Notes under the pieces: generated by a model
What the model was told of the DNA's origin: nothing
Seen by the model: the letters and a program-made list of their open reading frames with translations, nothing else
The model's database searches: none
Position numbers and translations under genes: made by a program
Origin: a virus
Length of the DNA stretch: 35,262 nt
Virus record (IMG/VR): IMGVR_UViG_3300037337_000041
Location: 1-35,262 of that record
Direction: 5' to 3' (one strand)
Shown here: one piece after another, positions 1 to 35,262 of the stretch
Layout: the number at the start of each line of letters is the position of its first letter
Position numbering within the stretch: the stretch's first letter is position 1

Positions 1-177
1 GAGCGCCAGCATCTGTTCAGGGGTTGCCCCGGCAATGGCTTGCTTGATGGCGTCGGTCGTCTTGTCAGTCAAGCCGAGGGCGTTGGCGGCTGCTGTAACC
101 GCCATGCCGCCCAGCGGCCCGCCGATTGCCGTGCCAATCCACGGCGAGATGGTCCGCAAGAGGGTGCTGAAGTCCAT
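1..177 (-). CDS. Holin-like 3-TM protein, N-terminal 59 codons (partial, variant copy)
   Basis: This is the first 59 codons of the same gene that is complete at 34685-35212; the ATG is at 177 and the reading frame runs off the window at base 1. It differs from the complete copy at nine bases, all in the first 100 bases of the window. Only residues 47 and 49 change (QAIAG here, QTISG in the complete copy); the other changes are silent. The ATG follows the endolysin TGA after one base (TGA-C-ATG), so the two genes are almost certainly translationally coupled. I read this as the circle closing on a strain variant, not as a second gene. Confidence 0.85.
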   Translation of the reverse strand, partial: MDFSTLLRTISPWIGTAIGGPLGGMAVTAAANALGLTDKTTDAIKQAIAGATPEQMLAL

Positions 178-178
178 G

Positions 179-652
179 TCAGGCCCCGATCAGATTCGAC
201 GCGATGCGCCTGGCCCAGCCGCCGCCAAACGCTGGCCATACCTTCAGCCCGGCCATGAACATTAGCCGGTGGCCGTTGTACTTTGCCGCCGCGTCGGGTG
301 TGGCGCGGGCCGCTGCGAGGGTTTGCGGCCCCAGCGCGCCGTCGGCATCTGTCCCAACAGCCCGTTGCAGCCAGCGTATTGACTGGCCCACGCCAGAATT
401 GACAGCGCCGTCAAAGATATCGAAGCGCAGCGACTCTGGCAGTTCGTCAGCCCGCACGGCATCCCAGTATGATTTGCGGTAGATCACTTTGCTTTGCGCT
501 TGCGTGAAGTCGCGCATGTCGCCGCTATAGCCGTTCGCTCGCGCCACGGCTTGCGTGACGCCCCAGTTCGTCGCGCCGCCGCTGTCACGCAAATCGTTAC
601 TGTAGCCACCCTCGTGTCCGAGCAGGCGCTCAAAAGCTGTATCGAAATTCAT
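179..652 (-). CDS. Endolysin, GH108-type muramidase with peptidoglycan-binding C-terminus
   Basis: A 157-aa protein that should cut the glycan strands of peptidoglycan at lysis. The N-terminus has the GH108 signature HEGGYSND, with Glu14 the expected catalytic acid, followed by DSGGATNWGVT. The second half (IRWLQRAVGTDADGALGPQT) matches the PG_binding_3 module that usually follows GH108. No signal peptide is visible, so export should depend on the holin encoded directly downstream. Its start overlaps the stop of the upstream 84-aa gene by one base (TGATG). Family assignment is confident from motifs and length; activity is inferred. Confidence 0.93.
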   Translation of the reverse strand: MNFDTAFERLLGHEGGYSNDLRDSGGATNWGVTQAVARANGYSGDMRDFTQAQSKVIYRKSYWDAVRADELPESLRFDIFDGAVNSGVGQSIRWLQRAVGTDADGALGPQTLAAARATPDAAAKYNGHRLMFMAGLKVWPAFGGGWARRIASNLIGA

Positions 653-906
653 CAGCGTGCCCTCGTTTTAAGATCTAACCGCAGTTCCTTGATGTCAGAC
701 TTAATATCTATCAAAACACTTTTAATGTCACCTTTGATTTCTCTAATTTCAATATCGTGGCGCTGGTCCATATCACGCGCAGACACCTGAATTTGCTCGA
801 TCTTGCTAATGCGCTCATTCATGTTCGCGTAAGCTGCTGCGCCACCAAGGGCCATGCTGACGGCGGTTAGGACATTGCCAAGAGTGATGCTGTTGTCAAA
901 CTTCAT
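652..906 (-). CDS. Small membrane-anchored coiled-coil protein (spanin-like candidate)
   Basis: An 84-aa protein with one N-terminal hydrophobic segment (about residues 9-27, LGNVLTAVSMALGGAAAYA), then a charged, heptad-like helix rich in K, D, E and I to the end. An N-terminal anchor with a periplasmic coiled coil fits the general plan of an inner-membrane spanin or a XhlA-like lysis accessory protein, and it sits directly upstream of the endolysin. I see no lipoprotein gene nested in it, so a normal two-component spanin cannot be shown. It overlaps the upstream gene by ATGA (906-903). Function is inferred from topology and position only. Confidence 0.7.
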   Translation of the reverse strand: MKFDNSITLGNVLTAVSMALGGAAAYANMNERISKIEQIQVSARDMDQRHDIEIREIKGDIKSVLIDIKSDIKELRLDLKTRAR

Positions 907-1259
907 AGTGGCTTGTCCTCCGTGATGTGTGAGCCGTCCGGGTCATACGGATCCAGCAGTGGCACAAACCACATGGCTGTGCGGAAGCGCCAGCCGTTGC
1001 TGTACCGGATGTGTCGCTTCAGGCGGGCGGTCACTGTCAGCTCTTGGGGCAGCTCCAACAGCACGACCGTCATGACAACGATGTTGACAAACGCATCGAG
1101 CAGATACCCAACGATTAGCACCGGCGTGCCCATGATCCGGGCGTTGCGATGCAGCAGGCCAGCGTCCCGCGCGCGCTGTAACGACATCACCGCCAAATAG
1201 AACACCCACAGCGCATACACAGCACCGAAGCACACCAGCAAGGCGTAGAGCGCGGTCAT
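903..1259 (-). CDS. Two-TM phage membrane protein, unknown
   Basis: The start chosen is the ATG at 1259, which overlaps the upstream stop as ATGA and gives 118 aa; a longer reading to 1397 adds 46 low-complexity residues that overlap the upstream gene. Two hydrophobic segments are clear: residues about 3-23 (LYALLVCFGAVYALWVFYLAV) and about 45-68 (GTPVLIVGYLLDAFVNIVVMTVVL). The C-terminal tail is polar and basic, then acidic. I do not recognise the family. Its place between the fibre chaperone and the lysis cassette could mean a role in lysis or superinfection exclusion, but nothing in the sequence decides this. Confidence 0.75.
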   Translation of the reverse strand: MTALYALLVCFGAVYALWVFYLAVMSLQRARDAGLLHRNARIMGTPVLIVGYLLDAFVNIVVMTVVLLELPQELTVTARLKRHIRYSNGWRFRTAMWFVPLLDPYDPDGSHITEDKPL

Positions 1260-1681
1260 TTCTTCAGCCCTGCAAAAGCCAGCTTCACAGACACTGGCGC
1301 GTTGCCAACGATGAACAGCCAGGCATTGAGGAAAGCCGCGTCGATCTCGTCCTTGGTTGTGCAGGCGCTCAAGTCTGTAGCGGTGATGTCCCGGCACCCT
1401 TGCTGCACCGTTGCAATGGCTGTCGCGTCTGCAGTGTTGCCCCGAGCCAGAGCTTCGGACTGCAAGCCTGCAAGCGTAGGGAACAGCCTAGCGCGTAGGG
1501 CGCGTACTTCGGTCAATGCAGCAGTTTTAAGGCTGTCTAGGCTGGGTACGTCTGCCGGTTCTGGGGTGTTGCCTTCTGAGAGCCATTGCAGGTAGGCTGC
1601 AAAATCTGTGTTGGCTCGGTCAGCGGGGATGCTTGCGCCATCATTACGGGTGATGCTGCTTGAGGAGGTAAGTTTGTACAT
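1256..1681 (-). CDS. Tail fibre assembly / chaperone-like protein
   Basis: A 141-aa protein directly downstream of the fibre gene (3 bases between its ATG and the fibre stop). The N-terminal half contains YLQWLSEGNTPEPAD, typical of the short region shared by fibre assembly and XkdW/DUF4376-like proteins; the rest is an alanine-rich helical segment. The likely role is folding or attachment of the receptor-binding fibre, inferred from adjacency and this motif. No catalytic residues are visible. Confidence 0.7.
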   Translation of the reverse strand: MYKLTSSSSITRNDGASIPADRANTDFAAYLQWLSEGNTPEPADVPSLDSLKTAALTEVRALRARLFPTLAGLQSEALARGNTADATAIATVQQGCRDITATDLSACTTKDEIDAAFLNAWLFIVGNAPVSVKLAFAGLKK

Positions 1682-1684
1682 GAT

Positions 1685-3217
1685 TTATAGCTCCGCTGAC
1701 GCAGCCCAGTCGGTAAAGAAATTTGAATTGTTTAGAGTTGCTAAAGACCCTGCGGCGTTTACCAACAAGGTATCTTGAGTAATAGTTAATATTTGAAGGC
1801 CTTGGGAATTGACAAAGCTCGTATTCTTAAAAGTTATCGTGGGAGTTGTTCTTTTGAACACCAACGATTTGGATGCGGTGATGCTTGTTGATGTTGAACT
1901 TACTGACTGAGTGCCCAAGTTGATCCCCACTTCAAAATACCGCTGGCACAACGCCAACTCCAGCCCAATCGGCCTGCGCTCAAACGGGGTAGCTACTGAG
2001 CCTGCTTCGAGCTGTACCTCTGTGACGTTAATGAAGTTGCCTGTTGTCTTCGTCCATTGGGTGCTGGAAGTTGAGCAGGCGAAGAACCCCGACAACCATG
2101 AATTTGTAGTTACTGCTCTCCGAGAACCTTCGTTGTTGTACCCAAACTGCAATCTCAGGCCTGTTGCCGTGTTGTTTGTCAATACACTGACGGCTTCCAA
2201 TGGGATGGTCACGCTAATATTATTGACACCAGAAACCACGTTTGCATCAACAATGTAAGAACGGGAGGCGTCTGAATTGTTAAGAGCTACCGCAAACTTC
2301 CCGGCCCAATTAGTTTCTACTTTTAATGAAATAGTTACGTTATTTCCATTTAGATCAAAACAGTTTTGAGCCTCTATAATATGTGAGCCGCATTGAACTT
2401 GGAACGAAGAAGATAAATCTGTGACAGCAGCCGTAGCGGTAGCTTTTTGGCTTTTTGAGCCCCCTAACGTGGATTGTTGAATTGTGATAGTCCCGCCAGC
2501 GTTATTCTGTGAGAAAAAGCGATCTAGAACGTAGTTGGTAGCCGCTGAGGCAGTAACAGCAGCCCCGTTATTCCTCTGGTCAATCCGCATGTCACCATTG
2601 ATGATGCGGTTGCGCATACCCAGTGAATTTGATGCGGCAATGGATAGCGGCTTACTGGCGTCGCTGGTGTTGTCCACATTACCCAAGCCCAAATTGGCGC
2701 GAGCGGCGGATGCGGTGCTGGCCCCGGTGCCGCCAGTGGCAATAGCTTCGACGACAAAAGCCCAGTTGGTTGTGTCGGTGCTGGGGTCAACCGTGCCTGC
2801 ACCAGCCGTTAGTCGGCGGTACGGAAACCCATTGACCGGGCTGCGTCGAACGTCAACCACGGTGTAGGTGGTGCCCGACACCCATAGCGGCGCGCCGACG
2901 CTGTTGGCTGACGCTGCGGCGTTGTTGGCTTGAGCGGTCGCCAGGCTTACCTGCGCAGCTCCGTTTGTAGTCGCCAAGTTGGCCTGCGCGGTCGCCAGAC
3001 TTACTTGAGCAGCACCGTTCGTGGTGGCCAAGTTGGCCGATGCTGCGGCGTTTCCCGCGCTGTTGTTGGCTGAAATCTCCTTGGCGTCTACGTTGGCTTC
3101 CAGCGCGTTGGCTTGCGTGCCGAACGCAGGCAACGCCGCTAGAAAAGCATCCCCGCGCGCGGCAAAGTTGGTGGGGTCAGTTCGCAGCGGGGGCGTGGGT
3201 AGTGTGGTTATTGGCAT
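1685..3217 (-). CDS. Tail fibre / receptor-binding protein
   Basis: A 510-aa fibre. Residues 1-60 are a virion-attachment-like N-terminus (FAARGDAFLAALPAFGTQANALEANV). Residues 63-98 are two perfect 18-residue repeats (LATTNGAAQVSLATAQAN). A linker TGGTGASTASAARANLGLGNVDNTSD follows, then a beta-rich lectin-like body starting with NRIINGDMRIDQRNNGA and holding LEAGSVATPFERRP, both common in phage fibre heads. The C-terminal two thirds (about 1685-2550) is visibly richer in A/T than the neighbouring genes, suggesting an acquired host-range module. A ribosome site AAAGGAAA precedes the ATG. The fold is inferred from composition. Confidence 0.85.
   Translation of the reverse strand: MPITTLPTPPLRTDPTNFAARGDAFLAALPAFGTQANALEANVDAKEISANNSAGNAAASANLATTNGAAQVSLATAQANLATTNGAAQVSLATAQANNAAASANSVGAPLWVSGTTYTVVDVRRSPVNGFPYRRLTAGAGTVDPSTDTTNWAFVVEAIATGGTGASTASAARANLGLGNVDNTSDASKPLSIAASNSLGMRNRIINGDMRIDQRNNGAAVTASAATNYVLDRFFSQNNAGGTITIQQSTLGGSKSQKATATAAVTDLSSSFQVQCGSHIIEAQNCFDLNGNNVTISLKVETNWAGKFAVALNNSDASRSYIVDANVVSGVNNISVTIPLEAVSVLTNNTATGLRLQFGYNNEGSRRAVTTNSWLSGFFACSTSSTQWTKTTGNFINVTEVQLEAGSVATPFERRPIGLELALCQRYFEVGINLGTQSVSSTSTSITASKSLVFKRTTPTITFKNTSFVNSQGLQILTITQDTLLVNAAGSLATLNNSNFFTDWAASAEL
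2924..3031 (-). repeat. Two tandem 54-bp repeats in the fibre shaft
   Basis: Bases 2978-3031 and 2924-2977 encode the same 18 residues, but the DNA copies differ at several third-codon positions. The protein repeat is therefore kept by selection and is not a very recent duplication. It probably sets shaft length. Confidence 0.85.
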
Positions 3218-3244
3218 GGGTTTCCTTTCGTGTGCGGGCCGGGC

Positions 3245-4135
3245 TTATGCCAAGCCTTCAATTTCAAGTGAGCAAAGCGACATGTTGTAATAAGCCACGT
3301 CGGTCGAAAAGTCGCGGTAGTAACCGAAAACAATCAGGGCTTCGTCGTATTGGCCGTCGTCCACACCAATCCAGACGCACGGCGTGGCGCGCAGGTCGTA
3401 CAGCAAACGCTGTACCCGGTTCAGTTGTGCGCTGTCAACATTCATCCGGGCCGTCATGCGCTTGGAAAAAGCACGGCGAACAAAAGTCGTGACGCCGAAT
3501 GCGTCCGTGGTTTTGGTGCTGTAGTCGGTGATGCCCGCAGTCGCGCCGTAATTGGTGCCGCCAAGCTCGGCGGTTCGGCCAAAGGCGATATGCCCCACCG
3601 ACACCGCGCCATCACCACGGAGTTCAACCACGACATTAGCCGACGCAAATGGCGGGATGTTGGCAAACACGATCTGCGTTCGCACCAGCAGCGGATCGAA
3701 GAAGAAATACTGATACCAATCAACGACGGTACTGCCATCCATTCCGGCTATCTGGGTGAATATGACATCGCCGCCAGGCCCGTCGCGCACTGTGACAGTC
3801 GCCGAGTTGGCCACGACATTGACCAGCGCCACCGCGTCCACGATGCCAGGGTTCAGCGTAAAGTCCAGCGCCGTGCTACCAGTGGTGGACGTGCTGACCT
3901 GGCCGTCAAATGCCGCCGATATGTTGTCTGGGCCAATATTCACCCACTTCGTGATGTTGGCTTCGGGCGAAAAGTTCAGGTTGTTGGCGGCCAGGCTTTG
4001 ATAGATGCGCTTGGAAAACCGCACCGTCGCGTCTGCCGCGTAAGTAGTGGCGCTGCTCCACAAAGCGACGGTTTCAACCGCCGTGGTCGCCGCCAGCATG
4101 GCCGGCGTAAACGTGGTGGGTTTAACAACTTTCAT
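3245..4135 (-). CDS. Distal tail protein with CBM5/12-like N-terminus
   Basis: A 296-aa protein between tape measure and fibre. Residues about 25-68 (LWSSATTYAADATVRFSKRIYQSL...TKWVNIG) follow the aromatic spacing of a type 5/12 carbohydrate-binding module: W, then Y, V, YQS and a final W. The rest is beta-rich and ends with WIGVDDGQYDEALIVFGYYRDFSTDVAYY. Position and the binding module suggest a baseplate or tip protein that touches the cell surface. Its ATG overlaps the tape measure stop as ATGA (4135-4132). It may take the place of several missing tip genes. Exact role unproven. Confidence 0.75.
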   Translation of the reverse strand: MKVVKPTTFTPAMLAATTAVETVALWSSATTYAADATVRFSKRIYQSLAANNLNFSPEANITKWVNIGPDNISAAFDGQVSTSTTGSTALDFTLNPGIVDAVALVNVVANSATVTVRDGPGGDVIFTQIAGMDGSTVVDWYQYFFFDPLLVRTQIVFANIPPFASANVVVELRGDGAVSVGHIAFGRTAELGGTNYGATAGITDYSTKTTDAFGVTTFVRRAFSKRMTARMNVDSAQLNRVQRLLYDLRATPCVWIGVDDGQYDEALIVFGYYRDFSTDVAYYNMSLCSLEIEGLA

Positions 4136-7100
4136 GCAGCCGCCGTTTTAAGTGAGTCGCCGCCTTGACTTACGCGGTCAAGGATGCGGGTGGTTTTGGA
4201 TGTGTGCTGTGCAATAGCCTGCAACTCGGCCCGCATGTTGGCGTTGTCTCGTCGCAATGCCCGCAGTTCTGTTACCACCTCGGCACTGCCGTCGCCGCTT
4301 AACATGTTTCGCGTTTGCGAAGCGTTAAAAATGCGGCTCGGCCCCGTGGCTTCCAGTTCCGGGCCGTTCTCCCCAACAATGCGTAACCCGCCGCCAAACA
4401 TTCCGCCGTTGGCGAAACCCCGGATGCCTTGGTGCGTCAGGATGGTGTCATCGAAGGTGCCGCCGTCACGGATGCGTGTGTAGTCGTATGTTCCGCCGTC
4501 ACGCACGGGCGTGTAATCTATATTGCTAAAGTCTGGTATCGGTTGGCCAGTAATGGCGGCAATCACAGCGCGCAGACCCCCGGCAGTTTTTTCGCTGCCA
4601 GCACTAACAGCGTCGGAAATTATCCTTTCTGCTGATTGTGCGTTTGCTTCGATGGCGTTGATCGCAGCATCAATGCTGTCAAGCAAAAGCAAGCTTTCGG
4701 CTGCGTAGTCTTTCGGTGCGCTGGCAGCAAGCTGGGCCGCAATGGTTTCGCTTTGCGCCAACAATCGGGCAGTCGCCACCACCCATTCGGTGCGGTTGCC
4801 CGACACATCCATCAGGGCGACACTCAACTCCGGTAGAGCGGACGCCAACTTGTCGGCGTACCCGGCTTGTTCCGCGCCGGTCGTGGATAGCGCCATGCTG
4901 TAGTTGCCCGCGAACTGACGCTGACGCTCAACCAAAGCTTGCGCGCTGTCCAGTTGGCCGAATCGGGTTTGCTGAATGGCCGCCCGCAAGTTGCTGGCGC
5001 TGGTGGTCATGACGCTGGCAAGTTCGCGCTGCGCTTCAAAATACTTGACGGTTTCTTCCCGCAACTTGCTCAACTTGCCGACTGCTCTTCCCGCTTCAAT
5101 CGCAAAATCCTGCAGGCTGGCGACATAGGCCAGTTGGGCAGCGCGGGCTTGGGTGACGGCGGCGCTCTGACTGTTTACCGCCTCGCCTAAATCGGCTTGT
5201 GCTAGAGAAATCCGGCGAGCGCTTTCGAGCAGGCCAATCGTGTAAGCGGCGGATTGAAGGTCGTAGGTGCGCTGTGCCGCCTCTCGTGGGGCGCGACTGG
5301 CTATCTCGGCTTGTACGGCACGCACGGCGTTGTTCTCGCCGCTGTTGCTCGGCCCGAAGCGTCCGGGGTTGCTGTTCAGGCCGTAACCATAGTCAACAAA
5401 GCTGTTGAATTTTCCGCCCTCCATCGTGCGGTAATTCGCCACGTTGGCAAGTGCTGCCTTTGCCGTGGCGTTCGTTGAATTCATGGCGACGATAGCTGCG
5501 TCAAATCCCGCCGACGAAGGCTGCATTGCTTGCGCCTGTGCCAAAGCCGATTTTTTCACTAGAACCTGTGCGTCCGCTTGGGACAGTGCGCCCTGAGCCA
5601 GCGTAGCCCCGGCATTGCCGGGAGCGTTGAGAGTCACGGCAGCAACACGCCGGGCGATCTCGTCACGGCTCAGGGTTCGTGGCGCATCAATTTGCAGGCG
5701 GGCACCGGCCACAGCTTGGCGCTCGCTCGCTAAGCCGTCCAAAACGCTGCTAACGCGCTTACCTATGCGGGTGAAAACAGCGCTGACGGTTTCGGCAAAG
5801 ACATCAAGGCTTGCGCCCGCCAGACTGCTAGTCAGCTTGGCAAAGTCAATATCAGCACCCTCGGCGTAACCGGCCAACAGGTTTGCAACGATTTTCTTGG
5901 ACTGCTCGGCCACCGCATCGGCGACTTGCGCGAACTGCGGGGCGATGGTGAGCAACGTGGCGTAGGCTTTACGCCCAGCGTCGGTGGTAAGGTCCATCGA
6001 CAGCGCAAGATCGCGGAAGGCCCCCTTGTTCAGCGGCACGGCCAGACCGATCTCAGCGAGGGTGGCCGAAATTGAGCTTTGGGCTTTGGCGATTTGCTCG
6101 GCTTCGCTGTAAAAGGCGTCGAAAAATGCTTTGCTCGATGCGGCCATCTTGTCGAGGCCGCCGAATGCGTCGGCCAACTTGCTCGCAGCGTCGCCACCCG
6201 CAAGGCTCACCGTCAGGAGTTGTTTGTCCAGCAGTCCAAGGGCCGCATTGACCGAACCTAAACTGGTCGCCAGACGCTCCAACGTTGCCAGCGAAGTTTC
6301 ACCGGCCTTGGCAAAGCCGCCGGTGTCAAAAGAGCTTGCCAGCTGGTTGCCTGCATTGGCCAAGGCTTCTTGAATTTTGGCCTCAGCCGCTTTCGGGTCC
6401 AGTCCTTTCAAGCTCAAACTGATCGTAGACGTGAAGCCGTTGATGCGCTCTGCATCCAAGCCCAGCGCAGTAGCAAAGGTGCCGACTTGCACGCGAATCA
6501 ACCCGAAAGCGTCCCCAAGTGCGGCGCGGGTGTCTTCTGCCAGCGCACTGGTGTTGGTCTTGTCTGAGCGGAAAAACCCACCCTTGAGTTTTTCAAATGA
6601 GTTGCCTTCAAAGCCGCGCATACCGCCGAAAGTGCCCTGAATGCCGGTGTCGTCAAGCTTGCGGCCAAACAATCGGTTGAAAACGCCCGCGCCCGCACCG
6701 ATTGCCGCGCCCACCAGAGGCCCGCCGATGGCGCTGCCCACGGCAATGCCGACTTTTTGGAATGTGTCCATGCCCTTGCCAGCGCTGTACCCGTCAGAAA
6801 TCAAAGACCGGGCCATGCTGCCCATGGCATACCCGGCCAGCGTGTCACCCACCACGCCCAGCGCCGTGCCCATCGCGCTGCCGGTGGACGTCAGCTGCGT
6901 TCCTGCTGGCGCAAAGGCTGAAGGGTTGTTGCCCGCGATTGCGGAAGAGTTAGACAGTCCCAGTGATTGACCGGTACTGCTGCCCGCAAACTTGGTGAAA
7001 GCGTTGCTCAGGCTGGCCATCGGGTTGGTGATAGACGAGAAGTCAAACCCGCCCGCACTGCTACCACCACCGGCGGCATTGGCCGGGCCTGAAAACCCCA

Positions 7101-9444
7101 GCGATCCGGTAACGCCAGTCACGACGCCCTGAATAGCCAGTTTGAGCACTGTCGTCTTGAACAGGTTGCGGATGCCGTCCCAAAAGCTCTTGAAAAAGCC
7201 TTTGCCGGATTCAAACGCGCGGTAAAGGCTGTCGGTCAGGCCGGTGTAGACGCTATCTGAGAACTTTTTCCACTCGGCGGTGGCTTTTTTGGCCTCTTCC
7301 GCTGCTGTCTCGCGTGCCCCACCGTCTTTTTGCGCCGTGGCCAGGTCGCGCATGGCCTGAACCTTTGCCATGGTGGCGTCAAACTGTTGCACGTCGAGAT
7401 TGCGGTCAAGCTCTTTGATGGCCAGGCCTTCCAGCGTCGATGCCTTGTCCAGTTCGCGTTGGGCGGTCAGGGCGGCAATGGCTTCTTTGGACAGGCCAAT
7501 GCTGGCCGTCTGGTCTAGCTGCTTATTGATCTGCTCTTGCAGGCTGGCCGTGTCTTTGATGGTGGCGTCAAGCGATTGCTGGCGCTGCTTGTTGGCGTCT
7601 TCCGTTGCCTTGAGTCGGGCCACATCAATGATGCGAAGCGCCTCGCCCTGCAACAATTCTTCCAAGCCTTTGCCCAGAAGCGCGGCTTTAGCTTCCGTCA
7701 GCTTAAGCGTGCCATTGCGGACGTCCTCCAGCACCTTCGCTGCAACTTTTTGCCCAGCAGTCAGCTTGTCGCCCTGCTCTATTTCAAGCTTGACGGCTGC
7801 GACACGCTCGTTTATGCCCTTCATCACGGCGATAAATGGGTCTACCGGACCTTTGGCCCCGTCTGACTCCTTATATTTATCGCGGATGCCCGCAAGCCGA
7901 ACATTCAGGTCCACCTGTGTCAGCAGGCCCGCATTGACCAGCGCTTGACCTTCGGTGGTTGCCTTCAGAAGCTCTTTTTCGCGCTTCTCAGACTTTGTGG
8001 CGAACTCCGCACCCTGCTTGGTAAAGTCGATGTATTGCTTCGTAATTGCGGCCTGCTGGGCCTGCCCTTCAACCGTGCGTTTAATGACGCGCTCCGATTC
8101 AGTCAGCAGCGAAAGCTCCTGCTTTTTCTGTTCGAGCAGTTTCGTCTGGAAGTCAACCGCCTGTGCGCTGGGCAGGTTGCCAGAAGCAATTAGCGCCTCG
8201 GTGTTACCGATTTCTTTGCGCTTGGTGTCGATCCTGTCCTGGTTCGTCGGGGCACGGCCCACGTTCATCGCGGCATCCGCAGCGCCCGAAATCGCATTTT
8301 TGACGGCTTTCCATGCACCCTCTATATAGCCAACATTCGCAACGATCTGCCCGGTCCGGGCGGCGAGGGTGTCGGCAAATGTCGTCTGTGCCAGATTGGC
8401 GGCTTCCGTGGCGCGGCCCTGGTCTTCCAGCGCCTTGATTTGCTTGTAAACGGAAACCGTCAGGTAGTTGATCTGCTCATTGAGCTTGACGCTGGCTTCT
8501 ACCGGCGCTTTACCCAGCTCGGCGAACTGCTTGACGGTTTCAGAAACGGCTGTGCCTGTGGCTTTTTCGAATTGCACGGCGGCTTGAGAAAAGCGTTGCA
8601 GATTGTCGGCCCCGACTTTGCCGCTGGCCGCAAACTCAGTCAGCGCCGCTGCCGCCGCCCCCTGTGTGCCGGTGACTTTGCTGATGGCTTGTGCGAAGCC
8701 CTGCAGCTGCCCGGCTGTCGCGCCGCTGGCGTTGCCCGACAGAATCAGGGCTTTGCTGAACTCCGTGGCCTCCTGCGAGCCTTTGAAGTAAGCCAGGCCC
8801 AACGCACCCGCCGCCGCCGCTGCTACGGTGAAGGGGTTGATCAGGCCCACCACGTAGCCGCCCAGCGCCTGAGCTGCGTTGCCTACGCCGCCAAACATGT
8901 CCTTGAGTTGGCCACCCTGCTGCAGCAAAACGGTCAGTGGCTTTTGCCCGCCCTGCAAACTCACCACGATGTCGGTGAACTGTGCGGGTACGCCGCGCAG
9001 GGCGTTGGCCGTCTGCGCTGCGGAGATGCCAATTTTGTTCAATGAGCCGGATGCCGCTGCGCCTGCGTTGGCGGAAGCTGCCGAAAGCGCCAATTGCGCC
9101 TGCTCGGCTTTTTTAAGCTCGTCAATGTAGCCGCTGAACTTGCTCAGGTCCAAGCCCTTGTCATTGATTTTGAACTCAAGCTTTTCGCTGGCGGTCTTGC
9201 CCAGCAGGTTCAGGTCTTGCGTTGTCCGCTTGATGCTGTCGCGGATGCGAGACTCCGAGCGCGTCAAATTCTCTGCGCCCTTGGCCGCGCCGTCGCCGAT
9301 CTTGTCAACCGCTGCCCCGGCCTTGCCTGCTGCGCCCGCGACATCGGTGGCCATGCGCTCGGCTTTGTCACCAATGCGGTCAAACCCGGCTTCGGCGTTT
9401 TCCGTGCTGACAACGACGGCGGCGGTAATGTTGAGATCGGCCAT
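4132..9444 (-). CDS. Tail length tape measure protein
   Basis: A 1770-aa protein that sets tail length and is threaded through the tube. The TMP_2-like region (about residues 130-400, with LRGVPAQFTDIVVSLQGG and QQGGQLKDMFGG) is typical of lambda gpH-type proteins; hydrophobic stretches around residue 200 and residues 780-800 (FFKSFWDGIRNLFKTTVLKL) follow. The tail end has a degenerate tandem repeat (YTPVRDGGTYDYTRIRDGGTF) and the motif IVGENGPELE common at tape measure C-termini. At about 0.15 nm per residue the tail would be near 265 nm. No clear ribosome site precedes its ATG; a hairpin lies just upstream. Confidence 0.95.
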   Translation of the reverse strand: MADLNITAAVVVSTENAEAGFDRIGDKAERMATDVAGAAGKAGAAVDKIGDGAAKGAENLTRSESRIRDSIKRTTQDLNLLGKTASEKLEFKINDKGLDLSKFSGYIDELKKAEQAQLALSAASANAGAAASGSLNKIGISAAQTANALRGVPAQFTDIVVSLQGGQKPLTVLLQQGGQLKDMFGGVGNAAQALGGYVVGLINPFTVAAAAAGALGLAYFKGSQEATEFSKALILSGNASGATAGQLQGFAQAISKVTGTQGAAAAALTEFAASGKVGADNLQRFSQAAVQFEKATGTAVSETVKQFAELGKAPVEASVKLNEQINYLTVSVYKQIKALEDQGRATEAANLAQTTFADTLAARTGQIVANVGYIEGAWKAVKNAISGAADAAMNVGRAPTNQDRIDTKRKEIGNTEALIASGNLPSAQAVDFQTKLLEQKKQELSLLTESERVIKRTVEGQAQQAAITKQYIDFTKQGAEFATKSEKREKELLKATTEGQALVNAGLLTQVDLNVRLAGIRDKYKESDGAKGPVDPFIAVMKGINERVAAVKLEIEQGDKLTAGQKVAAKVLEDVRNGTLKLTEAKAALLGKGLEELLQGEALRIIDVARLKATEDANKQRQQSLDATIKDTASLQEQINKQLDQTASIGLSKEAIAALTAQRELDKASTLEGLAIKELDRNLDVQQFDATMAKVQAMRDLATAQKDGGARETAAEEAKKATAEWKKFSDSVYTGLTDSLYRAFESGKGFFKSFWDGIRNLFKTTVLKLAIQGVVTGVTGSLGFSGPANAAGGGSSAGGFDFSSITNPMASLSNAFTKFAGSSTGQSLGLSNSSAIAGNNPSAFAPAGTQLTSTGSAMGTALGVVGDTLAGYAMGSMARSLISDGYSAGKGMDTFQKVGIAVGSAIGGPLVGAAIGAGAGVFNRLFGRKLDDTGIQGTFGGMRGFEGNSFEKLKGGFFRSDKTNTSALAEDTRAALGDAFGLIRVQVGTFATALGLDAERINGFTSTISLSLKGLDPKAAEAKIQEALANAGNQLASSFDTGGFAKAGETSLATLERLATSLGSVNAALGLLDKQLLTVSLAGGDAASKLADAFGGLDKMAASSKAFFDAFYSEAEQIAKAQSSISATLAEIGLAVPLNKGAFRDLALSMDLTTDAGRKAYATLLTIAPQFAQVADAVAEQSKKIVANLLAGYAEGADIDFAKLTSSLAGASLDVFAETVSAVFTRIGKRVSSVLDGLASERQAVAGARLQIDAPRTLSRDEIARRVAAVTLNAPGNAGATLAQGALSQADAQVLVKKSALAQAQAMQPSSAGFDAAIVAMNSTNATAKAALANVANYRTMEGGKFNSFVDYGYGLNSNPGRFGPSNSGENNAVRAVQAEIASRAPREAAQRTYDLQSAAYTIGLLESARRISLAQADLGEAVNSQSAAVTQARAAQLAYVASLQDFAIEAGRAVGKLSKLREETVKYFEAQRELASVMTTSASNLRAAIQQTRFGQLDSAQALVERQRQFAGNYSMALSTTGAEQAGYADKLASALPELSVALMDVSGNRTEWVVATARLLAQSETIAAQLAASAPKDYAAESLLLLDSIDAAINAIEANAQSAERIISDAVSAGSEKTAGGLRAVIAAITGQPIPDFSNIDYTPVRDGGTYDYTRIRDGGTFDDTILTHQGIRGFANGGMFGGGLRIVGENGPELEATGPSRIFNASQTRNMLSGDGSAEVVTELRALRRDNANMRAELQAIAQHTSKTTRILDRVSQGGDSLKTAAA

Positions 9445-9457
9445 GCGGGTCCAATAG

Positions 9458-9479
9458 AAAAGCCGCCTCTGGGGCGGCT
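9458..9479 (-). terminator. Terminator-like hairpin between chaperone T and tape measure
   Basis: Arms 9461-9467 and 9473-9479 (AGCCGCC / GGCGGCT) form a 7-bp stem with a 5-base loop, followed on the minus strand by TTTT (counting the last stem base). It sits in the 36-base gap before the tape measure start, so it may attenuate transcription or limit translation of that gene. Confidence 0.6.
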
Positions 9480-9480
9480 G

Positions 9481-9798
9481 TTAGTCTTTTTTGCGGTTCA
9501 TGGCTTCAAGCGCCGCGAATTCCATCACCTGGATGTCCGCAACAAACTGATCGAAGTCTTCGTCGTTTAAGCGCTTGCGGTCGAGCAGTACAAACAGGAC
9601 GTTGTAGTCCAGCCCGGTTGGGCCGACGCCGCCCACGCGCCACTGGGTTTGCAGGCGGTGAAACACCTCAAACGCGGGCCAGTTCTCCGGCCACACTTCG
9701 ATGCACTGGTCATCGGAGCGAGCCGCGAGCGCCGCCAGGAACGCATTGGCTGGCCTGGCTTCTTCTCTTTCGTAGATTGCCGCGCCAGCCTGTCTCAG
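9481..9798 (-). CDS. Frameshift-extension (T-like) part of the tail assembly chaperone, DUF1799-like
   Basis: This -1 frame is open from the slippery site at 9804-9798 to the stop at 9481, adding 105 residues to the 128-aa protein for a 233-aa fusion. The C-terminal part (VWPENWPAFEVFHRLQTQW...YNVLFVLLDRKRL) resembles DUF1799, the small protein normally found between tail chaperone and tape measure. A stand-alone start is only a GTG at 9696 with no clear ribosome site, so expression by frameshift is more likely. In lambda the equivalent gpGT holds the tape measure and recruits tail tube subunits. Confidence 0.85.
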   Translation of the reverse strand: MRQAGAAIYEREEARPANAFLAALAARSDDQCIEVWPENWPAFEVFHRLQTQWRVGGVGPTGLDYNVLFVLLDRKRLNDEDFDQFVADIQVMEFAALEAMNRKKD

Positions 9799-10181
9799 TT
9801 TCCCAGGCGGCCTTCGGTGCAGGCCAAGTTGTAGGCGGTCATCAGCGCCACAGCAGCGCCGGGCAGTTCGTCGGCGAGCTGCTGCAGGTTTTGGCGGTTC
9901 AGCTCTTGGTCTTCAACATCCCAGCCAGCGAGCGCCAAGGTCAGGTGGTCGGCGTTCTTGTCTTTCGTCTTGGCGAAGATGACTTCGAAATCCGGCTTTT
10001 CGTCGGCTTTGGGCGTGTCGCCTGCGTCAGCAAACACCTGATTCAGGAACTGGCCGAACTGCGTGCGGGTGCGGTAGTGAAACGTCGCTTGGATGACGCC
10101 TTCGCTTCCGTCCGGCATCGGGAACTTGACCGCGCAGGGTTTGAATGTTTTTGGGGTGTTGCCCAGCTTGATTTTTGACAT
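9795..10181 (-). CDS. Tail assembly chaperone (G-like)
   Basis: A 128-aa protein beginning MSKIKLGNTPKTFK and containing VKFPMPDGSEGVIQATFHYRTRTQFGQFLNQ, the general form of siphophage tail assembly chaperones encoded just before DUF1799 and the tape measure. It should coat the tape measure until tube assembly starts. The unshifted product ends GRLGN; a share of ribosomes should shift at the last two codons to give the 233-aa fusion. Family named from resemblance and gene order. Confidence 0.85.
   Translation of the reverse strand: MSKIKLGNTPKTFKPCAVKFPMPDGSEGVIQATFHYRTRTQFGQFLNQVFADAGDTPKADEKPDFEVIFAKTKDKNADHLTLALAGWDVEDQELNRQNLQQLADELPGAAVALMTAYNLACTEGRLGN
9798..9804 (-). promoter_or_regulatory. 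Programmed -1 ribosomal frameshift site GGGAAAC
   Basis: On the minus strand the last sense codons of the chaperone read CTG GGA AAC TGA. G-GGA-AAC is a perfect X-XXY-YYZ heptamer, one codon before the stop. Slipping back one base opens the 105-codon T-like frame; I checked every codon between the site and the DUF1799-like region and found no stop. Lambda uses GGGAAAG at the equivalent place. Confidence 0.85.
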
Positions 10182-10194
10182 GATGTACTTTCTG

Positions 10195-10243
10195 TTCGCA
10201 AGGGTGAATAAATGCCCGTGTGCACCCGCGCCGCCCTTGCGAA
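10195..10243. repeat. 10-bp inverted repeat between tail tube and chaperone genes
   Basis: TTCGCAAGGG (10195-10204) and CCCTTGCGAA (10234-10243) are perfect inverse copies separated by 29 bases. It lies in the 107-base gap between the tail tube stop and chaperone start, partly in the chaperone leader. No T-run follows, so mRNA folding, processing or translational control is more likely than termination. Confidence 0.6.
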
Positions 10244-10288
10244 GAGCGAACGCGGATGCACCGGTGCGGGGGTGGCTTTCGCCGGATT

Positions 10289-10930
10289 TCAGTAGCTGAT
10301 TGAACGGCCCAAAACAGTCATCGCGGCTTGCACGGTGTTGACCGAATTTACATTCAATTGCGGAAGCTCGGACACGCTCAAGAACCCGAAACCGTAGGTC
10401 ACAGCGCCGCCAGAAATCACCTGCTTAAACGCCACCTTGGACAAATTGCGCGAAATTTGCAGCATGGTGATGTAGGCCGGAAGCGACGGGTCATGCGCCA
10501 GCGACAGCGTGATGGACGTGGCGTTAAAACCAGTCGGCACACGGATGGCGTTGCGCTTGGACAACAGCTGAACATCGGTAAACCGGGCGTCGCCGCCTGA
10601 GCCGCTGATGGTCAGCACCTGCGGGATGGCTTGGAACGCGCTCAGCTTTTGCGCTGTGCCCGCACCACTGCCCGCCGGGAAAAACCCGGTGTTGCTGGTG
10701 TCCAGGCCGCGAATGGCAAACGTGTCAACCGTCAGGACGGTAATGAGGTAAACCGAATCGGTGGCGTCTTCAAAGCCTGATGTCAGCAGAATTTCGTCGC
10801 CAGTCGTGTAGCCGTGGGCTACGCTGGTGGCAACCGCCGGGTTGGCGTTGGTGATGGCCGTGACGGTTCGGGCAGCAGCAAACGTCTGCGTGAATAATTG
10901 CGCTGAGCCTTCGGGGAAAAATAAAGCCAT
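10289..10930 (-). CDS. Major tail tube protein
   Basis: A 213-aa protein starting MALFFPEGSAQLF at 10930, with GAAAGGG ribosome site just upstream. The frame stays open upstream to 11263, but that part runs through hairpins and into the next gene and is not protein-like. The sequence is beta-rich (VAHGYTTGDEILLTSGFED, TFAIRGLDTSNTGFFPAG, GGDARFTDVQLLSKRNAIRVPTGF), as in siphophage tail tube (phage_tail_3-like) subunits. Position between the tail terminator and chaperone supports this. The subunit forms the hexameric rings of the non-contractile tube. Confidence 0.85.
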   Translation of the reverse strand: MALFFPEGSAQLFTQTFAAARTVTAITNANPAVATSVAHGYTTGDEILLTSGFEDATDSVYLITVLTVDTFAIRGLDTSNTGFFPAGSGAGTAQKLSAFQAIPQVLTISGSGGDARFTDVQLLSKRNAIRVPTGFNATSITLSLAHDPSLPAYITMLQISRNLSKVAFKQVISGGAVTYGFGFLSVSELPQLNVNSVNTVQAAMTVLGRSISY

Positions 10931-10970
10931 GGTTGGCCCTTTCAGTGGAATTTGCCCGCAAAGGGCGTAG

Positions 10971-11107
10971 AAAAACCCGCTGCCATTGCTGAAAGCGGGG
11001 TGCTGTAAAACCCTTGCGGGTACAAAAAAGCCGCTGTTTAGGCGGCTTGTGTTGTTGGGGTGGCTTTCGCTGGCTGTAAAAAAAGCCCGCCGGTTTAAGG
11101 GCGGGCT
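10971..11107 (-). terminator. Tandem array of four terminator-like hairpins
   Basis: Four stems, each preceded on the plus strand by an A-run and so followed by T's on the minus strand: 10976-10981/10994-10999, 11010-11013/11018-11021, 11028-11034/11042-11048, and 11084-11091/11100-11107. The last two are strongest (7-8 bp, runs of six and seven A). They fill the gap between the Bro-N gene stop (11130) and the tail tube start (10930). Such a stack would block most unmodified transcription. Confidence 0.65.
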
Positions 11108-11129
11108 GGCTCGCTTCCGACAAGCAAAA

Positions 11130-11651
11130 TCAAAACGGGAGAAGCACTTGCGCGCGCTCTGCGGCCATGACGACGCGCTGCTGCATGGGGGTTTTCTTGT
11201 CCTGCCAGCGGCGCAAACCTTTGCCGCAGATGCTGGCGACCGCGCGCTCGCTGGTGTATTCAAGCCACGCTTGGTTGAACGCCTGTTGCCAGCCCTTGCC
11301 CTCTTGCATGTGGGCGTCCAGCACGTTCAAGGCCCAAGCGCGGAAGTTTTTGGCGGCGTCGGTTCGGGCAAACATGCCCAGCAGGTGACAGCCGCGCAAA
11401 CTGAAAATCCGAACGTCCTGCATTCCGCCTGGGGTTTGCATCCGAACCAGGGCGGTCATATCGGACCGGAACTCATCGGCGTGGCGGCTGTACAGCTTGC
11501 GGACACGGGCCTCAATCAAGGGGGTGTCACTTTGGGTACCCCCTTTGTCTTTTGCGTAGAGGGCGCGCGCCACTTCTGCCAGCGTCAGGTGCGGCTCTCC
11601 GCTGTGCTGGATGACGTTGAACTTAGTGCTTCGGAATTCGAGCTTTTGCAT
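11130..11651 (-). CDS. Bro-N / P22 Ant-like DNA-binding regulator (moron)
   Basis: A 173-aa protein from the ATG at 11651 (AAAAAGG ribosome site). It follows the Bro-N pattern: FNVIQHSGEPHLTLAEVARALYAKD, then VRKLYSRHADEFRSDMTALVRMQTPGGMQDVRIFSLRGCHLLGMFARTDAAKNFRAWALNVLD. These domains occur in phage antirepressors and DNA-binding proteins. Here the gene sits between the tail terminator and tail tube genes, where no structural role is expected, with hairpins on both sides. That is the usual look of a moron with its own expression. What it controls is unknown; superinfection or host gene control are options. Confidence 0.85.
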   Translation of the reverse strand: MQKLEFRSTKFNVIQHSGEPHLTLAEVARALYAKDKGGTQSDTPLIEARVRKLYSRHADEFRSDMTALVRMQTPGGMQDVRIFSLRGCHLLGMFARTDAAKNFRAWALNVLDAHMQEGKGWQQAFNQAWLEYTSERAVASICGKGLRRWQDKKTPMQQRVVMAAERAQVLLPF

Positions 11652-11676
11652 GGGTTTGCCTTTTTGAGTCGGAAAT

Positions 11677-11702
11677 GAAAAAGCCGCCTCAGTGGGCGGC
11701 TT
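11677..11702 (-). terminator. Terminator-like hairpin upstream of the Bro-N gene
   Basis: Arms 11681-11688 and 11695-11702 (AAGCCGCC / GGCGGCTT), 8-bp stem, 6-base loop; the minus-strand stem ends in T's and runs into C. It lies between the DUF3168 stop and the Bro-N start and could separate the two transcripts. Confidence 0.6.
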
Positions 11703-11724
11703 GCGGGTTGACGGTCTTGCGCCG

Positions 11725-12078
11725 TTATCTGGTTGCGTAAATCTCGAATCTTTGGACGCAACCGTATAGCTGCACGTCGTCCTCGTACACGCTAATCGGC
11801 TCACCCTGCGGCGTGCCAATAAAAGCGGTGGTGGCGCGGATGGCGGCTTCTATGTCTCGAATCAGCAGCAGGGCGGCAAACCGGGTGGTGGCGTAGCAGG
11901 ACACCTGCATCAGCGTGTGGCGGTGGCTGGCGGCGGTGTTGTCGAGGAAGCCAAGCGATTCGCCGCCCAGGCCTTGCCATGTGACAAAAGGCCGTGCCGT
12001 GCCGCTGGGGGCGACGTCCGGGAAGGTGCGCGGGCACTTCGCCAAAAGCAGCGCCTGTAAAGCCGACTCCATGCTCAT
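11725..12078 (-). CDS. Tail completion/terminator protein, DUF3168
   Basis: A 117-aa protein with the DUF3168 pattern: short N-terminal helix (SALQALLLAKCPRTFPDVAP), then PFVTWQGLGGESLGFLDNTAASHRHTLMQVSCYA and a helical region AALLLIRDIEAAIR. DUF3168 proteins cap the tail tube or join it to the neck in HK97-like siphophages. Its start overlaps the stop of the upstream HK97 gp10-like gene as ATGA (12078-12075). Confidence 0.85.
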   Translation of the reverse strand: MSMESALQALLLAKCPRTFPDVAPSGTARPFVTWQGLGGESLGFLDNTAASHRHTLMQVSCYATTRFAALLLIRDIEAAIRATTAFIGTPQGEPISVYEDDVQLYGCVQRFEIYATR

Positions 12079-12509
12079 GATTTGTTCACCTCATCAATGA
12101 AACTGGCCTTGATCGCTTCTTTGACTGCTGCGCGGGTTTCAACGACTGAGCGGGCAATGAAGGACTTCGCGCCGCGCCGACTGTTGCCGTACTCAGCGAC
12201 AAAACCATAAGGCGCTTTTGTCTTGTTCCAGCTCACCTCGTAGGTGCTGATGTCCTTGAAGCTCTTGTTCTTGGAAAACACCTGATAAACGCTGTCCCGC
12301 AGGTTGCCGGGCTGGTACGGGCCGTATTTCTGGCCGCGAATGTAGAAATAGTGCGCCTTGTCCGACACGGGAGCGTTGATGCGGGCGCGCTCATAGATGA
12401 TCTGAACGCCTGCTTGCGCTGCAGGCCGGGTGGCCGCGTGCAGTTTGTCCGCTGCGGCAGTCAGCTGTTCTTTGAACGCCGACAAATTCATGCTGATACG
12501 CATGGCCAT
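12075..12509 (-). CDS. HK97 gp10-like neck/tail completion protein
   Basis: A 144-aa protein: N-terminal helix MNLSAFKEQLTAAADKLHAATRPAAQAGVQIIYERARINAPVSDKAH, a loop with GNLRDSVYQVFSK, and APYGFVAEYGNSRRGAKSFIARS near the end. This helix, small loop and GxxP/FIRP-like end pattern is the HK97-gp10-like family, which completes the head-tail interface. Order (connector, head closure, gp10, DUF3168) is the normal one. Several in-frame ATG codons (residues 1, 3, 7) leave the exact start uncertain by a few codons. Confidence 0.85.
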   Translation of the reverse strand: MAMRISMNLSAFKEQLTAAADKLHAATRPAAQAGVQIIYERARINAPVSDKAHYFYIRGQKYGPYQPGNLRDSVYQVFSKNKSFKDISTYEVSWNKTKAPYGFVAEYGNSRRGAKSFIARSVVETRAAVKEAIKASFIDEVNKS

Positions 12510-12830
12510 TTACGCCACCACCTCGGTAGCCAAATCCACGAACACGCGCCCGCCGATGTCCGGCATGACGGCGGTGATGGCATAAACCACACCACCATGC
12601 GCCACGCGCATTCCGGCTGTGATGTCGCTGCGGTACCGCGCCCTAATAGACGCCTGCACGGTGCTGGTCACAGCCCCTGACTTGATGGTTTCCATGCCCG
12701 ACTTCATCCGGATGTTGGCCCAAAAGCTGGCAACGTCTACCCATCCCGGCACAGGCTGGCCGATTTCGTCCACTGTGTTGCTTGGTGCCTGTAGAACGCA
12801 GCGGCTATTCAGGTCGCCTGCTTGCATCAC
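12510..12830 (-). CDS. Head-tail joining / head closure protein
   Basis: A 106-aa protein with the Phage_H_T_join pattern: MQAGDLNSRCVLQAP at the start, GWVDVASFWANIRMKSGMET in the middle and RVAHGGVVYAITAVMPD near the end. It seals the connector after packaging and accepts the tail. It overlaps the upstream connector gene by 4 bases and is followed directly by the gp10-like gene. Confidence 0.88.
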   Translation of the reverse strand: MMQAGDLNSRCVLQAPSNTVDEIGQPVPGWVDVASFWANIRMKSGMETIKSGAVTSTVQASIRARYRSDITAGMRVAHGGVVYAITAVMPDIGGRVFVDLATEVVA

Positions 12831-13402
12831 ATGGCCCGAATCTTGTAGACGTCCAGCATCTGATCAGCAAAGCCCTGTGTGACGGCTGGCCTGTCGGCAC
12901 TGCGCTCACGCATGGCGTACATGTCACCCACGGCCAGTAATATCCAGTGCCGCATCGGTGCCGGGACGCTGGCACCAGTCTCCCCATATCCGGCGGTGTA
13001 CTGCACCTCAACGGCGTTGATACGTTCTTGCGTCGGCGGCCAGGCCTTGTTGACGCCCGGCACGATATAGCCGACTTCGCTGTTGGCGTTGTCCACCAGG
13101 TAGTCAGCTGGGTCCAGTGTGCGTTGCACGCCATCCGGGTCAATGAATCGCACGCTGGCCACGCCGATCAGCGGCGGGCGGGTTAGCTCGATGGCGTCCG
13201 GGAAGCCGTCCAGCGTCAGCGTCCAGCCGCTCGTCATCAATGTCCGCTGGGTGATGTCGCTGCAGGCCGCGTGGGCCGCACTGATGATTGCGCTGATATA
13301 GGCATCGTTGGCCGGGTCCGCCAGGTCTTCGCGCAAGTGCTGCTTGGCCTCGGCCAGCGTCACCGGGTCAGCGGCTGGCGGTGTGGTGCGTTTGAGGCCC
13401 AT
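12827..13402 (-). CDS. Head-tail connector (gp6/gp15-like adaptor)
   Basis: A 191-aa protein. It opens with PVTLAEAKQHLREDLADPANDAYISAIISAAHAACSDITQRTL, the classic start of Phage_connect_1 / HK97 gp6-like adaptors, followed by a beta region (IELTRPPLIGVASVRFIDPDG, YLVDNANSEVGYIVP) and a C-terminal helix. It forms a ring under the portal. Gene order and length both fit the family. Confidence 0.9.
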   Translation of the reverse strand: MGLKRTTPPAADPVTLAEAKQHLREDLADPANDAYISAIISAAHAACSDITQRTLMTSGWTLTLDGFPDAIELTRPPLIGVASVRFIDPDGVQRTLDPADYLVDNANSEVGYIVPGVNKAWPPTQERINAVEVQYTAGYGETGASVPAPMRHWILLAVGDMYAMRERSADRPAVTQGFADQMLDVYKIRAM

Positions 13403-13415
13403 GATTTACGGCTAC

Positions 13416-13616
13416 TTATTGAGCCAGCAGTGATTCAGCGTAGGCGACGGCAGCCGGGTCGGTGTCCACCTGGCCCGACTTCTCGGCATCGGCTACCTGC
13501 TCGGCTGGCAGTGTTACCACGTCATTGGGTTGGCCGTAATGTCCGGCCACCAGCACGCGGGCTTTGGTGATCTGCGGGGTGTCGTCAATTTGCGGGGTGG
13601 GTGTTTTTGTTGCCAT
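13416..13616 (-). CDS. Small head-associated protein, unknown
   Basis: A 66-aa protein from the ATG at 13616, preceded by AAGGAG; the longer open frame to 13757 crosses a hairpin and the capsid gene end and is rejected. The protein has a Thr/Pro-rich start, then KARVLVAGHYGQPNDVVTLPAEQVADAEKSGQVDTDPAAVAYA. Small genes of this type directly after the capsid gene are common in related phages and may be capsid-associated, but I do not recognise a defined family. Confidence 0.75.
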   Translation of the reverse strand: MATKTPTPQIDDTPQITKARVLVAGHYGQPNDVVTLPAEQVADAEKSGQVDTDPAAVAYAESLLAQ

Positions 13617-13640
13617 GTGTGTGCTCCTTAAATCGCAATG

Positions 13641-13674
13641 AAAAAGCCGCCCGGCTGTGATGCGGGGCGGCTTT
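13641..13674 (-). terminator. Strong hairpin downstream of the capsid gene
   Basis: Arms 13643-13652 and 13665-13674 pair over 10 bp (stem with GCCGCCC / GGGCGGC), loop of 12, and the minus strand continues into T's (plus-strand A's 13641-13645). Being just after the capsid stop, it could lower expression of downstream genes relative to capsid protein. Confidence 0.65.
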
Positions 13675-13687
13675 GGCGTGGGACTGC

Positions 13688-14896
13688 TTAGGTCGCAGAA
13701 TTCACATAGGCCTTCAGCGCAGCGGCGTCCAGCAGGTTCGAGCCGGTGCGAGTCCAACCGCAGAAACCAACCTGGCCATTCAGCGCGAAGGCCGAATCGT
13801 CAAAGCGGCGCAGGCTGGTAGAGCCTGCTACGTCACGGATGACAAACTGCGAGAAGTCACCGAACAGGATGGAACGTGCGTTGGCGGCCATGGCGGGCAT
13901 GTCGTCATTCACGGTATAGGCGTACTCGCACAGGGTGCTTGGCACACCGCCTGCGATGCCTTCGCCTGCGCCGGGGTTCCAGATCGGACGGCCCGTGGTG
14001 TCCTTGAGCTTGCGCAACACTGCCACAGACGTGTCCCGCAACATGAAGCGTGCACCGCGTGCGCGGTAGGCGCTGTTCACCGAATGCACCAAGTCCACCA
14101 GATCGTCATAGGTGACGGTCAGCGTCTGGCCGCTGCTGCCGCTTTTGCCGACAGTAGCGCGAGTCACGGCACCGAAAGGCTGGCCGCTGCCGGTGCCCAC
14201 GGTGTAGTGCTGGTTGCTGATTCGGCCCAGACGGGTTGCCAAGCGCTGCGTGACAAAAGACACGACGTCAATAGCGCTGTCCTGCACCAGCTCCCACGGC
14301 AATGCAATTTTCTTGGAGCTGTACTTGTACGGGTTGACGGCCACGGTGCCAAACGTCACATCTTGCCCACTGGCGGCAGCGTTTTCCGCCACGATCTCGC
14401 CCACTTCAGAAGTGCCATCGCTAGACGGGAAATTCATGGTGTTGCCGCCCGCCGTGCTCATGACTTGAGCGACTTCGCGCATACCGCCGAAGGCTTTCAT
14501 GGCGTCAACCACCAAGGCTGCGATTTCAGCGGGAACAGTGAACCCGCCTTCGGCGCTGGTGGTGGTGCTCATGGCGTTGCGGATGGCGACGGCCTGCTCA
14601 GCGGACACGTTGTTACCGTGGCGCAGGTACAGGGCGACAGCTGTCATCGCGTCAATGCCTTCGTCTTTTTGCTTGCCGGGCTTGCCGACATTCTCAAAGA
14701 AGGCATCAGCATCGAGTTCGCGCATCCGCTCGATGGACTTGATTTGAGCTTGGGTGCGCTCAATTTCGTTGGCGATGCCATCGAAAGTGGACTGCTCTTC
14801 AGCGGTCCAGGTTTGCGAGCCTTTTTCAGCAAGCTGATTCTTGGCGGTCGTGGCGAGGTGTGCGGTTTTCTCGCGCAACTGTGTAATGTTGTCCAT
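13688..14896 (-). CDS. Major capsid protein, HK97 fold
   Basis: A 402-aa protein. Residues 1 to about 108 are a helical scaffold-like delta domain (MDNITQLREKTAHLATTAKNQL ... IERTQAQIKSIERMRE), expected to be removed by the protease encoded just upstream. The mature part likely begins near RNAMSTTTSAEGGFTVPAEI (residues 106-125). Later blocks (PYKYSSKKIALPWELVQDSAIDV, GTGSGQPFGAVT, ILFGDFSQFVIRD) are typical of Phage_capsid. A ribosome site AAAGGTCC precedes the ATG. Exact cleavage site is inferred. Confidence 0.96.
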   Translation of the reverse strand: MDNITQLREKTAHLATTAKNQLAEKGSQTWTAEEQSTFDGIANEIERTQAQIKSIERMRELDADAFFENVGKPGKQKDEGIDAMTAVALYLRHGNNVSAEQAVAIRNAMSTTTSAEGGFTVPAEIAALVVDAMKAFGGMREVAQVMSTAGGNTMNFPSSDGTSEVGEIVAENAAASGQDVTFGTVAVNPYKYSSKKIALPWELVQDSAIDVVSFVTQRLATRLGRISNQHYTVGTGSGQPFGAVTRATVGKSGSSGQTLTVTYDDLVDLVHSVNSAYRARGARFMLRDTSVAVLRKLKDTTGRPIWNPGAGEGIAGGVPSTLCEYAYTVNDDMPAMAANARSILFGDFSQFVIRDVAGSTSLRRFDDSAFALNGQVGFCGWTRTGSNLLDAAALKAYVNSAT

Positions 14897-14915
14897 TTTG
14901 GACCTTTCAGGAGTG

Positions 14916-14936
14916 AAAAAGGGGCATCCGGCCCCA
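14916..14936 (-). terminator. Terminator-like hairpin between protease and capsid genes
   Basis: On the minus strand GGGGC (14936-14932), a 5-base loop, GCCCC (14926-14922), then TTTTT. Short but well-formed intrinsic terminator shape, located 20 bases before the capsid start. Confidence 0.6.
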
Positions 14937-14959
14937 ACGGTTTTCAGGCGCGAGAAGCG

Positions 14960-15685
14960 CTAGGAAAGTGCAAGCCGCAGTCGGTTGGTGTTGGCTGCGG
15001 CCATAAAAAAACCCGCTACAGAGGCGGGTTCGGGTGTGGGGTCTGCCGGTTGGTCCGGCGGTGGCGGAGGTGCCTTGTCGTAGGCCGACAGGTTCCAAGT
15101 GTTTTGCATGGCGGGCTTTTTGCCGATGCGGTCAACAAACCCATGGGCCAGCGCCTCTTCTGCTGTCATCCAGGTTTCCTGCTCCATCATGGCGGCGATG
15201 TCTTCGGGCTTTTGGCCGGTCTTCTCAACATAACCCGCAACAATGGTGCCCTCAACTTTTTCCAGCAGATCGGCGGTGTTGCGCATGTCGGTTTTGTCGC
15301 CGTAGGCCATGCCGCTGGCGTTGTGAATCATGAACAGCGCGCCCGATGCCATTTCAACTTCGCTGCAGGCAATGGCAATGCTGGTCGCAGCACTGGCACA
15401 CAGGCCGTCAATGATGGCAACCGTCTTGCCCTTATACGACTGAATGGCAGCGATGATGGCCTTGGACTCGAACACGTCGCCACCGGGGGAATTCACGCGG
15501 ATCGTCAGCGTCTCAGAGTCACCGGCCTGGGCAATGGCTTGAATCACGCTCATGGCCGACACGCCGTAATCGCTGCTGATGACGTCATAGACATAAATCG
15601 TGGCGTCGGCCTCGTTTTGCACCAGGTTCACCGGGCGCTTTTGACGCGCCAGGTTGTCTGTGTGCAGCTTCAGTAAATGCTTCAT
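14960..15685 (-). CDS. ClpP-like prohead protease (S14 family)
   Basis: A 241-aa serine protease that should trim the capsid delta domain and scaffold. The core follows ClpP: RVNSPGGDV (64-71), GLCASAATSIA with Ser98 as nucleophile, and ALFMIHNAS with His121. The third position falls in MMEQETWMTAEEA, where ClpP has Asp and this protein has Glu, as in many phage versions. A Pro-rich tail (APPPPPDQPADPTPEPA) and a short C-terminal segment follow; a hairpin is encoded within this tail. Its ATG overlaps the portal stop as ATGA. Confidence 0.93.
   Translation of the reverse strand: MKHLLKLHTDNLARQKRPVNLVQNEADATIYVYDVISSDYGVSAMSVIQAIAQAGDSETLTIRVNSPGGDVFESKAIIAAIQSYKGKTVAIIDGLCASAATSIAIACSEVEMASGALFMIHNASGMAYGDKTDMRNTADLLEKVEGTIVAGYVEKTGQKPEDIAAMMEQETWMTAEEALAHGFVDRIGKKPAMQNTWNLSAYDKAPPPPPDQPADPTPEPASVAGFFMAAANTNRLRLALS
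15004..15030 (-). terminator. Hairpin with T-run inside the 3' end of the protease gene
   Basis: Arms 15010-15016 and 15024-15030 (AACCCGC / GCGGGTT) with a 7-base loop; seven A's (15005-15011, part of them in the stem) give a T-run on the minus strand. It falls within the last codons of the protease, so it would act on the mRNA before the capsid gene. Confidence 0.55.
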
Positions 15686-16935
15686 GGGGTAGGTGCCTCG
15701 GTTTGGGGGGCAGAAAGCTGCGCGTCGCGTGGATCGAAAATCACATCACCACCGGAAACAGGTGCCATGCCACGGGTTTTTCGGACTTCGTTGACAGTCA
15801 TCCATCCCTGCCCGGTGCCAGGCCCTCCCAGCGCGGCGCGGTTGTAGTCCGCTTGGGCTTTGCTGTCGCCTTCGATCAGCGCGTCCCTGTCGAACTGGAG
15901 GAAGCGGCCCACGTTGCGCGGGAATAGTTTGCGGTTCAGCTCTTGCTCAATGCGAACCAGGTGGGGTTGCAGCGTGTAGGTAACGAAACCCCGGCTCATC
16001 GACTCCAGGCCGGTGCCGAAGCTGCTGCTGCTTGTCGTCTCGCCGATCATGTGCGGGGGGACACCAAAGGCGCGGGCAATATCAACGACTTGGAACCGGC
16101 GGGCTTCGAGCAACTGCGCGTCTTGGGCGCTGATGCTGAGTTCTTTGGCCTTCAGTCCCTCAGTCAGCACCAGTGGCAGGCGGTGAAAGTTGTCCGATCC
16201 GGAGTATTTGCGGACAAATGCACCCTGCAAGCGCTCGATTTGCTCGGCAGTCATCTTGGTGGGCGCTTCCAGGGCAATCGACGGGTGCGCGCCATTGGCG
16301 AAAAACTTGCCGCTGTAGTCGTCCATCGCCAGCGCATTGCCGGTGGCGTTTTTGGCCGCGTGCTGAATCACGCTCATGGATTTAATGCCGTCAAAGCCGA
16401 AGCCAGGAAAGTGCAGCACTTCGGCGGCCTCAAGCCAGGTGCTGATGCCGTAGTCAGGCAGGGTGACGTAGTAACGCACGCTCCCGTCAGGCTGTCGCAT
16501 CGGGCTGACACAGCCGTGCGGCATCGGCAGCAGCTCGCGCACGCTGTTGTTCGCTCCCCGGCGTATCCAGGTGAAGGCATCGCCGCGCAACAACTGCCCG
16601 GCGCTCACGCCCTCCCAGTGTGACGCGGCGGTGAATTGCAGGCTGGGCTGTTCGTTGAGCTTGTACCAAAGGTCATCACGCGGCTGGCGTATTTTTATGT
16701 CGCCGTCGGTGCGGTAGGCGTGAATCGGCAGCGTGGCGATGGCACCCGCGATCTTTTGGACGCAGGCAAACACCGCTGCGACGCGCATGGCTGACAGCGG
16801 CGTGACAGCCTGGCCGGATGCGGACGGCGTGACGCCGAAGGCCTCCATGATTTCAGGCGAGTAAGCGATATTTTCCGGGCGCGGATCTTCCCGCCGCCCG
16901 TTCAGCATGGCAGCAATGCGGGAAAATAGGGTCAT
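15682..16935 (-). CDS. Portal protein, HK97 type
   Basis: A 417-aa protein with the Phage_portal pattern: TPLSAMRVAAVFACVQKIAGAIATLPIHAYR near the N-terminus, then YKLNEQPSLQFTAASHWEGVSAGQLLRGDAFTWIRR, and ARAFGVPPHMIGETTSSSSFGTGLESMSRGFV toward the C-terminus. It forms the dodecameric DNA channel at one capsid vertex and is the start point for assembly and packaging. Both ends overlap neighbours by 4 bases (large terminase upstream, protease downstream). Confidence 0.95.
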   Translation of the reverse strand: MTLFSRIAAMLNGRREDPRPENIAYSPEIMEAFGVTPSASGQAVTPLSAMRVAAVFACVQKIAGAIATLPIHAYRTDGDIKIRQPRDDLWYKLNEQPSLQFTAASHWEGVSAGQLLRGDAFTWIRRGANNSVRELLPMPHGCVSPMRQPDGSVRYYVTLPDYGISTWLEAAEVLHFPGFGFDGIKSMSVIQHAAKNATGNALAMDDYSGKFFANGAHPSIALEAPTKMTAEQIERLQGAFVRKYSGSDNFHRLPLVLTEGLKAKELSISAQDAQLLEARRFQVVDIARAFGVPPHMIGETTSSSSFGTGLESMSRGFVTYTLQPHLVRIEQELNRKLFPRNVGRFLQFDRDALIEGDSKAQADYNRAALGGPGTGQGWMTVNEVRKTRGMAPVSGGDVIFDPRDAQLSAPQTEAPTP

Positions 16936-18668
16936 AGTTCGACAAAACCTTGGGTAATACCCGATGCTTCAGGGTTGAGCGACATCACGCCAGCCGCCAT
17001 GATGGCCGCGACGATCAGGTCAATCCGGCCCGTGGCCTTCTCTTTACTCGGCTTGCGGTTGCCCGCGTCGTCGGCGGTGCAGATTGCGTTGTTCGCGCAC
17101 CAGTTCATCACTGGGTGGTGCGGGTGCGCGATCTGGTTGTTCAAAAGCAGCGTTTCAAAGTGTTCAACAGCAGGACTCATGTCCTTGTAGCCCTGGCCGA
17201 AAGGCACCATGTCGGGCAGTGTGATGCCCTCGTCACTGGCCATCGCCAGTAAATCCTCTATGCGCCAGCGGTCGTAAGCAACAGATTGCACATCAAAAAA
17301 CTCGGACAGTGCGGACAATCGCTGCGCCACCATGCGCTTGCTGACGGCCCGGCCCGGCGTTGTTTCCAGGTAGCCCAAGGTTCGCCACTGCACGTAGGGC
17401 ACGCGGTCGTGGTCCGCCTTGCGCTGTAAATCTTCTTCGGGTAGCCATGCGAAGGGCACTAGCAACCACGGCTCACCATCTAGCACCGGCTCGACTAGGA
17501 GCACCAAGCCTGTCAGGTCGGTGGTGCTGGACAGATCAAGCCCACCCCATGCACGCCGCCCGCGCAACTCGCGCCAGTCAAATTCCCGGCCTGCTGCCTT
17601 CCAGACGTCGGCGCTAATCCACGGCGCTTCGGCCCCGGTCCACTCGCAAAAGTTCAGCCGCCGCACCATCGCCTCTTTAGACGGCATTCCACGCGCTTCG
17701 GTGACTTGTTCGCGCAGGTACTTGATGCCCGGCAAATCCGCATCCTGCAATGACGGGTTGCTTTTAAACCAGCACGCCTCGTCTTGAATCGGGTCGTCAC
17801 CTTCGTCGAGGCTGCAGATGAAGGCGAAAAAGCCATCATCTATCTTGTCGCCAGCCGCCACACTAGCGCCGTACTCGTGGTACGCCCAGCATGGCCCTAA
17901 CTTGTTGGAGCCGCTGTTCGTAATCATGAAAATCAGCGCCTGCTTGCGGCTCTTCGTGCCCGCCCGCATCATCTCCACCACCGTATTCGTCTTGTGCTCG
18001 TGTACCTCGTCAATCAACGCCATGTGCGGGCGTGGGCCGGATTGGCCGTCATCGCTGCTAATTGGCCTGAAAAACGAACCGGTTTGCAGGTAGGCCAGGT
18101 TCCAGATGTTTTGCCCGCCGCCCGATGTGGTTAGCCGCTTGGACAGCTCTGGCGACTGCTGCACCATTGCGACCGCATCGCGGAACAGGATCATGGCCTG
18201 ATCCTTTTTGGTTGCCGCCGCGTAGACTTCGGCCCGCGCCTCGCCATCAGCAGTCAGCCCTTTCAGGCCGATGCCAGCGGCCAGCGGGGATTTGCCCGAG
18301 CCTTTGCCGGTTTCAACGTAGGCCACCCGGAAGCGCCTGGTGCCGTCGCTGGCCTTCCAGCCAAACAAGCTGCCGATGATGAAACACTGCCAGGGTAGCG
18401 GATCAAAGGCTTTGCCCTCGTAGTCGCCGCCGTTTAGCTTTAAGACGTTGCGGTAAAACCGGATCGCCTTGTTTGACTCTTCCAAGTCCCACACCAGACC
18501 GCGCTTTTTGCCTTCCTTGATGTCCTTCAGGTGCCGGGCGCAAGCGTTGCGAATGTCTGGGCCTGCGATGCGCTGGCCGCCGTGCACCTCGCTGGCGTAC
18601 TGCGTGCAAGCGTCATCCGAAGAACTCTTTGGTGATGTCCTCGGCGCTTTGCTCATGGGGGGTCGCAT
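16932..18668 (-). CDS. Terminase large subunit
   Basis: A 578-aa packaging motor. Walker A is GKGSGKS at residues 121-127, Walker B is MALIDE at 216-221, and a coupling-type ITNSGS follows. The nuclease half starts with GGLDLSSTTDLTGLVLL (first acidic residue) and ends with a Lys-rich stretch and TGRIDLIVAAIMA (a later acidic residue). The family is Terminase_1 / HK97-like. The frame overlaps the small terminase gene by 56 bases; starting at the second Met (residue 5) would reduce this to 44. The long overlap suggests coupled translation. Confidence 0.95.
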   Translation of the reverse strand: MRPPMSKAPRTSPKSSSDDACTQYASEVHGGQRIAGPDIRNACARHLKDIKEGKKRGLVWDLEESNKAIRFYRNVLKLNGGDYEGKAFDPLPWQCFIIGSLFGWKASDGTRRFRVAYVETGKGSGKSPLAAGIGLKGLTADGEARAEVYAAATKKDQAMILFRDAVAMVQQSPELSKRLTTSGGGQNIWNLAYLQTGSFFRPISSDDGQSGPRPHMALIDEVHEHKTNTVVEMMRAGTKSRKQALIFMITNSGSNKLGPCWAYHEYGASVAAGDKIDDGFFAFICSLDEGDDPIQDEACWFKSNPSLQDADLPGIKYLREQVTEARGMPSKEAMVRRLNFCEWTGAEAPWISADVWKAAGREFDWRELRGRRAWGGLDLSSTTDLTGLVLLVEPVLDGEPWLLVPFAWLPEEDLQRKADHDRVPYVQWRTLGYLETTPGRAVSKRMVAQRLSALSEFFDVQSVAYDRWRIEDLLAMASDEGITLPDMVPFGQGYKDMSPAVEHFETLLLNNQIAHPHHPVMNWCANNAICTADDAGNRKPSKEKATGRIDLIVAAIMAAGVMSLNPEASGITQGFVEL

Positions 18669-19098
18669 TCACTTTTGATCGGGCTGATGGCGTCATGCCG
18701 AACTCCAGGGCATAACGCACCATGTCGGCCTTTGCTTTGTTTGCCGTCCCTACAAGCGGGTTTTGTATCGCTGTGCCGTTATGGGTCTTAACCATCAGCG
18801 CCCGGTTGTATTCGTCCTTGTCGGCCATGCGGGACAGCGCCCGCTCGGCCTGCGCCCACCGCCCGTAGGCTTGGCAGTACGCGGCCAGCACAGCACGGTC
18901 TAACTCCGTCATCAACCCAGCCCGGTAGAGCGTGCCGACTACGCGGCCCCATTCGACCTTAGCGTCAGTGTTCAGGAACTCAGGCGGCGTTGGCTCGGCC
19001 AGGTCTAGCTTGGCTTCTTTTTTGTTCAGCGCCCGCTTGCCGGGATTTCCCTTGACAAGTTTTAACGCCGTGGGCGACGGCTTGCGGCCTGAAGTCAA
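18613..19098 (-). CDS. Terminase small subunit, P27 family
   Basis: A 161-aa DNA-recognition subunit. It opens SGRKPSPTALKLVKGNPGKRALNKKE, the standard P27-family start, followed by a helical body (LDRAVLAAYCQAYGRWAQAERAL) and PLVGTANKAKADMVRYALEFGMTPSARSKV at the end. There is no ATG at the right place; the start is a TTG at 19098, which overlaps the methyltransferase stop as TTGA. The gene order TerS-TerL-portal is standard. Confidence 0.93.
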   Translation of the reverse strand: MTSGRKPSPTALKLVKGNPGKRALNKKEAKLDLAEPTPPEFLNTDAKVEWGRVVGTLYRAGLMTELDRAVLAAYCQAYGRWAQAERALSRMADKDEYNRALMVKTHNGTAIQNPLVGTANKAKADMVRYALEFGMTPSARSKVNATPHEQSAEDITKEFFG

Positions 19099-20297
19099 GT
19101 TGTGCAGTCGTTAAAAAAGCGACCGTCTGATTCAAGGGTCGCTTGCTTGCCGGTGAATTCCTGCCAGCGCTTCACGATCACGTCGCAGTAGACTGGGTCC
19201 AGCTCCATGCTGAGATTGACTCGACCAATTTTCTCGCAGGCGACAAGCGTGCTGCCACTTCCTCCGAATAGGTCAAGGACGACTGCGCCTCGTCGCGTTG
19301 TTTTATCAATGGCCTCTTCGGCCAATGCGACAGGCTTCTGTGTAGGGTGCTTGTATTCGGTTGCACCATCCTTCCCGACCTTCCATACGCTGCCAATGCG
19401 CTTACCAGTCAACTCTGCGCCTCGGTTGAAAACAAGTGCCATTTCGTAATCAGTAGAAAAGGTTTTCTTGAGATCGCCAATACCGCCGCCACCTTTTGAC
19501 CAGATGACCATGTTTGTCGGGAAGCCAAGCCCCTTTGTGCTATCAAGCCACTTGTCAATGACTTTCCATGTCGTCCAGATGAAAACCCAGCCAGTAGAGC
19601 AGGCAGCGATCACAGGGGTAATATCCAAAATCACATCGTCATTTTTCAGGACTTCAAACTTTGCGGACTTGGTACGCATGTTCGATTGGTAGCTAACGCC
19701 ATAAGGAGGGTCCGTGTTCACCATGTCGGCCATGTGGCCCTGAGTCAAAGCCTCAACCGCATCAATACTGGTCGAGTCGCCACACATAACCCGATGCTTA
19801 CCGCACAGCCAAACATCGCCAAGCTTTGTCACCGGCTCGGCAGGCACCTCCGGCACGGCGTCCTCGTCGGTCAAGCCTTCGGGAATCTGCTCGGGTGTCA
19901 GCGCGTCAATTTCTTCTTGCGTGAAACCGGTTAGACCAAGATCAAACCCCATCTCGCCAAGCTCTGAAAGCTCCAGCGCCAGCAGTTCGTCATCCCATCC
20001 GGCATTAAGCGCCAGCTTGTTGTCGGCAATCACATACGCCTTGCGCTGCGTGTCGGTCAGGTTTGACAGCATGATCGTCGGCACAACGTCCATCGACAGC
20101 TTGCGCGCCGCCAGTACTCGTCCGTGCCCGGCAATGATGCCGCCATCCTGGTCAATCAGGATTGGATTTGTGAAGCCGAACTCCTTGATGCTGGCCGCGA
20201 TCTGCGCCACCTGCGCCTCGCTGTGCGTGCGGCTGTTGTTGGCGTAGGGTATCAAGCCATCCAGCGGCAGGTACGTTATTTCTAGCTCGTCGGTCAA
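19095..20297 (-). CDS. ParB-domain / DNA methyltransferase fusion (beta-class N4/N6)
   Basis: A 400-aa two-domain protein. Residues about 1-100 are a ParB/Srx-like module (EITYLPLDGLIPYANNSRTHSEAQV, GGIIAGHGRVLAARKL). Residues about 160-385 are a methyltransferase with NTDPPYG (DPPY at 196-199) before the SAM-binding LDLFGGSGST (342-350), the beta-class order. It should add methyl groups to adenine or cytosine in phage or host DNA. No matching restriction enzyme is nearby, so it is an orphan, perhaps protecting the phage from host restriction or marking DNA for packaging. Target sequence cannot be read from the protein. Confidence 0.92.
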   Translation of the reverse strand: MTDELEITYLPLDGLIPYANNSRTHSEAQVAQIAASIKEFGFTNPILIDQDGGIIAGHGRVLAARKLSMDVVPTIMLSNLTDTQRKAYVIADNKLALNAGWDDELLALELSELGEMGFDLGLTGFTQEEIDALTPEQIPEGLTDEDAVPEVPAEPVTKLGDVWLCGKHRVMCGDSTSIDAVEALTQGHMADMVNTDPPYGVSYQSNMRTKSAKFEVLKNDDVILDITPVIAACSTGWVFIWTTWKVIDKWLDSTKGLGFPTNMVIWSKGGGGIGDLKKTFSTDYEMALVFNRGAELTGKRIGSVWKVGKDGATEYKHPTQKPVALAEEAIDKTTRRGAVVLDLFGGSGSTLVACEKIGRVNLSMELDPVYCDVIVKRWQEFTGKQATLESDGRFFNDCTT

Positions 20298-20426
20298 GTT
20301 GTAACCCCCGGTTCGTTTATCGCGGTTGTGAAAATAGAGGGTACCGGTCGGTTAACCGTTGCCGAACCCGTAGACTTTCACCCCCCCCTACCCTGCGTGA
20401 TGACTCGCGGATGGCAGTCAGTCACG
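20298..20426. other. Non-coding gap with clustered palindromes; candidate packaging (cos) region
   Basis: Between HNH and methyltransferase genes. It contains GGTACC (20340-20345), ACCGGT (20343-20348), the 10-bp palindrome CGGTTAACCG (20349-20358) and a run of eight C's (20381-20388). In HK97-like phages with an HNH protein next to the terminase, the cos site lies in this neighbourhood. I see no direct proof of cutting here. Confidence 0.3.
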
Positions 20427-20744
20427 TCAGGACGGCCTGTGGCGTGTGTCGTGCGCCACGGGGTAGCCGTCTAGCCCTATCGTCTCGCGGTGCCTGTAGC
20501 CCATGTCTGTCGCCGTTTTACGGGCGTGGCATCCGTTCGGCCCAGCGCAAAGCACCTGCACGTTGTCCTCGGTGTCCTCGCCCTTCGCTCCAGCGGCGTC
20601 CAGCGCAATGATGTGATCCAGCTCAAACCCTGCGGGGTATGCACACAGCCTGCCGCACATCGCGCAGCAAGGTGATGCGGCCCACACACGTAAGCGCCTA
20701 GCCTGTAATGTGCGGCCCCTAATGCGCTTGTCAGTCGTCTTCAT
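20427..20744 (-). CDS. HNH endonuclease (packaging-associated)
   Basis: A 105-aa HNH nuclease. Zinc ligands: C27-x2-C30 (CAMC) and C66...C72 (CAGPNGC). Catalytic signature: LDHIIALDAAG with Asp43-His44, Asn61 (DNVQVLC) and His73 (CHARKT). HNH proteins placed just before the terminase genes, as gp74 in HK97, work with the large terminase in cutting concatemers at cos. First gene of the late operon here. Confidence 0.92.
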   Translation of the reverse strand: MKTTDKRIRGRTLQARRLRVWAASPCCAMCGRLCAYPAGFELDHIIALDAAGAKGEDTEDNVQVLCAGPNGCHARKTATDMGYRHRETIGLDGYPVAHDTRHRPS

Positions 20745-20960
20745 GTCCTGGCCTTACATGCGGTCTAACGCGGTGCCTGCGCTGTAAGCCTGCCGTTGCG
20801 TCACTTGCCCAATACCGTGCAGCGCAGCACGGCGGAGAGACACAGCCGTTTGCCCGCGACTGTCGCCGAGTGGGTTTCAGCGTGATTCCGGGTTGACAGG
20901 GTGTGGGCGCTGACCTGGTTGGCACATGGCCGCGTAGTTGTGTGTCAGGCCCACGAACGC

Positions 20961-20990
20961 AAAAAAGCCGCCTGTATCGCTACGGCGGCT
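20961..20990 (-). terminator. tR'-like intrinsic terminator before the late operon
   Basis: Arms 20966-20972 and 20984-20990 (AGCCGCC / GGCGGCT), 7-bp stem with an 11-base loop, followed on the minus strand by a run of six T's. It lies about 25-55 bases downstream of the predicted late start site, so transcripts would normally stop before HNH. Confidence 0.7.
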
Positions 20991-21004
20991 GGTAAATTCT
21001 AGAG

Positions 21005-21017
21005 GTGGCTATGCCAC
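21005..21017. promoter_or_regulatory. Palindrome GTGGC-TAT-GCCAC in the late leader
   Basis: Perfect 5-bp arms around three bases, at the predicted transcription start of the late promoter. It could be an early-transcribed hairpin (pause or Q-loading element) or a protein site. Confidence 0.4.
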
Positions 21018-21021
21018 TGCA

Positions 21022-21050
21022 TAAATACTAACAGGTTTTTAGTGCGTCAA
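21022..21050 (-). promoter_or_regulatory. Candidate late promoter
   Basis: Minus-strand TTGACG (21050-21045), 17-base spacer, TATTTA (21027-21022). The -35 is close to consensus, the -10 weak (3 of 6). The predicted start is near 21015. It lies between the Q-position gene and the late genes, where lambda has pR'. Confidence 0.45.
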
Positions 21051-21059
21051 CCATCTTTT

Positions 21060-21437
21060 TCAAACTACACCCGCATCAATCAAGCGCCGCATCAACCGGT
21101 TGCGAGCCTCAATCAAGATGATGGTGCGCTCCTCTGCGTCATCCGGCAGACGGGGTGAACGCCACACAGCCACGCCAGTCACCAGGTTGCGCGCCTGCAA
21201 CTGCAACACGGTGCGGTGCGTCGGCTCCATGTCCATTACCTGCTCGTCAATCGTGGCCATCGTGCTGTTGTGCAGTGCACCATCAACGCCGTCGTCATCG
21301 TCCCGCGTCTTGTTAGGCTTGCCGCCCCTAAACATCGGCGAGGTGTTGATGCCGCCGACATGCTGATACCCAGCGGCCCAGCGGTGCCACGACTGAAGCA
21401 GATCGGACAGCAGGTTGTCGATTTCGTTGACCATCAT
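21060..21437 (-). CDS. Candidate Q-like late antiterminator
   Basis: A 125-aa protein: NEIDNLLSDLLQSWHRWAAGYQHVGG, a Lys/Asp-rich stretch with TRDDDDGVDGALHNSTMATIDEQVMDMEPTHRTVLQLQARNLVTGVAVWRSPRLP, then an acidic helix ending RLMRRLIDAGVV. The W-x2-W start, DDD cluster and helical HTH-like middle resemble phage antitermination proteins, but I cannot name the family with certainty. Position is the stronger evidence: last early gene, directly before a promoter-terminator pair and the terminase operon. It has the same GGGGAAAACATG leader as the next gene upstream. Confidence 0.6.
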   Translation of the reverse strand: MMVNEIDNLLSDLLQSWHRWAAGYQHVGGINTSPMFRGGKPNKTRDDDDGVDGALHNSTMATIDEQVMDMEPTHRTVLQLQARNLVTGVAVWRSPRLPDDAEERTIILIEARNRLMRRLIDAGVV

Positions 21438-21461
21438 GTTTTCCCCTTTATCCGTGCTGGC

Positions 21462-22193
21462 TTAAGCGCTGACCTTGGCAAGTTGCAACATGGCTTTTTT
21501 GATGTACGCCGCACCACCGCCAGAAGTGCCTGTGGCAGACTGCATCCCACTGGCAACGTCCAGCACACGGCGCGGCGTTATCTTCTTCGCTGACAGTCCA
21601 GCGGCAGTGACATCAATCAGTCCAGCGCCAGCGACTTCCCAGGCGCCACGCACAATCAAGTGCGTCCAAGCGTTGTCTTGTTCGGACCACAAACCATCAA
21701 TCATGTCCATTGCCTGAATCAGTCGAGGCCTGTCGCTCTTGAGGTAGGTTTTGATGGCGTTGACAGCGCGGGTGGTGCCTTTTTTTGCCCCACCTGTGGC
21801 AATCACAATGCCGTATTCGTCCATCAGTGCCTGTGCTTCCAGCGCAATGGGCAGCTTGAAATGCACCTGCGCGACTTGACGTTGTGCAGGGGATGCCTTC
21901 ACAGCACCTGGGCCGTTCATCAGATCAAACAGGTACGCCTCTGTTTTCGAGTCGCCTCGAATGACCTTGGCGGGTATCAAGTCAAACCGCGCCATGCGGT
22001 ACAACTCCAGCGTGTGCAGCCCGTCGTAAATCCATAGCGACCCATCAGAGCGCTGCGACAGTGACACCGCCTTCGCCGCGCCTTCGTGAAAGTTCGCCGC
22101 CATACGCTTGACTCGCTTCATGTCGGTCAAGCGCTGGTATTCAGACGCGATATTGATCAAATTTATTTGCACGAATTTCAGTTGCACAGTCAT
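21462..22193 (-). CDS. ParB-like nuclease-fold protein (DUF6551-like)
   Basis: A 243-aa protein from ATG 22193, after a strong GGGGG ribosome site; the open frame extends to 22271 without support. The N-terminal half has the ParB box arrangement: YQRLTDMKRVKRMAANFHEGAAKAVSLSQRSDGSLWIYDGLHTLELYRMARFDLIPAKVIRG. The remainder is helical (AGAGLIDVTAAGLSAKKITPRRVLDVASG). Phage members of this family are of unknown role; DNA binding or nicking is possible. It is the second ParB-like protein in this genome, besides the methyltransferase fusion. Confidence 0.82.
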   Translation of the reverse strand: MTVQLKFVQINLINIASEYQRLTDMKRVKRMAANFHEGAAKAVSLSQRSDGSLWIYDGLHTLELYRMARFDLIPAKVIRGDSKTEAYLFDLMNGPGAVKASPAQRQVAQVHFKLPIALEAQALMDEYGIVIATGGAKKGTTRAVNAIKTYLKSDRPRLIQAMDMIDGLWSEQDNAWTHLIVRGAWEVAGAGLIDVTAAGLSAKKITPRRVLDVASGMQSATGTSGGGAAYIKKAMLQLAKVSA

Positions 22194-22203
22194 GTTTTCC
22201 CCC

Positions 22204-22431
22204 TTAGTTGTTCTGATCCAGCGCGTCGCGTACTTGCTGCCGCGAATTGCATCTACCTGCAAACCAAGCAAACAGCTGGCGGGAATCGTCTTGCGCCATC
22301 GGCGGAGGCGGCCAACCTGATGTGGTCGACTGCGCTACGTTTTTAGTAGCTGCGTGGGCCATGAACACGAGGGCTGCAGCCACTATGGGAGTTCCCAACT
22401 CATTTTGATGCTTGCATTGAGTGCGCGTCAT
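22204..22431 (-). CDS. Hypothetical small protein
   Basis: A 75-aa reading frame with ATG overlapping the NinB stop as ATGA (22431-22428), which supports real translation. It has a mildly hydrophobic stretch (TPIVAAALVFMAHAATK) and a Pro-rich patch (GWPPPPMAQ). No family recognised. The next gene starts 11 bases after its stop. Confidence 0.55.
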   Translation of the reverse strand: MTRTQCKHQNELGTPIVAAALVFMAHAATKNVAQSTTSGWPPPPMAQDDSRQLFAWFAGRCNSRQQVRDALDQNN

Positions 22432-22865
22432 GCGGCCTCCGTCCAGGCTGGCAACACCACACCCCGGTCAGCGGCGATGAAATACAAAAATTCAATCCAT
22501 TCGGCAAACTGCGCTTTGGTGAACTTGCTGGTGCGCTGTCCAAGCAGCACTACACCGCCGTTCAAGCCCATGGCCAGCCGTACCGATTCGCCCTTGAAAG
22601 CAGCGGATAGCACGTCTTTCCAGTCATCGGGGTCCATGGTCACCATGCGGCCATCCACCGGCCATTGCAGCGACTTGCTGAACACCGTCAGTAGTGGCCA
22701 CATCAGGCGGTTTTGGGCTTGGCTGCGCGTTTCTGGCTTGATCGTCAGCACCCAGCGTTTTCCAGCCTGCAACACCCCGGCCAGGAATGGAAATGCTTGC
22801 GTCTTGATGGCCTCCCAGCCCTGCTGTCTGTTGTGCAGCACCAACGTCAACGTGTTGTCGCTCAT
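22428..22865 (-). CDS. ninB: NinB recombination protein (lambda Orf-like)
   Basis: A 145-aa protein from ATG 22865, which overlaps the upstream stop as ATGA; an open frame to 22910 adds 15 residues without support. Signature blocks: LVLHNRQQGWEAI, WVLTIKPETRSQAQNRLMWPLLTVFSKSLQWPVDG, DDWKDVLSAAFKGE and TSKFTKAQFAEWIEFLYFIAADRGVVLPAW. NinB/Orf helps recombination by mediating strand exchange on SSB-coated DNA in place of RecFOR. Its presence with VRR-NUC and YbcO-type nucleases forms a small recombination cluster. Confidence 0.92.
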   Translation of the reverse strand: MSDNTLTLVLHNRQQGWEAIKTQAFPFLAGVLQAGKRWVLTIKPETRSQAQNRLMWPLLTVFSKSLQWPVDGRMVTMDPDDWKDVLSAAFKGESVRLAMGLNGGVVLLGQRTSKFTKAQFAEWIEFLYFIAADRGVVLPAWTEAA

Positions 22866-23197
22866 GCAGCCTCCCGCAGTTGCAGTTCCAACGCGGCCAG
22901 CAGGTTCCACGCGGCTTGGGCGTGGTGCAGACAGCCCGTGTCCGCGTCGTGTGTCTCGCCCCGGGCCATGGCAAGCGAATGCCGGGCGAAGGCGTCCATG
23001 TAGCGCTCCTGGCCATCAGGCACGCACACCCAGCCGCCAGGCGTGTACTTGGCAGCGCCTGCGGTAGTGACCTGGGCCACAGCCTCTAGCGCGTTGGCAA
23101 AGCCGGATATGCACAGCCAGGCGCGTGACTTGCCCGCGTCCAGCTTGGCACCGGGCTGGTGCGGGTCGCGGCCTGTCGGGTCGGCTTCGTGGCTCAT
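22862..23197 (-). CDS. dATP/dGTP diphosphohydrolase N-terminal-domain-like protein (DUF5664)
   Basis: A 111-aa all-helical protein. Conserved blocks: GAKLDAGKSRAWLCISGFANALEAVAQVTTAGAAKYTPGGWVCVPDGQERYMDAFARHSLAMARGETHDADTGCLHHAQAAWNLLAALEL. The Tyr-x2-Ala-x2-RH and Glu...Asp...LHH-AWN pattern matches the DUF5664 family. Members are proposed to hydrolyse purine dNTPs, perhaps to shape the nucleotide pool during phage DNA synthesis. Substrate here is not known. 4-base overlaps on both sides. Confidence 0.82.
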   Translation of the reverse strand: MSHEADPTGRDPHQPGAKLDAGKSRAWLCISGFANALEAVAQVTTAGAAKYTPGGWVCVPDGQERYMDAFARHSLAMARGETHDADTGCLHHAQAAWNLLAALELQLREAA

Positions 23198-23487
23198 ATC
23201 AACCCCTTGCTTTTGAGAATCACGAGTGAGCGCAAATGGCCATGGAACCAGTCAAGGTCAACCTCTGAGCGCGTCATGTGCGGTACACCCGCCAGCTGGT
23301 CGTAAGCCATATCGCACGATGTGCAGGCGTAGGCCCCGCACTCGTCGATTGCCTTGATGCCCTTGCCTTTACCAGCTGCACCGTGCCGTGCGTGGCTCCA
23401 GATGGTTTTTGCCGGGTCGAACGTACAGACGCCGGGGATGCGCACTTGGCAGTCTTCGCCGTTGGCGCTCTTGGTGATTTTGCTCAT
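23194..23487 (-). CDS. YbcO-like nuclease (DUF1364)
   Basis: A 97-aa protein: MSKITKSANGEDCQVRIPGVCTFDPAKTIWSHARHGAAGKGKGIKAIDECGAYACTSCDMAYDQ. The paired Cys (C13, C21, C55, C58), the H32-A-R-H35 segment and the GKGxG-Asp core are those of DUF1364, a zinc-containing HNH-like fold related to YbcO from E. coli prophage DLP12. It is expected to cut DNA or branched DNA during recombination. 4-base overlaps both sides. Confidence 0.88.
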   Translation of the reverse strand: MSKITKSANGEDCQVRIPGVCTFDPAKTIWSHARHGAAGKGKGIKAIDECGAYACTSCDMAYDQLAGVPHMTRSEVDLDWFHGHLRSLVILKSKGLI

Positions 23488-23777
23488 GCTGGAATCACCC
23501 CCAGCACGCGCAATGCCGACTCAGGCCCATCGACAACAGCAAGCGCCCCGCCCTGCCATTTGCCATGCCACACAAGCTGGTCAGGTGTCAGTCGGCGTGC
23601 TGATGGCACCTTGGCGCCGTCTTTGACTTCGATCAAGATGGTGTGATTGCGAAAGCCGACAAGCAAGTCAGGCACCCCGGCGCCGACGGCGGCCAGACTC
23701 TGCACTGTGGCGCCAGCAGCGCGCAAGGCCGAAACTATTGCGGTTTGGTTCGCGTCAACCTTTGCTGCGCGCCTCAT
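23484..23777 (-). CDS. VRR-NUC / Holliday-junction-resolvase-like nuclease
   Basis: A 97-aa PD-(D/E)xK protein: basic N-terminus, AVGAGVPDLLVGFRNHTILIEVKDGAKVPSARRLTPDQLVWHGKW. Asp37 and Glu52-x-Lys54 are the metal-binding and catalytic residues, and the later Gln/Trp helix is typical of VRR-NUC. Small phage VRR-NUC proteins are proposed structure-specific nucleases. It takes the place of a RusA-type resolvase, which I do not see elsewhere in the window. Confidence 0.88.
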   Translation of the reverse strand: MRRAAKVDANQTAIVSALRAAGATVQSLAAVGAGVPDLLVGFRNHTILIEVKDGAKVPSARRLTPDQLVWHGKWQGGALAVVDGPESALRVLGVIPA

Positions 23778-23814
23778 ACCCGCCCCACCCAGCCTTTACC
23801 AGCCACGGCCCGAT

Positions 23815-24102
23815 TCATGTGCCGCCTTTCACAAGCGAGATTGCTTGATCTGTGCTGAACCCAGCCTCAACATAAGCGTCGAACTTGGCCTTCTTCTCTT
23901 TCGCGTCTGCGGCGTACAGCTCCAGAATCATCGGCCACCGGTCGGCCTGAGTCTTCATAGCCTGCGCAAAATCAATCGCCATCATTTTTTCAGTCGGCTT
24001 CATACGCCCCCCCATTAAGTTGATTGAAAATTTCCGCCTGGCCTTGGTAAACAGCGTCTTGCAGGCGGCACAGCGCTTGGGCTTGGTGGCGGCAACCGTC
24101 AT
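23815..24102 (-). CDS. Fused protein with NinG-like zinc-finger start, possibly broken
   Basis: A 95-aa frame from ATG 24102 (ATGA overlap with the gene upstream). It starts KPKRCAACKTLFTKARR, like the beginning of NinG, but the rest of NinG is absent. After a run of seven G's on the minus strand (24013-24007) it enters MKPTEKMMAIDFAQAMKTQADRWPMILELYAADAKEKKAKFDAYVEAGFSTDQAISL. The second part has its own ATG at 24003 just after the G-run, which could be its ribosome site, giving a separate 62-aa protein. Either a deletion fused two genes or the second part is translated alone. Confidence 0.55.
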   Translation of the reverse strand: MTVAATKPKRCAACKTLFTKARRKFSINLMGGRMKPTEKMMAIDFAQAMKTQADRWPMILELYAADAKEKKAKFDAYVEAGFSTDQAISLVKGGT

Positions 24103-24275
24103 ACCCGCCCCGCCCAAGCCAGCCGCCTGGCAATCTGCGCTTCATCAGTGCGCACGAACTGGGTGCATGTGTGCGTGTCGGGGTAGCTGTGCCAAGGCTT
24201 GTCCACAGCGCACTGGTTGAAGCCCTGGCGGGTTAGCGTGCCGCTGCGTAGGTGTTTGCAGAGTAGGCACGTCAT
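24099..24275 (-). CDS. Small cysteine-rich protein, likely zinc binding
   Basis: A 58-aa frame I translated directly: MTCLLCKHLRSGTL, then FNQCAVDKPWHSYPDTHTCTQF and a Arg-rich helical end. Cys3, Cys6, Cys22, Cys37 and nearby His residues can form a zinc site. It overlaps both neighbours as ATGA (24275-24272 and 24102-24099), strong support for a real coupled gene. Small proteins of this kind are common near nin genes; no function can be assigned. Confidence 0.7.
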   Translation of the reverse strand: MTCLLCKHLRSGTLTRQGFNQCAVDKPWHSYPDTHTCTQFVRTDEAQIARRLAWAGRV

Positions 24276-24421
24276 TGCGGCACCCCCAGCACGGCATCGG
24301 CGAATGAAAATCGGTATTCAATGTCGCCCGTCAACTCCAGCGCCTGATTTACCAGCGACTGGCACATATCGGCCCCATTTCGGCGGGCATCGAGAATCTG
24401 CTGGGCTTCTTGGTAGCTCAT
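24272..24421 (-). CDS. Small helical protein, unknown
   Basis: A 49-aa frame: MSYQEAQQILDARRNGADMC, then a helical segment with VNQALELTGDIEYRFSFADAVLG. It overlaps the P-like gene stop (ATGA, 24421-24418) and the next small gene (24275-24272), so its limits are well supported. No family recognised. Confidence 0.65.
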   Translation of the reverse strand: MSYQEAQQILDARRNGADMCQSLVNQALELTGDIEYRFSFADAVLGVPQ

Positions 24422-24882
24422 GCTGACTCCCGCTCAACAGTCAAGCCCAGCGCATCCCGGGCGCATCGCAGGCTGTAAGGCGTAATCCTGTCACCGCTGT
24501 CATGGCGCTTGACGATCCGGCGTGCCCATTCCTTGCTGTCGCTGCGTGCTGGCGCCGGTGCCATGCCAGCCAGCACAATTGCCACGATTTCCGGGCTGGC
24601 TTTCGGTGCCTCCAGGCGCGGGGCGTCTTTTGACGGCGCGGCGCGGCACAGGTTGCGAAACTGGATGACGTTCGGGCAGCGCTCAGGCAGGCTATCCAGC
24701 GCGTAGCGGATGGCCGACGGGTTGCCAGCGTAGCCGCTCAATTCGTAGCCCCAAGCGGTTTTAACGTCCGACATCGGGGTACCCTCCCACTGACGTGTCC
24801 ACTGCGCCCCGTAGGTGCCTGCCAGGCGCACAAATAGCCAATCAATGGACTCAGCCATCGTCACAAGTGTTGTGCTGTTCAT
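24418..24882 (-). CDS. Candidate replication P-like protein (helicase loader)
   Basis: A 154-aa protein: ESIDWLFVRLAGTYGAQWTRQWEG, then DVKTAWGYELSGYAGNPSAIRYALDSLPERCPNVIQFRNLCRAAP, a Pro/Ala linker and a C-terminal basic helix (EWARRIVKRHDSGDRITPYSLRCARDALGL). The LF-x-RL-x3-YG and NP-x-AIRYALD-x-LP patterns are seen in proteins annotated as lambda P-like in Burkholderiales phages. It directly follows the O-like initiator with an ATGA overlap, as P follows O. Loading DnaB is therefore the likely role, but by position rather than by proven motif. Confidence 0.65.
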   Translation of the reverse strand: MNSTTLVTMAESIDWLFVRLAGTYGAQWTRQWEGTPMSDVKTAWGYELSGYAGNPSAIRYALDSLPERCPNVIQFRNLCRAAPSKDAPRLEAPKASPEIVAIVLAGMAPAPARSDSKEWARRIVKRHDSGDRITPYSLRCARDALGLTVERESA

Positions 24883-25685
24883 GCGATTCTCCGAATAGGG
24901 GTGGTTTGGGCTTCAATCACGTCGCGGCGGGCGTTGGCCGGTAAATCCTGCTCAGGCCACTTGCGGCCCGACATCAGCTCCCATGCTTCGCGTTTGGCAC
25001 GGGCGTCGCGCTCCGAGAACGACTCGGCGCTGTTGTGCTTGCTGGCTGTCATGGCGGCGGGGCCGTTGCGCTTGTTGCGTTGGGCAAACTTCGCTGCGTT
25101 GCGCGTCCATGTCCGAAATGCGGCTTGCCAGTCGGTAAACAGGGAGCCGTTGGCTTGGTGGTGGTCGGTGAAAGCCGCCAGCTCACCCGGGACGTTGACA
25201 CCCAGTGTTTCTGCCAGGCTTTCCGCCGTTGCATCGGGCTGGAAGCTTTCTGGCAAAACGCACTGACGTATCGTTTTCTTTAATGATGGTTCTGTGATGG
25301 TTCCATGATGGTTATATGCGGGTGCAACTGGCTGCACCCTTTCGTGTCGTGGATTGCACCCTTTAGCACCGTCAGTTGCACCCTTTTTGCGGGGTGCAAT
25401 TTCTGCACCCTTTATCCAATCAAGCGAAATTTGGTACTCACGGTGCTGATTTCGGCCACCGTTACCGGAGTTCACCAGAATCAGCCAGCCGTCAGACTCC
25501 ATGCGCCGCAACTGGTATTGCACGCTGCGTTCGGCTTGTCGGGTTTTGCCAGCCAGATGCTTGATGCTGGGGAAAATTCGCCCGCCATCATCACTGGCGT
25601 GGTCAGCCAGCGCCAATGCCAGCAGCATTTCTCCGCCGCCGTTGGGATAGCGCTCAAACACGGCGCTCATGACTTTTATGCTCAT
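24879..25685 (-). CDS. O-like replication initiator with winged helix
   Basis: A 268-aa protein. Residues about 1-95 are a winged helix-turn-helix: MLLALALADHASDDGGRIFPSIKHLAGKTRQAERSVQYQLRRMESDGWLILV. Residues about 95-135 are a low-conservation linker encoded by the iteron DNA. The C-terminal part (PESFQPDATAESLAETLGVNVPGELAAFTDHHQANGSLFTDWQAAFRTWTRNAA) looks like the DnaT-type DNA-binding region common in phage initiators. As in lambda, the origin appears to lie inside the gene. ATGA overlaps at both ends. Confidence 0.88.
   Translation of the reverse strand: MSIKVMSAVFERYPNGGGEMLLALALADHASDDGGRIFPSIKHLAGKTRQAERSVQYQLRRMESDGWLILVNSGNGGRNQHREYQISLDWIKGAEIAPRKKGATDGAKGCNPRHERVQPVAPAYNHHGTITEPSLKKTIRQCVLPESFQPDATAESLAETLGVNVPGELAAFTDHHQANGSLFTDWQAAFRTWTRNAAKFAQRNKRNGPAAMTASKHNSAESFSERDARAKREAWELMSGRKWPEQDLPANARRDVIEAQTTPIRRIA
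25284..25313. repeat. Three 8-bp repeats at 11-bp spacing (origin)
   Basis: TGATGGTT occurs at 25284, 25295 and 25306, exactly 11 bp apart, so all lie on one face of the helix. The flanks are A/T-rich (TAATGA, TTATAT). They encode the NHHGTITEPSL part of the initiator linker. Confidence 0.8.
25320..25414. repeat. AAAGGGTGCA iterons (origin)
   Basis: Read on the plus strand, TGCACCCTTT occurs at 25333, 25355, 25377 and 25404 (spacing 22, 22, 27 bp). Inverted half copies GGGTGCA lie at 25320-25326 and 25392-25398. Together with the adjacent 11-bp repeats this is the expected layout of an initiator-bound phage origin inside the O-like gene. Confidence 0.82.
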
Positions 25686-26386
25686 GCGGCCACCTCGCCA
25701 AACAGTTCGGCTAGATCAACCCCATACACCGCACCCCAGGCGCCAGCAGGCCATGCCTGTGCTTTGCCGTAGCGTGCACAGGGCACAGTCACGGATGTAG
25801 ACGCATTGCCCTTGCACCATGCCTTGAGCGGTCGCCAGTCTTGTTTGCCGAACTTCTTGCCGCTGGCACCTTCAACGGCGATTACCGTAGCGTGGCGGGT
25901 GTTGAAACCCAACTGATCGCGCAACTTTGTCGCTTCACGGGAGAACTTTGAAGCGGTCGCCATGGCAGTAGCGACTTTCTTGTCGCCAATCTGCGCTTTC
26001 GTAGCAATGGCGTGGTCGCGCTGTTCGATAGCAATCAAACGGCCCTGTTCACTTGCCATCGCCAGCTTGAGAATGTCCATCGTTGACAGCTCAATAGGTG
26101 CCTTTGCTTCCAGATCCTGCCAGCGGTCAACCAGCCGCGCTGTGAATTCCGGTGAGAGTTGGGCCACCACGACAAAGCTGTCGCGCTTTTCAAGCAGATA
26201 GACAGTTTCGACCACCCCATTTGCAGCCTTTTTCCCGTCCTCAATTTGAGGATAGGAAATCACGCCAGCATTTGCGAGGTCCGAGACAGTGCGCTTGACG
26301 TTGTCATGGCGCTTTTCAACCAATTCCGCAATCTCGCGGCTGGTCATGGTCTTGACGGCGTTGCCAATAATCGAAAGGTCGTTCAT
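25682..26386 (-). CDS. Rha-family phage regulatory protein
   Basis: A 234-aa protein from ATG 26386; the open frame to 26479 passes through a terminator hairpin and is rejected. The N-terminal half is pRha: MTSREIAELVEKRHDNVKRTVSDLANAGVISYPQIEDG and VYLLEKRDSFVVVAQLSPEFTARLVDRWQDLE. The C-terminal half has a helical linker and FNTRHATVIAVEGASGKKFGKQDWRPLKAWC, a KilA/ORF11-like end. Rha proteins are early regulators that interfere with phage growth in some hosts. The leader is structured and overlapped by a predicted antisense RNA, and no strong ribosome site is seen, so translation may be regulated. Confidence 0.88.
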   Translation of the reverse strand: MNDLSIIGNAVKTMTSREIAELVEKRHDNVKRTVSDLANAGVISYPQIEDGKKAANGVVETVYLLEKRDSFVVVAQLSPEFTARLVDRWQDLEAKAPIELSTMDILKLAMASEQGRLIAIEQRDHAIATKAQIGDKKVATAMATASKFSREATKLRDQLGFNTRHATVIAVEGASGKKFGKQDWRPLKAWCKGNASTSVTVPCARYGKAQAWPAGAWGAVYGVDLAELFGEVAA

Positions 26387-26389
26387 AAT
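26361..26389 (+). promoter_or_regulatory. Plus-strand sigma70-like promoter inside the rha start region
   Basis: TTGCCA (26361-26366), 17-base spacer, CATAAT (26384-26389): five of six matches to each consensus box with ideal spacing. The predicted start is near 26396, firing away from and antisense to rha, about 50 bases before a strong plus-strand terminator. Confidence 0.55.
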
Positions 26390-26395
26390 TACTTT

Positions 26396-26449
26396 GCTTT
26401 GAAGCAACCCACCCGAGCTGTTAGTGCAGCGCTGACGGTGGGTTTTTTT
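26396..26449 (+). ncRNA. Predicted short antisense RNA of the rha leader
   Basis: Promoter TTGCCA-N17-CATAAT and the terminator at 26406-26449 define an RNA of about 54 nt with no coding capacity. It is fully complementary to the rha leader just upstream of the start codon. It starts near the palindrome TTGCTT-TG-AAGCAA (26394-26407). By layout it recalls lambda oop RNA, which is antisense to cII. No expression evidence. Confidence 0.45.
26406..26449 (+). terminator. Strong plus-strand intrinsic terminator
   Basis: AACCCACC (26406-26413) pairs with GGTGGGTT (26437-26444), 8 bp, and the run of seven T's is 26443-26449. No plus-strand protein gene lies upstream, so it must serve a non-coding transcript or act as a leader structure on the opposite strand. 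Confidence 0.75.
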
Positions 26450-26486
26450 ATTTGCGGCTGATAAAAAGCGCAGCCACACCGCTCAT

Positions 26487-26807
26487 TCATACAGTGCTAA
26501 ACCGGCCCTTGGCGGGCTTTGATTTCGTGGCCTGTAACGTGGCAATGGAGTCGCGCTTGGGCACCACCAGCGAAGCGACAAGCCGGGCATATGCAGCCCG
26601 GCGCTTGTCGAGCTTGGCAACCAGCGTTTTGTCAGCACTGGACAGCGCGCAGGCTGCAGGCGATGTGAGGTCAAAAGTCGGCGTGACAGCCGACGTATGG
26701 GTAGGCTTTTGGCCTACAGCCTCCCCTGCTGCATCGCGGTAAATTTGATCTTCAGGAAGTGCGGCCACGTCTGGCTGGCTGGCTTGTGAAGGGGCTTGGT
26801 TTGACAT
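26487..26807 (-). CDS. Hypothetical early protein
   Basis: A 106-aa protein: Gln/Pro/Ser-rich start (MSNQAPSQASQPDVAALPEDQIYRDAAGEAVG), then a helical basic part DKTLVAKLDKRRAAYARLVASLVVPKRDSIATLQATKSKPAKGRF. No family recognised. It follows the Cro-like gene by 29 bases and precedes rha, a position where lambda-like phages keep cII or small regulators. The N-terminus looks disordered. Confidence 0.7.
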   Translation of the reverse strand: MSNQAPSQASQPDVAALPEDQIYRDAAGEAVGQKPTHTSAVTPTFDLTSPAACALSSADKTLVAKLDKRRAAYARLVASLVVPKRDSIATLQATKSKPAKGRFSTV

Positions 26808-26836
26808 ATAAATCCGATGTTTTTAAAAGTAGCGGA

Positions 26837-27082
26837 TCACACGGCGGCAACAACGCTGCCCGACCGCACAAGCAAATGCTGCTGGGCGCGATCCGTCAGC
26901 GGCAGCTGTTCAAGCGTCAAGGCACCACCCGACACAGTGACAAACACATCCGCCATTCCCAGACCGATTTGTTTCTTTGCGTAGGCAATCTGGTTGCAAT
27001 AGCCCCGAGTCGTCTTCGCTTTTTCAACGAACTGGTCGCGACCGATCGGGGTCATGCCGAGATAGAAAGTTTTAAAGTCCAT
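26837..27082 (-). CDS. Cro-like / YdaS-type helix-turn-helix protein
   Basis: An 81-aa protein: MDFKTFYLGMTPIGRDQFVEKAKTTRGYCNQIAYAKKQIGLGMADVFVTVSGGALTLEQL. The RDQFVEKAKTTRGYCNQIAYAKK segment and the following helices match small Cro/YdaS-type DNA-binding proteins. It is transcribed away from the S24 repressor and is the first gene of the leftward early operon, the usual place of cro. The predicted mRNA start coincides with the ATG, so the message may be leaderless; no ribosome site is seen. Confidence 0.8.
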   Translation of the reverse strand: MDFKTFYLGMTPIGRDQFVEKAKTTRGYCNQIAYAKKQIGLGMADVFVTVSGGALTLEQLPLTDRAQQHLLVRSGSVVAAV

Positions 27083-27088
27083 GCGAAT

Positions 27089-27116
27089 AGTTTACCCGAA
27101 GGTAATCTACTGTCAA
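27089..27116 (-). promoter_or_regulatory. Early promoter for the leftward (cro-rha-replication) operon
   Basis: Minus strand TTGACA (27116-27111), 16-base spacer, TAAACT (27094-27089). The -35 is perfect. An operator lies within the spacer (27092-27105) and another directly upstream (27116-27129). The predicted start is 27082, the first base of the Cro-like ATG. Confidence 0.75.
27092..27105. promoter_or_regulatory. Repressor operator, spacer copy (TTACCTTCGGGTAA on minus)
   Basis: A 14-bp site with perfect TTACC/GGTAA arms, between -35 and -10 of the leftward early promoter. It matches sites 28609-28622 (13 of 14), 28584-28597 and 27116-27129. Confidence 0.75.
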
Positions 27117-27129
27117 TGCCTGAAGGTAA
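27116..27129. promoter_or_regulatory. Repressor operator, upstream copy (TTACCTTCAGGCAT on minus)
   Basis: An imperfect copy, centre to centre 24 bp from the spacer operator. It overlaps a possible upstream ATG of the repressor (27116-27118), so repressor bound here could control its own gene. Confidence 0.6.
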
Positions 27130-27154
27130 AACACCTAGTGGCATTCTTCGGGTC

Positions 27155-27847
27155 ATGGATGTTTACGACCGGCGACGTGCCAAATTGAAAGAGCTGCTTA
27201 CACACGTAAGTGCGGCGGAACTTTCACGCAGTTCTGGCGTGGCAGCCAGCTATATCAGCCGTTGCTTGCGTGAGCCAGGCTCAGATGGCTACAAAAATAT
27301 GGGTGAGTTGATTGCGCGAAAGCTAGAAATAGGGGCGCGCAAGCCAGAAGGTTGGATTGACGCAACAGATGATGAAACGTCAGTCAACCAAGTAAGTCGA
27401 TTTGCTGAAATAGACCTAACCAACAACCCCGACTACCCAGCTATTCGCCGGGTGCGATTCAGGCTGTCGGCTGGCGCCAGCGGCTTCGCCATTGAGTACC
27501 AAGACGACGAAGACACTCCTATAGTTTTCGGCAGCGGCTGGTTTGCAAAACAGAACCTCAAGCCCGATAAGCTGTTTGCCGTAAATGTTTCAAACGGCAG
27601 CATGGAGCCAGGGTTGCATCATGGGGATGTGGTGGTGGTCAATACGGAAAGCACGGAACCCAAGGACGGCATCGCGTTTGCAGTCAACTACGAGGGCGAG
27701 TTGATCATCAAGCGCCTGATTCGTGACGCTGGCGAATGGTGGCTTTCAAGTGACAATCCAGATCAGCGCCGTTATCCGCGTAAGCTATGCGGCCAGGATG
27801 TGTTTTTGGTTGGCGAGATCATTCAGAAGCAAAGCCAGCGAATTTAA
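27155..27847 (+). CDS. CI-type repressor, S24 (LexA-like) family
   Basis: A 230-aa lysogeny repressor from the ATG at 27155 (MDVYDRRRAKLKELL, the usual start of this group); an ATG at 27116 would add 13 residues but lies in an operator. Residues about 15-55 are a helix-turn-helix (VSAAELSRSSGVAASYISRCLREPG). The C-terminal S24 domain has the nucleophile Ser149 in NGSMEPGLHHGDVVVV and the general base Lys186 in EGELIIKRLIRD. An Ala-Gly pair (106-107) is a possible self-cleavage site, so induction by RecA is likely. It shares a transcript with the secreted protein downstream. Confidence 0.93.
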   Translation: MDVYDRRRAKLKELLTHVSAAELSRSSGVAASYISRCLREPGSDGYKNMGELIARKLEIGARKPEGWIDATDDETSVNQVSRFAEIDLTNNPDYPAIRRVRFRLSAGASGFAIEYQDDEDTPIVFGSGWFAKQNLKPDKLFAVNVSNGSMEPGLHHGDVVVVNTESTEPKDGIAFAVNYEGELIIKRLIRDAGEWWLSSDNPDQRRYPRKLCGQDVFLVGEIIQKQSQRI

Positions 27848-27885
27848 GCTGCATTTACGTGCCCCATGTCAAAGAAAAGCAATGT

Positions 27886-28464
27886 ATGAAAACCTGGTTT
27901 CTTTTAATAATGACAGCGCTAGCCACGGCGGCAGTGCAAGCCCAAACCTTAAAACCGTGGGTTAAAGAGCCATCTGCAATCTTTGGTATTTCGATTGGCC
28001 AGCCTTTGGACACCGATAGACTTGACAAGTGTGGCGGTAAAAGGGCTGATCCGTTGAAAGAACGTGTGCCAGCTTGCATCATGTCGGATAGCAGTAGTGG
28101 CAATTTAACGCTCTCCGACTTCCCTGGTGACTTATTTGACACTGGATTTATTCAAACCAATGACGGCGTGGTTGCTTCTTTGTTGTTAAAAGCACCGCAC
28201 TCTAAATTTATCGAAGTCAGACAATTGTTGATTGAAAGGTATGGCAAGCCAACTACTTTTGAGATGCAAACACTTCAGAACGGTTACGGTAAAAAGTTTA
28301 GTTCTGAAGTCATGGTTTGGGCAGGAAAATCCATCACCCTTACAGTCTCAGAGCGCATGAGCGACACAAATGTGTCAGGTGTGTATTTTGGTAGCAATGC
28401 ACAGTCTGCCGCAAACAGTTCTGGCAGGAAAAAGTCAATCCAAGACGCTTTAAATAAAATGTAG
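27886..28464 (+). CDS. Secreted protein downstream of the repressor (lysogenic conversion candidate)
   Basis: A 192-aa protein from ATG 27886. The first 19 residues (MKTWFLLIMTALATAAVQA) are a clear signal peptide with cleavage before QTLKPW. The mature part has two Cys (DKCGG, PACIM) that could pair, and a domain ending LLIERYGKPTTFEMQTLQNGYGKKF...VMVWAGKSITLTVSERM. I recognise this only as a type of small secreted protein seen in betaproteobacteria. It is the only gene between repressor and terminator, so it should be expressed in lysogens. Exclusion of other phages or host envelope change are possible. Confidence 0.82.
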   Translation: MKTWFLLIMTALATAAVQAQTLKPWVKEPSAIFGISIGQPLDTDRLDKCGGKRADPLKERVPACIMSDSSSGNLTLSDFPGDLFDTGFIQTNDGVVASLLLKAPHSKFIEVRQLLIERYGKPTTFEMQTLQNGYGKKFSSEVMVWAGKSITLTVSERMSDTNVSGVYFGSNAQSAANSSGRKKSIQDALNKM

Positions 28465-28506
28465 CGCACACAACCGCAGCTGCGTCAGTCCAGCGTGCAC
28501 TACCCC

Positions 28507-28530
28507 AACCGCCAACTTGGCGGTTTTTTT
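28507..28530 (+). terminator. Terminator of the repressor operon
   Basis: AACCGCC (28507-28513) and GGCGGTT (28519-28525), extendable inward, with seven T's (28524-28530). Strong intrinsic terminator, ending repressor and secreted-protein transcription before the rightward early promoter. Confidence 0.88.
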
Positions 28531-28583
28531 ACGCCTGTCTCCTGCGATTAAGGGTTTACACCCGAAAAACATTTCACAAATGT

Positions 28584-28597
28584 TTACCTGTGGGTAT
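28584..28597. promoter_or_regulatory. Repressor operator, upstream copy at the rightward promoter
   Basis: TTACCTGTGGGTAT, just upstream of and sharing one base with the -35 of the rightward early promoter; centre 25 bp from the next operator. Same arrangement as 27116-27129. Confidence 0.65.
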
Positions 28598-28625
28598 TGA
28601 CTATGTGATTACCTTGGGGTAAAGT
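28597..28625 (+). promoter_or_regulatory. Early promoter for the rightward accessory operon
   Basis: TTGACT (28597-28602), 17-base spacer, TAAAGT (28620-28625); start predicted near 28632. An AGGAG ribosome site at 28671-28675 precedes the first ATG at 28684. Its boxes and embedded operator closely mirror the leftward promoter. Confidence 0.75.
28609..28622. promoter_or_regulatory. Repressor operator, spacer copy (TTACCTTGGGGTAA)
   Basis: Perfect TTACC/GGTAA arms within the spacer and first bases of the -10 of the rightward promoter; differs from the leftward spacer operator at one base. Confidence 0.75.
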
Positions 28626-28683
28626 TGCACCAAGCGCAAACCAAACAGTCTGCGCGGTAGATCAACACACAGGAGCAAGTCAC

Positions 28684-28947
28684 ATGCAAGTCGCAAATTT
28701 TGAACAGGCCGCAGTCGCGCTGATTGCAGACACCCGGCGCACCAGCGCATACCAGGTACTGCGCGAATTGCGCCCCTGCCACCCTACCAGCGGCGAGCTT
28801 GTGATGCTCATCAACGTACTGGCAGACCGCGTGGCGCGCAGCCAAAACGGCATGAGCGAAGCCGCCCGCTGCGAGATGCTGGGCTACTTGGACGCTGCTG
28901 CAGACGTGGCCATGGCAGCAGACGACGCCGAGCAGGTGTCAGCATGA
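28684..28947 (+). CDS. Hypothetical early protein
   Basis: An 87-aa helical protein: NFEQAAVALIADTRRTSAYQVLRELRPCHPTSGELVMLINVLADRVARSQ, then an Ala/Asp-rich end. First gene of the repressor-controlled rightward operon, with an AGGAG ribosome site 8 bases before the ATG. It overlaps the next gene as ATGA. Family not recognised. Confidence 0.78.
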   Translation: MQVANFEQAAVALIADTRRTSAYQVLRELRPCHPTSGELVMLINVLADRVARSQNGMSEAARCEMLGYLDAAADVAMAADDAEQVSA

Positions 28948-29228
28948 GCGCCGATATCAAACTGTGCGCTGTACTGGCGGCATTACCGGCCGATGCACCG
29001 TTGTCTTACTTCCCGAGACAACACGCTCACGTTTATGGGGACGTGTACGGGGACAACGACAAGTACGTGCACTACTACGCTGTTGACCCCTCTGATTGCT
29101 CGCTGGGAAACAAAGGCGAGTGGACGCTGCATTTAACCAGGATGGACGCGCAAGGCAGACGCTGGTCCGCCGCTGGCGGCAAATTTACACGGACAGCAAG
29201 CGGCGAATTTGTGGCGGTGACAGCATGA
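28944..29228 (+). CDS. Hypothetical early protein
   Basis: A 94-aa protein with HAHVYGDVYGDNDKYVHYYAVDPSDCSLGNKGEWTLHLTRMDAQGRRW, rich in Tyr, Asp and His, which looks like a small beta fold. No family recognised. 4-base overlaps with both neighbours place it firmly in the operon. Confidence 0.72.
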   Translation: MSADIKLCAVLAALPADAPLSYFPRQHAHVYGDVYGDNDKYVHYYAVDPSDCSLGNKGEWTLHLTRMDAQGRRWSAAGGKFTRTASGEFVAVTA

Positions 29229-29473
29229 ACAACGCCTTCAAAACCGCCTTGGGCGTGACAGCCTTCGCCCTGCTGCTGATGGCTGGCTCAATTGACGGTC
29301 CAAGCGACACCCAAGCCGCCGAGGACGTGGCCAGCGAACTGACCGGCGCACCGCTGATGGCTGACCAGGCCGCACGCTGCGAGCATCTCTACGGCGCTGA
29401 TGTGCAGGTTTTTGTGATGGACGGCCAGCATGTTGTTTGCCGCCCGGCGAATGTTGCGAGGGCTGTGAAATGA
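29225..29473 (+). CDS. Small exported protein
   Basis: An 82-aa protein from ATG 29225, overlapping the upstream stop as ATGA; the open frame from 29096 is in the wrong frame for the upstream gene and rejected. The N-terminus (NNAFKTALGVTAFALLLMAGSIDG) is a signal peptide or single membrane anchor; the mature part has two Cys (RCEHLYGADVQVFVMDGQHVVC) able to pair. Periplasmic or membrane location likely; function unknown. Confidence 0.72.
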   Translation: MNNAFKTALGVTAFALLLMAGSIDGPSDTQAAEDVASELTGAPLMADQAARCEHLYGADVQVFVMDGQHVVCRPANVARAVK

Positions 29474-29625
29474 GCCGCGATCAAGGCCCCCGCCGCATCC
29501 CAACGGTCACGCGCTGGTATCACCGCCGCACTGTCAAGGACAGCACGCTGCTGTGGAGCTGGCTGGCGCTGACGGTATTTTTTGCATCACTGGCGCTTTC
29601 TGCCGGTATCTTTTTAGGAGCATAA
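29470..29625 (+). CDS. Small single-TM protein
   Basis: A 51-aa protein from ATG 29470 (ATGA overlap). A basic N-terminal half (RRIPTVTRWYHRRTVKD) is followed by one membrane helix (LLWSWLALTVFFASLALSAGIFLGA). Topology suggests the basic end faces the cytoplasm. Small early membrane proteins of this type are often exclusion or host-interference factors; nothing here proves it. Confidence 0.7.
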   Translation: MSRDQGPRRIPTVTRWYHRRTVKDSTLLWSWLALTVFFASLALSAGIFLGA

Positions 29626-29628
29626 AAC

Positions 29629-29742
29629 ATGACGCTCGTTCAATCCCTGCGCTTTGAGTACATGCTCTCGCGCCGCTGTCACAGCGCCCCCGTGGCGGCT
29701 TTCATGGCCCTGCGCGAAACACTCAAGCTCACCCCGTTTTGA
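29629..29742 (+). CDS. Very small protein, 37 aa
   Basis: I read this frame directly: MTLVQSLRFEYMLSRRCHSA, then VAAFMALRETLKLTPF. AGGAG lies 9 bases before the ATG. Short basic helical peptide; no family recognised. Confidence 0.5.
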   Translation: MTLVQSLRFEYMLSRRCHSAPVAAFMALRETLKLTPF

Positions 29743-29820
29743 GGCAAGTTGCTGGCCTTTTTCAGCAACACGGCTTTGGATTTGTGCCGACTTACAAACC
29801 GAACTTAAACGATAAATATC

Positions 29821-30204
29821 ATGCCAAAAATCTCCGAAATGCTCCCATCTTCCTACCTCAAACAATCTGATTTTGATGAGGGTGGAATCATCGTGACAGT
29901 CAGCCGCGTTGAGCAAAAAAACGTTGCACGCGAAGATGAGCCGCCAGAAAACAAGTGGATTGTGTACTTCACAGAGTACGAAAAAGCGATGGTTTTGAAC
30001 ACCACCAACATCAACGGGCTTGCCAAAGCTTGTGGCAGCGACGACACCGACGACTGGCCAGGCAAGGAAGTTGTGGTGTATGTAGACCCGAATGTGGGCT
30101 ACGGCGGCAAAACCACAGGCGGCTTGCGAATCAAGAAGTACAACGTGCCGGCAGCGCCTAAGGTAGCCGTGCGCCAAGCTGTGCAAGAAGCACCACCCTT
30201 CTGA
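29821..30204 (+). CDS. OB-fold-like, possibly DNA-binding protein
   Basis: A 127-aa protein: KISEMLPSSYLKQSDFDEGGIIVTVSRVEQKNV, NKWIVYFTEYEKAMVLNTTNINGLAKACGSDDTDDWPGKEVVVYVDPNVGYGGKTTGGLRIKKY and a disordered end finishing APPF. The pattern (YL-x-SD, V-x-FTE-x-x-KAMVLN-x-TN, DDWPGK) is a widespread phage family with a likely OB-type fold, often near recombination genes. The acidic/hydrophobic C-terminal PPF recalls SSB tails. DNA binding is inferred. Stop overlaps the next ATG (TGATG). Confidence 0.78.
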   Translation: MPKISEMLPSSYLKQSDFDEGGIIVTVSRVEQKNVAREDEPPENKWIVYFTEYEKAMVLNTTNINGLAKACGSDDTDDWPGKEVVVYVDPNVGYGGKTTGGLRIKKYNVPAAPKVAVRQAVQEAPPF

Positions 30205-30377
30205 TGCCAGTCAAAGACCCAGCCGCTTACGCCAAAAGCCCGAAAGGGTTTGCGGCCAGGGCACGCGCCCGGGTGAAGTACCTGGCTAAGTACAAGGCAA
30301 TTCAGGCCGCCAGGCTTGAGATGCCCATCACCGCGCATTGCATTCAACCACTTTTAAGCACCTGGGGACGATCATGA
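30204..30377 (+). CDS. Small basic protein
   Basis: A 57-aa frame read directly: MPVKDPAAYAKSPKGFAARA, then ARVKYLAKYKAIQAARLEMP and a short tail ending WGRS. Lys/Arg-rich helix, possibly nucleic-acid binding. It overlaps the gene before (TGATG) and after (ATGA, 30374-30377), which supports its limits. Family not recognised. Confidence 0.68.
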   Translation: MPVKDPAAYAKSPKGFAARARARVKYLAKYKAIQAARLEMPITAHCIQPLLSTWGRS

Positions 30378-30886
30378 ATATTTCACTTTATCAAGCTGTC
30401 ATTGAAAAGCAGAATGCAATCATGCTGTGCTGTGACGAGGATGGTGTGATTGACACCGACAAACTAGACATGATTGACGGCACGTTCCACGATAAAGCTG
30501 TGGCATGTGTAGCAGTGGCAAAAACATTGCGAAACCAAGCGCTAGGACTGATTACGCAGCGCGACCAATTGCTTTGGGAGTACCAGCGAGAAATTAATCG
30601 CCTAGAAATCAACGTTGCCAAGCTTCACGGCAATATCAAAGCGGCAATGCAAGCCACCGGCACGTTCAGTATTCAATCCGACGATGGACTACTTAGGGCG
30701 CGCCTTCAAAACAACCCACCCGCTGTTGAGGTGTATGAGCGGGGACTGATCCCCGCCGAGTTCATGACGCAGCCAGTGGCGCCAGCACCAGCGCCAGACA
30801 AGACGGCCATTAAAGCTGCTCTGAAGCTCGGCATCGAGGTGCAGGGCTGTCGCCTGACGCACGGCGTGAGCTTGCGGGTGAGCTGA
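30374..30886 (+). CDS. Siphovirus Gp157-like protein
   Basis: A 170-aa protein from ATG 30374. The core (DTDKLDMIDGTFHDKAVACVAVAKTLRNQALGLITQRDQLLWEYQREINRLEINVAKLHGNIKAAMQATG) is the long helical pattern of Gp157, followed by a short beta part (FSIQSDDGLLRARLQNNPPAVEV) and GLIPAEFM...DKTAIKAALKLGIEVQGCRL. The family is known from Streptococcus phage Sfi21-type work on phage resistance; its biochemical role is unclear. Confidence 0.87.
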   Translation: MNISLYQAVIEKQNAIMLCCDEDGVIDTDKLDMIDGTFHDKAVACVAVAKTLRNQALGLITQRDQLLWEYQREINRLEINVAKLHGNIKAAMQATGTFSIQSDDGLLRARLQNNPPAVEVYERGLIPAEFMTQPVAPAPAPDKTAIKAALKLGIEVQGCRLTHGVSLRVS

Positions 30887-30887
30887 G

Positions 30888-31376
30888 ATGAGCCACGGAC
30901 GCAAACCCCGCCAGCCGCGCTGGCCCGCTAACAACCTGGCGCACGAGTCCACGGTTCACAAACTCAGGACGTTTGACGCCGACGAATCAGCTGAGCTTGT
31001 GAATGAAGCGCGCATGGCCTGGCATCACCTGACGCACGGCAAAGGTACGAAAGATCACTTTGATACGCTGGGCAACGCCCTGAATGCCACGCTGATTTTG
31101 AGTGAGCCTGTCGGCCAGCAGGCGGTAGATATTGCCGTCAGCGCGCAGCTTGCTGCCGTGTCGATGCAGCAGCGCTACCACCGCACCGGCAGCTTTGGAG
31201 CGGATGCCGCAGCGCTGGAGCATGTGCCTGCCGGGCTGGACTTGTTTGAGCAGCTCATGGGTTTTAGCAACCCTCTGCAGCTGGTGCGAGCTGTTGAGCA
31301 GTCGTGGCAGCGAATTAGAGAAGGCGACGTGCTGGCATCGGCACACCCGAAAAATCAACAACGGACGTCAGCATGA
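30888..31376 (+). CDS. Hypothetical phage protein
   Basis: A 162-aa helical protein: ESAELVNEARMAWHHLTHGKGTKDHFDTLGNALNATLILSEPVGQQAVDIAVSAQLAAVSMQQRYHRTGSFGADAAALEHVPAGLDLFEQLMGFSNPLQLVRAVEQSW. The type is common in betaproteobacterial phage early regions but I know no function. Starts one base after the Gp157 stop and overlaps the next gene as ATGA. Confidence 0.78.
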   Translation: MSHGRKPRQPRWPANNLAHESTVHKLRTFDADESAELVNEARMAWHHLTHGKGTKDHFDTLGNALNATLILSEPVGQQAVDIAVSAQLAAVSMQQRYHRTGSFGADAAALEHVPAGLDLFEQLMGFSNPLQLVRAVEQSWQRIREGDVLASAHPKNQQRTSA

Positions 31377-31657
31377 AACACAAACACTACGACATGATTC
31401 TGCTATGGGCTAACGGAGCAGCCATAGAGACGAGTTACGCAGAGATTAAAACAAACTCCGCAACTTTTTGGGAGCCTGTAGAAAACCCACATTGGCTTGA
31501 AAGCCAGAGTTACCGCGTCAAACATCCAGCGAAGCCTTGCCCGGAGAGGATGGAAGAGTATCTCAATGCGCTGCTGTTTCTTTGCGCTTTGAATAATACC
31601 GATACCCCGCTTGCAACCAAAAAATCTATTTTGCTGGCCCTCCAACCAAAGGAATAA
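31373..31657 (+). CDS. Hypothetical phage protein
   Basis: A 94-aa protein: HYDMILLWANGAAIETSYAEIKTNSATFWEPVENPHWLESQSYRVKHP, then a helical end with CP-ER-MEEYLNALLFLCALN. The W-x2-x3-x-YRVK segment is a small recurrent module of phage accessory proteins, often present once or twice per protein. No function known. Confidence 0.72.
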   Translation: MKHKHYDMILLWANGAAIETSYAEIKTNSATFWEPVENPHWLESQSYRVKHPAKPCPERMEEYLNALLFLCALNNTDTPLATKKSILLALQPKE

Positions 31658-31659
31658 AC

Positions 31660-32355
31660 ATGACACCACCCAACGGCAAAGCTTACAGCAACAAGAAGTC
31701 AGCAAAGAAAAACGCAACCAACCCGCTGACGAAAGACCAACTCAAAGCACTTGACCCCTTTCAGCAGTGGAGCCCATCTGATCTTCATACATGGGTGCTG
31801 CGCCAAGCATCCCACCTTACATCGGCAGCTGCCGATAGACTGGAGTTTGACACTGCCGCCGGGGCACTTGAAAACATGCCGCAGCCAGTCATTGCGTCAG
31901 TAGGCTGGCAGTTGGTGCCGATTGAGCCAACGCAGGAAATGATTCAAGCGATGGCAACTGCTTGGGCTAGTTGTGTCAATGCAAACGACCCTAACGAGTG
32001 TGTTGCCGAGTATCGCGCCATGCTTGCAGCCGCCCCCGCCGCCAGGGCACAGCCAGTCATTGCGCCACGTCTGCCTATGACTGAAGAGGACTTGCCAAGC
32101 TGCCCTGACCATTGCTGGCACTGGACCAGCGTAGAAAAACAAGTGCTGCTCGATTGGGGTAACAAACTGACAGCGCCTACACACACCCCACAGCCAGTCA
32201 TTGCGCCAGCGTTAAGTCTGACTCACGAAATGATTGACGCCGCATACCGAAAAGTCTGGTCAACAGTGACGCACAGAGAGCGTTTAGCGGCGTTTGCTTA
32301 TGAAATCGAAGCCGCCATCAAATCAGCTCACCTCATCACGGGAGACAAGTCATGA
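31660..32355 (+). CDS. Mosaic accessory protein with three QPVIA linkers
   Basis: A 231-aa protein made of small modules joined by a repeated linker. Order: basic start, helical unit ending GALENMP, linker QPVIAS (75-80), WQLVPIEPTQEMIQAMATAWASC...YRAMLAAAP, linker QPVIAP (131-136), a Cys/His/Trp-rich unit (EEDLPSCPDHCWHWTSVEKQVLL), linker QPVIAP (178-183), then LTHEMIDAAYRKVWSTVTHRERLAAFAYEIEAAIKS. The linkers are encoded by the same 15 bases each time. Looks built by shuffling of cassettes. Function unknown. Confidence 0.75.
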   Translation: MTPPNGKAYSNKKSAKKNATNPLTKDQLKALDPFQQWSPSDLHTWVLRQASHLTSAAADRLEFDTAAGALENMPQPVIASVGWQLVPIEPTQEMIQAMATAWASCVNANDPNECVAEYRAMLAAAPAARAQPVIAPRLPMTEEDLPSCPDHCWHWTSVEKQVLLDWGNKLTAPTHTPQPVIAPALSLTHEMIDAAYRKVWSTVTHRERLAAFAYEIEAAIKSAHLITGDKS

Positions 32356-32534
32356 CCGAATCAGAAAAAGCAACACCGCAGCCAGTCATTGCGTCAGAAC
32401 CGACGCTGAGCCAGTATCAAAATTACAACGGCGGGTGGAGCGATTTTATAGACGAGAACCACTATCTTGACACGGTAGCAGATGGTAAGTGCCGCGTTCG
32501 ATCGCTCTACGCCGCCCCGCAGCAAGTCATTGCG
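31882..32534 (+). repeat. Five dispersed 15-bp repeats, CAGCCAGTCATTGCG
   Basis: Copies at 31882, 32050, 32191, 32379 and 32520 (the last with one mismatch). Spacing is 168, 141, 188 and 141 bp. All five are in frame across two genes and encode QPVIA (QQVIA in the last). Confidence 0.9.
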
Positions 32535-32756
32535 CCACCGCAGTCGGACATCACCGAACTTCTGGCCCGATTACAAGCGGCTGAAGCCGACGCTGCAAAG
32601 CTCCGCTGGTTACTTGAAAACAACTGCGACTGGAGCTGGCAACCCACTCGGTTCAACGCTGAAATCATTTCAGGCTTTACTCACAAAAGTACAAGCTATT
32701 TAGGCTATCAATTTAGTGATTCTGTTGACGCAGCCCGCGCAAAGGGGGAAGCATGA
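32352..32756 (+). CDS. Mosaic accessory protein with two QPVIA-type linkers
   Basis: A 134-aa protein overlapping the previous gene as ATGA. Modules: linker QPVIAS (10-15), WSDFIDENHYLDTVADGKCRVRSLYAAP, linker QQVIAP (57-62), and a coiled helix ITELLARLQAAEADAAKLRWLLENNCDWSWQ followed by a short end DSVDAARAKGEA. The VRSLYAAP unit and the LQAAEADAAKLRWLL helix are cassettes seen in many phage early proteins. Function unknown. Confidence 0.75.
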   Translation: MTESEKATPQPVIASEPTLSQYQNYNGGWSDFIDENHYLDTVADGKCRVRSLYAAPQQVIAPPQSDITELLARLQAAEADAAKLRWLLENNCDWSWQPTRFNAEIISGFTHKSTSYLGYQFSDSVDAARAKGEA

Positions 32757-32949
32757 CCACGAACCAGGCCGCAGCCGTAGACCCAGATTACTTCTGGCGT
32801 CCTATGGCCGACTGCCCGCGCAATGCCAAAGTGCAGCTGCTCGGCGAAGGCGGCGTGGCGATTTACAGCACGTTTGACGGTAAGGACAACGGCTGGCAGG
32901 GCAGGGCTGGGCGCCGCTGCCGAAGATGCGGAAAGAGGTGACAGCATGA
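32753..32949 (+). pseudogene. DUF551-like small protein broken by a 5-bp duplication
   Basis: The frame from 32753 gives YFWRPMADCPRNAKVQLLGEGGVAIYSTFDGKDNGWQG, matching the DUF551-like W-x-PM...LLGEGGVA-x-Y...GKD-x-W-x-G pattern, then turns into RAGRRCRRCGKR and stops at 32941. The expected ending WAPLPKMRKEVTA is present in another frame at 32908-32946, with its TGA overlapping the next ATG. A tandem AGGGC (32898-32902, 32903-32907) explains the shift: removing one copy restores the full protein. The current product may be non-functional or altered only at the end. Confidence 0.8.
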
Positions 32950-33182
32950 CGACAGCACATTCACCCGAGGCCATTTTGCAGCGCCTGGACATGCTGACCA
33001 CGGCATTTATTGCCATGGCGCGCGTCACTGGCGCACGCCTGACACGCACAGAGGTGTGTGAGCGCCTGGGCATTCACCGCAACACCGTCGCGGCGTTCAT
33101 TGCAGACAAGGGCTTTCCGACCCCTACGCGGGATGGCAAGTGGCTGCTGGCCGAGGTGGTAAAGTGGGAATCACAGCGGTAG
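32946..33182 (+). CDS. Excisionase-like helix-turn-helix protein
   Basis: A 78-aa protein from ATG 32946; an open frame from 32823 is out of phase with the upstream gene and rejected. The C-terminal half is a MerR/AlpA-like winged helix: RLTRTEVCERLGIHRNTVAAFIADKGFPTPTRDGKWLLAEVVKWE. Size, fold and position (last gene of the early operon, tail to tail with the integrase two bases away) fit an excisionase that bends attachment-site DNA. It could also be an AlpA-type regulator. Confidence 0.75.
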   Translation: MTTAHSPEAILQRLDMLTTAFIAMARVTGARLTRTEVCERLGIHRNTVAAFIADKGFPTPTRDGKWLLAEVVKWESQR

Positions 33183-33184
33183 CG

Positions 33185-34183
33185 TTACTTCAGCTTGGCG
33201 GCAATATCCGAAGCCTTGGGGTTGAAGTACGTCAGCGCCTGGCTGGTGTTCTTCCAGCCAAACACCTTGCACAGCTCCAAAATGTGCAACTGTCCGGCCA
33301 TTCGCGTCGCTGCGGTGTGCCGGGCATCGTGGAACGTGAAGCCATTCAGCTTGGCCCGCGCCCGCGCACGCCGAAACAGCGCGTCCAGTGTTTCGGCAGA
33401 CACGCCTACAACCCGCACATCATCCCAGCCGCGCAGCCTTGCCACAATCTTTTGCGCAACGGGTGAAAACGGCACATCCCGGCTAACGCCTGTCTCAATA
33501 TTCTTGACATTGTGGGCAGTGCAGTAGGTTTGCCGGACGTCAGCCCACAGCAGGCCGCACAGCTCACCGGCGCGCATCCCGGTGGCCAGCGCCAGCAAAA
33601 AACAAGCTGCAACAGCTTGTGACACCGAACGCACATGGCCGCGCTGGTGTCCGAGGGCACGCAGCACCCCCCGAATTTCCCGCGAACTCACCACGCGCTT
33701 GCGGTGCGCCGGGCTGGACGGCTTTTTCACCTCCCGGATGGGGTTGACGGTGATCCACCGCCACTCGGTGCGAGCCGTCTCCAGCACGGACGATAGTAGC
33801 GTCATGTCGCGCAGCACCGTGCCGCGTGAGGTGTCCACCAGCCGCCTGTCGCGCCAGGCCTTTAGATCGTCGGCGGTGAATTTGGCCAGCAGCTTGTGAA
33901 CCGGCAAGCCGTGGGCGGGCTTTTGGAACGCCGTCAGCCGGACGATCTCCCAGTGCTCGCCCCGGCGCTTGGGCGACTCCTCATCGGCAAACCGGCGCAG
34001 CGCGTCCAGCAACGTCTTGTCCGTGCCTTTGCTGCCGGTGACATCGAGCTTGGCCTGAGCCAGTGTCGCCACTTGGAACGCTGTTGCCTCGCGTGCGGTG
34101 TCAAAGGTTCCGCTGTAGCGCTGGCCGCTGGACTCGAACTGAATACGCCAGGTGCCTTGGGCGGTTTTTTTGGCTTTTGCCAT
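33185..34183 (-). CDS. int: Tyrosine integrase
   Basis: A 332-aa site-specific recombinase. The N-terminus (GTWRIQFESSGQRYSGTFDTAREATAFQ) is an arm-binding-type beta domain; residues about 55-165 are the SAM-like core-binding domain; the catalytic domain follows. Active residues: Arg204 (ATGMRAGEL), Lys227 (HNVKN), His285 and Arg288 (HDARHT), Trp310 in the H/W position and Tyr319 (QALTYF). All are present, so the enzyme should be active. The candidate attP core lies 131 bases upstream of its start. Confidence 0.96.
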   Translation of the reverse strand: MAKAKKTAQGTWRIQFESSGQRYSGTFDTAREATAFQVATLAQAKLDVTGSKGTDKTLLDALRRFADEESPKRRGEHWEIVRLTAFQKPAHGLPVHKLLAKFTADDLKAWRDRRLVDTSRGTVLRDMTLLSSVLETARTEWRWITVNPIREVKKPSSPAHRKRVVSSREIRGVLRALGHQRGHVRSVSQAVAACFLLALATGMRAGELCGLLWADVRQTYCTAHNVKNIETGVSRDVPFSPVAQKIVARLRGWDDVRVVGVSAETLDALFRRARARAKLNGFTFHDARHTAATRMAGQLHILELCKVFGWKNTSQALTYFNPKASDIAAKLK

Positions 34184-34230
34184 CGGGGGGTGATTCGGGG
34201 GGATTGTGGGGACACAACTTGTGCCAGGTA

Positions 34231-34307
34231 GTGCAACTGCTGCACAACACCACCATCATAAGAGCCGTTTTGTGCGTGTTACAGCAGTGGATGCACTGTG
34301 TTGCACA
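34231..34307. repeat. Inverted short repeats beside attP, possible integrase arm sites
   Basis: GTGCAAC (34231-34237) and its inverse GTTGCAC (34300-34306) flank the region, and GTGCA-ACTGC-TGCAC is palindromic (34231-34245). Such repeats near the attP core could be arm-type binding sites; not provable by eye. Confidence 0.4.
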
Positions 34308-34313
34308 AAAGCT

Positions 34314-34335
34314 TGGTGCCTGAGACCGGAATCGA
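34314..34335. other. Candidate attP core, matches a tRNA 3' end
   Basis: On the minus strand the 22 bases end in CAGGCACCA and start TCGATTCCGG. This reads as the second half of a T-loop, the T-stem 3' side CCGGT, acceptor strand CTCAGGC, discriminator A and CCA. No tRNA 5' part is present, as expected for an attP that restores a host tRNA gene on integration. The acceptor (partner GCCTGAG) suggests a leucine tRNA, but this is tentative. Confidence 0.75.
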
Positions 34336-34455
34336 GAATGCCCTATTCATGCGGGTTCGGACAACAATGTGGGGGTTTTTCGCGGGGACAGCTTTTTTAT
34401 GCCGCCAATTCGGCTCAGTTTGCCGGTTCTTGGCGAAGGCCAGATTGTGCCACCG

Positions 34456-34587
34456 TCAGCCTAGCGCCAGCCGACGCAAAATCACAATGCACCGTTCCAC
34501 AGCCGCCGCTTTGAGCAGCTTGCCACTGTCGCGCAGGCTGGCGCGGTAGGCAGACAGGGCTTCTATGGCGGTTTGGAGTTCGATCAT
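34456..34587 (-). CDS. Small helical protein after the lysis genes
   Basis: A 43-aa frame from ATG 34587: MIELQTAIEALSAYRASLRD, then SGKLLKAAAVERCIVILRRL. One amphipathic helix, basic. It is the last minus-strand frame of the late operon, 97 bases after the holin stop. A hairpin (GGGGGCA 34624-34630 / TGCCCCC 34636-34642) precedes it. No clear ribosome site, so moderate support only. Confidence 0.4.
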   Translation of the reverse strand: MIELQTAIEALSAYRASLRDSGKLLKAAAVERCIVILRRLALG

Positions 34588-34684
34588 ATAAGTGCCGTCT
34601 TTCCGGCTGTCACGCAATCTTGCGGGGGCAGCGTTTGCCCCCACTTTCCGGCCCCGACGCAATCACACATGGGCCAGCAGCAAT

Positions 34685-35212
34685 CTATTTAGTAACCGCA
34701 GGAGCCTGCGCGATGATCTCGGTCTTGCGGCCACTCTCAGCGGTGCTTCCAAGCCAGAAATTAATTACCTGCCCGAACGCCACCCCGAGCGCGCCGAGCA
34801 TCAGCAGCATGGCCTGGTTGTCCTCGGCCCTGAACACGCCAGTCATCATGCCGGTCAGCAAGCCGAGAAACCCGCAAGTGATGATGATCGACAGCGCCGC
34901 AGGAATCGGGCTTCGCGTGGCCTTCTGCATGTCACGGGCATCCTTGCGGTCGCCAGCGGCCAGCGCCTCTAAATCCGTAATCTGCTTGAAGCCCAGCAAC
35001 TGCATTTGTAATGCAAAAGCATTATCGGCTTCTTTAAGCGCCAGCATCTGTTCAGGGGTTGCCCCGCTGATGGTTTGCTTGATGGCGTCGGTCGTCTTGT
35101 CAGTCAGGCCGAGGGCGTTGGCGGCGGCTGTGACTGCCATGCCGCCCAGCGGCCCGCCGATTGCCGTGCCAATCCACGGCGAGATGGTCCGCAAGAGGGT
35201 GCTGAAGTCCAT
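34685..35212 (-). CDS. Holin-like protein, GTA 3-TM type
   Basis: A 175-aa protein: MDFSTLLRTISPWIGTAIGGPLGGMAVTAAANALGL (amphipathic/hydrophobic start), a helical middle (ATPEQMLALKEADNAFALQMQLLGFKQITDLEALAAGDRKDARDMQKATRSPIP), then two strong membrane helices about 103-128 and 132-155. This is the 3-TM holin family first described for gene transfer agent release. It should open the inner membrane for the endolysin encoded directly upstream. The ATG is one base after the endolysin TGA. The gene appears again, partial and with variants, at 1-177. Confidence 0.85.
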   Translation of the reverse strand: MDFSTLLRTISPWIGTAIGGPLGGMAVTAAANALGLTDKTTDAIKQTISGATPEQMLALKEADNAFALQMQLLGFKQITDLEALAAGDRKDARDMQKATRSPIPAALSIIITCGFLGLLTGMMTGVFRAEDNQAMLLMLGALGVAFGQVINFWLGSTAESGRKTEIIAQAPAVTK

Positions 35213-35213
35213 G

Positions 35214-35262
35214 TCAGGCCCCGATCAGATTCGACGCGATGCGCCTGGCCCAGCCGCCGCCA
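35214..35262 (-). CDS. Endolysin C-terminus (partial, repeats 179-227)
   Basis: The last 15 or so codons of the endolysin (ending GGGWARRIASNLIGA), cut off by the window end. Identical to bases 179-227; part of the circular overlap. Confidence 0.9.
   Translation of the reverse strand, partial: GGGWARRIASNLIGA

Follow-up and report, generated by a model that had tools for sequence, protein, structure and literature searches.

Known and Predicted RNA Control of Phage Antirepressor Genes

The sar RNA of phage P22 is a textbook antisense RNA and is, to our knowledge, known from one phage group. The oop RNA of phage lambda covers the 3′ part of cII, whereas in phages P1 and P7 the C4 RNA and ant are transcribed in the same direction, from one strand. 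In P22, the antisense RNA sar has a length of 68/69 nt and blocks the translation of its target, the antirepressor gene ant (PMC12197685, PMC13397905); the length of oop is 77 nt (PMC12197685). Leader RNAs of the P22F/IsrK type, which precede rha or antQ, belong to the sense strand (PMC13397905, PMC4825925). No antisense RNA of rha was met in the literature that was searched, an absence that is not proof, and the sar-like module at an rha gene described here appears to be hitherto undescribed.

The module is located in a virus record of 35,262 nucleotides, the whole of which is referred to as the window. Judged from its sequence, this phage very probably makes an antisense RNA of about 54 nt opposite the rha start, in the design of P22 sar. 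Among the hundreds of other phages and prophages compared, predicted modules of this kind are frequent at rha genes.

The Early Region of the Window

In the window, the gene of a CI-like repressor with an S24 peptidase domain (27116–27847, plus strand; Pfam 8.6e-20) is oriented opposite to a minus-strand early operon comprising a small ORF in the cro position (26837–27082), an ORF of 106 aa to which no function is assigned (26487–26807), rha (25682–26386) and, downstream of it, the gene of an O-like replication initiation protein (24879–25685; PHROG 1032, 3e-24). The order CI, Cro, antirepressor, O, P is also present in Pseudomonas phage MD8. Between cI and the cro-position ORF, scanning located a minus-strand promoter, TTGACA-N16-TAAACT (27116–27089), which by its position would be the early, pR-like promoter and from which the rha mRNA is expected to come. 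Its −35 box coincides in part with the start codon of the CI-like gene (27111–27118). The rha product contains the Phage_pRha domain (PF09669; Pfam 8.7e-10) and matches PHROG 4936 as well as anti-repressor Ant PHROGs; an antirepressor role is predicted. Its start codon ATG occupies positions 26386–26384, and the leader, the intergenic stretch up to the 106-aa ORF, covers 26387–26486 (minus strand). Close DNA relatives of the window were not found among named phages, and a DNA search against 300 genomes of the Ottowia family gave short chance matches only.

Promoter and Terminator Opposite rha

A near-consensus plus-strand promoter over the rha start had been recognized by the sequence-only reading, and it stands: TTGCCA-N17-CATAAT (26361–26389) matches the consensus in 10 of 12 positions at a 17-bp spacer. 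The −35 box (26361–26366) lies inside rha codons 7–9, and the −10 box (26384–26389) overlaps the start codon, being the complement of ATT-ATG. Further along the plus strand an intrinsic terminator is found (26406–26449), the arms of which, AACCCACC (26406–26413) and GGTGGGTT (26437–26444), enclose an inner hairpin (26417–26430) and are followed by a T-run (26443–26449); the 8-bp stem and the seven T's claimed earlier are both present, except that the stem takes up two of the seven T's. With the 5′ end assumed 7 nt past the −10 box and the 3′ end at the T-run, a sar-like RNA of about 54 nt (26396–26449, plus strand) is predicted, which would lie over about half of the rha leader. The paired part of the leader would lie upstream of approximately position −10, and the weak SD-like AAAG and the start codon would be spared, so that its pairing with the whole leader had been overstated. 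A plus-strand protein gene that could be served by these signals is indeed missing, as the genes recognized in this region (rha, the replication gene, the 106-aa ORF, and the cro-position ORF) are all encoded on the minus strand.

Two promoters with 10/12 matches or a PWM score of at least 11 are contained in the window, namely, the antisense promoter and the early promoter; since shuffled windows yield 1.3 promoters of such quality each, the antisense promoter alone is not significant. Neither is the promoter box of the window evidence when taken alone, because synonymous recoding of the first rha codons retains the promoter (p 0.50). The joint arrangement of a promoter (PWM score of at least 11) and a terminator of −12 kcal/mol or better within the following 110 nt occurs once in the window compared with a mean of 0.00 in 30 dinucleotide shuffles, as scored with promoter and terminator rules that are the author's approximations and with a sigma-70 matrix of approximate E. 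coli frequencies, applied to the viral contigs whatever their host.

The hairpin might also be read as a leader or intercistronic structure of the rha mRNA, serving stability, translation or attenuation, with the antisense promoter as a chance by-product of ATTATG and the coding sequence. Starts of the form ATTATG yield CATAAT for free, and in the rha gene of the window the amino acids (Gly-Asn codons) nearly dictate the −35 box. Against a leader structure speaks the position of the U-tract on the antisense side of the hairpin, not on the rha sense strand, and so does the folding, with −21.4 kcal/mol and a z-score of −2.95 versus shuffles for the antisense strand and a z-score of −1.25 for the sense strand.

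Comparison with Described RNAs

The predicted RNA shares with P22 sar an antisense promoter of the sigma-70 type where the target gene begins, a terminator-like hairpin in the target leader with an RNA of 50–75 nt (less than about 80 nt), and an inner loop (CTGTTA..GCAG) that looks alike. When applied to P22, the same start and stop rules place TATACT with a 17-bp spacer at ant codons 3-4 and give about 69 nt (hand count). In contrast to P22, the target in the window is a pRha gene and not ant, and it is part of the early operon, whereas P22 ant belongs to immI. The window has its −10 box over the start codon, 9 bases further upstream than in Psar, and for this reason the RNA would begin just upstream of the SD and cover the leader only. 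The sar hairpin, finally, is devoid of a strong T-tail; the terminator rule would therefore miss sar, and the module counts given below are probably conservative. Since there is no overall sequence homology between the window and the sar/ant region, the resemblance being confined to the short loop, the window RNA is classified as sar-like and not as a sar homologue.

Lambda oop, which the sequence-only reading had chosen as the analogy, resembles the predicted RNA in being short, antisense, and terminated and in belonging to the early right operon. The RNA of the window, however, would cover the 5′ leader of rha, and not, as oop does next to the replication gene, the 3′ part of cII. The better match is P22 sar, whose target is the leader of the antirepressor gene ant. 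The C4 RNA (RF01695) of P1/P7 likewise exemplifies RNA control of an antirepressor gene, though with a fold of its own, and an Rfam scan of the window at gathering and permissive thresholds gave nothing credible, including no match to RF01695. A C4 RNA is present in an Ottowia genome (L099:2277–2363), about 0.6 kb before a rha-like fragment. P22F/IsrK-type RNAs are also structured RNAs just upstream of rha; in the window, however, the terminator U-tract is antisense, and the sense-strand terminator of that type was not found. Long sense-strand inverted repeats near the start codon were seen in the enteric rha loci L024, L081, L092, and L304, and these resemble the sense sRNA P22F, which is located just before P22 rha (PMC13397905).

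Occurrence of the Module at rha Genes

rha loci were collected from viral and genome contigs, prophage loci being gathered by the Pfam model (HMM), and the choice of start codons relied on reading frame, position, and ribosome-binding site, blind to hairpins and promoters. The first 195 rha leaders comprised 43 with an antisense-facing and 9 with a sense-facing terminator; the corresponding first count among 501 other co-directional genes was 19 and 16. In the pooled set, an antisense-facing terminator is found just upstream of the start in 57 of 207 non-redundant rha leaders and a sense-facing one in 12, whereas the other genes of the same loci show no asymmetry (19 versus 20). An ordinary intergenic hairpin is ruled out by these proportions. 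The module is optional, since 150 of the 207 rha leaders are without such a terminator.

The antisense terminator is combined with an antisense promoter (PWM score of at least 8) in 39/207 rha leaders, a combination seen at 4/469 of the co-directional genes other than rha in these loci (OR 27, p 2e-17), and among the rha leaders themselves the presence of one element is associated with that of the other (OR 13, p 9e-14), the p-values being approximate because redundancy was reduced but related leaders are still present in the sets. This association, together with the excess of antisense-facing hairpins at rha, also argues against a mere leader structure. Over the same stretch of terminator-bearing leaders, the promoter score is 8.7 on the antisense and 4.7 on the sense strand (p 2e-10). 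Measured against synonymous recoding of the first codons, promoters are in modest excess where the leader bears a terminator (combined p 0.001) but not in the other rha loci. The predicted RNA lengths across rha loci cluster at 50–75 nt (median 56, IQR 54–70), with which the 54 nt of the window agree. Hairpin sequences vary between the loci, while the architecture is retained. The sequence elements are thus present in the window and recurrently paired at rha starts of many unrelated phages, which lends weight to the compact cis-antisense RNA proposed by the sequence-only reading, itself a predicted molecule. Among named phages, the module is found in Vibrio K248, MD8 has the terminator with a weak promoter, and SETP3 and several others lack the module.

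Some recurrent details were seen in these loci. The otherwise different hairpins of L208, L210, L493, and L498 share a GCTCCCCAGC-like loop, and some other hairpins have GTTGC or GTTACC loops; it is possible that these are loops at which pairing starts. In Acinetobacter-type loci (L021, L023, L048, L086, L183, and L186), an antisense-facing hairpin occurs just before a second gene (MNSM..), approximately 790–800 bases past the rha start. Bro-N regulator genes (L605–L664) display a pattern weaker than that of rha, with an antisense-facing terminator before the start in 9/59 versus 3; some of the Bro-N genes with such a terminator also have an antisense promoter.

Promoter Geometry and Held-Out Sets

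The −35 score of 28 hairpin-bearing discovery clusters has a single maximum, 2.29, at a 17-bp spacer counted from the −10 box formed by the start codon, which is the spacing of the window; adjacent spacings score about −2, and 54 loci without hairpin show no peak at 17 bp (−1.98). The distance of the conserved protein motif varies from 10 to 28 residues, and the peak follows the start codon and not the motif (1.05 versus −0.71), by which a mirror image of the conserved protein motif is ruled out.

A held-out prophage set of 54 new clusters, many of them from the family of Acinetobacter sp. ANC 3929, contains 17 antisense-facing and 3 sense-facing terminators, and the antisense promoter score is 9.2 with an antisense terminator versus 4.9 (p 5.5e-6). 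The exact placement of the −10 box on the start codon is absent from this set, in which promoters occur at scattered positions around the start; a universal geometry of that kind is rejected. What is conserved is therefore the module, a promoter and a terminator that would yield an RNA of about 55 nt where the gene begins, and not one geometry. An extra viral set of 22 clusters is compatible but weak, the exact geometry being weakly seen (p 0.048, n 5).

Relatives of the Window and Module Boundaries

A DNA pattern search for the hairpin of the window retrieved L102–L104 only. In L102 and L103, the leader and the rha start are 89–91% identical, while the genes before them are unrelated (38–42%), from which it follows that the module can move with rha.

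L104 is the only close relative of the window and the only contig (L104/L105) with a relative of the 106-aa ORF. It has retained the hairpin together with the preceding gene, rha is replaced by another gene (ParB-like by eye), and in place of the strong promoter there is a weak one only (5.8). Between the 106-aa ORF and the base of the hairpin (L104:4045–4081; window 26405–26486), L104 and the window are nearly identical, with one mismatch, although the 106-aa ORF products are only 84% identical, and the homology ends at the hairpin base. A stem kept without the promoter, which the sequence-only reading would have taken as pointing to a leader structure, was thus found once, in a contig that has also lost rha. 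L104 is read as a recombination junction at the hairpin, because a loss of rha necessarily removes the promoter contained in it; the hairpin may still have a role as a leader structure. With L104 and the codon constraints on its side and the orientation, folding, and distribution of the hairpins against it, a leader structure with a chance promoter is an unlikely explanation of the locus.

Proposed Mechanism

The preferred reading, to which a probability of roughly 0.77 is given, is that of an antisense RNA which starts from the promoter at the start codon, pairs with the leader, and holds down Rha translation. The promoter, constitutive-looking and of the sigma-70 type, with the complement of the rha start codon as its −10 box, would drive an RNA of about 54 nt that runs away from rha and stops at the intrinsic terminator in the rha leader. 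Being the exact complement of this leader stretch, the RNA would pair with the early mRNA beside the ribosome-binding site, by analogy with sar and ant of P22. Translation of Rha would be held down as long as sense transcription is low, as in the lysogen or after repression, and the antisense RNA would be outrun once the early promoter is strong. Transcription, pairing, repression, and timing are what we infer from the elements, with the translational repression of Rha modelled on sar.

An RNA that is small and perfectly complementary could also exert its main effect in trans, providing immunity to superinfection by phages that share the rha leader. STnc6030 (PMC7067206) and C4 (PMC12197685) act against an incoming phage or set heteroimmunity, and a constant architecture with varying hairpin sequences would suit such a function; on the other hand, no feature found here tells cis from trans, and sar is described as controlling the ant mRNA of its own phage; a mainly trans-acting RNA is considered quite improbable. 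Least probable of all is a terminator acting as an insulator that halts stray antisense transcription before the operator and cI, the short RNA being a targetless by-product: transcription from 26396 does head towards cI, 0.7 kb off, and if not stopped would run antisense to the first part of the early operon, and the module boundary in L104 is at the hairpin, but in L102/L103 the module is flanked by a RusA-like gene and rha and a cI gene is not seen beside it, and promoter and terminator keep about 55 nt apart.

Significance

Extending the preferred reading of a translation-controlling antisense RNA beyond this phage, sar-like antisense RNAs may constitute a general, repeatedly re-made layer on antirepressor-type genes of phages (pRha, perhaps Bro-N), which keeps its architecture and not its sequence and is present at about one-fifth of the sampled rha loci; in that case, RNA-based immunity specificities among related phages could be determined by the variable hairpins. 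This generalization is tentative, its chances being put at somewhat less than even. Should the module be as frequent at rha genes as the comparison indicates, an RNA layer would have been overlooked on many regulators of the lysis-lysogeny decision. Such modules, which are missed by sequence-based RNA families, would be findable by a simple architectural rule, and a single promoter box in rha codons 7–9 would provide a handle for testing the roles of Rha proteins.
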